Positions 1-41,881 of a stretch of DNA of 41,881 bases are shown here, piece by piece; within the stretch, counting starts at the first letter, position 1, and each line of letters starts with the position of its first letter. Origin of the DNA: Thiohalomonas denitrificans (GTDB lineage: Bacteria; Pseudomonadota; Gammaproteobacteria; Thiohalomonadales; Thiohalomonadaceae); NCBI RefSeq assembly GCF_016841685.1, contig NZ_JAENYR010000028.1:1-41881 (forward strand), given 5' to 3'. A model generated the notes under the pieces. The model worked only from the letters and a program-made list of their open reading frames with translations. It was not told the DNA's origin and ran no database searches. Position numbers and translations under genes: made by a program.

Positions 1-13
1 ATGCAACAGTACA

Positions 14-1423
14 CTAGAGTGCAGGGCTGGCGATGGTGAGGTTGGTCGGGGTGCGTTTGGGAGGGGACTTCTCCTGGTCCGTCAGCCACGCAAGAATGTC
101 GTAGTAACTGCGAATGTTCTCGACATAAGTCGTGGCTTCAGTGCCGCGTGCATAGCCGTGTTTGGTGTTTTTGTGCCAGGCACGTTTCCGTAAAAGCGGC
201 AGGTTCTCCTTTACGTTCTTCCAGACATCGGCATCTTGGCCCTTTCTCTGGGTGATGATGCGAGCGTCGTTGAGATGGCCGTATCCGATATTGTAGGCCG
301 CCAACGCCATCCATATGCGATCCGGACGGTCGATGCGCTCCGGCACGAGTTCAATCAGTTTGCGGGTGTAACGGGCACCGCCCTCGATGCTCTGCCAAAG
401 GTCGGTCCGCTCTTGCACTCCGAGGTAGCGTGCGGTTGCCTGGGTGAGCATCATGAAACCGCGCACCCCGGTCGGCGAGACCGCGTCGGGATCCCAGTGT
501 GATTCCTGATACGCCATGGAGGCGAGAAGCCGCCAGTCCAGACCGTTTTCTGTGGCAGCGGTTTCCAGCATTTCGCGATAAGCGGGTAGCCGTTCGCGGA
601 TATGGCGCATAAAGATGCGGGTGCCGACGTAGTCGAATGCTTCCACATGACCGTAATGGCGTTCAATCAGCTGCGCCAGTCTGCCACTTGCCTTGAGACG
701 TTCGAAGTAGTCGACCGCAGCGTCGTAAAGGCTTTCATCCGGGCTCTTCAAAAAGGCCCATCCCAGTCCCTGCGGATCCGAGATGTCAAAAGCGGCACGT
801 AGTTCCGGATAGAAACGTTGGTTCAGGCGCAGTTCGTTGGAATCCGCAATCGTGAAATCGGCGGCCCTTTCCGATACCCGCGTGAGCAGTTCTTCATTCT
901 CCAGCTCACCATTTTCCAACCAGGCAAGTTGCGGATGGGTTTTCCTGAGTTCCCGAAGGCGTTCGGCATGAGAGCTGCCCGCCAATACCTCGAGTGTCCC
1001 ATCCAGTTCCGAAACGTTGTCGGGCCGGTCGGTCGTACCGATCCGGTAGACCAGTTGCTGACTAATGGACTGGTAAGGCGGCGTGAAGCGGGCCCAGTTT
1101 TTACGCTCTTCGGTGATCGTCAGGCCAGCCGCGGCCAAATGGGCGCGGCGTTGACGCAATTCTGAAACCACATCGGACACACTGGCGACGGTGATCAGCT
1201 TCAGATCCACCCCTAACTCATTGGCAAAGCCCTTCGCAAGGTCGTACTCCAGTCCTGTCGGACCGGTGGGACCTTCATAAAAGGTGGTCGCCGCATTGCG
1301 GGTAAGGACCTGTAGCTCTCCCGCTTCGAGTACCCGGTCCAATTCGTTGCTGTAAGAACAGCCGGTGAGGAGGGGCAGCATCAGCAGGCCAGCTGCAATA
1401 CGCATGTAGGTGCCAGTGAGCAT
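14..1423 (-). CDS. mltF: Membrane-bound lytic murein transglycosylase F (MltF-like)
   Basis: A 469-residue lipoprotein that should cleave peptidoglycan glycan strands non-hydrolytically at the inner face of the outer membrane. The N-terminus has a short hydrophobic signal and a lipobox, LLTGC, with the acylated Cys at residue 22. Residues about 30-265 resemble a periplasmic solute-binding domain (SBP_bac_3), the regulatory half of MltF. Residues about 285-440 are a goose-type lysozyme (SLT) domain: the motif MAYQESHW carries the presumed catalytic Glu307, followed by SPTGVRGFMMLT and the AAYNIGYGH motif. The length fits the MltF family. No good ribosome-binding site is visible before the ATG at 1423 or before a second ATG at 1405; either keeps the lipobox. 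It appears monocistronic, with its stop near the window edge. Family call is firm; enzymatic activity is inferred from the intact motif. Confidence 0.93.
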   Translation of the reverse strand: MLTGTYMRIAAGLLMLPLLTGCSYSNELDRVLEAGELQVLTRNAATTFYEGPTGPTGLEYDLAKGFANELGVDLKLITVASVSDVVSELRQRRAHLAAAGLTITEERKNWARFTPPYQSISQQLVYRIGTTDRPDNVSELDGTLEVLAGSSHAERLRELRKTHPQLAWLENGELENEELLTRVSERAADFTIADSNELRLNQRFYPELRAAFDISDPQGLGWAFLKSPDESLYDAAVDYFERLKASGRLAQLIERHYGHVEAFDYVGTRIFMRHIRERLPAYREMLETAATENGLDWRLLASMAYQESHWDPDAVSPTGVRGFMMLTQATARYLGVQERTDLWQSIEGGARYTRKLIELVPERIDRPDRIWMALAAYNIGYGHLNDARIITQRKGQDADVWKNVKENLPLLRKRAWHKNTKHGYARGTEATTYVENIRSYYDILAWLTDQEKSPPKRTPTNLTIASPAL

Positions 1424-1537
1424 GAATGAGTGGTTTTGTGGGCGCGGTCACATTTAACCACAAATATAGTGCAATTTCCGCCTTGTCACCGAAATACATC
1501 GGCGTTAAGCTAGTGGGCTTCCTTCGGTAATGAGCCT

Positions 1538-1566
1538 GTTTGGGCTAAAATTACAGGGAATACAAT
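1538..1566 (+). promoter_or_regulatory. Putative sigma70 promoter of tRNA-Ser(CGA)
   Basis: A -35-like GTTTGG at 1538-1543 and a -10 TACAAT at 1561-1566 are separated by 17 bp and lie just before the tRNA, giving a predicted start about 9 bases upstream of the mature 5' end. Inferred from consensus only. Confidence 0.45.
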
Positions 1567-1581
1567 AAGTTAGAAAAATAA

Positions 1582-1672
1582 GGAGAGGTGGCTGAGTGGT
1601 CGAAAGCGCGCGACTCGAAATCGCGTGACGGGTAATCCCCGTCCGAGGGTTCGAATCCCTCCCTCTCCGCCA
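1582..1672 (+). tRNA. tRNA-Ser, anticodon CGA
   Basis: A 91-nt cloverleaf. The acceptor GGAGAGG (1582-1588) pairs with CCTCTCC (1662-1668), the anticodon loop is CTCGAAA with anticodon CGA (reads UCG), a long variable arm typical of class II tRNAs is present, the T loop is GGTTCGAATCC, and the 3' CCA is encoded. Its T arm and acceptor 3' strand are identical to those of the second serine tRNA at 9128. Confidence 0.97.
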
Positions 1673-1887
1673 ATCGCGTCGCCTAATTCCTAATCCCTCG
1701 TCTTCGCCCCTACCCGGGGAAGCCAATTCTCTCCGGCGTTTGTTCCATTCACTGAGCGCGAACGGGCGGCGCCCTATCTGGAGAGTTTGCCGTAGGTTGT
1801 GTTTCAACTCGATCAGGGCATGTCAGGCTATAAAGCCCGATCTACAGAGGTTTGCGCATTTAACGTCGACAAGAGCGCGGAATTCGC

Positions 1888-3063
1888 TCAGAACTCGATG
1901 CTTAGTGCTACAGAACCATGCGCCTGGTTGGCCTGCTGTTCCTCGAATTCCCGTGAGCGATAGATACGCATCACGGCCAACCTGACGCCGTTTCCTGACA
2001 CCAGACCGTGAACACTGATCCCGATTGAAGCCTGGGCAACCCATGGTCGGCGAGTGACACGGTGGCTTGAGCGAAAGAGGTTGCCGTCGAGTGAAAAGTC
2101 ATGCGCGACGAGCTTCGCTTCCAGCGTCCCAAAGAGCTGAACACCCGGACGTACCCTGGGGGCTGCCGAAGGGGTACCGCTCGGGCTGCTGTGGACGGAG
2201 GCGGATGGAGGACGATTTTCGGCGCCCGGTCGGATCGGATAGGTTCCGAAGTCATTTGGTAGATTCCAACCGATACGTCCTTCGATACCCAGGGTTGCAG
2301 AGGTTTCGATGTTGCCCAGCCGCAGCCCCAGTGAGCTTATCGAATCGGCAGAGAAACCGGGCGTAACCGCGCCCGTTCCCCGATACTCCTTGAACTTGCG
2401 GTCCATGGCCAATTGTAGTGCCGGCTCATTCTCCAATTGATGCTCCCAACCGGCAAATCGCTCGCTGCCGACCATATCGTGGACCACATTCTGTGACTCT
2501 TCCGCGAGCGACAGCGGGCCGATAACGCCGAATGTGACCTCGCGTGTATCGAGCATTTCCCGATTGCTGCGCGGTTCATGTTTGCGGCGGTTCCACGACA
2601 TTCCCACGTACAGCAGGCCCGCATAGGGCCGATCGTCCGGGATCAAATCGGTCCTGGTATAGTCTTCTGGCGTGAACATGGACTGACCGAATTTCACTAT
2701 CACGTTTTGTGTGGGTGCGGAGTCTCCCGCATCGGACCAGAAACCGGGATTTACCAACTGGATGAATTTTGCATGCAGCCGCACCGGTTTCGGCAGGCAT
2801 TTGGTTTGCAGTCTGCCCGGAATGTCGTGGGACACAGCGGTGAATACCACACCGTTGGTATAGTTTTGGTCTCTGCCGATAAACAGGTCGTTTTCGAGCC
2901 TTGCCGTCCCCCCGCGAAATCTGACGGCTTCCTCTGCCTTGCAATCCCCGATAGCAGGGGTATTTTCATCGGCGGCTTGTGCCATGGCCGGGGCAATGGG
3001 CAAAAACAGCGCGAGTACCCACGCGACTTTTCGCCGCACATGCTTGGCCGAGGGATGCCTCAT
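1888..3063 (-). CDS. LpxR-like lipid A 3'-O-deacylase (DUF2219 family)
   Basis: A 391-residue outer-membrane beta-barrel with an N-terminal signal peptide (cleavage probably after AMAQA, near residue 30). Family hallmarks are visible: RLENDLFIGRDQNYTNG at about 55-71, containing the Asn58/Asp59 and Thr69 that correspond to the LpxR active site; DDRPYAG at 143-149; and VHDMVGSERFAGWEHQLENEP around 194-214, with His195 in the expected catalytic region. The C-terminus ends in Phe, as is usual for BAM-inserted barrels. Known family members remove the 3'-acyloxyacyl group from lipid A. A Pro/Ser-rich loop near 280-300 (PPSASVHSSPSGTPSAAP) may be a surface extension. No clear ribosome-binding site is seen before the ATG. 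The exact substrate here is inferred. Confidence 0.88.
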   Translation of the reverse strand: MRHPSAKHVRRKVAWVLALFLPIAPAMAQAADENTPAIGDCKAEEAVRFRGGTARLENDLFIGRDQNYTNGVVFTAVSHDIPGRLQTKCLPKPVRLHAKFIQLVNPGFWSDAGDSAPTQNVIVKFGQSMFTPEDYTRTDLIPDDRPYAGLLYVGMSWNRRKHEPRSNREMLDTREVTFGVIGPLSLAEESQNVVHDMVGSERFAGWEHQLENEPALQLAMDRKFKEYRGTGAVTPGFSADSISSLGLRLGNIETSATLGIEGRIGWNLPNDFGTYPIRPGAENRPPSASVHSSPSGTPSAAPRVRPGVQLFGTLEAKLVAHDFSLDGNLFRSSHRVTRRPWVAQASIGISVHGLVSGNGVRLAVMRIYRSREFEEQQANQAHGSVALSIEF

Positions 3064-3234
3064 CAGCGGAGGTGGGGTGACTGAAAAGAGGGAGCAGAAT
3101 TACAGGAAGTCATCTACGGCAATGTCACACACTAATTACCGAATAGTATCAAAATCCTCCTTTTTGCGCTGGAATGCACCCTGCCGGTGGTTGGCCGCGG
3201 GGTGCATTCTTTCAAACGTACCGACTCTGCTCTT

Positions 3235-3762
3235 TTATTGGGATGTTGGTCGGGGAGCGGGGTCTGCGGACTCCAGATTGGTCTCCTGGTGCGGGTAGCG
3301 CTCCAGTGCCCATTTGGGAAGAGTGCCGTTACTGGCGTGCTGCATGGCCTCTGACTCCATGAGAATCAAGACCAGCATGGTCCCCATCACCGGCACCCCG
3401 AAAACCCCACCGACCGCATAATGGCCCGGCTTCAGATCACCGCCTGATATCGCCAGCAGTCCCAGGATAATGGCCCCTGCGATCACCCACATTGCGGCGA
3501 AAAAAAGGCTTCGTTTTGCGGCGATCTGCCAGTGACAGACAACGAACCAGGGATCCCGGATCTGTGACCGCTTGGCCCGCCAGAGGGTGTACCCAAGGAT
3601 TGCTGCCGACACGATGGGCACGATAAGCACCGTGCCCCGCAGGGAAGTCGCCATCAGCGCTGCAATGAGCAAAAAAATGTGGTTGAAAACCAGGTTGACC
3701 AAGAACAGTTCATGCGGTGACCTGGCCCTGACAGTATCGCTTTTGGAAACCTCGTAGCGCAT
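3235..3762 (-). CDS. Small multi-pass membrane protein, function unknown
   Basis: About 175 residues with four predicted transmembrane helices (near 17-35, 38-57, 82-103 and 118-135) and a hydrophilic tail rich in Pro and Glu. I do not recognise the family. The ATG at 3762 is chosen because an AGGAG lies 8 bases upstream; a GTG at 3769-3771 would sit directly on that ribosome-binding site. The gene is divergent from nsrR, and the NsrR-like palindrome at 3813-3835 lies about 50 bases upstream, so it may belong to the nitric-oxide response. That link rests on position only. Confidence 0.75.
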   Translation of the reverse strand: MRYEVSKSDTVRARSPHELFLVNLVFNHIFLLIAALMATSLRGTVLIVPIVSAAILGYTLWRAKRSQIRDPWFVVCHWQIAAKRSLFFAAMWVIAGAIILGLLAISGGDLKPGHYAVGGVFGVPVMGTMLVLILMESEAMQHASNGTLPKWALERYPHQETNLESADPAPRPTSQ

Positions 3763-3812
3763 CTCTTTCACTCCTGGTGGTGGTCGGTGAATGGCAAACC
3801 TAATAGACTGAT

Positions 3813-3835
3813 AAGTAGTATCTGTAATGCATCTA
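3813..3835. promoter_or_regulatory. Putative NsrR operator between nsrR and the divergent membrane protein
   Basis: Read on the reverse strand the 23 bp form an 11-1-11 partial palindrome: left half TAGATGCATTA, right half AGATACTACTT. Against the known NsrR consensus (AAGATGYATTT and its mirror) I count about 9/11 and 8/11 matches. It ends 25 bases before the nsrR ATG, which fits autoregulation and possible control of the divergent gene. Confidence 0.6.
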
Positions 3836-3860
3836 GGCGATACGAGTGGAGCCCGTCTTT

Positions 3861-4301
3861 ATGAACCTGACCCGCCACACCGATTATGCCCTGCGCGTGT
3901 TGATGTATCTGGGCAGCCAGCCGGAGCGACTGGCGACCATCTCCGAGATCGCACAGTCGTACGCCATTTCCCGCAACCATCTCATGAAGGTGGTGCATGA
4001 ACTGGGTCGCGCCGGGATTGTCCGCACCGTCCGGGGACACGGGGGCGGGATTCAGCTCGGCCGCGATCCGGCTGCGATCAATGTTGGTGAGGTGGTGCGG
4101 TTGATGGAGGGGAATCTCGACATCATCGATTGTGCCAAACCGGGCTGTCCCATTGCCGCGGCCTGCGGTTTGCGAGGGGTATTGGACGAGGCACGGGACG
4201 CCTTTCTTGCAGTGCTGGACAGTTACAGTCTGCAGGATCTGATTCAATCCCGACGCACCCGGCTGAAGAGCCTGCTTCGAATCGAGAGACCGGTCGGTTG
4301 A
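3861..4301 (+). CDS. nsrR: Rrf2-family nitric-oxide-sensing repressor NsrR
   Basis: A 146-residue Rrf2-type winged-helix regulator. The N-terminus MNLTRHTDYALRVLMYLG is the usual NsrR/Rrf2 opening, with the recognition helix around SRNHLMKVV and the wing GHGGGIQLG. Three cysteines in CAKPGCPIAAAC (near 91-102) are placed as in NsrR, where they bind an NO-sensitive Fe-S cluster. NO damages the cluster and relieves repression. The ATG at 3861 is preferred over the GTG at 3846 because GGAG at 3848-3851 lies 9 bases upstream and would be inside the longer form. It lies next to a nitric oxide reductase operon that carries a strong NsrR-type operator. The family call is firm and NsrR over IscR is supported by both Cys spacing and context. 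Confidence 0.9.
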   Translation: MNLTRHTDYALRVLMYLGSQPERLATISEIAQSYAISRNHLMKVVHELGRAGIVRTVRGHGGGIQLGRDPAAINVGEVVRLMEGNLDIIDCAKPGCPIAAACGLRGVLDEARDAFLAVLDSYSLQDLIQSRRTRLKSLLRIERPVG

Positions 4302-4333
4302 TTCTATCCGTCTCTTGTCCGCAAGTTGTCGCA

Positions 4334-4942
4334 TCATGTTTTCCTCAACGCCGGATCAGGTGATGGCGACAGCGGCCGCGCTGCGACGCCAGCCGGCCGT
4401 GAGGGGATGAACGCACGAACCGTCAATGCCGTCGCGATCACAAAGCCGAGTAGCAACAGAATCTGACCGACCAGCGCCTGCTCATCGATGCGATAATTGT
4501 TGCAGACCCGAACCGGTGCACTGAGATAGAGCCAGGAGAGCACCCACAGCATCGCGATCAGGTTGCTCCAGACGAGTCCACGGCCGATCGCCGTCAAACG
4601 GCGCCAGCTCAACTGGAGCGGGATGCCGACCAGGAGTGGTAGCGAAAGGAATTTCCCGATCTCGTACGCCGTTCCTTCCAGGGAGGCATCCAGATGGCGG
4701 GGCAGCATCCAGAAGAGGGCGGTGATCACCACCAGGGCCAGTCCGGTTAGGCCATACCCGTTCATCGCCTGCAAAGCTTTCCGCTTCCCGGCAGGTAATC
4801 CCCACCCGATCCAGACGCCGCTGAGGACCAGAAGAGGGATCTGCAGCAGCATGTGGCCCGCCATGGTTTGCTCGAAGGCATGGCGTATCGGCGGAAGTGC
4901 CAGTATCCCGAAGAGCAACAGGCCTCCGGCCATCCATTTCAT
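4334..4942 (-). CDS. Membrane protein 'orf1' of the norSY-senC-orf1 operon
   Basis: A 202-residue protein with five or six predicted transmembrane helices and a conserved-looking GHMLLQIPLLVLSG segment and FWMLPRHLD segment containing His residues that could bind metal or heme. Clusters named norSY-senC-orf1 in ammonia oxidisers have a membrane protein in this position, possibly an assembly or copper-handling factor; no activity is established. Its ATG overlaps the senC stop (ATGA, 4939-4942), so it is translationally coupled as the last gene of the operon. It ends 32 bases from the convergent nsrR stop. Confidence 0.78.
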   Translation of the reverse strand: MKWMAGGLLLFGILALPPIRHAFEQTMAGHMLLQIPLLVLSGVWIGWGLPAGKRKALQAMNGYGLTGLALVVITALFWMLPRHLDASLEGTAYEIGKFLSLPLLVGIPLQLSWRRLTAIGRGLVWSNLIAMLWVLSWLYLSAPVRVCNNYRIDEQALVGQILLLLGFVIATALTVRAFIPSRPAGVAARPLSPSPDPALRKT

Positions 4943-5541
4943 GGGCGGCCCTCCAGAAATCCGAGCACGGCTGATGGGTCGTCGTAGTCGAAGATGGCGA
5001 CCAGAAGGCCGCCGGGATCGATCACATACATCGCCGCGTTGTGTTCATAGCCGCCCCACCCGTCGGGAATCACGGTCACCTGAAAGGTATCCAGCAAGGC
5101 CGGTAACCGGTCGGGGTCGGAAGCCCGTGCAATCGACCAGTGATCGGCATGGGCGCGGTAGCGTCTGGCGTAATACTCCAGCTGCGGCAATTGGTCATGG
5201 GTCGGATCAAAACTGATGCTCAGCAGGGATACACCCCGGCCCAGCCGCTCTTCGGGCAGCCCGTCGCGGATCTCGCTCAGCGTGTTGCCGGCAGTGATGC
5301 AGAGATCGGCGCAGCGGGTGTAGATAAAATCCAGTACCACCCACCTCCCGCGGAACTGTTCAAGACCGAACCGGCTCCCGGTGTGGTCCTGCAGCATCAG
5401 CGCAGGGACCGGACGGGGGGATTTACGGATATCCAGCCGGCGCGCACCCTCGGTGGTGAAGGCGCGCGCCCCGTCCGTGGCTGTCCAGAGCACTCCGGTT
5501 CCGGTCAGCAGCACAAGGATGGTTGCCAGAGCGGTTCGCAT
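4939..5541 (-). CDS. senC: SCO1/SenC-type copper chaperone
   Basis: A 200-residue thioredoxin-fold protein with an N-terminal signal/anchor helix (about 4-20). The copper-binding CADLC (CxxxC) follows the beta strand VVLDFIY, and the distal His is in YEHNAAMYVIDPGG, as in SCO proteins that deliver copper to CuA sites. The start at 5541 overlaps the norY stop (TGATG), which argues for coupling; a longer reading frame upstream runs antiphase through norY and is not used. Its likely client is the CuA centre of NorS. Confidence 0.9.
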   Translation of the reverse strand: MRTALATILVLLTGTGVLWTATDGARAFTTEGARRLDIRKSPRPVPALMLQDHTGSRFGLEQFRGRWVVLDFIYTRCADLCITAGNTLSEIRDGLPEERLGRGVSLLSISFDPTHDQLPQLEYYARRYRAHADHWSIARASDPDRLPALLDTFQVTVIPDGWGGYEHNAAMYVIDPGGLLVAIFDYDDPSAVLGFLEGRP

Positions 5542-7010
5542 CAGTTCACTTCGGTTGCCAGTGCCACCGGTCTGGTTGCGAACAGCCGTGCCAGAAACTG
5601 CAGCGCAAAGACCAGTACCGAGGTGACCACCACCGCCACAAAGGCAGAGGCAATCTGATCGTAGGGAACCCATTGGGGCAGGTGTTCCGCAAACCGGCGC
5701 GGCACGCTGTTCGCACCCGAGTAGAGGAACATGAACACGAAGCCCAGCGAGCCGAACATGAAGCCCCAAAACGCCCAGCGAGCGAACCAGCGGTCCTCCT
5801 GTTCCACGCTCTCTTTCCCGAGGAAATGCATGAACCCGAACAGCATGGAGGCTACGCCGATGAGCAGGTAGAAGTGGAAGTGGCCGGGTACCCAGAGCGT
5901 ATTGTGCATCACCATGTTGACGCGGATGGTGGCGTCGACGATGGCGGGGATCACCCCGGCGGCCCATCCGAATACGGAGAGCACCAGCAGACTGGAGGTC
6001 ACATCCCAGCGCATGCCCGACCGGTAGATGAGCATCAGGGCACCGAAAGTGGTTACCACCAGTACCGGAAGCCCGCTGGTATAGGAGATGACCTGCCCCA
6101 TGACCATCATCCAGGTAGGCATGGCAAAGTCCATCAGCAGATGGTGCGGATAGACAATCAAGACCATGATGGTGGATGCGGTCCAGGCCGCCAGGAAGGC
6201 CTTGTTGGGTTTCCAGGGCCGTTTGGCATAGAGCGGCAGGATCTCGTAGACCGCGATGATGGCCATGTAGATGGTGGCGTTGATAAACACGTGCCCGAAG
6301 AAGTAGATCAGGTTTTTGGCGAGCAGGGGATCGATGGTGAAGCTGGGCACGTAGAGGTTGACCAGACTCATGACCAGAATCGCCGCACCGGCGGTAATCC
6401 CCAGAATATTTACGATGGTGACCATGGTACTGGCGACCACCGTCGGGGGCGGCGCCTCACCCGAATCGCGGCCAAACAGCTGGGGCCAGCCCAGCCCCTG
6501 TCCCAGGCTTCCGTACTGGCGAGTGATGGCGCGTGCAAAATCGAGGTGAAGGATGAGAAACCCGGTGCCGATCAGCAGCAGACCGCCCAGGAACAGGGCT
6601 GCCGCTCCCGTGCCCCAGAGTCCCATGCCCTTGGCCGGCAGTGGATAGAGGAACGTCCAGCCGGCGGCGAAACCGCCGCCCAGAATGCTTCCCAGGATCA
6701 TCACTACGCCCACCAGGAACAGGAGCAGGTTCGCGACAAACAGGGTCCGCGACAGGTCGAGATAACGGCTCGCGAAGTACCACATGATCGCCGCTGAACC
6801 CAGGGCAGCGATACCGACCATGCCGGCACCGTGGACGGTGAGTAGCTGGTAGAAGAAACCCGGTGAGATATCCAGCATCTCGCCCTGAGCAAGGCGCATC
6901 ACCAGACCCACGATCATCATCAACAGCAGAACGACGGCGCTGACCCCGACGTAGATGTTCACGAGCGGTTGGGCCGGTTGGGTATTCCCGCTTTCGTTTG
7001 CGTGGGACAT
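5541..7010 (-). CDS. norY: sNOR-type nitric oxide reductase, heme-copper catalytic subunit (NorY)
   Basis: About 489 residues, twelve or so transmembrane helices, heme-copper oxidase subunit I fold. Counting from the chosen Met: low-spin heme His60 in the helix-II motif HGAGM; CuB ligands His240 in GHVFIN and His289-His290 in YPHH; high-spin heme His377 and second low-spin ligand His379 in GHFHF. In oxidases the helix-VI motif is GHPEVY with a cross-linked Tyr; here the Tyr position is Asn244 and the Glu is absent, as I recall for sNOR enzymes, so NO reduction rather than O2 reduction is expected. Two adjacent ATGs at 7008-7013 follow a GGGGAG; the first overlaps the norS stop. Coupled to senC downstream. 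Confidence 0.88.
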   Translation of the reverse strand: MSHANESGNTQPAQPLVNIYVGVSAVVLLLMMIVGLVMRLAQGEMLDISPGFFYQLLTVHGAGMVGIAALGSAAIMWYFASRYLDLSRTLFVANLLLFLVGVVMILGSILGGGFAAGWTFLYPLPAKGMGLWGTGAAALFLGGLLLIGTGFLILHLDFARAITRQYGSLGQGLGWPQLFGRDSGEAPPPTVVASTMVTIVNILGITAGAAILVMSLVNLYVPSFTIDPLLAKNLIYFFGHVFINATIYMAIIAVYEILPLYAKRPWKPNKAFLAAWTASTIMVLIVYPHHLLMDFAMPTWMMVMGQVISYTSGLPVLVVTTFGALMLIYRSGMRWDVTSSLLVLSVFGWAAGVIPAIVDATIRVNMVMHNTLWVPGHFHFYLLIGVASMLFGFMHFLGKESVEQEDRWFARWAFWGFMFGSLGFVFMFLYSGANSVPRRFAEHLPQWVPYDQIASAFVAVVVTSVLVFALQFLARLFATRPVALATEVN

Positions 7011-7552
7011 CATGCTCCCCCTTCTTCTTGATTCGTCAGCACCTGGAATTCGGCTTTCATCTGGTGGTGGGCTACGCCGCAATATTCGAGGCAGAGGATC
7101 TGGTAGGTGCCGGGCTGGTCGAAGACGTGGACCAGTTCATTGGTATAGCCCGGCATCGCCTGGGTCTGGGCAACCAGGCGCATGGACTCGTCGTAGATAC
7201 CGAAGCCGTGGTTTACATCGGCGCTTTCGACCCGAAACACCACGGTTTGACCGACCTGCGCCTCTGATTCGCTGATTTCCCAGTACCACTGATAGCCCAT
7301 GGCGTCGACGTGCAGCGCCTGCGCGTCGGCGTTTGTGGCGGCGGCATAGGGCATTTTCATCAGAGTGACTCCCATCAGCGGAATACCGGCTGCGGCGAGC
7401 GCTACGAACAGCCGCTTCCGCCAGCGGTAGCCGGATTGCTGGATGGTTTTGTACTCGGCTCGCTGACGCGAGCGGGTGATCACCCAGACAAACACGGCCG
7501 CGAGGGTTGCGATTGAGACCGTGGTGATGAGCCACACCGTTTCCTGCATCAT
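7010..7552 (-). CDS. norS: sNOR CuA subunit (NorS), cytochrome oxidase subunit II-like
   Basis: About 180 residues with two N-terminal transmembrane helices (near 8-24 and 48-66) and a periplasmic cupredoxin domain. The CuA ligand set is complete: His in DVNHGFGIYD and CLEYCGVAHHQM (C-x3-C-x3-H-x2-M). It accepts electrons from cytochrome c and passes them to NorY. I place the start at the ATG-ATG pair at 7547-7552, with GGGAGAGGA immediately upstream; an in-frame ATG at 7573 lies inside the NsrR-like operator and is unlikely to be used. First gene of norS-norY-senC-orf1; its stop overlaps the norY start. Confidence 0.88.
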   Translation of the reverse strand: MMQETVWLITTVSIATLAAVFVWVITRSRQRAEYKTIQQSGYRWRKRLFVALAAAGIPLMGVTLMKMPYAAATNADAQALHVDAMGYQWYWEISESEAQVGQTVVFRVESADVNHGFGIYDESMRLVAQTQAMPGYTNELVHVFDQPGTYQILCLEYCGVAHHQMKAEFQVLTNQEEGGA

Positions 7553-7568
7553 GAAATCCTCTCCCAAT

Positions 7569-7615
7569 AACATGTATGGTCAATACATCTTTGCTGGCGA
7601 GCCGGTTAATGTCAA
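7569..7615 (-). promoter_or_regulatory. NsrR-controlled promoter of the norSY-senC-orf1 operon
   Basis: On the reverse strand a perfect -35 TTGACA lies at 7615-7610, and 17 bp later a weak -10 AAAGAT at 7592-7587 runs into a 23-bp near-palindrome at 7591-7569 with left half AAGATGTATTG and right half CCATACATGTT. This matches the NsrR consensus at about 19 of 22 defined positions. The operator covers the region around the transcription start, the expected position for repression relieved by NO. Confidence 0.75.
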
Positions 7616-7763
7616 GTGAATTACTGGGTCTTTCTTGGCTGGATTCGTCACAGGGTGTCTCCTTCCATGCAGCGCCGGCTGTGCCCGGTCCTTCATCGCC
7701 GGCTATGGTAAGGACACGGACCTTTTGCAGTAGGGAAACCGCATAAGACGTTCAGGTGCCGAA

Positions 7764-8984
7764 ATGACGGAATATGGCGACATCAGTGATGTTTGGGAGG
7801 GGTTGGTACAGGACGGTGGGAAGATCGTCTATCTGGTCCTCGACGGCGGTGGCGGCCTGGCGGACCCGTTTACGGTCCGAACGGCGCTTCAGGGGGCACA
7901 AACACCCAATCTCGATCGCATCGCATCGGCCTCCGAAACGGGCCTTATGGAGCCGGTCGGGCCGGGGATCACGCCCGGCAGCGGACCGGGTCACCTGGCC
8001 CTGTTCGGGTACGATCCGCTCCGTTACCGCATAGGACGCGGAGTCCTTTCGGCACTGGGCGTCAATTTCGAACTACGGGAAGGGGATGTGGCCGCCCGGG
8101 TCAATTTCGCCACGAGTGAAGCGGGAAAGGTGGTGGATCGGCGCGCCGGACGCCTGGACTCGAACGTGAACCGTCACCTCTGCAAAAAGGTGCTGGACTC
8201 TCTCGAACTGAAATTTGACGGCGAGCTTTACCTGGAAACCGTCAGCGAGCATCGGGCCGTGCTTGTGCTGCGCGGCGAAGGGCTCGGTGGCGAGCTGACT
8301 GATACCGATCCGCAGGCGACCGGTCGTGAACCCTTGCCGCCGGAGGCGCAGGATGAGGGCTCGCGCCGAACCGCCGAACTGGTCAACCGTTTCCTGGAGC
8401 AGGCCCACCGGGCGCTTGCCGGAGAACCGGCCAATACCCTCCTATTGCGGGGCTTTCAGCGCTATTCACCCCTTCCGTCCATCCAGCAGCGTTTCGGTCT
8501 GCGCGGCCTCTGCCTGGCGCAGTATCCGATGTACCGCGGGGTCTCCCGCCTGTTGGGAATGCAGCTGGGGCCCCGCCCCGAAAGTGTCGAAGCCATGTTT
8601 GAAGTCCTGCAGCAGCGGTATCACGATGAAGACATCGACCTGTTTTTTCTGCACGTAAAGGGCACCGACAAGGCGGGAGAGGATGGTGACTGGGTGGCCA
8701 AGGTGGCCGTCATCGAAGAAGTGGACCGTCTGTTACCGCGCGTGCTGGCCATCGACCCGGATGTGCTCGTCATCACATCCGACCATTCGACCCCGGCGGT
8801 AATGGGGCGTCACAGCTGGCACCCCGTCCCGACCCTGATCCGTTCCCAATACGCCCGCATCGACGCCACCCAGCACTTCGATGAAATGGCCTGTGCGACC
8901 GGCAGCCTCGGGCTTCGTCCCGGCCTGCACCTCATGGGACTGGCACTGGCCAATGCCGGCCGTCTGAAGAAGTTCGGGGCCTGA
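7764..8984 (+). CDS. apgM: 2,3-bisphosphoglycerate-independent phosphoglycerate mutase, archaeal type (ApgM)
   Basis: A 406-residue alkaline-phosphatase-superfamily enzyme that interconverts 3- and 2-phosphoglycerate. Metal-site and family motifs are in order: VLDGGGGLAD near the N-terminus (the usual form is DGxGD), TPNLDRIA, PGSGPGHLALFGYDP with the catalytic Ser, ALGVNFELREGDVAARVNFAT, FLHVKGTDKAGEDGD, and TSDHSTP then HSWHPVP near the C-terminus. The length is normal for ApgM. The ATG at 7764 has only a weak CAGG upstream. Divergent from the nor operon, with about 150 bases of shared upstream DNA. Confidence 0.93.
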   Translation: MTEYGDISDVWEGLVQDGGKIVYLVLDGGGGLADPFTVRTALQGAQTPNLDRIASASETGLMEPVGPGITPGSGPGHLALFGYDPLRYRIGRGVLSALGVNFELREGDVAARVNFATSEAGKVVDRRAGRLDSNVNRHLCKKVLDSLELKFDGELYLETVSEHRAVLVLRGEGLGGELTDTDPQATGREPLPPEAQDEGSRRTAELVNRFLEQAHRALAGEPANTLLLRGFQRYSPLPSIQQRFGLRGLCLAQYPMYRGVSRLLGMQLGPRPESVEAMFEVLQQRYHDEDIDLFFLHVKGTDKAGEDGDWVAKVAVIEEVDRLLPRVLAIDPDVLVITSDHSTPAVMGRHSWHPVPTLIRSQYARIDATQHFDEMACATGSLGLRPGLHLMGLALANAGRLKKFGA

Positions 8985-9127
8985 CCGACGGATCCAGTTT
9001 AGGGTAGGGCTGGTGGCCTTGCGTCTGCCATCCATCTGGTTTAACCTTTCGCGTCTTCCACGGGCGGGTCTGTTATTCCGAACTCCGGAACGCTGCTAGC
9101 GCGCCGCCCCGGCAGGAAGTCATGATT

Positions 9128-9833
<706 letters not shown>

Positions 9834-10940
9834 ATGAAGAATCCAAACCTTTCAAATTGGCCCAATGAATTCAGGACCTTTCAGGGTTGCTTTACTTTGC
9901 TCAGCGTTGGGAGGAGATGCTTTTCGACTATTCGGTGGATTCGTATCGATTCAAAATGCTGAATGCACCAGGATTGTGTCAAGAAGTAATTGACACCTAT
10001 AAACTGTGTGAAATGCAAATGCTTGCATGGGGTAGGCTCGTTTCAATTAAAGAAGAATTAGTCGATGCATTAGAGAAAGATGCAGAGTCCAGAGCATTAC
10101 TCGGAACTCGATATGGTTCGCTTCTATCGACGCTTCGTAATTGGCATCCAAAACAAAAAGGTATTCGCGAGATTGCTCTGACGGCTAGTGCAATCCATAA
10201 TGTGCTAGCCAGAGGTTTATACGATTCACTATTGTCCGAACTGCGCGCTACGCTTAAAAAGCCAAACCAAAAAGAAAAGATTTATAATTTGTCCGCCAAC
10301 CTGCTTACTGAGTCGATAAGGAAAGGGTTGTCGCCCAGTTTTTGTATCAGCAAATTAATGAGTTCTTTTTAGGAAAAAAAGAAGTGCGCAACCTTGACGC
10401 ATTTGATGAGTTTGTTAAGGCAATTGAGCCTCAACTCCAACAATATACCGTTGTATTTTGTGCCTCCAAAACCGGTAAGCTAATTACCAAAAATGCAAAT
10501 GAGAAGTTTGTTAGCTATTCCGAAAGCTTCGTAACACGACTTGAAAATGATCCGAATGAAGGAAAGTTTGCATCAGAGGCAAAAGAAACAGATCTCTTTT
10601 TGACTTTTGGAAATATTGAAGAGCGCGATCCGGTCTCGGCGCGGGAAGTGCTGAAACAAGACTCGAAATGGCATCATCGTTCATAGGATTTTTCAAGCAT
10701 AGCTTCAATATTCGAATTCCCAGTTCTTCCATCGTTTATCAAGGTGAAAGCCAAGGCGAAGGTGAACCAATAACTTTTCTGATAAAAGCCCCGAAAAGTT
10801 CCACGAAAAAGCGCCCAGATCCGAAACCGTGGTTAGTGGATAAAAAAGTCATGGAGATGTTAGGGCCAATTATTAATTATGAGACAGAAGAAGCGACAAG
10901 GAATCGTTTATTGGGGTCTTTGCGATCTCACCTTATAGGG
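9834..10940 (+). pseudogene. Degraded low-GC gene, family not recognised
   Basis: This stretch is clearly AT-richer than everything around it. Coding continues through successive frames: 9887-10372, then 10342-10686, then 10668 to about 10940, with an opening segment from an ATG at 9834 ([13 protein letters not shown]) in yet another frame. The internal pieces start at TTG or without a ribosome-binding site, so one gene of roughly 350 codons with at least two frameshifts is the simplest reading. The predicted protein is hydrophilic, helical and Lys/Glu-rich in its first half. I do not recognise a domain. Base composition suggests horizontal origin. It ends abruptly next to the truncated Kef-type gene on the other strand. 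Confidence 0.6.
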
Positions 10941-10953
10941 GGATGCGCTCCCT

Positions 10954-11199
10954 TCAGCCTCCAGAGATGCTGACGGAAAAATCGAGGCCGATGGTAAACA
11001 GCAGTAGCACCACCCCGAATTCCGCCAGAAAGTGGAGGTCCTCCGTATGCGGCACCCAAGAGATGCCGGAGGGGCCCAGAGAAATGCCCACAAGAAGGTA
11101 GCCGAGCAGCACGGGCAGGCCGAGCCGCTGGAACAGGGTCAGGACGGCGACGGAGGCAGCCAGCAGGACGACGGCAGCGGTGAGAACCGGGTATTCCAT
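10954..11199 (-). pseudogene. Truncated N-terminus of a Kef-type (CPA2) cation/proton antiporter
   Basis: About 81 residues beginning MEYPVLTAAVVLLAASVAVL, then LGLPVLLGYLLVGISLGP and LAEFGVVLLLFTIGLDFSV, the first three helices of monovalent cation:proton antiporter-2 proteins (KefB/KefC/YbaL). Full members have 380 or more residues; here the frame ends after LDFSVSISGG, exactly where low-GC foreign sequence begins. The remaining membrane domain and any RCK/TrkA-N domain are missing. It is the third gene after a SHOCT protein and an HMA-like protein on the same strand. Confidence 0.82.
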
Positions 11200-11253
11200 C
11201 AGCCAAGTCTCTTTAGTGGGGCGGACCGTGGTAGGCACGTCTGGGCGGCGTGG

Positions 11254-11574
11254 TTATTTCCGGCGGGAGGCACCGGGCGGCGGCTTGCTGCAACAGGCGG
11301 GTTTGTGTTCCAGATTGGCCCGCCGATTCTCGTCCTGGAATTGATACCAGCTGTCGCGCAGGCGCTGAAGACGGCCCGTCGGTCCTAGGTAACCGTGTCG
11401 GCGTAGCGCCTCCTGCAGCGTCCGGTAGTCGGTCTCTGCAATGTCATAGGTCACCTTCAGCTTACCCGCGCCGGCGTTCCGAGCGGCGAGGACTCCGGGC
11501 AGACTCTGAGCCACGTCAATGGCGCTATCGTTCACCTCCCGTAAGCGAAAGCCCCGGCTGACGCTCTCGACCAT
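11254..11574 (-). CDS. Small HMA-like (heavy-metal-associated fold) protein
   Basis: A 106-residue soluble protein. Residues about 10-65 (VNDSAIDVAQSLPGVLAARN... YDIAETDYRTLQEALRRHGY) follow the beta-alpha-beta pattern of HMA/cation-transport domains, including a SLPGV turn and an RTLQEALRRHGY helix, but the usual CxxC is absent. A Cys-Cys pair lies near the C-terminus (KPACCSKPPPG). GAGGAG lies 8 bases before the ATG. It starts 4 bases after the SHOCT gene stop, so the two are cotranscribed. Metal binding is a guess. Confidence 0.6.
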   Translation of the reverse strand: MVESVSRGFRLREVNDSAIDVAQSLPGVLAARNAGAGKLKVTYDIAETDYRTLQEALRRHGYLGPTGRLQRLRDSWYQFQDENRRANLEHKPACCSKPPPGASRRK

Positions 11575-11578
11575 AGCG

Positions 11579-11791
11579 CTATCTCCTCAAATCATCGCGT
11601 TTGCGTTCGAACTCCTCCTTGTCGATTTCGCCCCGCGCGTAGCGCTCTTCCAGGATCTGTAGCGGTGTCCGGCGGGTTGCGCGTGGCTCGCCACCGCGGA
11701 ACGCGCCTACCGCCCAGATGACGAGGAGGATTAGCAGTATCCAGAAAATCCACATGAATCCGCCGAAGCCGAAACCGAACCCGTCGTGCAT
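11579..11791 (-). CDS. SHOCT-domain small membrane protein
   Basis: 70 residues: a Gly/Phe-rich start, one transmembrane helix (FMWIFWILLILLVIWAVGAF, about 12-31), then a C-terminal SHOCT motif LEERYARGEIDKEEFERKRD. SHOCT domains are short helical segments common on small bacterial membrane proteins; no function is established. GGGAGAAG precedes the ATG. First gene of a small operon with the HMA-like protein and the truncated antiporter. Confidence 0.88.
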   Translation of the reverse strand: MHDGFGFGFGGFMWIFWILLILLVIWAVGAFRGGEPRATRRTPLQILEERYARGEIDKEEFERKRDDLRR

Positions 11792-11925
11792 AACGCTTCT
11801 CCCTTAATGGCGATCTCATGAGCATACGCAGGGGGAGCGTGGACTTCCATCACGGCCGCAAGCGCCTGTCCAGCGGGGGCTTCCATCATTGCAACATGAA
11901 GGACCGAGCTCTGTAAGCCATGTGG

Positions 11926-12843
11926 TCAGGCTAGGCGAAGTATTCGAGCAAGTTTATCTCGTGCCTTCATGTACGCGGCCCTGTCAGTAGACGAAAACTT
12001 GCTAATATTCCGAAGTTTCCAGCGTACCGCCGGTAATTCAGCGATTCCAGGGAGACCAAGTAAGTCCCAGTCAGGTTCCAAGTCTTTGAACGAAAGAAGA
12101 AACTTCCGGTGTTCCGGGCCTAGCTTGTCGTTTATTTCGCGGATAAGTCGCTCTCTAGCAGACACGAGGTCTTCAAGACCGATCGGTTCGCGAGTCATTC
12201 CTTGAAACTCGGTTACAAAGATAGGCTCCAGGGGTGCAAGGTTCGGTGCCAAGACCTCCGAAAAAGGTCGATTATGGCTGATTAGATAGACGATAAAACC
12301 TCGGATGAGGTCTTCTGAAAGACCTTCATTTTGAAACAGCAAATGTACATCGAAGAGGTCGCGTGGGTGCTGCCGGTCAAGGGCGGCAACCAACTTACCG
12401 CCGTAAAGGTCTTCGTGCGACACCAGCAACATCTCTGCAAAGCCGAACTCTTGTTCGACGGCTGGGACGACCCTCTTGAGAGAAGAGGGGAATGCCGTGC
12501 CACGCAGGACGGGCGATAGCTCTACTTTTACCTGCGCCGCGTTTGCGCGGACGAGCATACGGGGTGATCCCCCTCCAGCGGCGATGGTCACGGTGCTGCC
12601 TTGAATACGGCGCTCCACGTCTTCCTTAATCCGTCCAAAAGCTGCGGCTACTGCTGCCAACGCTTCAGCTCGCTCGTCATTGCCGAGATAGACGAGGTCG
12701 ATATCAACCGACAGCCGGGGCAGATCCCGGACGAACAGGTTGATTGCCGTACCGCCCTTCAGGGCGAAGCAGCTCTCGCGGGCTATCGAGGGCAGCACCC
12801 TGATAAGGAGCCGAACCTGTTGCTTGTACTGTGGCGCTATCAT
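11926..12843 (-). CDS. abiEii: AbiEii/MenT-family nucleotidyltransferase toxin
   Basis: A 305-residue DNA-polymerase-beta-fold nucleotidyltransferase, toxin of a type IV toxin-antitoxin/abortive-infection system. The motifs are visible: FALKGGTAINLF (motif I, GG-T), RLSVDIDLVY (metal-binding D-x-D), HEDLYGGKLVAALDRQHPRDLFDVHLLF (motif III/IV region with conserved Lys and Asp). Members of the family inactivate translation, for example by adding nucleotides to tRNA acceptor ends; which target applies here cannot be read from sequence. The ATG overlaps the stop of the upstream abiEi (ATGA, 12840-12843), the standard arrangement. The gene appears intact. Confidence 0.92.
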   Translation of the reverse strand: MIAPQYKQQVRLLIRVLPSIARESCFALKGGTAINLFVRDLPRLSVDIDLVYLGNDERAEALAAVAAAFGRIKEDVERRIQGSTVTIAAGGGSPRMLVRANAAQVKVELSPVLRGTAFPSSLKRVVPAVEQEFGFAEMLLVSHEDLYGGKLVAALDRQHPRDLFDVHLLFQNEGLSEDLIRGFIVYLISHNRPFSEVLAPNLAPLEPIFVTEFQGMTREPIGLEDLVSARERLIREINDKLGPEHRKFLLSFKDLEPDWDLLGLPGIAELPAVRWKLRNISKFSSTDRAAYMKARDKLARILRLA

Positions 12844-13625
12844 GGGTGAAAGCCTTCACCCGACCGGGGCGCCATGTCACGTGGGACTGTGATGAGGTAC
12901 TTCGGGTCGAGATGGCCGCCGGGCGTTAGCTGACGTTTGCCGTGGCCCAAGTCCACGCGTTCGCGGTTCAGGTACCGGACCCACGCGTGCCCATGGCGTT
13001 CGGCGAACCAGAAGAAGAGGCGGCGAGCTTTTACAGATGCCAGGGTCAGGGCCTCATGGGAAAGTGATGGCCGCATGTCGGTTAGGGACTCGAAAACCAT
13101 ATCGACTTGGTGCCAGGAGGCTTTCGGCAGCTCTTCCAAGAGCTGAAGCGCCGCCAGTTCCTGGGTAGCTGCCCGAAGCGCTGTGCCTTCAACTTTTTGT
13201 TCGGTGGAAAGGGTGGAAGGCACCGATTGTCGGTGATATTGGAATACTACGTCGATTTCCAGCCGGTTAACCCAAGTGGGTGGGTGTTTAGGGCCATAGA
13301 CGTGGATGGTCGATTGTCCGGCACTTACATAGTGCGAGTAGCCGGCGAGCTCCAAAGCGGTAAAGCCGCCTATGACCAGCTCGTAGCGTAATAGATGCTG
13401 GAGTGAGCGGATGACATCCATCCATCGGAGTGGGAGTTCCGGATCGGTACGGTAGAACACGCCGCGAGCCGGGCTGGCAAGCCAACCGCTACGGACGTAC
13501 TTCTTAACCAGAGATCGACTATATCCCTGCTCTTGGAGCCAGGCGTAGGTCACTGGCAATCTGGCCGGAAGGCGGCGCTGGAGTTGGTTTAACTTGGATG
13601 AATGTTGGCTACTCATGGTTGCCAT
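12840..13625 (-). CDS. abiEi: AbiEi-type antitoxin and transcriptional autorepressor
   Basis: A 261-residue protein with an N-terminal winged-helix segment (residues about 20-60: LPVTYAWLQEQGYSRSLVKK, then YVRSGWLASPARGVFYR) and a larger C-terminal AbiEi domain (GGFTALELAGYSHYV, VKARRLFFWFAERH). In characterised systems this protein neutralises AbiEii without direct contact and represses its own operon by binding inverted repeats upstream. Start could be the ATG at 13625 or at 13616. An inverted repeat lies just upstream (13629-13667). Confidence 0.9.
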   Translation of the reverse strand: MATMSSQHSSKLNQLQRRLPARLPVTYAWLQEQGYSRSLVKKYVRSGWLASPARGVFYRTDPELPLRWMDVIRSLQHLLRYELVIGGFTALELAGYSHYVSAGQSTIHVYGPKHPPTWVNRLEIDVVFQYHRQSVPSTLSTEQKVEGTALRAATQELAALQLLEELPKASWHQVDMVFESLTDMRPSLSHEALTLASVKARRLFFWFAERHGHAWVRYLNRERVDLGHGKRQLTPGGHLDPKYLITVPRDMAPRSGEGFHP

Positions 13626-13628
13626 ATT

Positions 13629-13667
13629 TTCAAATTCTTAAACCGCACGCAAGCCGTTTAGTTTGAA
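13629..13667 (-). promoter_or_regulatory. Possible AbiEi operator (inverted repeat)
   Basis: Imperfect inverted repeat directly upstream of abiEi: TTCAAAnnnTTAAAC on one side and GTTTAGTTTGAA on the other, separated by a GC-rich centre. AbiEi proteins are known to bind such repeats for autoregulation; that this repeat is the site is inferred. Confidence 0.4.
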
Positions 13668-13747
13668 TATTTTCTAGAAAGGATACTTTAGGTACCCAAA
13701 GAAATAAAATTGCAAACTATACTCTGACGCCCCCACCATCACTTCAG

Positions 13748-13806
13748 TTCCAGAACGGGGTCGGACCACTTTCCAGAACGGGGTCGGCTTTCCAGAACGG
13801 AGTCGG
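13748..13806. repeat. Three copies of a 17-bp direct repeat
   Basis: TTCCAGAACGGGGTCGG occurs at 13748-13764 and 13771-13787, and with one change at 13790-13806. A fragment of the same sequence (GGGGTCGGACCA) reappears at about 14459. Purpose unknown; it looks like residue of mobile-element ends. Confidence 0.8.
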
Positions 13807-13893
13807 ACCACCGTAATACGTTGAATAGAAAGATATCCTGGCTTGAAAATAGCCGTATTTTGGGCTTAAAAACCCCATTTCTGGACTAAAATC
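13800..13893. repeat. Dispersed repeat X, copy 1
   Basis: About 90 bp beginning AGTCGGACCACCGTAAT and running through TTGAATAGAAAG, GGCTTGAAAAT and CCCCATTTCTGG. A second copy lies at 14460-14562 in the same orientation, diverged by roughly 15-20 percent with small indels. Confidence 0.75.
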
Positions 13894-13981
13894 GCTACCC
13901 CAGCGTGACCGGGGATGCACTAACCCCGGCAGCAAGAATTGTGAAACAGGGCTCTACCGCTACTTCTGAAGAACTTCCCCC

Positions 13982-14240
13982 CGCTGTCATTACGAGGAGC
14001 CCCGGCGACGAAGTAATCTCCCGCTCCCAAACCCCAGATTGCCGCGTCGCTGGGGCTCCTCGCAATGACGGCTACGAGTTCGTCACTGATTCGGGGCCGC
14101 GCAGCGGCGGGTACGGCTCGCAACGACGGCTGAACGTTCGTCACCGATTCGGGGGCCGCGGAGCGGCGGGTGGTGCTCGCAAATGACGGCTAAATGTTCG
14201 TCACTGATTTGGGCCTGCGCAGCAGGGGGTACGGCTCGTA
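13982..14240. repeat. Array of REP-like repeats around CATTGCGAG
   Basis: Several degenerate units of about 55-60 bp, each containing a GCCGTCATTGCGAG-type core (read on the reverse strand), a GC-rich CCGCTGCGCGG-type stretch and GAATCAGTGACGAAC. The left part has the palindrome CATTACGAGGAGCCCCGGCGACG facing its complement. The same family forms an array in the opposite orientation at 41728-41881. Units are repeats over their whole length, with no unique spacers. Confidence 0.8.
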
Positions 14241-14450
14241 AGGAGACGAAGGAAAGGGTCACAATTGCCATGATTGGCATTGCCTCAGATCAATGGGACT
14301 TTGGCAGAAGTCGAGAAGGAATGCGCAGAAATTGAACCGCCATCTATTCGCAAGGCTGGAGGAAAAGGGTTGGGAGCGCCGTCCAGATGACTGCAATCAG
14401 GGAAACGATGCTGATGAACAGTCCCACCCGGAGTCGTGTGCGGCGCTCGA
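14237..14450 (-). pseudogene. Duplicated 3' fragment of the small membrane protein gene at 16898-17248
   Basis: Bases about 14310-14450 match about 16871-16995 very closely, for example GGAGCGCCGTCCAGATGACT and the following AATCAGGGAAACGATGCTGA. This is the C-terminal coding part plus downstream DNA of the 116-residue protein. The adjoining 14237-14320 also matches, more weakly, the repeat that lies downstream of that gene. The match ends abruptly near GCGGCGCTCGA and repeat X follows, so no gene remains. Confidence 0.8.
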
Positions 14451-14459
14451 CATCATAGC

Positions 14460-14562
14460 GGGGTCGGACCACCGCAATGCATTGAATAGAAAGGTATTCT
14501 GCCTTGAAAATGGCCGTGGTTTTGGCTTAAAGGCCCCATTTCTGGCTTAAAATTGCATTTCT
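14460..14562. repeat. Dispersed repeat X, copy 2
   Basis: Begins GGGTCGGACCACCGCAATGC and parallels 13800-13893 through TTGAATAGAAAGG, CCTTGAAAATGGCCGT and GGCCCCATTTCTGGCTTAAA. Confidence 0.75.
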
Positions 14563-14620
14563 AGTGGGACCGATGATGCACCAACCGAGGGTTGGTTGGC
14601 CGGTCATTTTCTTGGGGATT

Positions 14621-14745
14621 ACATGGACAGCCATCGTAAGAAGACGAAGGAAAATGCTCCCGCTATAGCCTTGAACGGTATTGCCGCCTCAGGTCGGTGC
14701 TGCTTCGATGCGACGTCGGCCAGAGTCGATGGAAGGGATGCGCAG
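14621..14745. repeat. Dispersed repeat Y, copy 1
   Basis: About 125 bp starting TTACATGGACAGCCATCGTA and containing GACGAAGGAAAATGCTCC, TAGCCTTGAACG and CGGCCAGAGTCG. It matches 16757-16880. A weaker, partial copy is at about 14237-14330. The two good copies lie on either side of the porin gene in the same orientation. Confidence 0.8.
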
Positions 14746-14992
14746 CGGGTTTGCCTGGATGAGTCTTGGTGCGCCGTCCGATGAAGTCCACCAGGTCCAG
14801 GTAATCGGGGAGGTAAAGGGGCAAGCCCTTGGGCATCGGATAGCGCGGGTTGTCGGCGAAGGGCAGAAGACGGCCGGGTTGTGATTGGATCTCGTCGGGA
14901 TGGTCCGCCTGCTTTGCCGCATCGGTGCGCTCCTGAACGGAGGCAAATTCGGCGCCTCCGGCGTTGTCGGCGGAGACAGGTTTTGAAAGCAA
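14663..14992 (-). pseudogene. Possible remnant of a REP-associated (IS200-like) transposase
   Basis: One reverse frame contains MPKGLPLYLPDYLDLVDFIG followed by RRT and, in the next frame, QANPLRIPSID. This resembles the C-terminal end of transposases of the Y1/REP-associated type (pattern LPxxLxDYLxLVDxxGR then an AIP segment). No catalytic part is present and the frame shifts. Recognition is from memory of the motif and is tentative. Bases 15000-15287, up to the porin stop, hold nothing I can identify. Confidence 0.4.
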
Positions 14993-15287
14993 TCATTAGG
15001 TTGGCAGCTGGCAGGCGGGTGTAGCTTACGGAGCAAGATGCAAGGCCTCCAGGGCTGTTCCGCGACAGCCCACGACATCCCCTCTCGGTCGACGGCGTCA
15101 CCAATGTCGAGGTCGACCCTCAGCTGAGGGTCCGCTGACGTGGGGCTGGGCGTCACCGTCAGGCCCTTTCCCCCGACGAGGAGCGGCCTCCCTGCCGCAA
15201 CTTTCATCGCTAGAGATTGCGTTTTCCCGACTTCACCCCAACCCGTCCGACAAAGATGGCCGGCTGGTGCAAGGCCATTCGACGCGC

Positions 15288-16373
15288 CTAAATGAGGCCC
15301 GCATCGAACTTGATGACGATACCCAGTGAGAACGCGCTCGGATCTTTTCCCAATGCTGGTGTTACCGCATCGCCGTGACCGTAATTGTTGGCAGTAATCG
15401 CCGCGGCGTCATCGTTATCCACTGCGGCGTAGGCGGCATAGACGGTGGTGTAGTCATTAACCGCGTGGTCGTAGCCGATGGCGATCTGAGAGGCGTCCTG
15501 ATCATCATTATCGTGATCACTGGTGGCGTATTGCGCCTTCCACAGACCGTTGGCACCAACTTTTGCGCTCGCGCCCACGGTATAGCTGCTGCGATCGGCG
15601 CCGGAAACGCCACCGATGTCGGTCTCGCTCTGCAGTCCGCCGCCGACCGTGAATCGGTCAAACCCGTAACTGGCGGTCACGGCGACCACGGTCCAGTCAT
15701 CGTCGTTGACCGGGTCATCCTGGCCCAGCTGCGTGTAGGCCCCTCCCAGATTGAGTCCTCCTGTGGCGTAATCGGCCTTGGCGATGATGACATCCTCACT
15801 CACGTCGGCATCTTCATCAGGGACGTAGGTGAGCCCCAGGGAGAGGCCGCCGACATTCGGGGTTTGATACTGCAGGGCATCGGTCACCCGACCGGGGAGA
15901 CCACTGCCACCCCAGACATTGCCCAGGTCGCCCACCTGATCGCCAAACAGGTTGTAGTCATAGAGCCATTGATTCAGGCCGCCCACCTTACCGGCGACGA
16001 CGCTACCGAAGCCCCCGGAAAGACCTGCGTAGGAGTCCCGTGCCGCTGTGAAGATATCGCTGGTGGAACCGGCCGCGGCCCCGTTGCCGTCGTTGCCGCC
16101 CTGGCCGGTCAGGTCCACTCCGGCCTCATACTGAAACACCGCCGCCAGACCATTGCCCAGTTCGTGATTACCACGGAAACCGAGGCGTGAGGAGTTACTG
16201 GCGATGAAGGATTCGCTATCGGTGCCGTTGTCGACACTATCGGCCGACACGTGCCCCACTCCATAGATGTTCAGCTGCAGCGCCTGTGCGGGTGTGGCCA
16301 ATGCGCAGGCGCCGGCCAGTGCGGTTATCCTCAGCCAGTTCATATCACGTGCGCTACGGTTATTGTTTTTCAT
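15288..16373 (-). CDS. Gram-negative general porin (OmpC/Porin_4-like)
   Basis: A 361-residue outer-membrane beta-barrel with a signal peptide ending in ATPAQA just before LQLNIYG, the usual first strand of trimeric porins. Typical stretches follow: SSRLGFRGNHELGNGLAAVF, FQYEAGVDL, RDSYAGLSGGFGSVVAGKVG (the loop-3 region) and DALQYQTPNVGGLSLGLTYV. Loops are rich in Asp, giving a strongly acidic protein that suggests cation preference or a saline habitat. The C-terminus reads LGIVIKFDAGLI: the Phe that normally ends a porin is followed by five more residues. The ATG at 16373 is preferred over 16391 because the GGAAAGAG lies 6-13 bases before it. Upstream DNA is full of repeats. Confidence 0.9.
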   Translation of the reverse strand: MKNNNRSARDMNWLRITALAGACALATPAQALQLNIYGVGHVSADSVDNGTDSESFIASNSSRLGFRGNHELGNGLAAVFQYEAGVDLTGQGGNDGNGAAAGSTSDIFTAARDSYAGLSGGFGSVVAGKVGGLNQWLYDYNLFGDQVGDLGNVWGGSGLPGRVTDALQYQTPNVGGLSLGLTYVPDEDADVSEDVIIAKADYATGGLNLGGAYTQLGQDDPVNDDDWTVVAVTASYGFDRFTVGGGLQSETDIGGVSGADRSSYTVGASAKVGANGLWKAQYATSDHDNDDQDASQIAIGYDHAVNDYTTVYAAYAAVDNDDAAAITANNYGHGDAVTPALGKDPSAFSLGIVIKFDAGLI

Positions 16374-16431
16374 GAGTACTCTTTCCCCCATTGATGAGAT
16401 CGAACCTCGATCGACTGCCGGAGACGCCTTT

Positions 16432-16753
16432 CGGTATGACAGGGCCGACCTTGGCGTCTATAGAGCCAAATGCGAAATGCGTGCCAACCCTTCGGGTGGC
16501 GCGCGCTAAAGCGCGGGGAAGTGGTACCGCTGATGGACAGAAGCGCCATCGATCGCGATACAGGGGGTGAGATGTTACCTAACAGTAATGCGAAGGCAGA
16601 GGGGCCCTTACCGAACGGTAACGTCAAGGGCCGCATGATAGGGCCGACCTTGGCGTTTGTAACGCCAAATGCTTGCAACCGGAAGTGTTTCTGCTGACGG
16701 ACAGAAGCGCCATCGATCGTGACGCAGGGGGGCGAGATGTTACCTGGCAGTAA
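16432..16753. repeat. Long direct repeat upstream of the porin gene
   Basis: Two units share GGGCCGACCTTGGCGT near the start and CAGAAGCGCCATCGATCG with GAGATGTTACCT near the end: about 16440-16590 and about 16640-16753. The second is shorter by about 40 bases in the middle. They lie upstream of the porin and could hold its promoter, but no obvious -35/-10 pair stands out. Confidence 0.75.
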
Positions 16754-16756
16754 CAA

Positions 16757-16880
16757 TTACATGGACACTCATCGTAAGGAGACGAAGGAAAATGCTCCGC
16801 GATAGCCTTGAACGAAATTGCCGCCGCAGATCGATACGACTTCGAAGTGACTTCGGCCAGAGTCGGTGTAAGGAATGCGC
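16757..16880. repeat. Dispersed repeat Y, copy 2
   Basis: Starts TTACATGGACACTCATCGTA and parallels 14621-14745. It abuts the 3' end of the 116-residue membrane protein gene on the reverse strand. Confidence 0.8.
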
Positions 16881-16897
16881 AAAATTCGACCCGCCAT

Positions 16898-17248
16898 CTA
16901 TTCGCAAGGTTGGAGGAAAAGGGTCGGGAGCGCCGTCCAGATGACTGCAATCAGGGAAACGATGCTGATGAACAGTCCCACCCGTAGTCGCGTGCGGCGC
17001 TCGATGTTCGATTTCGTCGGTGAGGTGGCCCCCTGCCGAAGGCCGCTCCAGAAGAGATAGCCTGTTCCCAGTACCCCAACGGTGGCAATGGTACTCACAA
17101 CCCACAGTATCGGGCGTACCCAGCCGGTCTCGCTCAGCCGCGCACAGGCGATGGCTACCAATACGTAGACCACGAGGAAATAGATGCTCCACAGCAGCAG
17201 GGGAGAGAGCATCCCCAGCGCTGTTTCGGCCCGTTTCTGCAATCGCAA
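16898..17248 (-). CDS. Small three-helix membrane protein, function unknown
   Basis: 116 residues with three predicted transmembrane helices (LLLWSIYFLVVYVLVAIACA; PILWVVSTIATVGVLGTGYLF; VGLFISIVSLIAVIWTALPTL). I do not recognise a named family; a neighbouring cytochrome oxidase locus makes an accessory role possible but unproven. The start is most likely TTG at 17246-17248, with a perfect GGAGG 4 bases upstream; a second TTG two codons later has 10-base spacing. No ATG fits. A 3' fragment of the gene is duplicated at 14310-14450. A palindromic element (17267-17501) sits directly upstream and may affect its expression. Confidence 0.65.
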   Translation of the reverse strand: MRLQKRAETALGMLSPLLLWSIYFLVVYVLVAIACARLSETGWVRPILWVVSTIATVGVLGTGYLFWSGLRQGATSPTKSNIERRTRLRVGLFISIVSLIAVIWTALPTLFLQPCE

Positions 17249-17266
17249 GATGCCTCCAGGCGCTTA

Positions 17267-17501
17267 GCCCGAATCTTTCACAAATTTGCACCGATCGCGC
17301 TTGTCTCTTGGCCCCACAAGGAATATTTTCTCAGTCGGCCGTAATCGCCGATACGCCGCTCCTTGTTGCGTGCCGTCCATGGCACGCCCCTGCGGGCGTC
17401 CTACGGACGACCCGTTTTGCTCCCGGCAAAACGTCGGAAATTTCCTTGTGAAACCAAATATCCTAAGCGATCTCGGCACAAATTTATGAAATCTTCGGGT
17501 C
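17267..17501. repeat. Large palindromic (MITE-like or foldback) element
   Basis: About 235 bp with imperfect inverted arms of roughly 62-66 bp (17267-17330 and 17436-17501). Shared pieces, read in from each end, are CCCGAA, TTCA-AAATTTG, CCGA-CGC, TTGG and CACAAGGAA. The centre contains smaller palindromes: CGTGCC-GTCCAT-GGCACG, GGGCGTCC-TAC-GGACG and GTTTTGC-TCCC-GGCAAAAC. No reading frame of note. Transcribed RNA would form a long branched hairpin. Confidence 0.75.
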
Positions 17502-17660
17502 AGATCTTACAAAAGCAAAGCACAAAAACCGTGTAAACGTGCGGGTGAGGGACGCCCGAGGGGCGGGGCCCTTTAGATGGCGGGAGAGGTCCCGGCAGCT
17601 ATCCTTAACCGGGCAATCTCATGGATTCGAGTATGCCTTTTTTCTTTCAGTATGTTCCTG

Positions 17661-17821
17661 GGAGCCTGTCCGAGAATAGACTGACCTACTGCGGCCAAGC
17701 CTGATTGGCCAGATTTCCCGCTCATTTTCGTTAAATAGAACCACTATTCGCCTCAAATGACCGAAAAATCTGACTCAATCAGTCTTGCCCTCGTGACGGT
17801 CGCTATTCTCGGACAGGCTCC
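17661..17821. mobile_element. 161-bp MITE-like element with perfect 19-bp terminal inverted repeats
   Basis: GGAGCCTGTCCGAGAATAG at 17661-17679 is mirrored exactly at 17803-17821. The interior is short, noncoding and AT-richer than the flanks, as in a non-autonomous element. I see no clear target-site duplication. A single copy of the same terminal sequence (18/19) is at 26640-26658. The right end lies inside the 5' coding part of the caa3 subunit II gene. Confidence 0.72.
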
Positions 17822-18792
17822 TAGGGCTCTCCTGCTGTTAGCTGTTCCGTTGCTTGCGGCCTGCGACCTGGTCCAATCGGCCCTGCACCCGGGAGGACCC
17901 TCCGCGCAGGCCATCGCCTCGGTCTGGTGGGTGATGTTTCTCGGGCTCGCTGGTGATTCTGACGCTGGTGATGGTGCTGGCGCTGATTGCACTGCGTGCG
18001 ACTCCCGCGGAGAAGCAGTACCGGCCTGGGCGCTGGTTTATTCTCGGCGGAGGAGTGCTGTTCCCCGTCGTCATCTTGACGGCACTGCTGATATACGGGT
18101 TCGAAATCGATTACCCACTGTTCCGCGGTGAGTCGGAACCGATGAACATCGAGGTGACGGGGCACCAGTGGTGGTGGGAGGTTCGTTACCCCGGTGGTGG
18201 TGGTGCGGAGGTGGTGACCGCGAATGAGATCCACATTCCGGTTGGTCGCACGGTGCGGATCAATGTGCGAAGTGCCGATGTGATTCACAGCTTCTGGGTG
18301 CCGCGGCTGGGCGGAAAACAGGACGCCATTCCGGGTCATGAGAATTCCCTCGATCTGCATGCCGACCAGCCGGGCGCCTTCCGGGGCCAGTGTGCCGAAT
18401 TCTGCGGCGCCCAGCATGCGCATATGGCCTTTTAGGTGATTGCCGAGCCGGTCGAGCGTTTTGATGCGTGGCTTGCCCGGCAGCGGCAGCCGGTGTCGGC
18501 TCCGGTCGATGAGCCCGTTCACCGCGGCCGGGAGCACTTCTCACGGATCGGTTGCGCCGATTGTCACACCATTCGAGGCACCCCCGCACGGGGGGATGAG
18601 GGACCAGACCTGACCCACGTGGCCAGCCGCCGAACCATCGCGGCCGGCACCCTCCCGATGAGCCGGGAGAATCTGGCACGCTGGATTTCCGCAAGTCAGC
18701 GCGTCAAACCGGGCAACCGGATGGAAGACTTTTCGCATCTTGACGATGTGGTCGTTCGCGATCTGGCCGCCTACCTCCACAGCCTTGAATGA
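17757..18792 (+). pseudogene. ctaC: caa3-type cytochrome c oxidase subunit II with cytochrome c domain, disrupted
   Basis: Three reading frames together encode a caa3 CtaC. First, a lipoprotein signal RALLLLAVPLLAAC (lipobox LAAC) and helix SVWWVMFLG, frame 17757. Then from about 17953 a second frame: helix LVMVLALIAL, another helix, HQWWWEVRYPG, DVIHSFWVP and the full CuA set CAEFCGAQHAHM. After an in-frame TAG at 18433-18435 comes a class I cytochrome c domain, VIAEPVERFDAWLA, with heme site CADCH and candidate Met ligands. Lesions: a MITE-like insertion replaces the native N-terminus; a one-base frameshift lies near 17945-17952; the amber codon stands where homologues continue, possibly a Leu TTG changed to TAG. 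Its stop overlaps the ctaD start. Non-functional unless these are sequencing errors. Confidence 0.85.
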
Positions 18793-21293
18793 TGGGCGGC
18801 GCCAACTCCAACGAGCTCTACGATCGCTTTTTCGCCTTCTGGCGCACGCTGCCCGGCTGGCGCGCGGCCGGTGCGGTCAACCACACTTCCGTCGGCCGGC
18901 GTTATCTTGCCACCGGGTTGGTGTTCTTTCTCATCGGTGGCCTCCTTGCGATGGCCATTCGCAGTCAGTTGGCCACGGCCGGCGGCGTCGAACTGGGCAA
19001 CGATACCTACAATCAGCTGGTCACCATGCACGGGACCACGATGATGTTTCTATTCGCGGTCCCGGTGATGGAAGGGTTCGCGATCTATTTGATCCCGAAA
19101 ATGATCGGGGCACGTGACCTGCCGTTCCCGCGGCTTTCTGCGTTCAGTTATTGGTGTTATCTGTTCGGGGGCATCTTCCTGTACCTCAGCTTTCTGTTCG
19201 ATGCCGCACCGGACGGAGGCTGGTTCATGTACCTGCCGCTGAACAGCAAGTTGTTTTCTCCGGGGATGGGGGCGGATTTCTGGTTGCTGGGGGTCACCTT
19301 TGTCGAGGTCTCGGCGCTGTCGGCGGCTATCGAACTGATCGTCGCGATCCTCAAAACGCGTGCACCGGGAATGTCGATGGGGAGGATGCCGCTGTTCGCG
19401 TGGTACATCCTGGTGGTCGCCTTCATGATCCTGTTCGGCTTCCCCCCACTGATACTGGGCAGCATCCTGCTGGAGCTGGAGCGTAACTTCGGCTTTGTCT
19501 TCTTTGACCCGGAGCGGGGAGGAGACCCGCTGTTGTGGCAGCATCTGTTCTGGATCTTCGGCCACCCGGAGGTCTACATCATCTTCCTGCCCGCGGCCGG
19601 TATCGTCACGATGGTGGTCGAGACCTTCGCGCGCCGCCCGGTGGTCGGCTATGCGTGGGTTGTGGCTGCCGTCATCGCGACCGGCTTCCTCAGCTTCGGT
19701 CTGTGGGTCCATCACATGTATACGGCCGGGATCCCGCGGCTTTCGCTGAGTTTTTTCTCCGCCGCCAGCATGGCCGTCGCGATCCCCAGCGGGATCCAGG
19801 TGTTCGCGTGGATTGCCACGCTCTGGTACGGCCGTCCGGTAATGGCGCTGCCGCTGCTGTATGTGTTCGGGTTCCTGTTCACGTTCGTTCTCGGTGGCCT
19901 CACCGGGGTGATGGTCGCCCTGGTGCCGTTCGATGCGCAGGTTCACGACACCCATTTCGTCGTGGCCCACCTGCATTATGTCCTGTTCGGTGGCATGGTC
20001 TTTCCCCTGATCGCCGGGATCTACTACTGGTTACCCCTGCTGACCGGTGGCAACGTCTCGGTCGGGGTAGGCAAAATCGGGTTCTGGCTGGTGTTCTCCG
20101 GTTTCCAGTTGACGTTTCTCCCGATGCACCTCACCGGATTGGTGGGGATGCCGCGGCGGGTGTATACCTATCCGGAAGGACTCGGCTGGGAATGGCTCAA
20201 CCTCTTTTCCACGGCTGGCGGATTTCTCCTGGCCGCCGGCATTGCCGCGGTCGCTGTCGATCTGTATCTGCGTTTCCGGCCTGGCGAGAATGGAAAACGC
20301 AATCCCTGGGGTGCCGGGACCCTGGAGTGGGGTTTGCGTCTGCCGGTCCCGCCGTTCAATTTCATCAGCATCCCGCCGGTGACCGGGCGTTATCCGCTCT
20401 GGGACCAGCAGGGCACCATCGAGGCCAGCGAACGGGGCGAGCACTTCCTCGGTGATCCGTCGGCAGCCCGGCGCGAAACCATCGGGACGAGTGCCGGCGA
20501 CGCCATTCCCGAGCAGGTGATTCGGCTACCGCATCAGAGCTGGGAGCCATGGTGGGCAGCGGTTGCCGGCATCATCGCGCTGGCGGGTATACTGGCGGGA
20601 CGCTACTGGCTTTCCGGGTTGGCCGGGATGGCGCTGGTGGCGGTGTTTTTTGTCTGGGCATGGCGCGCGGCCTACCGGGATTCACCGGCACGTATCGAGG
20701 CGGGCGCCGGGCTGCACCTTCCCAACCAAAGCAGCAGCGGACAGGCCCCCGGTCTGTGGGGAACCCGTCTTGCCTTGGTCTCCAGCGCGATAGTGTTTGC
20801 CTCGTTGCTGTTTGCGTACTATTTCCTCTGGACGGTCTCGCCACCCTGGCCTCCATCGTTCTTCAAGGTGGAGGCGGCGATGAATGCACCGCTTCTGGCG
20901 CTGCTCCTGCTGATTGCGGGGACCCTCGTACTGTGGACTGCAGTGGCGGCCAACCGGCGGGGGGCCTACCGTCGTTTTCGGCTGGGCCTGGCGGTGACTT
21001 TCGTGCTGGGAGCGGCCTATCCATTCCTGATGCTGGACTGGCTGGCCGATGCCTACCCTGAACGTGGCGGGCATGTCTATCTTTCGCTGGTCCACATCCT
21101 GCACGGCTATCTCTGGTTTCATCTGTTCTTTTCTTTGGCGGCAATCGGGTTTGCCATCGCTCGTTCCTGGAAAGGGCATATCGATTCGGAACGGAGGCTC
21201 GAGGTGGACGTGGCAACGGGACTTTGGCACTACGCTGTGGTGGTGGCCCTCATCGTTTATGCCGTCGTCTTTGTATCGCCCCATCTTGTTTGA
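18789..21293 (+). CDS. ctaD: Cytochrome c oxidase subunit I+III fusion (caa3-type)
   Basis: An 834-residue polytopic membrane protein. Residues 1 to about 550 are subunit I: low-spin heme His81 in MHGTTMMFLF, CuB His259 with Tyr263 in GHPEVY, His308-His309 in VHHMYTAG, heme a3 His394 and low-spin His396 in HDTHFVVAHLHY. Glu261 at the end of the D-channel is present. The K-channel region reads IPSGIQVFAW, with Gln337 where canonical enzymes have Lys. From about residue 580 onward a subunit III-like domain with several helices (VSSAIVFASLLFAYYFLW and others) is fused in frame. The ATG at 18789 overlaps the ctaC stop, implying coupling to a gene now broken. It appears intact, so its function without CtaC is doubtful. 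Confidence 0.93.
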   Translation: MMGGANSNELYDRFFAFWRTLPGWRAAGAVNHTSVGRRYLATGLVFFLIGGLLAMAIRSQLATAGGVELGNDTYNQLVTMHGTTMMFLFAVPVMEGFAIYLIPKMIGARDLPFPRLSAFSYWCYLFGGIFLYLSFLFDAAPDGGWFMYLPLNSKLFSPGMGADFWLLGVTFVEVSALSAAIELIVAILKTRAPGMSMGRMPLFAWYILVVAFMILFGFPPLILGSILLELERNFGFVFFDPERGGDPLLWQHLFWIFGHPEVYIIFLPAAGIVTMVVETFARRPVVGYAWVVAAVIATGFLSFGLWVHHMYTAGIPRLSLSFFSAASMAVAIPSGIQVFAWIATLWYGRPVMALPLLYVFGFLFTFVLGGLTGVMVALVPFDAQVHDTHFVVAHLHYVLFGGMVFPLIAGIYYWLPLLTGGNVSVGVGKIGFWLVFSGFQLTFLPMHLTGLVGMPRRVYTYPEGLGWEWLNLFSTAGGFLLAAGIAAVAVDLYLRFRPGENGKRNPWGAGTLEWGLRLPVPPFNFISIPPVTGRYPLWDQQGTIEASERGEHFLGDPSAARRETIGTSAGDAIPEQVIRLPHQSWEPWWAAVAGIIALAGILAGRYWLSGLAGMALVAVFFVWAWRAAYRDSPARIEAGAGLHLPNQSSSGQAPGLWGTRLALVSSAIVFASLLFAYYFLWTVSPPWPPSFFKVEAAMNAPLLALLLLIAGTLVLWTAVAANRRGAYRRFRLGLAVTFVLGAAYPFLMLDWLADAYPERGGHVYLSLVHILHGYLWFHLFFSLAAIGFAIARSWKGHIDSERRLEVDVATGLWHYAVVVALIVYAVVFVSPHLV

Positions 21294-21304
21294 ACCGAGG
21301 CCGG

Positions 21305-21802
21305 ATGATGATGGAAGAAGAGAAGCGCAACCTTCACCGGGATATCCGTATCCCGAGTACCGCTGCCATCTACAGCCATCCACTTCACCCGATGCTGGTG
21401 ACATTTCCTATTGCATTCTTTACCGGAACCCTGTTCAGCGACATCGCCTTCCTGTGGAGTGGTGACCCATTCTGGGCGCGTGCCGCTTTCTGGTTGGTGT
21501 TGTCGGGACTGGTCGGCGGAGCGGCGGCCGCCATCGCGGGCATCACCGATTTTCTGACGGTGGTGGCCATCCGCAACAAGATTCGTAGCTGGGGACATTT
21601 TCTTGCGGCCATTGCGCTGCTTTCCTTTGCCTCGGCAAATATGGTGCTGCGACTCGACCACCCCGGAGCGGTGGTGTTTCCCTGGGGAGTTTTTCTCTCC
21701 GCGCTCACCATGCTGATGTTGGCCTTCACAGGTTATCTTGGCGGCAAGCTGGTGTTTCACGAACTGGTGGGAACCTATCTCACGGAAGAGGAGGAGCCTT
21801 GA
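21305..21802 (+). CDS. DUF2231 membrane protein
   Basis: 165 residues, four predicted transmembrane helices. The opening IYSHPLHPMLVTFPIAFFTG and the later GITDFLTV are typical of DUF2231 proteins, which are often found next to cytochromes and oxidases and may carry redox cofactors; no function is proven. Three consecutive ATGs lie at 21305-21313; GAGG at 21297-21300 best suits the second. It follows ctaD by about a dozen bases and is probably in the same operon. Its stop is followed at once by tandem repeats. Confidence 0.85.
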   Translation: MMMEEEKRNLHRDIRIPSTAAIYSHPLHPMLVTFPIAFFTGTLFSDIAFLWSGDPFWARAAFWLVLSGLVGGAAAAIAGITDFLTVVAIRNKIRSWGHFLAAIALLSFASANMVLRLDHPGAVVFPWGVFLSALTMLMLAFTGYLGGKLVFHELVGTYLTEEEEP

Positions 21803-21972
21803 AGTGGCTGGCGAGTGGCGAGTGGCTAGTGGCTAGTGGCGAGTGGCGAGTAGCGAGTAGCGAGTAGCGAGTGGTGAGTGGTGAGTGGTGAGTGACAAGG
21901 GACAAGGGACAAGGGACAAGGGACAAGGGACAAGGGACAAGGGACAAGGGACCCCAGGGACCCCAGGGACCC
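21803..21972. repeat. Back-to-back heptanucleotide tandem repeats
   Basis: From 21803 to about 21894 the unit is GAGTGGC and variants (GAGTAGC, GAGTGGT, TAGTGGC). From about 21895 to 21951 the unit GACAAGG recurs eight times without change. Then CCCCAGGGA-type 9-mers follow, about two and a half times. This 170-bp low-complexity block separates the 3' end of the DUF2231 gene from the convergent HemJ-like gene. Confidence 0.95.
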
Positions 21973-21984
21973 AGCAACCGCGGC

Positions 21985-22398
21985 TCAAAAGGGCTTTGCC
22001 ACCGCCAATACGACAATGGCCAGGAAAAGCGGTATGGGAATCAGCGAGAGACCGCTGAAGTAGGAAAGCCCGTGGGACTTTTGCTTCTTTTCCTCTTTCA
22101 GGAGGATGCGGCCGCAATAGAGGTGATACAGCACCAGTAGAAAGACCACCGAAAGCTTTACGGGGAGCCAGCCCCCTTCGAAGCCGAAGAACACCAGTCC
22201 GCTCCCCAGCAGTACCGCGATGATCGCGCTGGGGGTCATCAGTTCGAAATAGAGCCGCCTCGCCAAGCCAATCGCCTGCTCCGCCTCGGCAGTGGACTGT
22301 GCCTTGTCGTAGAGGCGGAACAGGCGCGGGATATAGAGCGCTCCGGCGATCCAGAACATCACGAATCCGATATGCAAGAGCTTCAGGAATAGTGCCAT
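21985..22398 (-). CDS. HemJ/CopD-like membrane protein (possible protoporphyrinogen IX oxidase)
   Basis: 137 residues, four transmembrane helices. LLHIGFVMFWIAGALYIPRLF with His9 and GWLPVKLSVVFLLVLYHLYC match the pattern of HemJ (UPF0093), which oxidises protoporphyrinogen IX in heme synthesis, and of the related CopD family. HemJ members are about 140-150 residues long, which favours HemJ over the longer CopD. A heme-related role suits the neighbouring oxidase genes. Convergent with DUF2231. Confidence 0.72.
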   Translation of the reverse strand: MALFLKLLHIGFVMFWIAGALYIPRLFRLYDKAQSTAEAEQAIGLARRLYFELMTPSAIIAVLLGSGLVFFGFEGGWLPVKLSVVFLLVLYHLYCGRILLKEEKKQKSHGLSYFSGLSLIPIPLFLAIVVLAVAKPF

Positions 22399-22450
22399 GG
22401 AATCCCTTCTGCCCGCGTTATCGATATACCAGGGATGGCGTTCTTTCGGT

Positions 22451-22807
22451 TCATGGTCGCCCGGGCTCCGCCTGCCATGGCCAGCGCCCGGTCATCTCGA
22501 CCTCCAGGGTAAAGCTCAGAAAGGTTCGGACCAGCACGATGGCCGCAAGCACACCTACACTGTTATAGGACGGCTCTATGGCAATGGTATTGATGATATC
22601 CCCCGCTACCAGGAACTCCAGCCCGAGCAGAATGCCGCGGCCCAACTGGATTCGGAATTGTAAAAAGATCACGTTCCTGTTAGTGGCACCGAACCAGAGG
22701 CGTATCGCCTGTGCCGTTGCGTAAGCAGCGCCGAGGACGATCACTACCATGCCCGCGAACTCCAGGGCGAGTCCCGCATACTCAATCAGGGTTCTTACAT
22801 CTTCCAC
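22451..22807 (-). CDS. DUF1622 membrane protein
   Basis: 118 residues with two or three transmembrane helices. QLGRGILLGLEFLVAGDII and VLVRTFLSFTLEVEMTGRWP are the family signature of DUF1622, a small uncharacterised inner-membrane family. Divergent from the ino1 cluster; the 312 bases between (22808-23119) hold no gene, only a weak promoter-like TTGACG at 22936. Confidence 0.87.
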   Translation of the reverse strand: MEDVRTLIEYAGLALEFAGMVVIVLGAAYATAQAIRLWFGATNRNVIFLQFRIQLGRGILLGLEFLVAGDIINTIAIEPSYNSVGVLAAIVLVRTFLSFTLEVEMTGRWPWQAEPGRP

Positions 22808-23119
22808 CGGTTCCCCCGCTGTCTGTGCGGTACACAGACCAGTCTAGCAGCCTGCCGGAACGAGCCATTCGGAGCCGAGTAAAGTCGGTCTTGAGAGTGT
22901 ATTTCCGAGTCAATTGTAAGGAGTAGCAAACCTGTTTGACGACATTTCCGTAGCAGTAATGATTTGCAATCGCGGGGTGGTGTTCTAACTTTTCGAACAG
23001 TGATGGTTCTACCTACCATGACAAAGGTGCGTTTCCCGGAATGTCCGCTGACGGTTCCGGAACTTGAATCGGCCCCGGTGCGCGGAACAAAACCGGTGTC
23101 GCCAGGAGATAACAAAGGA

Positions 23120-24283
23120 ATGGGCGGGAAGATAAGGATTGCCATTGCCGGCGTCGGAAATTGTGCCAGTTCTCTTGTTCAGGGAATCCAGTTTTACCGC
23201 GAAAGACGTGATCTCGAATCCGTAGGGCTGATGCACCTCGATCTGGGTGGCTACCGCCCGGAAGATATTGAGGTGGTCGTCGCCTTTGATGTGGATAGTC
23301 GAAAGGTGGGACGCGACCTGGCGGAAGCCGTGTTTGCCAAGCCCAACTGCACGCAGGAGTTTAAGAGCAATCTGTCGGAAACCGGCGCAATGGTGCATAT
23401 GGGACCCATCCTTGACGGGTTCGCACCGCACATGGCGGAGCATCCAAAAAGTCGCCGTTGTGTGCCTGCAGATCAGGCCGAACCCTCGCAGCGGGAGGTG
23501 GTACAGATACTCCGCGACAGCGGCGCGGAAATGCTGGTCAATTATCTGCCGGTGGGTTCGGAGGTGGCAACGCGGTTCTATGCCGAATGCGCCCTCGATG
23601 CAGAAATCGGGTTTATCAACAACATACCGGTCTTCATCGCCAGCGATCCGGTCTGGGCGAGGCGCTTCGAAGAGCGGGGTCTGCCCGTCATCGGCGACGA
23701 TATCAAATCCCAGCTTGGCGCCACTATCGTGCACCGAATGCTGACCGATCTCTTTCGGCGCCGGGGAGTGCGCATTGATCGTACCTACCAGCTCAATACC
23801 GGCGGTAACAGCGATTTTCTCAATATGCTGGATCGCAAGCGGCTCTCTTCCAAGAAGATTTCGAAAACCGAAGCCGTGCAATCGGTGGCGGCAAGTCGTA
23901 TCGAGGACGACAACATTCACGTGGGTCCCAGCGACTATGTGCCGTGGCAGAACGATAACAAGGTCTGCTTCATCCGAATGGAGGGGACCATGTTCGGTGA
24001 AGTGCCGATGAATCTGGAGCTTCGTCTCTCGGTGGAGGATTCCCCCAATTCGGCCGGCGTTGCCATTGATGCGATCCGCTGCTGCCGGTTAGCTCTGGAC
24101 CGGGGACAGGCAGGGCCGCTGCATGCCCCCGCTGCTTACTTCTGCAAGCACCCTCCGCGCCAGTACACCGATGATGAGGCGTATCGGCTGACCGAAGCCT
24201 TTATCAACGGCTGGATGCATCGTATGGAAAACGACGAGAAGTCCGCCGATACCGGCCACAACGTTCCCGGAAGCGCATTATGA
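23120..24283 (+). CDS. ino1: Inositol-3-phosphate (1L-myo-inositol-1-phosphate) synthase
   Basis: 387 residues. It isomerises glucose-6-phosphate to inositol-1-phosphate with tightly bound NAD. The N-terminal Rossmann motif is IAIAGVGNCASSLVQG (about 6-21). Family segments follow: NYLPVGSE, FINNIPVFIASDP, GDDIKSQLGATIVHR, QLNTGGNSDFLNM with the conserved Asn-Asp pair and KKISKTEAV with catalytic-type lysines. Its size and motifs match the short prokaryotic form. The ATG at 23120 is chosen over upstream options because the GVGN fold starts at once and AAAGGA/AGGAG precede it. Its stop overlaps the next gene (ATGA at 24280), so it opens a cluster of glycan-type genes. Confidence 0.92.
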   Translation: MGGKIRIAIAGVGNCASSLVQGIQFYRERRDLESVGLMHLDLGGYRPEDIEVVVAFDVDSRKVGRDLAEAVFAKPNCTQEFKSNLSETGAMVHMGPILDGFAPHMAEHPKSRRCVPADQAEPSQREVVQILRDSGAEMLVNYLPVGSEVATRFYAECALDAEIGFINNIPVFIASDPVWARRFEERGLPVIGDDIKSQLGATIVHRMLTDLFRRRGVRIDRTYQLNTGGNSDFLNMLDRKRLSSKKISKTEAVQSVAASRIEDDNIHVGPSDYVPWQNDNKVCFIRMEGTMFGEVPMNLELRLSVEDSPNSAGVAIDAIRCCRLALDRGQAGPLHAPAAYFCKHPPRQYTDDEAYRLTEAFINGWMHRMENDEKSADTGHNVPGSAL

Positions 24284-25191
24284 TTGAGGCTATCAAGTTC
24301 TGGAATGAACCCAACAACCTCTCTCACTGGGATTTCGAAATGGACCCGGAGTGGCGCGAGTACGCTGAAATGACCCGCAGGGCCGCAGTGACCGTGCGGG
24401 CGCTGGCGCCCGAGATCAAGCTGGTGCTTGGGGGCATCTCTCCCATCGACGCCAATTTTATCCGTCTGCTGACGGGGTACGGCTTAATGAGGGAACTTGA
24501 TGCGGTGGGTGTGCATGGGTTTCCCCTTGACTGGAACCATTGGCAGTTGGATCACTGGCCAGACAAGGTGGCGGAAATCGAAGACGTCACGGATCTTCCC
24601 GTCTGGGTGACCGAAGTGGGGGTTTCGACCTTCGGGGCGGACGAGGTTCAGGTTTTCGGTCTGAAACGTACGACCGAGCTGCTGCTTGACCGGGTGGAGC
24701 GGGTGTTCTGGTACAGCCTTTACGATCTGCCGCCCAGCTGGGAGGCGACCACACGGCATCGGGAGAGCGAAGGCAGTGCTTATTACCGGCACTTTTACAT
24801 GGGATTGTTACGCCATGACGGTACACCGAAGCCGGCGCTGGAACACTTTGACCCGGAAATGGGGATTTGCCAGTGGTTCCATTTCGAGGATCATCGTCTC
24901 GAAGAGGCTGTGGGTTGGTTGAAACAGTTGGGCGTGAAGCGGCTGCGCACCGGCATCAGTTGGGCCGACTGGCATCGCCCGGGCGCGCTGGAGTGGTTCG
25001 ACCGGCAGATGCGAGCCATTGCCGATTTCGATGTCACCCTAACCCTCTGCTTTACCCCTCCGTCCCGTGGACGTCGACCCTGCCACACCAGTCCGCCGAT
25101 CGATCTGGCCGAATTCTCCCAATTCGCTTCGGAGGTGGTGGAACGCTACGTGAAACCGACTACACGTGTTCGACAGGTCACGGCCTCGTGA
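24280..25191 (+). CDS. Glycoside-hydrolase-like TIM-barrel protein with permuted halves
   Basis: 303 residues. The protein opens with IEAIKFWNEPNNLSHWDF, the acid/base Glu strand (beta-4) of clan GH-A hydrolases such as GH39/GH5, and has VWVTEVGVS with the nucleophile Glu (beta-7) near residue 110. Only afterwards come segments that normally start such proteins: EEAVGWLKQLGVKRLRTGIS, WADWHRPGALEWFDRQM, VTLTLCFTPP and FSQFASEVVERYV. Joining the C-terminal end to the N-terminal end would give a normal barrel order, so it looks circularly permuted. Start overlaps ino1; end overlaps the phosphatase gene (GTGA). It may trim or transfer a sugar. Substrate unknown. Confidence 0.72.
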   Translation: MIEAIKFWNEPNNLSHWDFEMDPEWREYAEMTRRAAVTVRALAPEIKLVLGGISPIDANFIRLLTGYGLMRELDAVGVHGFPLDWNHWQLDHWPDKVAEIEDVTDLPVWVTEVGVSTFGADEVQVFGLKRTTELLLDRVERVFWYSLYDLPPSWEATTRHRESEGSAYYRHFYMGLLRHDGTPKPALEHFDPEMGICQWFHFEDHRLEEAVGWLKQLGVKRLRTGISWADWHRPGALEWFDRQMRAIADFDVTLTLCFTPPSRGRRPCHTSPPIDLAEFSQFASEVVERYVKPTTRVRQVTAS

Positions 25192-25793
25192 CCCGATTTG
25201 TGTTTATCCGCCACGGTGAAACCGAAGCCGTGGGAAAGACGCTTACTGGCCGTATTCCGGGGTTGCACCTCACCAGGCGCGGAGTCGGGCAGGTACGGAC
25301 ACTAGCCGAACGCCTGAAGTTTCGCCGGCTCGACCGTCTGGTTACCAGCCCCATGGAGCGTACCCGGCAAACTGCAACAGTCATCGCCGAGATCCATGAC
25401 GCCGAGGTGGAGATTGACGAGGCACTCCTGGAAGTCGATTTCGGGGAGTGGAGCGGGCGTAGCTTCGCTGAGATGGAGGACAACCTTTTATGGCGCCGTT
25501 ACCACGAATTTCGTAGCGGCGTTCGTATTCCCGGTGGCGAAATGGCCCCGGAGATACAGGCCCGTGTTGTTGCAGCTACCGAAAGGCTCCGCATGGAAAC
25601 CCCGGACGGGGTGATCGTACTGGTGTCGCATGGGGATCCGATCCGTTACGGCATCGCATTCTACGCCGGCATTCCGCTCGATCTGGCTCTCCGTACCGAC
25701 ATCGATATCGCATCGGTGAGCGCGATCGACGTTGACGACAGAGGAGCGCGGGTTTTATGCGTTAACCATACCGGAAGTTTGCCTGTGTTCTGA
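25188..25793 (+). CDS. Histidine phosphatase family protein (phosphoglycerate-mutase-like)
   Basis: 201 residues. FIRHGET near the N-terminus carries the phospho-accepting His9; TSPMERTRQTA supplies the second Arg; LLEVDFGEWSG the acid Glu; and VSHGDPIR the second catalytic His. These are the four hallmarks of branch 1 of the superfamily. The start is the GTG at 25188, overlapping the previous stop. Within this cluster a sugar- or inositol-phosphate phosphatase is a reasonable guess: no other candidate for dephosphorylating inositol-1-phosphate is seen here. Confidence 0.88.
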   Translation: MTRFVFIRHGETEAVGKTLTGRIPGLHLTRRGVGQVRTLAERLKFRRLDRLVTSPMERTRQTATVIAEIHDAEVEIDEALLEVDFGEWSGRSFAEMEDNLLWRRYHEFRSGVRIPGGEMAPEIQARVVAATERLRMETPDGVIVLVSHGDPIRYGIAFYAGIPLDLALRTDIDIASVSAIDVDDRGARVLCVNHTGSLPVF

Positions 25794-25842
25794 AGGTGGA
25801 GTTTTTTCTTTTCCGATGAGTTGCCCTTCGGCGAGGTGAAAT

Positions 25843-26658
25843 GTGGATCAGACCGGACATGAAGAAATCGAGAGGCAGATAGAAGAGCTGTGCCCCTGGT
25901 TTCATAACCTCCACCTCCCGAACGGACAGCAGACCGCGCCCGATCATTTCCTTGGTGATTTTCCCGCCTATAAGTGGCAGGAATTGGGGACTGCGCTGCC
26001 GAACGACCTGAGGGGGTGGACCGCACTGGATATCGGCTGCAATGCCGGTTTCTACACGATAGAACTGGCCCTACGGGGTGCCGACGTGACGGCCGTCGAC
26101 ATGAATCCCCATTATCTGAAGCAGGCCCGATGGGCCGTCGAGGTCTTCGGGCTTTCCGCCCGTGTACAACTGCTTCAGCGACAGGTTTATCAGCTGAGCG
26201 AACTCGAACAGCAGTTCGATCTCGTTCTCTTCCTTGGAGTCTTTTACCATCTGCGTTATCCATTGTTGGGACTGGATATCGTTGCGCGCAAGGCTCGCCG
26301 GCTGTTGGCTTTTCAGACACTGAGCATGCCGGGCCGGGAGATCCTGAATCCGGGGGAGGATAGGGATATCAATGATCGTGCGGCCATGAATGAGCCGGGT
26401 TGGCCCAAAATGGCTTTTATCGAAAACCGGCTGGCCGGGGACAGGACCAACTGGTGGGCGCCGAACCATGCCGGCATCGAGGCGATGCTGCGCTCCACCG
26501 GAATGCAGATCGTGGGTTATCCCGGAACAGAAACCTATCTGTGCACACCCGAAGCAAACGGCACCTCCCCGATAACCACGTGGGATGCCGAGGAGTTCCT
26601 CGCCGCTACGGGCCGCCTTGATGCCCCGTCCGATCCCCAGGAGCGTGTCCGAGAATAG
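25843..26658 (+). CDS. SAM-dependent methyltransferase, CmoB-like (TIGR04290-type)
   Basis: 271 residues. The SAM motif is ALDIGCNAGFYTIELALRGA (about 66-85) with acidic VTAVDMNPHYLKQAR next, and FDLVLFLGVFYHLRYPLLGLD as motif IV. Sequence pattern resembles the tRNA-mo5U34 methyltransferase CmoB fold but with a different C-terminus; related proteins occur in polysaccharide clusters, so a glycan is a likelier target than tRNA. The start is a GTG at 25843 with GAGGTG 5 bases upstream. The last residues RVRE and the TAG stop are encoded by a solitary copy of the MITE terminal repeat (26640-26658), so the native C-terminus may have been replaced. Confidence 0.85.
   Translation: MDQTGHEEIERQIEELCPWFHNLHLPNGQQTAPDHFLGDFPAYKWQELGTALPNDLRGWTALDIGCNAGFYTIELALRGADVTAVDMNPHYLKQARWAVEVFGLSARVQLLQRQVYQLSELEQQFDLVLFLGVFYHLRYPLLGLDIVARKARRLLAFQTLSMPGREILNPGEDRDINDRAAMNEPGWPKMAFIENRLAGDRTNWWAPNHAGIEAMLRSTGMQIVGYPGTETYLCTPEANGTSPITTWDAEEFLAATGRLDAPSDPQERVRE
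26640..26658. repeat. Solitary MITE terminal repeat at the 3' end of the methyltransferase gene
   Basis: GGAGCGTGTCCGAGAATAG differs at one base from the 19-bp ends of the element at 17661-17821. It supplies the last codons and the stop of the methyltransferase. No partner copy is found within the next few hundred bases. Confidence 0.7.
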
Positions 26659-26674
26659 CAATCAGCCCCAAAAT

Positions 26675-26743
26675 GCAGGTTGGCGCTGAGGAACGAGGGC
26701 CAACAAATCGGCGTTGGGGTTCGTATAACTCACCCCAACCTAC
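26675..26743. repeat. REP-like palindromic repeat between methyltransferase and GT9 genes
   Basis: Outer ends GCAGGTTGG and CCAACCTAC are complementary apart from one mismatch. Inside, GTTGGGGTTCG faces CTCACCCCAAC. This gives a two-armed hairpin of about 70 bases typical of intergenic REP elements. Confidence 0.65.
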
Positions 26744-26777
26744 AAAAAACGGTTTCCCGCATGACCCTGGTTCCGAG

Positions 26778-27833
26778 ATGTCTCTCTTCGAAGCGCACAA
26801 GGTTCTGATCTGCCTCCGCTACGGTATTGGCGACCTGGTGATGCAGTTGCCGGCGCTTTCCGTGTTACGGGAGAAACTGGTCGAGGCACGTATTACGGGT
26901 CTCGGATCACGTCCGGCTATCGAATTGCTGGAGGGAGACGAGCGTGTCGATGAGCTGGTCAGCGTCCATGACTTCGGCTTGGCACATTGGGGGGATTTCG
27001 GCGATTCGGAAACCCGTTCCGCCATCCGGGCCTGGCTGCGTGCCCGTGACTTCGATGTGGTCATCGACCCCTCCCATGCGACGATGGGATTCGGGAGCGT
27101 AGTATGGGATTCGACCTCGGCGATACTCGACACCGGTAACGGGCTTGAAGACCGTGCCCTTGAAAAGGGTGACAAGGGGCTGGATGCGATTCGCGAAGCG
27201 GTGCGTCTCGGATGGGGGATCGAGGTGCCGGATGGCTGCCGGCCTGAGCTGCCGTTGCGGGAAGAGGAACGCGACCATGCCTGCAGGCTTCTGGCGCAGT
27301 TCGGGATGATTGGCCCCGCCCGGCCCTATACCGTCTCACCGGTAGCGTCATCTCCGTTAAAACGATGGCCGGTGGGGAGCGTTGCGGAGGTCGCTCGTGA
27401 TCTGCTTGAGCAGGACGACGATGCCCGGGTCCTGATCCTGTCGGGCAATCAGCCAGAATTGGGTCGCCGTCTTGAACAGGGGATCGGTCATCCTGATCGC
27501 ACAGCGGTTCTGCCGCCCGCGAACCTGCGCCTCACCGGTGCGCTGATCGAACGCTGTCGCGCGCTTCTTTGTAACGATACCGGTCTGATGCATCTTGCCG
27601 CGGCAGTAGGAACATCGACTATTGCAGTATTCGGCCCTACCAGTTCCACTATTTATACCCCGCCGGGTGCGGTAGGACTCAGCAGCCAGGTGAACTGTCC
27701 CCACCGATTGGAGAAGCGGTTCGGCCCCCCCCGCTGTGTCATCGAGGCCCGCTGCCTGATTGACCAGCATAGCTGTATCGATACGGTCCGCGTTGAAACG
27801 GTGTGCGACACTTTGAAGAGGGTGACCTGCTAA
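26778..27833 (+). CDS. Glycosyltransferase family 9 (ADP-heptose:LPS heptosyltransferase-like)
   Basis: 351 residues, GT-B fold. The N-terminal KVLICLRYGIGDLVMQLPAL is the usual GT9 opening with the GDLVM loop; the C-terminal half has KRWPVGSVAEVARDLL and the donor-binding LLCNDTGLMHLAAAVGTSTI then AVFGPTSSTIYTP. Members transfer heptose or related sugars to LPS core; in this non-LPS-like context another nucleotide-sugar is possible. The ATG at 26778 is chosen because GT9 similarity starts right there; the upstream in-frame part is REP repeat. The ribosome-binding site is poor. Genes on both sides are methyltransferases. Confidence 0.88.
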   Translation: MSLFEAHKVLICLRYGIGDLVMQLPALSVLREKLVEARITGLGSRPAIELLEGDERVDELVSVHDFGLAHWGDFGDSETRSAIRAWLRARDFDVVIDPSHATMGFGSVVWDSTSAILDTGNGLEDRALEKGDKGLDAIREAVRLGWGIEVPDGCRPELPLREEERDHACRLLAQFGMIGPARPYTVSPVASSPLKRWPVGSVAEVARDLLEQDDDARVLILSGNQPELGRRLEQGIGHPDRTAVLPPANLRLTGALIERCRALLCNDTGLMHLAAAVGTSTIAVFGPTSSTIYTPPGAVGLSSQVNCPHRLEKRFGPPRCVIEARCLIDQHSCIDTVRVETVCDTLKRVTC

Positions 27834-27862
27834 ATACGTGTTCCAAATTGGTGTCCCATGCG

Positions 27863-27919
27863 TGTAGGAGCGACGGGAGTCGCGATAAACGCCGAATCGC
27901 GGCTTCCGCCGCTCCTACA
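27863..27919. repeat. REP-like hairpin
   Basis: TGTAGGAGCG pairs with CGCTCCTACA, with inner arms CGACGGGAGTCGCGAT and ATCGCGGCTTCCGCCG, after the GT9 stop. This is a widespread gammaproteobacterial palindrome type. It may attenuate transcription into the next gene. Confidence 0.8.
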
Positions 27920-28023
27920 TGTATCTCGATATTTTGCCAAAGGAGCGTTTTGGACACGATTTCGGAACAGCTATTTAGCACGATCGTCATTCGATTTGTC
28001 GCGAACCCAACCGAGGAGGGAAT

Positions 28024-28725
28024 ATGCGTGCGCCGAACCGCATCCTCGACCTGGACGAGCTTGAAACCCCGGCTTTTCGGCAGGTGCTCGACCGAATGGA
28101 TGAGTTGACCGGCAGTGATTCCATCTCTTACCTGCATCCGAGCAAGCGCTGGGAGTACCCATGGGCATTGGAGCGCGCCCGGCTGTCACCAGGGGCCCGC
28201 GTGCTGGATGCGGGCTGCGGAGCCTCCATCTTTCCGGTTTACCTGGCCGAGCAGGGCTACCGGGTTTCCGCTCTGGACCTGTCACCCCCGCCAGGGCTGG
28301 ATCGGGTTCACGGGGTAAGCGTCGGCTACGTGGGCGGCGATCTGGGCAGGCTGCCGTTCGTGGATGGTGCCTTTGATGCCGTGTTCTGCATATCGGTCAT
28401 CGAACATCTGGGTTTTGGCGCGATGGCGGCGGCTTTGTCGGAAATGCATCGGGTGATCCGGGCAAACGGGCGTCTGCTGTTGACCACGGACTACTATGAA
28501 GACGCCAATGCCTCCATCCGGTATGAAGGGGAGGGGGGACCATTCCCGGTGGAGTGGAGTTTCTTCGATGCCGAACGTCTGAAGCAGCACATTCTCGAGG
28601 CCCCCGGTTGGCGGCTAGAGGGAGAACTGGACTTGCGGGTCGATTGGGAGCGTACCAAGCCGGTAATGCGGCGTTTTCACGGCTATCCCTACACGTCGGT
28701 GGGAGTCACGCTGGTGCGGGTCTGA
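28024..28725 (+). CDS. Class I SAM-dependent methyltransferase
   Basis: 233 residues. Motif I is VLDAGCGASIFPVYLAEQGY (about 60-79), followed by VSALDLSPPP and, for motif II, VGGDLGRLPFVDGAFDAVFC, then SVIEHLGFGAM and RANGRLLLTTDYYE. This is the Methyltransf_11/25 pattern. The gene lies last in the ino1-GT9 group, separated by about 190 bases that include a REP hairpin. The ATG at 28024 follows GAGGAGGG closely. Substrate unknown; glycan O-methylation is inferred from context. Confidence 0.87.
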   Translation: MRAPNRILDLDELETPAFRQVLDRMDELTGSDSISYLHPSKRWEYPWALERARLSPGARVLDAGCGASIFPVYLAEQGYRVSALDLSPPPGLDRVHGVSVGYVGGDLGRLPFVDGAFDAVFCISVIEHLGFGAMAAALSEMHRVIRANGRLLLTTDYYEDANASIRYEGEGGPFPVEWSFFDAERLKQHILEAPGWRLEGELDLRVDWERTKPVMRRFHGYPYTSVGVTLVRV

Positions 28726-28745
28726 ATCAATTTTCTGCCCGTCAG

Positions 28746-29041
28746 GTAACTGCTCGCCCGGGTGATCATGCACTGCATAGCCGATTCGTCATTCCCGCGC
28801 AGGCGATTCGTCATCCCCGCGCAGGCGCGCAGGCGGGGATCCATAGCCATGCCGCTACTCTCTGGATTCCCGCCTACGCGGGAACGACGGGGTCCTTGGC
28901 GGCGTGGGGGTGGTTTTCCTTACCACTCTGGATTCCCGCCTACGCGGGAATGACGGGGGAGTGACGGGAACGACGGGGGAGTGACGGGAATGACGGGGGA
29001 GTGACGGGAATGACGGGAATGACGGGGGAGTGAACAGTTGC
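28746..29041. repeat. Compound repeat, copy 1 (inverted relative to 32735-32915)
   Basis: Opens GTAACTGCTCGCCCGGGTGA then TCATGCAC; contains several TCATTCCCGC-GCGGGAATGA palindromes (TGGATTCCCGCCTACGCGGG twice); ends with a short tandem array of GGAGTGACGGGAATGACGG units and GGGGGAGTGAACAGTTGC. The reverse complement of 32735-32915 has the same beginning, middle and end. It ends 3 bases from the DUF4112 stop. No gene in this 318-base gap. Confidence 0.85.
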
Positions 29042-29044
29042 CCC

Positions 29045-29533
29045 TCAAAAAAGTTTTGCCAGCATCAGGACAAACAGGTAGACGAGAGCAATCACCGCCA
29101 GGATGGCGAGCGCAACCACGGCCATAATCGTGTACGCAAGCCGCTGGGTTCCCCGTTCGCCGACGCTGGCTTCGCCCATGTGTCTTTTCAGCAGGTCGAA
29201 GTTCTTCAGGTTGGCCTTCCAGGCAAAGTCGAACAAGTCGCCCAAAACCGGTATCGAGCCGATGATCGTCTCGATCAGGATATTGCCGATCATGCGTAAT
29301 AGAACGCCCGCCGGGACTCCGAAGCGGGCGGCCTGCCCCACGATGACCGACGAGACGACTGCACCCGCTGCATCCCCCACGCCGGGAATGAGTCCGATGA
29401 TTCCGTCGAGCCCGATCCGGAACCCGCCGGGGAGTCGAACAATGTCGTCCATCCAGCGGCTGAGCAGGTCTGCATGACGGAGCTCCGGCCGCTCCGGAGT
29501 CTCCCGATCCCGTTTTGAATCGGTGCGTGACAT
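29045..29533 (-). CDS. DUF4112 membrane protein
   Basis: 162 residues. The core WMDDIVRLPGGFRIGLDGII then GLIPGVGDAAGAVVSS and GSIPVLGDLFDFAWKANLKN is the DUF4112 signature; a C-terminal transmembrane helix (about 135-158) follows. Function unknown; such proteins are usually small membrane proteins. The ATG at 29533 is preferred to the longer frame from 29599, because the conserved part starts later and GGGAAAA lies upstream. Co-oriented with the PerM-like gene upstream. Confidence 0.88.
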   Translation of the reverse strand: MSRTDSKRDRETPERPELRHADLLSRWMDDIVRLPGGFRIGLDGIIGLIPGVGDAAGAVVSSVIVGQAARFGVPAGVLLRMIGNILIETIIGSIPVLGDLFDFAWKANLKNFDLLKRHMGEASVGERGTQRLAYTIMAVVALAILAVIALVYLFVLMLAKLF

Positions 29534-29623
29534 ATCGGTTTTCCCGCGCTTTGGTGGTGATCCAGATTGTAGTTCCCCACTAGACCTGAGCGTGATCACT
29601 GCCTGCCGTCAGGCTCCCTCTTC

Positions 29624-30646
29624 TTATTGCGCGGTGGTTGCATTGCGGCGCGGCAGATAGATCACCTTGACCAACACCACCGCCACGACCGTAAGCGGGG
29701 TGGCGACCAAAAGCCCCAACGTGCCGTACGCAAATGCCATCAGTACCTGCATGGTAATCACCAGTGCCGGCGGGAGCCGCACCGCGCGACGCTGGATCAG
29801 GGGCGTGATGAAATAGCTCTCCACCGTCTGTACGGCGACATAAAGAATGATTACGTAAATGGCCGTGGTGACCGACTGCTCCAGGCCCACCAGTCCCGCA
29901 GGAATTGCCGATAACACAGGACCGATATTGGGAATGAACGATAACAGCGCCGCCAACAGGGCAAGTGTAAAGGCCAGTGGCATATCGAGGACGAGAAGGC
30001 CGAACCAGGTCAGAATTCCGACCACCAGCATGGAAGCGATGCGTCCGATGAGCCACCAGTGCAGCGTTGACCGGAGTGTACGAAGGGCCTGTTGCAACTC
30101 CTCCCGGTGTCGTTCCGGAAACAGGGACTGCAGTGCGCCGGTGTAGACATCCGGTTCAGCCGCAAGATAGATACCGGTGAACAGAATGATGAGGCCCGCG
30201 GAGATGGCCCAGGTGGCCGTTCCAAGGAGCCCGGCAACGGTACTGAATGCCGAGGTGACAATCGAACTCCCACTGCCGCCCGGGGACAGCAGAGTCCTTG
30301 CCCATTCACGTTCGCCAAGGAAACGGGCGACCTCGTCCGTATACTGCCCAACGGTGTCGGCGAGCTGACTGATGCCATCGATAAACAGTGGGCCGAAGCG
30401 AAAAGCTGCCGCGCCCATGAGGGCCAGAAACAGGATCACCACCAAGGTGAAGGTGGCACCACGGGGAAGGCGGGTCCAACGGGCCAGATACGCGCTGAAA
30501 CCGTCAATGAACACCGCCAGTAAAACGCCGGCGAACGCAAGCAGCAGGACATATCCAAAAAACACAGCCACGGTGGCCAGAAGAATCAGGGCCGTTATTC
30601 CAAAGACGCGGGGTGGGGGAAATCTGGTGGAGGCGGTCTCTTTCAT
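29624..30646 (-). CDS. AI-2E/PerM-family transporter
   Basis: 340 residues with seven or eight transmembrane helices. The pattern is of the AI-2 exporter family (TqsA/PerM): an N-terminal helix pair, a soluble central part (FIDGISQLADTVGQYTDEVA), then SFIPNIGPVLSAIPAGLVGL, VQTVESYFITPLIQRRAVRL and ALVITMQVLMAFAYGTLGLL. Members export small molecules or act as Na+/H+ antiporters; which applies cannot be read here. Divergent from the hydrolase gene at 30755 and probably cotranscribed with DUF4112. Confidence 0.9.
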   Translation of the reverse strand: MKETASTRFPPPRVFGITALILLATVAVFFGYVLLLAFAGVLLAVFIDGFSAYLARWTRLPRGATFTLVVILFLALMGAAAFRFGPLFIDGISQLADTVGQYTDEVARFLGEREWARTLLSPGGSGSSIVTSAFSTVAGLLGTATWAISAGLIILFTGIYLAAEPDVYTGALQSLFPERHREELQQALRTLRSTLHWWLIGRIASMLVVGILTWFGLLVLDMPLAFTLALLAALLSFIPNIGPVLSAIPAGLVGLEQSVTTAIYVIILYVAVQTVESYFITPLIQRRAVRLPPALVITMQVLMAFAYGTLGLLVATPLTVVAVVLVKVIYLPRRNATTAQ

Positions 30647-30754
30647 GATCTCTGTGCCGGAATGTCAGCTTGAGGTTAGTTCGGCACCCCGGCTACGTCG
30701 ACCATCCGGCGCTACACTAGAAGAAAACTGATCCGAGTGGGCCGTACGGAGAGC

Positions 30755-31432
30755 ATGATGCAAAATGAAGGGGACTCGACCTGGAAAGATGTCTCGATCG
30801 ATACGCCGGATGGAGCTCTGCTCTCTGGCCTGTGGGTGAAGCCGGCAGATGCGCAGGCCATTATCCTTCTGGTCAGCGTCACCAGTGAGGAACTCCATAG
30901 CGCGACCAATCAGTTGTTGGCTGAAACCTTTGCGCGGGCAGGCTATGCCAGCCTGTTGACCGACCTCTTGACCGAGGCTGAACACCGTGAAGATGCGGAA
31001 CTCGCCGACCTGCGCTATGACATCGGGTTGCTCACCGCCCGTCTTTCGAATGTGATCGACTGGGGAAGGAAGGAGATTCCCGGCGCCCGGGTCGGCATTC
31101 TGGCCGCATCGACCGGGGCCGCCGCTGCACTCTCGGTGGCTGCAGAACGGGGTGACGAAGTCGCTGCGGTTGTGAGTCGGGGCGGTCGGCCCGACCTGGC
31201 TGGCGATACACTGCACGCCACCAACACACCCACACTGCTGTTGGTGGGCGGCGAGGATTCGCCGGTGGTGGACCTCAACCGCGAAGCAGCGGCATGGTTG
31301 CGCGGAGAATACCGGGTGGAGATCATTCCCGGAGCAACAGGGTTCTCCGGTAACCGTCCCAGCCATGCGGAAGAACTCGCCCTCTCGGCCGGCGAGTGGT
31401 TTTCCACATATCTCACGCCAGGATCATCATAG
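30755..31432 (+). CDS. Dienelactone-hydrolase-like alpha/beta protein lacking the catalytic His
   Basis: 225 residues, alpha/beta-hydrolase fold. The nucleophile elbow is GILAASTGAAAAL with Ser119; Asp168 lies in LLLVGGEDSPVVD. At the usual His position (family pattern IPGATHLF) the sequence reads IPGATGFSGN, so the His is Gly196. SRGGRPDLAG at about 141-150 is typical of this family. Start is ATG 30755 or 30758 after GGAGAG; the GTG at 30737 is less likely. The convergent gene at 31511-32188 is a paralogue with the opposite defect. May be an inactive or partner-dependent enzyme. Confidence 0.8.
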   Translation: MMQNEGDSTWKDVSIDTPDGALLSGLWVKPADAQAIILLVSVTSEELHSATNQLLAETFARAGYASLLTDLLTEAEHREDAELADLRYDIGLLTARLSNVIDWGRKEIPGARVGILAASTGAAAALSVAAERGDEVAAVVSRGGRPDLAGDTLHATNTPTLLLVGGEDSPVVDLNREAAAWLRGEYRVEIIPGATGFSGNRPSHAEELALSAGEWFSTYLTPGSS

Positions 31433-31510
31433 ACGGGCTCTTTGGCAGGACTATTCCCGAAGTGAAGCTGAGGTTCAACATGACACGCCCAGCGGGAAAT
31501 GGGCAGGCGT

Positions 31511-32188
31511 CTATCCCGGGATGTGCCCCAGGTGCTCGTGGTACCAGTCTGATGCCAGCCGGGCCACGCGCTCTGAGTAGGGGGAGTGGTCGAGCCGATG
31601 GGTTCCGCTGGGTATCACAGCCAGCTGGTATCGGCCTTTCATCAAGTTGGCCGCATGGCGGTTGGCGTCCAGTACGATATGGTCATGTTCGCCGACGACC
31701 AGCAGTGTCGGTGTCCGGAGCTGGAGAAGTGTCTGTTGCCCCGCCAGATCGGGGCGACCGGAGACGGAAACGATGGCATGAATCCGGCTTGGCCTCGCCG
31801 TTGCCACTTTGACGCTGGCGGCGGCGCCAAGTTCGCGTCCCAGTAAGCCAAGACGGCACCCTCCGATATCGCTATCGTCCACCAGGCCATCGACAGCCGC
31901 TACCATCCGTGTGCCGAGCCGGGCGACCCGCTCATACACATCTCCGGCGTGATCCTCGTGGGCCCACTCTTCAGGAGTGTAGGGGTCGATAATCAGGGTG
32001 GCGATGTTTTCGGCGGCCAGTGCCCCGGCCAATTGGAGGAAACTCTCCTCGTAGCGGGCATTCTCAAGACCGCCAAACATCACCACCATGATCGACGCCT
32101 CTTCCGGAAGGGTGAGGTCCCCCTCGATCAGCATGCCCCTGGCGTTGACGATGATGGTTCGGCGACGAACGGTGGTCGGAATATCCAT
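31511..32188 (-). CDS. Dienelactone-hydrolase-like alpha/beta protein lacking the nucleophile Ser
   Basis: 225 residues, same fold as its convergent neighbour, sharing the SGRPDLAG segment and PTLLVVGEHD. Asp169 (GEHD) and His197 (PSGTHRLD) are in place, but the elbow reads GLLGRELGAAAS with Glu119 where the neighbour has Ser119. It has no obvious replacement nucleophile. Cotranscribed with DUF2267 upstream (53-base gap). Its function may be structural or regulatory, or it may work with the other paralogue. Confidence 0.8.
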   Translation of the reverse strand: MDIPTTVRRRTIIVNARGMLIEGDLTLPEEASIMVVMFGGLENARYEESFLQLAGALAAENIATLIIDPYTPEEWAHEDHAGDVYERVARLGTRMVAAVDGLVDDSDIGGCRLGLLGRELGAAASVKVATARPSRIHAIVSVSGRPDLAGQQTLLQLRTPTLLVVGEHDHIVLDANRHAANLMKGRYQLAVIPSGTHRLDHSPYSERVARLASDWYHEHLGHIPG

Positions 32189-32241
32189 AACGACTTTATA
32201 CTCTGACGACTCCGAAATCCGGCTTCTGCCTATCGCAGCGG

Positions 32242-32646
32242 TCAGTGCATGGGCATGCTGCCGCTGGTGCCGGCTTCGAAGATGCGTTTGTAGTCCTCGG
32301 GAAGCTGGGCCAGCACATCGTTGATCTCACCGGCAGAGACGGCTTCGCGCAGTACCTCAATCACCGTCCGGGCGTGGTAGACGGCCACCGGCAAGTCAAT
32401 GCCCTCGCGTTCACTGACGCGTTTCAGAAACTCGGTGGAATCGAAGCGCTCGCCGCTACCGGCGGTTTCCCTCTGCAGGAATTCCCTGAGTTCCCGAGGA
32501 AGCTGTGCGCCAAGCTGAGCAGGCTCATTTCCAGCGAGTCGTTCCGCCAGTGTCTCCAGAGTGGCGCGGCTGGCCCGAAGAGCGGCATCGAGGTCAGGCA
32601 TTTGTGCCCGATGTTGGACCTGTCCGAGAAAATCATGGAGCTGCAT
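32242..32646 (-). CDS. DUF2267 protein
   Basis: 134 residues, soluble, two similar helical halves: ALRASRATLETLAERLAGNE then AQLGAQLPRELREFL, and AVYHARTVIEVLREAVSAGE then NDVLAQLPEDYKRIF. This internal duplication ending in (A)QLPxxxxxxF is the DUF2267 hallmark. Such proteins are common beside stress and CBS-domain genes; no activity known. A strong AGGAGG precedes the ATG. Confidence 0.92.
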   Translation of the reverse strand: MQLHDFLGQVQHRAQMPDLDAALRASRATLETLAERLAGNEPAQLGAQLPRELREFLQRETAGSGERFDSTEFLKRVSEREGIDLPVAVYHARTVIEVLREAVSAGEINDVLAQLPEDYKRIFEAGTSGSMPMH

Positions 32647-32734
32647 GGTACACCTCCTGCGTTAAAGGGGACGCGATGCGCCTTACATGACAAGCCTAGC
32701 GGTTGACCGCAGCCTTTCCAGACAAAAAGTGAAC

Positions 32735-32915
32735 GTAACTGTTCACTCCCCCGTCATTCCCGCGGAGGCGGGAATCAAGAGCAGTGGCATGGCTCAAAAT
32801 GGATCCCCGCCTGCGCGGGGATGACGACTATCCACATCCGTGGGGATGACGACCATCCTCATCCGGGGATGACGAATTTCCTGGGCCGTGCATGATCACT
32901 CGGGCGAACAGTTAC
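32735..32915. repeat. Compound repeat, copy 2 (inverted relative to 28746-29041)
   Basis: Starts GTAACTGTTCACTCCCCCGT and ends GTGCATGATCACTCGGGCGA followed by ACAGTTAC. Between are CATTCCCGCGGAGGCGGGAA and GGATCCCCGCCTGCGCGGGG palindromes and GGGGATGACGA units. As the mirror image of copy 1 it brackets the 3.7-kb segment 29042-32734. Confidence 0.85.
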
Positions 32916-32989
32916 AAGTGAACAAAGATACCGTTCGGACTATAAAGGTCTAAGGTCATCGATATGGGTATGTATGGAGGAGCCGGGTG

Positions 32990-33439
32990 ATGTCGGTGGG
33001 TGAGTGGTGCAACCGGGAAGTGATTGTGATCAAACCGGACGAAAGTCCGCGTGAAGCGGTGTGGCTGATGCGCAAATACCACGTGGGTGATCTCGTTGTG
33101 GTCAGAGAGGATCCCGACGGGCGTCGTCCTCTCGGTATGATTACCGACCGTGACATTGTGATTGAGTTGACGGCAGAGGATGTCGAACCGGAAAAGGTCA
33201 CGGTAGGCGATATCATGAGTCGGGACTTGCTGGTTCTGCACGAAGAGGAAGACCTGGTTGATGCCACCAACCAAATGGCTGAACACGGCGTCCGGCGGGC
33301 CCCGGTGGTCAATCAGCGGGAGGTCCTGGTGGGGCTGCTGGCGGCAGACGATATCCTGGAGGTGCTCGCCGAACAGGTTAGCGATCTGGTACGGATCGCT
33401 CGCAAGGAACAGCTTCGTGAACGGCGGCTGAGACCCTGA
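32990..33439 (+). CDS. CBS-domain protein
   Basis: 149 residues forming a pair of CBS motifs (Bateman module): first about 5-60 (IVIKPDESPREAVWLMRKYH then VGDLVVV, PLGMITDRDIVIE), second about 70-130 (DIMSRDLLVLHEEEDLVDAT then MAEHGVRRAPVV, LVGLLAADDILEVL). Such modules bind adenine nucleotides or related ligands. No other domain is attached. ATG 32990 is chosen: GGAGGAG at 32976-32982 lies 7 bases upstream; the GTG at 32987 is closer than usual. Confidence 0.93.
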   Translation: MSVGEWCNREVIVIKPDESPREAVWLMRKYHVGDLVVVREDPDGRRPLGMITDRDIVIELTAEDVEPEKVTVGDIMSRDLLVLHEEEDLVDATNQMAEHGVRRAPVVNQREVLVGLLAADDILEVLAEQVSDLVRIARKEQLRERRLRP

Positions 33440-33440
33440 A

Positions 33441-33595
33441 GGGAGAAGTCTAACAGGTACCGTTGAAAAGGGTTTTGTCCCTTCTCCCGGAGGCAGGGCA
33501 ACCGCCTACTTTGAAGCGAGCGGTGTAAGTCCTTGATAGCAGGTCGTCGGCAGCACGCCGCCGGGGATGGCGGTGTTAGGACTTGGTTCGCTCGC
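33441..33595 (+). other. Structured intergenic segment before the isoaspartyl peptidase gene
   Basis: Two hairpins. GGGAGAAG at 33441-33448 pairs perfectly with CTTCTCCC at 33481-33488. Further on, GCGAGCGGTGTAAGTCCT (33516-33533) pairs with AGGACTTGGTTCGCTCGC (33578-33595) at 14 of 18 positions, with an inner CCGCC/GGCGG stem. No T-run follows either, so they are not classical terminators. Could be a structured leader RNA, a repeat or a mobile-element remnant; I cannot assign a family. Confidence 0.5.
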
Positions 33596-33675
33596 CGGCA
33601 TCAAAAATGGGAGGAGGCGTTTTTCAATAGCCTGCTAAAGGACACGGGAGCGACCCCGCGGATGAGGTGAAGGGC

Positions 33676-34605
33676 ATGTATGCAATAGCAGTTCACGGTG
33701 GGGCGGGGAACTGGAGCCATACGCCCCGGCAATCGGCGCTGCTCGGTGTCGAACGAGCGGCGGAAGCGGGTCGCCGTATTCTGGAGCAGGACGGAAGTGC
33801 CGTCGATGCGGTCACCGAGGCGGTGCGGATCTTTGAGGATGACCCCCTGTTCAACGCCGGAACCGGCTCTGTGCTCAATCTTGATGGTGATGCCGAGATG
33901 GATGCCGGCATTATGGTGGGACGCGGGCTGCGCACTGGTAATGTGGCGGCATTGAGGCGGGTGCGGAATCCGATTCTCGTCGCACGTAAGGTCATGGAGA
34001 TGACCGACCATGTTCTGCTCGGCGGAAACGGTGCCTTGCGTTTCGCCAGGGCCGTTGGCTTTGCCGATCATGACCCGGTGACTACGCAACGCCGCGAGAG
34101 CTGGCGGCGCCGCCGCGACGATCTCGAGGCCAAGCAGGGTGACGACAGACTGGCTGCACTTCACGCGATGCTTTCGACCGGGCCCCGTGATGACGACATG
34201 GGCACCGTGGGGGCGGTCGCACTGGACCGTCAGGGCGACCTCGCCGCGGGCACGTCGACCGGCGGGGTGACGCTGAAACTTCCGGGCCGCATTGGTGATT
34301 CTGCATTTCCCGGCGCGGGCAATTACGCGACGACCCACGCGGCCGTCTCGGCGACCGGACGCGGTGAACTGATGATGCGTTTTCTGACCGCCAAAGTCAT
34401 TTGTGAAGACATCTGGAATGGGCATCCGGCGCACACAGCTGTCGAGCGGGTGCTCAGGGAGATGCGCAAGAGTGTGGGAGAGGATGTCGGCGTGATTGCC
34501 CTGGATTCCGAAGGTGACCTCGGAATTCATCACCTGACCCCCGCGATGCCCCACGCGTGGGGCAGGGAAGGAAGTCCCGCAATCGAGGTCCGAATGAGTG
34601 CGTAG
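33676..34605 (+). CDS. Isoaspartyl peptidase/L-asparaginase (Ntn-hydrolase, type III)
   Basis: 309 residues. It should self-cleave into alpha and beta subunits ahead of the catalytic Thr in DDDMGTVGAVALD (near residue 176), then hydrolyse beta-aspartyl peptides or asparagine. Family motifs: IAVHGGAGNW at the N-terminus, LFNAGTGSVLNLDG, EMDAGIM, AGTSTGG and RIGDSAFPGAGNYA. Start ATG 33676 has GAGG 8 bases upstream; the GTG at 33667 is alternative. The stop codon TAG (34603-34605) is the first part of a dispersed repeat. A structured region lies upstream. Confidence 0.92.
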   Translation: MYAIAVHGGAGNWSHTPRQSALLGVERAAEAGRRILEQDGSAVDAVTEAVRIFEDDPLFNAGTGSVLNLDGDAEMDAGIMVGRGLRTGNVAALRRVRNPILVARKVMEMTDHVLLGGNGALRFARAVGFADHDPVTTQRRESWRRRRDDLEAKQGDDRLAALHAMLSTGPRDDDMGTVGAVALDRQGDLAAGTSTGGVTLKLPGRIGDSAFPGAGNYATTHAAVSATGRGELMMRFLTAKVICEDIWNGHPAHTAVERVLREMRKSVGEDVGVIALDSEGDLGIHHLTPAMPHAWGREGSPAIEVRMSA

Positions 34606-34720
34606 GGCGTATTCTTTCAAGCCGACCCGGTCAACCGAAGGCAACGCCGTTTATCAATCCCACCCTCCGAGCCAATGGCACCACCCAAATGCGCCGACCC
34701 ACGGAGCGGTGCATTTGAAC
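34602..34720. repeat. Dispersed repeat Z, copy 1
   Basis: About 120 bp beginning GTAGGGCGTATTCTTTCAAG, with CGGTCAACCGAAGGCAA, CCACCCTCCG and CACCACCCAAATGCGCCG, ending GGTGCATTTGAA. A second copy in the same orientation is at 39409-39534. The pair brackets the sugar ABC transporter operon. The first bases supply the stop codon of the isoaspartyl peptidase gene. Confidence 0.85.
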
Positions 34721-34740
34721 AGGGGCCACAAGCACCATCC

Positions 34741-35070
34741 GTAGGGCGGATAAGCGTCAGCGCATCCGCCAATAATCAACTGGGATAAGGTGGATGCGCT
34801 CCGCTTATCCACCCTACAGGGCTACAACTCACAAGCACCATCCGGTAGGGCGGATAAGCGTTAGCGCATCCGCCAATAATCAGCTGGGATAAGGTGGATG
34901 CGCTCCGCTTATCCACCCTACGCCTGGATCTTGCGGCCTTTGTCATTGAAGAAGTGAAGGTGTTCGGAAGGGAATTTCACTGCCATGGTGTCGCCGGGTC
35001 GGATAAGCGTCAGCGCATCCGCCAATAATCAACTGGGATAAGGTGGATGCGCTCCGCTTATCCACCCTAC
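34741..35070. repeat. Three copies of a 77-bp palindromic repeat
   Basis: Each copy reads GTAGGGCGGATAAGCG...CGCATCCGCC, a short AATAATCAACTGGGATAAG linker, then GGTGGATGCG...CGCTTATCCACCCTAC, forming a long hairpin. Copies: 34741-34817, 34845-34921 and 35001-35070; the third lacks the first 7 bases. The third overlaps the end of the ABC ATPase gene and provides its stop codon. Copies two and three enclose a duplicate of the ATPase C-terminal coding sequence. Confidence 0.93.
34922..35000 (-). pseudogene. Extra copy of the ABC ATPase C-terminal coding sequence
   Basis: These 79 bases would encode GDTMAVKFPSEHLHFFNDKG followed by RKIQA and a stop, close to GDMMTMKFPSEHLHFFDDED followed by RKIQA at the true 3' end (35067-35150). 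DNA identity is roughly 80 percent. It is bounded on both sides by the 77-bp palindromic repeat, and no start or upstream coding part exists. Confidence 0.85.
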
Positions 35071-36083
35071 GCTTGAATCTTTCTGTCTTCGTCATCGAAG
35101 AAGTGAAGGTGTTCGGAAGGAAATTTCATTGTCATCATGTCGCCGGGGCGGGCTGACAAATCTCCGGAAGCACGTGCCGTAACCCTTCCTCCCCCGGGTA
35201 GTTCCAGATGCAGGAAGGTTTCACTGCCGAGTCGTTCGACGAGAGAGATTCTGCCCTGGAGCGGACCCTCTCCGAGGATTACATGTTCCGGCCGGATGCC
35301 CAGCGTGACAATCTCCGGTGCAGTCGGCTTCGGAAGTGGTGCTCCATCCTCGAGCTTCAAAAAATTCATCTCCGGCGAGCCGATGAAGCCGGCTACGAAA
35401 CGATTGATCGGGGTTCGGTAAACCTCCAGTGGCGTGCCCACCTGTTCTACACGTCCTGCGTTCAGCACCACGATGGTATGGCCCAGGATCATCGCTTCGG
35501 TCTGATCATGGGTGACATACACCATGGTCGCATCGAGCTCACGCTGAAGCGATGCCAATTCCAGGCGCATCTGCACCCGCAGCGCGGCATCCAGATTGGA
35601 CAGCGGTTCGTCGAACAGAAAAACCTTCGGCTCCCGCACGATGGCTCGACCGATGGCCACGCGTTGGCGCTGCCCGCCTGAAAGTTCACGCGGTTTGTAA
35701 TCCAGCAGCGGTTCGATCTGAAGTATGCGGGCCGCCTGCCGGACCCTGTTCTTGATCTCGTCGCGTTTGGTTCGGGAGATTTTCAGCCCGAAGGCCATAT
35801 TGTCGAAGACGCTCATGTGGGGGTAGAGCGCATAGGACTGGAAGACCATCGCCACCCCTCTCTCGGCGGGCGGTCGGTCGGTGACGCTCTCGCCGCCGAT
35901 ACGGATGTCACCGGACGTCACCTCTTCCAGTCCGGCAATGAGCCGGAGTAGTGTGGATTTGCCGCAACCCGAAGGGCCGACAAAAACCGTCAGCCGACCG
36001 TGTTCGATGGTCAGGTCCATTTTGTGAATCACCTCGGTGCGGCCAAAGCGTTTCGTTACGTTTTCGAGATCCACCGATGCCAT
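35067..36083 (-). CDS. Sugar ABC transporter ATP-binding protein (MalK/UgpC-type)
   Basis: 338 residues. Walker A GPSGCGKST (Lys42), Q-loop VFQSYALYPHMSV, signature ELSGGQRQRVAIGRAI, Walker B VFLFDEPLSNLDA and H-loop THDQTEAM are all intact. The C-terminal part (from about 235; TLGIRPEHV, then RVTARASGD) is the TOBE/MalK regulatory domain. It energises import by the two permeases upstream on the same strand. Start at ATG 36083; the frame open to 36098 has no better start. The stop codon comes from a palindromic repeat that also follows a duplicated copy of the last 25 codons. Confidence 0.93.
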   Translation of the reverse strand: MASVDLENVTKRFGRTEVIHKMDLTIEHGRLTVFVGPSGCGKSTLLRLIAGLEEVTSGDIRIGGESVTDRPPAERGVAMVFQSYALYPHMSVFDNMAFGLKISRTKRDEIKNRVRQAARILQIEPLLDYKPRELSGGQRQRVAIGRAIVREPKVFLFDEPLSNLDAALRVQMRLELASLQRELDATMVYVTHDQTEAMILGHTIVVLNAGRVEQVGTPLEVYRTPINRFVAGFIGSPEMNFLKLEDGAPLPKPTAPEIVTLGIRPEHVILGEGPLQGRISLVERLGSETFLHLELPGGGRVTARASGDLSARPGDMMTMKFPSEHLHFFDDEDRKIQA

Positions 36084-36165
36084 ATCAAACTCAACCAATA
36101 GTTGCCACAGAGAACACAGAATCCGGGAGGGTGAAAGAAGCCTGTTTATCCCGGCCTCCGCATCC

Positions 36166-37005
36166 TCATCCCTTTACGGCCCCCGCGGTCAGTCCCGCGA
36201 CGATCTTGCGCTGGAAAACCAGTACAAGCAGTACCAGAGGCACGGTGACGATTACACTGGCCGCCATGATGCGGCCCCAGGGCAACTCGTAGGCACTGGC
36301 GCCGCTGATGAGGGCGATGGCCACCGGAACGGTGCGCATTTCTCCGGTCAGGGTAAAGGTCAGGGCAAAAAGGAACTCGTTCCAGGCCGTGATAAAGGCG
36401 AGCAGGCCGGTGCTGACCAGTGCCGGTCCCATTAGGGGCAGGAATATGTGAGTGATCACCTGCCAGTGCGTGGCTCCATCGACCAGAGCGGCCTCTTCGA
36501 GCTCCTTCGGCAGCTCCCGCATAAATATGGTCAACACCCAGACGGTGAAGGGCAGGGTAATGATCATGTAGGAGACGACCAGCCCAAGCAGATTGTTGTA
36601 GAGGCCCAGCGTCCGGATCAATTCGAACATACCGGATAACACCGCCACCTGCGGAAACATCGACACTCCCAGGAATGTCAATAGCAGGGGTAGCCGGCCA
36701 CGGAAGGAGATACGCCCGAAGGCATAGGCGGCGGTGACCGCCAGCAGAAGCGAGAGGGCGACCGTTGCCGTCGATACCAGTATCGAATTGAGGATGTTGC
36801 GGCCGAAGGGCTGCTCCTGGAAAACGGCAGTGTAATTGCTCCAGGCCGGATCGATAGGCAGAGGATGGGCCTCGAACAGTGCGCTGCCGCTTTTCAGCGA
36901 CGAAACCACGGCCCAGTAGAAAGGAAACAGCGTGTAGATGAGGATAATGGTTATCAGCAGATAGAAAAGGATGCGTCTCAACAGGCGTGCGCGGCTGAGT
37001 CTCAT
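36166..37005 (-). CDS. Sugar ABC transporter permease (MalG-type)
   Basis: 279 residues, six transmembrane helices. The EAA loop that docks the ATPase is [20 protein letters not shown], followed by PLMGPAL. N-terminal helix [20 protein letters not shown] is typical of MalG-type proteins. Its ATG overlaps the stop of the MalF-type gene (ATGA at 37002-37005), so the two are coupled. A gap of 82 bases separates it from the ATPase gene. Confidence 0.93.
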
Positions 37006-37895
37006 TGACGCACCTCCCGTGTCAGGTGGGCGCGCCCCAGCGTCAGAACAGTGGCGGTGATTAGCGCAACCAGTGCAAACAGGAACGTCGAGGCGGCGGA
37101 ACCGTAGCCCACGTCCTGAAACTCCACGAGATGCCGACGGGCATAAACCGACATGGACATGGTGGAGGGGCTGCCCGAGGTCAGGATGTAGATCAGATCG
37201 AAGATGCGCAGGGCATCCAGCATGCGGAATACCATCGCCACCAGCAGCGCCGGCATGATGAGCGGCAGGGTGATCCGAAAGAAGATTTTCACCGGGTGAA
37301 CACCATCGACCCGGGCCGCCTCATAGAGCTCCCGGGGAACCAGCTGCAGGGCCGCCAGGGCGAGCAGGGCTACAAATGGCGTTGTCTTCCAGACATCGAC
37401 CGCAACCACTGCCCAAAGGGAGAGAGCCGGGTCGGCTGTCCAGGCAATCGGCTCGGCGATTACTCCCACTCCCATCAGCATCTGATTGAAGACGCCGTAG
37501 AGATCGTTGTACATCCACTGCCACATGCGGGCGGAGACGATGGTGGGAATCGCCCAGGGAATGAGCACCGCCGCCCGCATAACACCCCGGCCGGGGAGGG
37601 CAACATTCAGGATTAATGCGATAGTGAGCCCCAGGACCAGCTCCAGAGCTACCGAAGCGACGGTAAAGAACAGCGTGTTTTGTACCGATTGCCACCAGAA
37701 CGGGTCCTGAGAAAGGAGAATGAAATTGTCCAGCCCGACAAAAGAGTAGTTCTCCAAATCCCCCAGGTAGGCATCGGTAAGACTGAAGCCGATGGTGCGC
37801 AGTAGCGGCCATCCTGCAATCAGCAGCAATACGGTGAGCGAGGGCAGTAGAAACCACCAGGCGGCACGGGCGCGTCTGCGGGCCAGCGGACCCAT
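37002..37895 (-). CDS. Sugar ABC transporter permease (MalF-type)
   Basis: 297 residues, six transmembrane helices, without the extra periplasmic domain of enteric MalF. The EAA loop is [20 protein letters not shown], then PLIMPALL. It starts 2 bases after the stop of the binding-protein gene and overlaps the MalG-type gene. Confidence 0.93.
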
Positions 37896-37897
37896 AA

Positions 37898-39175
37898 CTA
37901 CCAGCCTCGGTGGCGCCGGATGCGTTCCAGCCGGCGCTCGAGAAGTGCGAGATTGCCGGCGGCATCCCCCTTCCCGGCAAGCGTAGCGTGGACTGCGCTC
38001 CAGAAGGCGTTGGAGACTTGATTGTAACTGCGGCCGGTGACATCGGAAGGCCGGGCGACGGCGCCGGCCAGCACTTTGCGCAGGGTTGGAGCGATGGGGT
38101 GGGCGGCTCGTACTTCGGGGTCGTCATAAAGCTCCGGCCAGGTGGGGTTGTAGCCGGCCTCGAGCGCACGCCGTTTCTGTTCCCGGCGGCTGCTGAGATG
38201 ACGTACCAGGTCAATGGCCTCTTGGCGAACCCCGGAGTAGCGCGATACGGCCAGTTGCCAGCCGCCGAGGGTTCCCGTGTGAACCCCGTCTTCGCCCCGG
38301 GGCAGGGCGGCGATTCCGACCTTGCCGCGTACCGGGCTGTCTCCACCGTTTACCAGCGTCCATGCGTAGGGCCAGTTGCGCATGAACAGCGCGCGCCCGG
38401 ACTGGAAGACGCCCCGCGCCTGCTCCTCCTCATAATTGAGAACACCCAATGGGGTGATTGTGCCGATCCAGGCGGCGGCCTGGTCGATCGCCTCGACCGC
38501 GGCCGGGTTATTGATGATCACCTCGCCCCGGTCGTCGACGATATTGCCGCCGCCTGAGCTGTGAACCCACTCCAGGGCATTACAGGTCAGTCCCTCGTAG
38601 GCCCTTCCCTGCCAGACGAACCCCCACAGGTCGCGGTTGCCTCCGGCGCGTTCGGTTTTCTGGATGGTGGCAGCGGTGTGGGTGAGGGCCTCCCAGGTCT
38701 CGGGCACTCCGAAGCCGTGCTTATCGAGGAGATCCTTGCGGTAATAGAGCAGGCCGGCATCGACGAACCAGGGGAGTGCAACCAGATGGCCGTCGACGAT
38801 ATTGGCATCGATGATGTTCTCGAACTGGGCCCTCAGCCGCTCAGGTTCGATGTGTGGTTTGAGGTCGATAAAGTGCTCGTGCAGGATGCCGGGCCAGACG
38901 ACGTCGATCTGGAAGACATCGATATCCGCCGAACCGGCCGCAAGCAGCTGCTGATAGAGAGCCAGCCGGTCGGTCGTGGAGTTTGGCGTCGAAATGATGC
39001 GTATTTCATTGCCGGTTTTTTCCGCCCAGGCCTCGGCACCATCGCGACAGACCTCCAGTTCAATGCCGACAGCACCGCAGGAAATTGATACGGTTGCCGC
39101 CCGGACCAAAGTGGCCGGGCTCAGGCATAGTAGAAGCAAGCCCAACCGGAGGATATTGTTTAACCGCATCTTCAT
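37898..39175 (-). CDS. Extracellular sugar-binding protein of the ABC importer
   Basis: 425 residues, SBP_bac_1 fold. A signal peptide (LGLLLLCLSPATLVRA) is cleaved near residue 27. Family segments: YQQLLAAGSADIDVFQIDVV, PWFVDAGLLYYRKDLLDKHG, FGVPETWEALTHTA, LFMRNWPYAW and HTGTLGGWQLAVSRYSG. It resembles binding proteins for maltose, trehalose or other glucosides; the specificity cannot be fixed, but import of a disaccharide or osmolyte fits. Start could be ATG 39175 or ATG 39169 (AGGG lies 6 bases before the second). First gene of the operon. Confidence 0.9.
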   Translation of the reverse strand: MKMRLNNILRLGLLLLCLSPATLVRAATVSISCGAVGIELEVCRDGAEAWAEKTGNEIRIISTPNSTTDRLALYQQLLAAGSADIDVFQIDVVWPGILHEHFIDLKPHIEPERLRAQFENIIDANIVDGHLVALPWFVDAGLLYYRKDLLDKHGFGVPETWEALTHTAATIQKTERAGGNRDLWGFVWQGRAYEGLTCNALEWVHSSGGGNIVDDRGEVIINNPAAVEAIDQAAAWIGTITPLGVLNYEEEQARGVFQSGRALFMRNWPYAWTLVNGGDSPVRGKVGIAALPRGEDGVHTGTLGGWQLAVSRYSGVRQEAIDLVRHLSSRREQKRRALEAGYNPTWPELYDDPEVRAAHPIAPTLRKVLAGAVARPSDVTGRSYNQVSNAFWSAVHATLAGKGDAAGNLALLERRLERIRRHRGW

Positions 39176-39408
39176 CCCTGTTATCGATACTGGTGAATCC
39201 AGCGCCGGGTACTCGGGCGAGGGCATCATTCTTAACCAATAACTATACGAACAGTCTGTAGAAAATGCGGTAATTCACGGGTAGCCGCGCCAGGACGATG
39301 AGCCAGGGGGAAGGATTGTTTTGCGGCGGGGGCACCCCCGCGACGATTTCAATCTGGATAATGGCGTGGGGATTGAAAACGGTGCATTTGACTGATTCCG
39401 GTTCCAAC

Positions 39409-39534
39409 CGTAGGGCGCATTCTTTTAAGCCGACTCGGTCAACCGAAGGCAAGACCGTTTAACGACCCACCCTCCGGGCCGAGCGCACCACCCAAATGCG
39501 CCGGCTCCGACCACCATCGAACGGTGCATTTGAA
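39409..39534. repeat. Dispersed repeat Z, copy 2
   Basis: Begins CGTAGGGCGCATTCTTTTAA and parallels 34602-34720 through CGGTCAACCGAAGGCAAGAC, CCACCCTCCGG, CACCACCCAAATGCGCCG and GGTGCATTTGAA. The gap 39230-39685 holds no gene; it contains this repeat and probably the promoter of the ABC operon near 39180-39260. Confidence 0.85.
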
Positions 39535-39685
39535 TGTGCCCCAACCATGGTAGGTGCACTCTGTAAATTGATCGGCTCTGTTAAAGGACGTTGGTATGTC
39601 AAGAATGCACCCTACGGGGGTCATTTCAGCGAAGGCAACGCATTTGAGGGAGCCAGGATACGCGCCCTCGCGGCGATTGGGAGTT

Positions 39686-41605
39686 TCAGATGTGACGGTT
39701 GTGCCGCTCCAGGAGCCGCCGTGCGCGGTTGACCTGGCGAGCCCAGCTCTCTTCCAGGGGAGGCAGGGAGGGGGGGCGGGTACGAAGCTGGCTGATCGGG
39801 ATCGACGGCATGGGCTCGGTAGTGCCGGCAAGCACTTTCAGGGTTTCGAGATTGGCGCCGTAGGTCTCATGCAGGAAATCGATGGCTTCGTCGGTCAGTT
39901 CGATCCGATAGTGGCGAACCAGTGCCCAGGCGAGCTGCTCGGCTGCGCGCCCGGTATCGACCCGGACCTCCTTGGCCACGGCCGCGCCGATCGCCGCTTT
40001 CGATGCCGCGCTCATGCCCGGCTCGATGTTGGCGAGCAGCGAGGCATTGGAACTGTTGATGGCACGCTGGGTTTCAGGTGAACCGATATTGATGAAACGC
40101 TGCAGAATCAGGGCAACCTCCACCGTCAGATCTTTCGCCGCCTCCACAGTCAACGCCCGGAAGCGGTTTTGTGCCCGCGAAACTGTGCGGGGGTCGCGGC
40201 GTAGATCGAGAAAGCGCAGGGGCTTCGCCAGCGCTTCGGCCACCCTCAGCTTGTCTTCGTCATCCAGCCGGATAAGCCGCTCGGTAATCCGCAGGCCATA
40301 ACGACCACGGCCGGTTCGCAGTGCGGTTGCCGAATCGGGACGCCGGTTGGAGAGATCGTCCCAGCGCTGGCGGGCACGGATCAGTGCGGCATGGCGACGG
40401 CCCTGCGCCCGATAGGCATTCCGAATGGACCGGTACAGTTCCAGACCGGTGGAGAGCGTTTCTGTTTTCTCCCTCAGCGCAGGCAGTTGGCTGATCTTTC
40501 CGTTGGCCACATCCACCCGCAGATCGTAGATCTCGTCCCGCAGGGTATCGAAGGTCTGTTGTGCCTTCTCGAGCAGTACCGGTGTCGGCTGTCCGGCGAC
40601 CGCCTCCGCCAGCCCGGTATCGCGTTCGGTGAGATAGCCGATAAGGGCCTTGAGTCGGCTGTATCCACGGGCCTGGGCCAGCCGATAGTGCGTACGGGCC
40701 AGCTCCAGATTATCCGTCGCCTTTGCCAGCCACCACGATCCCCGGTAATTGAAGGCCAACACCGGGATTTCGCGCCCGCTCAATAGCTCGAAAGCCAGTA
40801 TCAGGATTTCGTCCACGTCATAGAGCGTCATCAGCGCGAGATTGTCTTCTGCAATGGCGGCCAGAATGCGCTCGATGAAGTGTTCGTCCCGCGGCACACC
40901 CATCTTGATGGTGGGTCCGTGCCCCTCCAGCCGCCCGCGCAGGGTGGTCTCCATGGCGGGGGCCGAGGTGTGGAGTTCGTCCAGTACCGCGCTAATCAGG
41001 GGCCACTCTTCATCGAGAAGGTCCTGGGCCCGGATGTGCATGCCGTTGCGGCGATAGATCTCCGCACGCTGGGCCGTCTCGGCGAGATGGTTGTCACCGG
41101 TGAGATCCTCCACCGCCGTGGCCAGCGAAACCGGTCCCAGTTCGAACTCCTTCAACAGGTGCCAGGCCGCTTCGCGCTTGCGCTGATCCGGCGGCAGCTG
41201 CTCCAGTGCCAGATTGCGGACCGCAAAAATGAGTTCCGGCAGCCGATCGATAACCGTGGTCAGCGCTTCGTCCTGTCGCCTCTTTTTGCGTTTGGCATGG
41301 GTGTCATAGAAGACCTTGGTCAGGATACCGATAACGCCCGCTATGACCGTGTAGCCGATGAAGAAGGCCATACGATCGAGGGGCAGAAATTCGTTGTAGC
41401 CCAGGTAATAGCCACCCTGGGCAGCGATATAGGTCACCGGACCCGCGGTCCAGGCCAATTGCATGAGCGAGATGCTCCACGGTGCATCCTCCACCGTCGA
41501 AAGCACCTGGTCGATCCGGTTCCGCCCCTCCCGCTCGAGATAGACGTTGGAGATTCGCTCCTCGCCGTTTTCGCTATCGCTGCGACCCCCCGGGGTGCGC
41601 TTCAT
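39686..41605 (-). CDS. Large membrane-anchored protein of unknown function
   Basis: 639 residues. After a hydrophilic start come two transmembrane helices (about 47-65 and 78-97: GPVTYIAAQGGYYLGY and MAFFIGYTVIAGVIGILTKV), then a basic stretch HAKRKKRRQDE and a long, mostly helical soluble region of about 530 residues rich in Arg, Leu and Glu, probably cytoplasmic by the positive-inside rule. Segments such as LLEKAQQTFDTLRDEIYDLR suggest coiled coil. No catalytic motif or known domain is recognised. ATG 41605 is preferred to the GTG at 41641, though its ribosome-binding site is poor. It stands alone, between repeats. Confidence 0.75.
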   Translation of the reverse strand: MKRTPGGRSDSENGEERISNVYLEREGRNRIDQVLSTVEDAPWSISLMQLAWTAGPVTYIAAQGGYYLGYNEFLPLDRMAFFIGYTVIAGVIGILTKVFYDTHAKRKKRRQDEALTTVIDRLPELIFAVRNLALEQLPPDQRKREAAWHLLKEFELGPVSLATAVEDLTGDNHLAETAQRAEIYRRNGMHIRAQDLLDEEWPLISAVLDELHTSAPAMETTLRGRLEGHGPTIKMGVPRDEHFIERILAAIAEDNLALMTLYDVDEILILAFELLSGREIPVLAFNYRGSWWLAKATDNLELARTHYRLAQARGYSRLKALIGYLTERDTGLAEAVAGQPTPVLLEKAQQTFDTLRDEIYDLRVDVANGKISQLPALREKTETLSTGLELYRSIRNAYRAQGRRHAALIRARQRWDDLSNRRPDSATALRTGRGRYGLRITERLIRLDDEDKLRVAEALAKPLRFLDLRRDPRTVSRAQNRFRALTVEAAKDLTVEVALILQRFINIGSPETQRAINSSNASLLANIEPGMSAASKAAIGAAVAKEVRVDTGRAAEQLAWALVRHYRIELTDEAIDFLHETYGANLETLKVLAGTTEPMPSIPISQLRTRPPSLPPLEESWARQVNRARRLLERHNRHI

Positions 41606-41727
41606 AATTGGACTCAAAGTTGGTTGGCAGAAAGATCCCACAGCATATCACGCCGCCCGGACCGGACGCCGCTGGTATCCCCGTATAACGGCAGATTTTC
41701 GCGCCGGGAGGCGCGCCCCCGCGGCGA

Positions 41728-41881
41728 TTTTCATTGCGAGCCGTACCCCCTGCTGCGCAGGCCCGAATCAAAGACGAACATTTAGCCGTCATTGCGAGCC
41801 GTGCCCCTGCTGAGGCCCGAATCAAAGACGAACCTTCAGCCGTCATTGCGAGGAGCCACAGCGACGCGGCAATCTGGGGTT
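41728..41881. repeat. REP-like repeat array running off the window
   Basis: Units of about 58 bp with CATTGCGAGCCGTACCCCCT, a CTGCGCAG stretch, GCCCGAATCAAAGACGAAC and TTAGCCGT. The third unit switches to CATTGCGAGGAGCCACAGCG then ACGCGGCAATCTGGGGTT and is cut by the window end. The array is the same family as 13982-14240, in opposite orientation. Confidence 0.85.

Follow-up and report, generated by a model that had tools for sequence, protein, structure and literature searches.

An operon that very likely encodes an sNOR-type nitric oxide reductase, with a linked nsrR-like gene, in Thiohalomonas denitrificans

Introduction

Clusters of the form norSY-senC-orf1 have been described in ammonia oxidizers, as NE0683-86 in Nitrosomonas europaea and Nmul_A2667-64 in Nitrosospira multiformis; in the section of that paper cited here, N. 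europaea nsrR is listed as NE0926 and treated together with the nirK operon (PMC4940428). The role of the encoded sNOR is disputed between NO removal and O2 respiration. In the relevant excerpt, a study of N. europaea makes the case that sNOR may reduce O2, since its transcripts rise 2.7- to 10.8-fold under O2 limitation (PMC6967387).

NsrR, according to the passage cited, is an Rrf2 protein whose cluster is held by three Cys residues and Asp8 (PMC5411485). The cited part of a survey of proteobacterial NsrR regulons gives hmp, hcp, dnrN/ytfE, nnrS, norB and nirK as targets and gATGyAT-N5-ATrCATc as the binding consensus; it does not list sNOR (PMC1274295). A narrow NsrR regulon is reported for Streptomyces coelicolor.

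Two described arrangements come closest to a pairing of these components. A table for Nitrosococcus oceani lists NsrR as Noc2967 and SenC, NorY and NorS as Noc2969-2971, which places an annotated NsrR near the sNOR cluster, judging from locus tags; the portion cited states neither an operator nor NsrR control (PMC3772326). On the megaplasmid of Ruegeria pomeroyi DSS-3 (SPO_RS20765 to SPO_RS20745), an Rrf2 gene adjoins norS-norY-SCO-membrane protein, and a formate/nitrite transporter gene then follows. A perfect 23-bp palindrome precedes norS there, yet only 10 of its 14 consensus positions match, and the regulator gene is divergent, unlike the convergent one described below.

The operon and the class of its reductase

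The window analyzed here comprises positions 1 to 41,881 of contig NZ_JAENYR010000028.1 (assembly GCF_016841685.1) of T. denitrificans. It has the four genes of the ammonia-oxidizer clusters in unchanged order (excerpt of PMC4940428), but the genome also has nirS and norCB, and an nsrR-like gene adjoins the operon:

norS, 7010-7552, minus strand: predicted CuA-bearing subunit II of sNOR; COX2, 33.4 bits (Pfam); complete CuA motif
norY, 5541-7013, minus strand: predicted catalytic heme-copper subunit of sNOR; COX1, 184 bits (Pfam)
senC, 4939-5541, minus strand: predicted SCO1/SenC copper chaperone with CxxxC; PF02630 (SCO1-SenC), 57.3 bits
orf1, 4334-4942, minus strand: membrane protein that may be a reduced CtaG-like assembly factor for the copper centre
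nsrR-like gene, 3861-4301, plus strand: Rrf2 regulator; Rrf2, 140 bits (Pfam)

The genes norS-norY-senC-orf1 overlap head to tail on the minus strand from 7552 to 4334, with the junction letters ATGA, TGATG and ATGA, and nsrR and orf1 converge tail to tail, 32 bp apart. NorS carries CLEYCGVAHHQM, a complete C-x3-C-x3-H-x2-M, with DVNH further upstream in the protein, and so has the CuA cupredoxin form of subunit II found in sNOR; its CoxB score of 78.9 bits is under that model's cut-off of 147.7. SenC contains CADLC with a His further on. We take these NorS and SenC motifs to have their customary meanings. The initial annotation, made from the sequence alone, had described a one-strand overlapping operon with a convergent nsrR, a complete CuA motif in NorS and CxxxC in SenC, and the coordinates, junctions and motifs bear out each of these. 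Searches of 94 loci matched norS in 92, norY in 93, senC in 89 and orf1 in 92.

In a heme-copper tree, NorY grouped within a well-supported 22-row sNOR set (98/97) that includes the Nitrosospira NorY (L032) and is separate from the oxygen reductases and cNOR; NorY lies outside the B-type group. Rows labeled bNOR nest with the B-type oxidases, away from sNOR. The sNOR rows were picked by similarity to NorY and not by motif, while helix motifs that we take to be class signatures supplied the labels A, B, C, cNOR and bNOR. The tree used 18 of 30 reference loci; the 12 omitted include L148, L159 and L160, which had been translated in the wrong frame, as well as L152, L154, L156, L157, L169, L174, L175 and others left out as redundant.

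The active site gives a second line of evidence. H61, H241, H290, H291, H378 and H380, presumably the heme-copper ligands, are kept in all 22 sNOR rows. Asn245 of NorY occupies the position of the oxygen reductases' cross-link Tyr, four residues past the CuB ligand His241, and Asn stands at this position in 22 of 22 sNOR rows. The five B-type rows have Tyr, but four of them were picked by that motif and only L178 bears a B-type label in its own record; since the reference labels were drawn from motifs, the Tyr/Asn contrast in the reference rows is partly circular. A published table likewise gives N for sNOR and Y for O2 reductases at the active site (PMC8756737, Table A4), and the part of that paper cited here places Asn at the same position in bNOR (CuANOR), a CuA-type NO reductase of Bacilli.

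The N. europaea transcripts from which an oxidase was argued (excerpt of PMC6967387), together with the retained CuA and six His ligands, would suit a different reading, in which NorSY is a high-affinity, B-type-like terminal oxygen reductase and the name sNOR is wrong. Against this stand the replacement of Tyr by Asn in NorY and all 22 sNOR rows, the position of NorY outside the B-type group, and an operator of the NO-repressor type before norS (see below), and we consider an oxygen reductase very unlikely. The initial annotation had assigned the locus to sNOR and had named clustering of NorY with O2 reductases as evidence to the contrary; no such clustering was seen, and tree and active-site residue both support the assignment. 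On the same two grounds we rejected the O2-reductase reading of NorSY. Judged from its sequence, the locus very likely encodes an sNOR that removes toxic nitric oxide.

The regulator and its candidate operators

The Rrf2 protein shares 44% identity with E. coli NsrR over 140 columns, and its Cys91, Cys96, Cys102 and Asp8 match the E. coli NsrR positions, so that the three Cys and the Asp of the NsrR cluster are all present. Its NCBIfam NsrR score of 141.6 bits is under the cut-off of 182, and the RirA model follows closely at 131.2. This equivalog cut-off is a naming rule and corresponds to no biochemical feature. Because it was missed, we call the regulator NsrR-like. In a regulator tree (built without RirA references, and omitting L108 and the truncated L026), IscR-type sequences formed a branch apart from the regulator.

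There are three candidate regulatory elements:

7569-7591 (7571-7589 against the consensus): putative NsrR-type operator over the norS promoter; palindrome AACATGTATGGTCAATACATCTT; 1 mismatch in 14
7587-7615, minus strand: putative norS promoter; TTGACA 7615-7610, 17 bp, AAAGAT 7592-7587
3813-3835 (3815-3833 against the consensus): weaker NsrR-type box, the second at this locus, in the gap that separates nsrR from a divergent membrane gene; 2 mismatches in 14

Within the 3.79-Mb draft genome, 7571-7589 is the best NsrR match and the sole site with at most 1 mismatch. At most 2 mismatches were found at 20 sites, compared with 4 for the consensus pattern read backwards; a looser scan of the window (at most 3 mismatches) gave 7 matches where 3.5 are expected, a result that carries no weight by itself. 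A congener (G369) has a perfect 23-bp palindrome before norS, identical to 7569-7591 at 20 of 23 bases, although this conservation (87%) is no better than that of the surrounding norS upstream stretch (87%). The NsrR-like palindrome claimed in the initial annotation is present, and its reading as an NsrR operator gains support from the Cys and Asp ligands, the consensus match and the congener. Of the TTGACA promoter claimed with it, TTGACA is real, but the candidate -10 element, AAAGAT, matches at 3 of 6 positions and overlaps the operator; the norS promoter is absent from the promoter-scan listing, in keeping with a weak -10.

At the equivalent of 3813-3835 the congener keeps the right half, ATGCATC, and has 3 mismatches, making its box weaker. 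This second box was not part of the initial annotation; 3815-3833 falls within an opposite-strand reading frame of at least 80 aa that we take to be spurious.

We consider it likely that this sNOR reduces NO, that an NsrR-like repressor acts on the norS operator until NO lifts repression, and that norCB and nirS answer to an FNR/DNR-type activator instead. In this scheme NorS would receive electrons from a donor in the periplasm and pass them via CuA to the heme and the heme-copper centre of NorY, which would convert 2 NO to N2O, and SenC, perhaps with orf1, would load copper. With its Fe-S cluster intact, the repressor is predicted to sit on 7569-7591, across the norS -10 region, and also, at its own promoter, on the second and weaker box. 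NO would damage the cluster, relieve repression and so allow sNOR to clear NO.

The closeness of the RirA and NsrR scores leaves room for a real NO reductase under an Rrf2 protein that senses iron or Fe-S status, as RirA does, and not NO. Among 10 regulators from the sNOR side, the RirA model outscores the NsrR model in 2, and none reaches the NsrR cut-off. The fit of the operator to the NsrR consensus, the 44% identity to E. coli NsrR, the shared Cys and Asp positions, and the separate IscR-type branch (in a tree lacking RirA references) all argue for NO sensing, and we regard a RirA-like sensor as unlikely.

NO genes elsewhere in the genome

The FNR/DNR-type boxes TTGATGCAGATCAA and TTGACTCAGGTCAA lie upstream of nirS and norC, respectively, and neither lies before norS; the nirS and norC promoters have no good NsrR box. 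The genome's two NO reductases, sNOR and norCB, thus look separately wired. Control of norCB and nirS by an FNR/DNR-type activator would make sNOR an NO-triggered detoxifier and leave anaerobic denitrification to cNOR.

We inspected 15 of the 20 genome sites with at most 2 mismatches, including the two at the norS/nsrR locus. Of the other 13, 10 fall within a mechanically called reading frame of at least 80 aa and 3 do not, and no known NO-response gene was recognized next to them from the opening residues of the frames on either side. NnrS is encoded on another contig (C124), which has no NsrR site with at most 2 mismatches.

Recurrence of the nsrR-sNOR link

We next compared sNOR loci. The named loci number 80, the best of 418 found, and lean accordingly toward relatives of this NorY. 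From the 94 loci we removed two duplicates (L108 and L110, which repeat the records of L055 and L079), the genome's own norCB region (L101, no match), a 34-35% relative (L113) and a locus without norS (L114), leaving 89. A locus was called linked when tblastn with this NsrR gave a match (E 1e-4) within about 6 kb on either side, or less at contig ends; some of these matches may be other Rrf2 proteins.

By this definition an nsrR-like gene is near sNOR in 26 of 89 loci. Boxes with at least 12 of 14 matches precede norS in 12 of 89 loci (0.23 expected), namely 10 of 26 linked but only 2 of 63 unlinked loci (Fisher p 4.6e-5, a value that ignores relatedness). Of the 63 unlinked loci, 7 have an FNR/DNR-like box (at least 9 of 10) before norS (0.55 expected), as does 1 of the 26 linked loci; all 7 are from Aromatoleum and so are not independent. 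The initial annotation had held that the regulator-operator-operon arrangement is rarely described. The 26 linked loci and the precedents in N. oceani and R. pomeroyi contradict this: the parts are known, and the nsrR-sNOR pairing recurs in several distant bacteria. Regulator type and box are those of the proteobacterial NsrR regulons (cited part of PMC1274295), and the recurring link between NsrR and sNOR is the part worth keeping.

Could nsrR and sNOR be linked by chance or through inheritance alone, with the box unused? No nsrR-like gene is linked in 63 of 89 loci, 61 of these also have no box of at least 12, and neither do 16 of the 26 linked loci, among them all linked Gallionellaceae/Gallionellales and Methylophilaceae loci. 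Boxes are nevertheless enriched where nsrR is linked, and the congener's operator is perfect. Linked nsrR genes also lie upstream or downstream in three layouts (14, 10 and 2 of 26, the convergent layout of the window being the least common), and this variation argues against simple shared descent. Chance or passive inheritance appears highly improbable.

It is close to an even call whether the NsrR-sNOR pair is a widespread, repeatedly assembled module of Proteobacteria and Nitrospinota, wired apart from FNR/DNR-controlled NOR, which marks sNOR as an NO-triggered detoxifier and in which NsrR here serves one locus, much as in the narrow regulon reported for Streptomyces coelicolor. Since an operator of the NO-repressor type stands at norS, recurs in distant bacteria and is not seen at nirS or norC, the signal for sNOR is predicted to be NO. 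If so, some of the N2O that such bacteria release would depend on an NO switch and not on anaerobiosis.

orf1 and the divergent membrane-protein gene

No Pfam family matches orf1 above its cut-off. Among 41 orf1 relatives, 4 match DUF1404 and none matches Caa3_CtaG (both at E 0.01). In hhalign, the orf1 alignment scored 86.7% against a CtaG alignment (pairwise E 4.4e-6) and 0.4% against a single CtaG protein; control comparisons gave 0.2-0.3% but were made with shallower alignments and so are no strict control for the 86.7%. Of 47 loci named for the orf1 alignment, 44 gave references and 40 went into it; stop codons excluded L031 and L070, L075 failed an automated check, and L041 was removed by hand, unchecked. 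A structure model of orf1 (pLDDT 93.5) had no Foldseek match in the PDB at E 0.001 or below, and its best VIA-align match reached Z 8.2 across about half of the model. These results are only suggestive of a reduced CtaG-like copper-centre assembly factor, which orf1 possibly is.

The span 3235-7615 treated in the initial annotation holds a sixth gene that was not mentioned there:

3235-3762, minus strand: gene for a small membrane protein, divergent from nsrR; start at ATG 3762, preceded by AGGAG, or possibly at GTG 3771

Its product has no Pfam family above cut-off and no match at E 1e-4 among the 94 sNOR loci, and its structure model (pLDDT 76.6, weaker than that of orf1) gave no Foldseek match at E 0.001. 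Among the other genomes searched, 17 of 18 from the family carry a homologue, and none of 11 from elsewhere in the class does. The genome's own paralogue and the congener's second copy sit elsewhere. In other genera of the family the gene lies within about 1 kb of a ccoI-like P-type ATPase gene in 4 of 4 regions, with the ATPase checked by Pfam in 3 and FixG and FixH identified by Pfam in 1.

Locus layout and neighborhood

The source genome of the window is a 3.79-Mb draft in 160 contigs. The sNOR locus consists of the following genes:

7552-7010, minus strand: norS, CuA subunit (COX2 by Pfam)
7013-5541, minus strand: norY, catalytic heme-copper subunit (COX1 by Pfam)
5541-4939, minus strand: senC (SCO1-SenC by Pfam)
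4942-4334, minus strand: orf1
3861-4301, plus strand: nsrR-like gene (Rrf2 by Pfam), tail to tail with orf1
3235-3762, minus strand: small membrane-protein gene, divergent from the nsrR-like gene

With overlaps of 4, 1, and 4 bases at norS/norY, norY/senC, and senC/orf1, the norS-norY-senC-orf1 cluster has the layout of a predicted single transcript.

The block with the locus lies between tRNA-Ser genes (cga, gga) at 1582-1672 and 9128-9217. It is collinear in G369, the only genome of the same genus in the set of relatives searched, with tRNA-like stretches at both its ends (blastn). The window also encodes an LpxR-type outer membrane protein at 1888-3063 (Pfam, 274.5 bits) and an AbiEii/AbiEi type IV toxin-antitoxin pair at 11926-13625 (Pfam). 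Continuous similarity to the congener stops at about 9750, before this pair (20 kb of the congener compared). A 94-amino-acid frame at 10954-11238 matches positions 2 to 64 of a 375-position Na/H exchanger model and is perhaps a truncated or frameshifted gene.

NorY belongs to the sNOR class

The initial annotation had identified the cluster as sNOR, and this was borne out. Among 48 heme-copper subunits in a maximum-likelihood tree, NorY fell inside a 22-row sNOR set (support, 98/97) that holds NorY of Nitrosospira, Aromatoleum, Thiohalobacter, Bacillaceae, Mariprofundus, and Nitrospinaceae. Separate groups were formed by the A-type (11 rows), C-type (2 rows), and cNOR (2 rows) sequences; the four bNOR rows fell among the five B-type rows. 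Two rows, L018 and L177, were sister to sNOR on long branches. Because long branches meet, as a program warning noted, the deep branching order is uncertain; the 22-row sNOR set was starred.

All 22 sNOR rows retain the six ligand histidines and carry Asn at the fourth residue past the CuB histidine. At that position we found Tyr in all 16 A- and B-type rows, Asn in the bNOR (4/4) and sister (2/2) rows, and Glu in cNOR (2/2), a pattern that is partly circular for the reference rows because we assigned their labels from motifs; the sNOR rows, unlike these, were not motif-selected. Published residues at the Tyr position are Y in O2 reductases, E in cNOR/qNOR, N in sNOR and CuANOR, Q in eNOR, and D in gNOR (PMC8756737).

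The CuA-type heme-copper proteins of L177 (a Thermomicrobium roseum plasmid) and L018/L113 are 34 to 36% identical to NorY, have Asn at the Tyr position, and possibly form a separate NO-reductase class. The L177 gene adjoins a formate/nitrite transporter gene and a CtaG gene.

A putative NsrR operator before norS

The published NsrR box is gATGyAT-N5-ATrCATc (PMC1274295). Allowing up to 3 mismatches, the window holds 7 matches versus 3.5 expected, so at this tolerance matches carry no weight. With 1 mismatch allowed, the norS site (7569-7591) is the only match in the draft genome. The sNOR locus is also present in the congener (norY, 97% DNA identity), where the site, AAGATGTATTGCCAATACATCTT, is perfectly palindromic over 23 bp and fits the consensus without mismatch. 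Since 3 of its 23 bases differ and the whole norS upstream stretch is 87% identical, the site changed no less than its surroundings, and the congener argues through its greater symmetry rather than through slow change. The weaker box between the membrane gene and nsrR (3813-3835) keeps 20/23 bases in the congener, including the right half, with 2 mismatches in the window and 3 in the congener; the stretch between these genes is 94% identical, nsrR 90%, and the membrane gene 83%.

At an E value of 1e-20, NorY had no match in 17 other family genomes, not all of them complete; the cassette was therefore probably gained by the genus or lost elsewhere.

Aligned over 140 columns, the regulator and Escherichia coli NsrR are 44% identical and agree in the positions of Cys91, Cys96, Cys102, and Asp8. 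In Streptomyces coelicolor NsrR, the cluster is described as coordinated by three Cys residues and Asp8 (PMC5411485). We call it NsrR-like because it scores 141.6 bits against the NCBIfam NsrR model, under the cut-off of 182, and 131.2 against RirA. The genome's sole other match to it (at 1e-5) clusters with IscR of E. coli.

The NsrR circuit proposed in the initial annotation is very likely right: sNOR would remove NO under an NsrR-like repressor acting at the putative norS operator.

Two NO reductases with apparently separate wiring

The same genome carries nirS and norCB on another contig. Upstream of nirS lies TTGATGCAGATCAA, matching TTGAT-N4-ATCAA at 10/10 positions, and upstream of norC lies TTGACTCAGGTCAA (8/10); the best NsrR-box score before each is 8/14. 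Upstream of norS, the scores are 13/14 for NsrR and 6/10 for FNR/DNR. These boxes suggest that the two NO reductases are separately wired.

The nsrR-sNOR link recurs

An sNOR alignment scan with one genome per species yielded 418 relatives; the best 80 of these, plus class-level loci, gave 94 loci, which were searched with the window's six proteins (tblastn). Matches numbered 92 for norS, 93 for norY, 89 for senC, and 27 for nsrR. Counts below use 89 loci, leaving out two duplicates (L108, L110), the genome's own norCB region (L101), a 34 to 35% identical relative (L113), and a locus without norS (L114).

Within 250 bp before norS, boxes with at least 12/14 matches occurred 12 times versus 0.23 expected from shuffles, and those with at least 11/14 occurred 24 times versus 2.8. 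The former were present in 10/26 loci with a linked nsrR versus 2/63 without (Fisher P = 4.6e-5, relatedness ignored); 16 of the 26 linked loci had no such box in those 250 bp. Across the 26 linked loci, nsrR lies upstream on the other strand (14 loci), downstream on the same strand (10), or downstream on the other strand (2), the last, rarest layout being that of the window. Among 10 sNOR-side regulators scanned with NCBIfam models, nine as the matched stretch, the NsrR model scored best for eight and not for two, and none exceeded its cut-off. The link was therefore probably assembled more than once.

The arrangement had been thought rare, which did not hold: nsrR is linked in 26/89 loci, and an NsrR close to sNOR has been recorded in Nitrosococcus oceani (PMC3772326). 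The sNOR cluster and its name are likewise established (PMC4940428, PMC3764937). In the consulted portions of open-licence papers on sNOR with NsrR, control of sNOR by NsrR was stated nowhere, which is weak evidence of absence; the targets named by Rodionov et al., in the part consulted, include norB and nirK, not sNOR (PMC1274295). New here are a second NsrR-type box, a fully palindromic operator in the congener, the apparent division of wiring between the two NO reductases, and the recurring link. We tentatively propose that NsrR-sNOR is a widespread, repeatedly assembled NO-detoxification module apart from the FNR/DNR-controlled NOR, NsrR here serving this one locus. Our confidence in both this reading and the circuit itself is slightly reduced by the lack of a good box at 16 linked loci and by operators that changed at an ordinary rate in the congener.

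On plasmids of Ruegeria (L176) and Parasedimentitalea (L179), the sNOR cluster is followed by a gene for a formate/nitrite transporter. Upstream of norS, Ruegeria has a perfect palindrome with a variant sequence, and Parasedimentitalea has no good NsrR box (9/14). Seven Aromatoleum loci (L019, L022, L023, L024, L025, L036, L064) have sNOR without a linked nsrR and an FNR/DNR-like box (9/10) about 100 bp before norS, which suggests different control.

Accessory genes

The orf1 gene accompanies norSY-senC nearly always (92/94 loci). An alignment of 41 members compared with one of 14 CtaG proteins gave 86.7% (pairwise E value, 4.4e-6; 180 columns); three other comparisons of this set, with shallower alignments, gave 0.2 to 0.3%, and a single CtaG sequence gave 0.4%. 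Pfam found no CtaG in the 41 members, four of which touched DUF1404, and a true CtaG is present in the Thermomicrobium cluster. The chances are about even that orf1 encodes a reduced CtaG-like copper-centre assembly factor. The divergent membrane gene had no match in the 94 loci (tblastn); its family occurs near cbb3-maturation genes in relatives, and the promoter region it shares with nsrR suggests that it may be under NsrR control.
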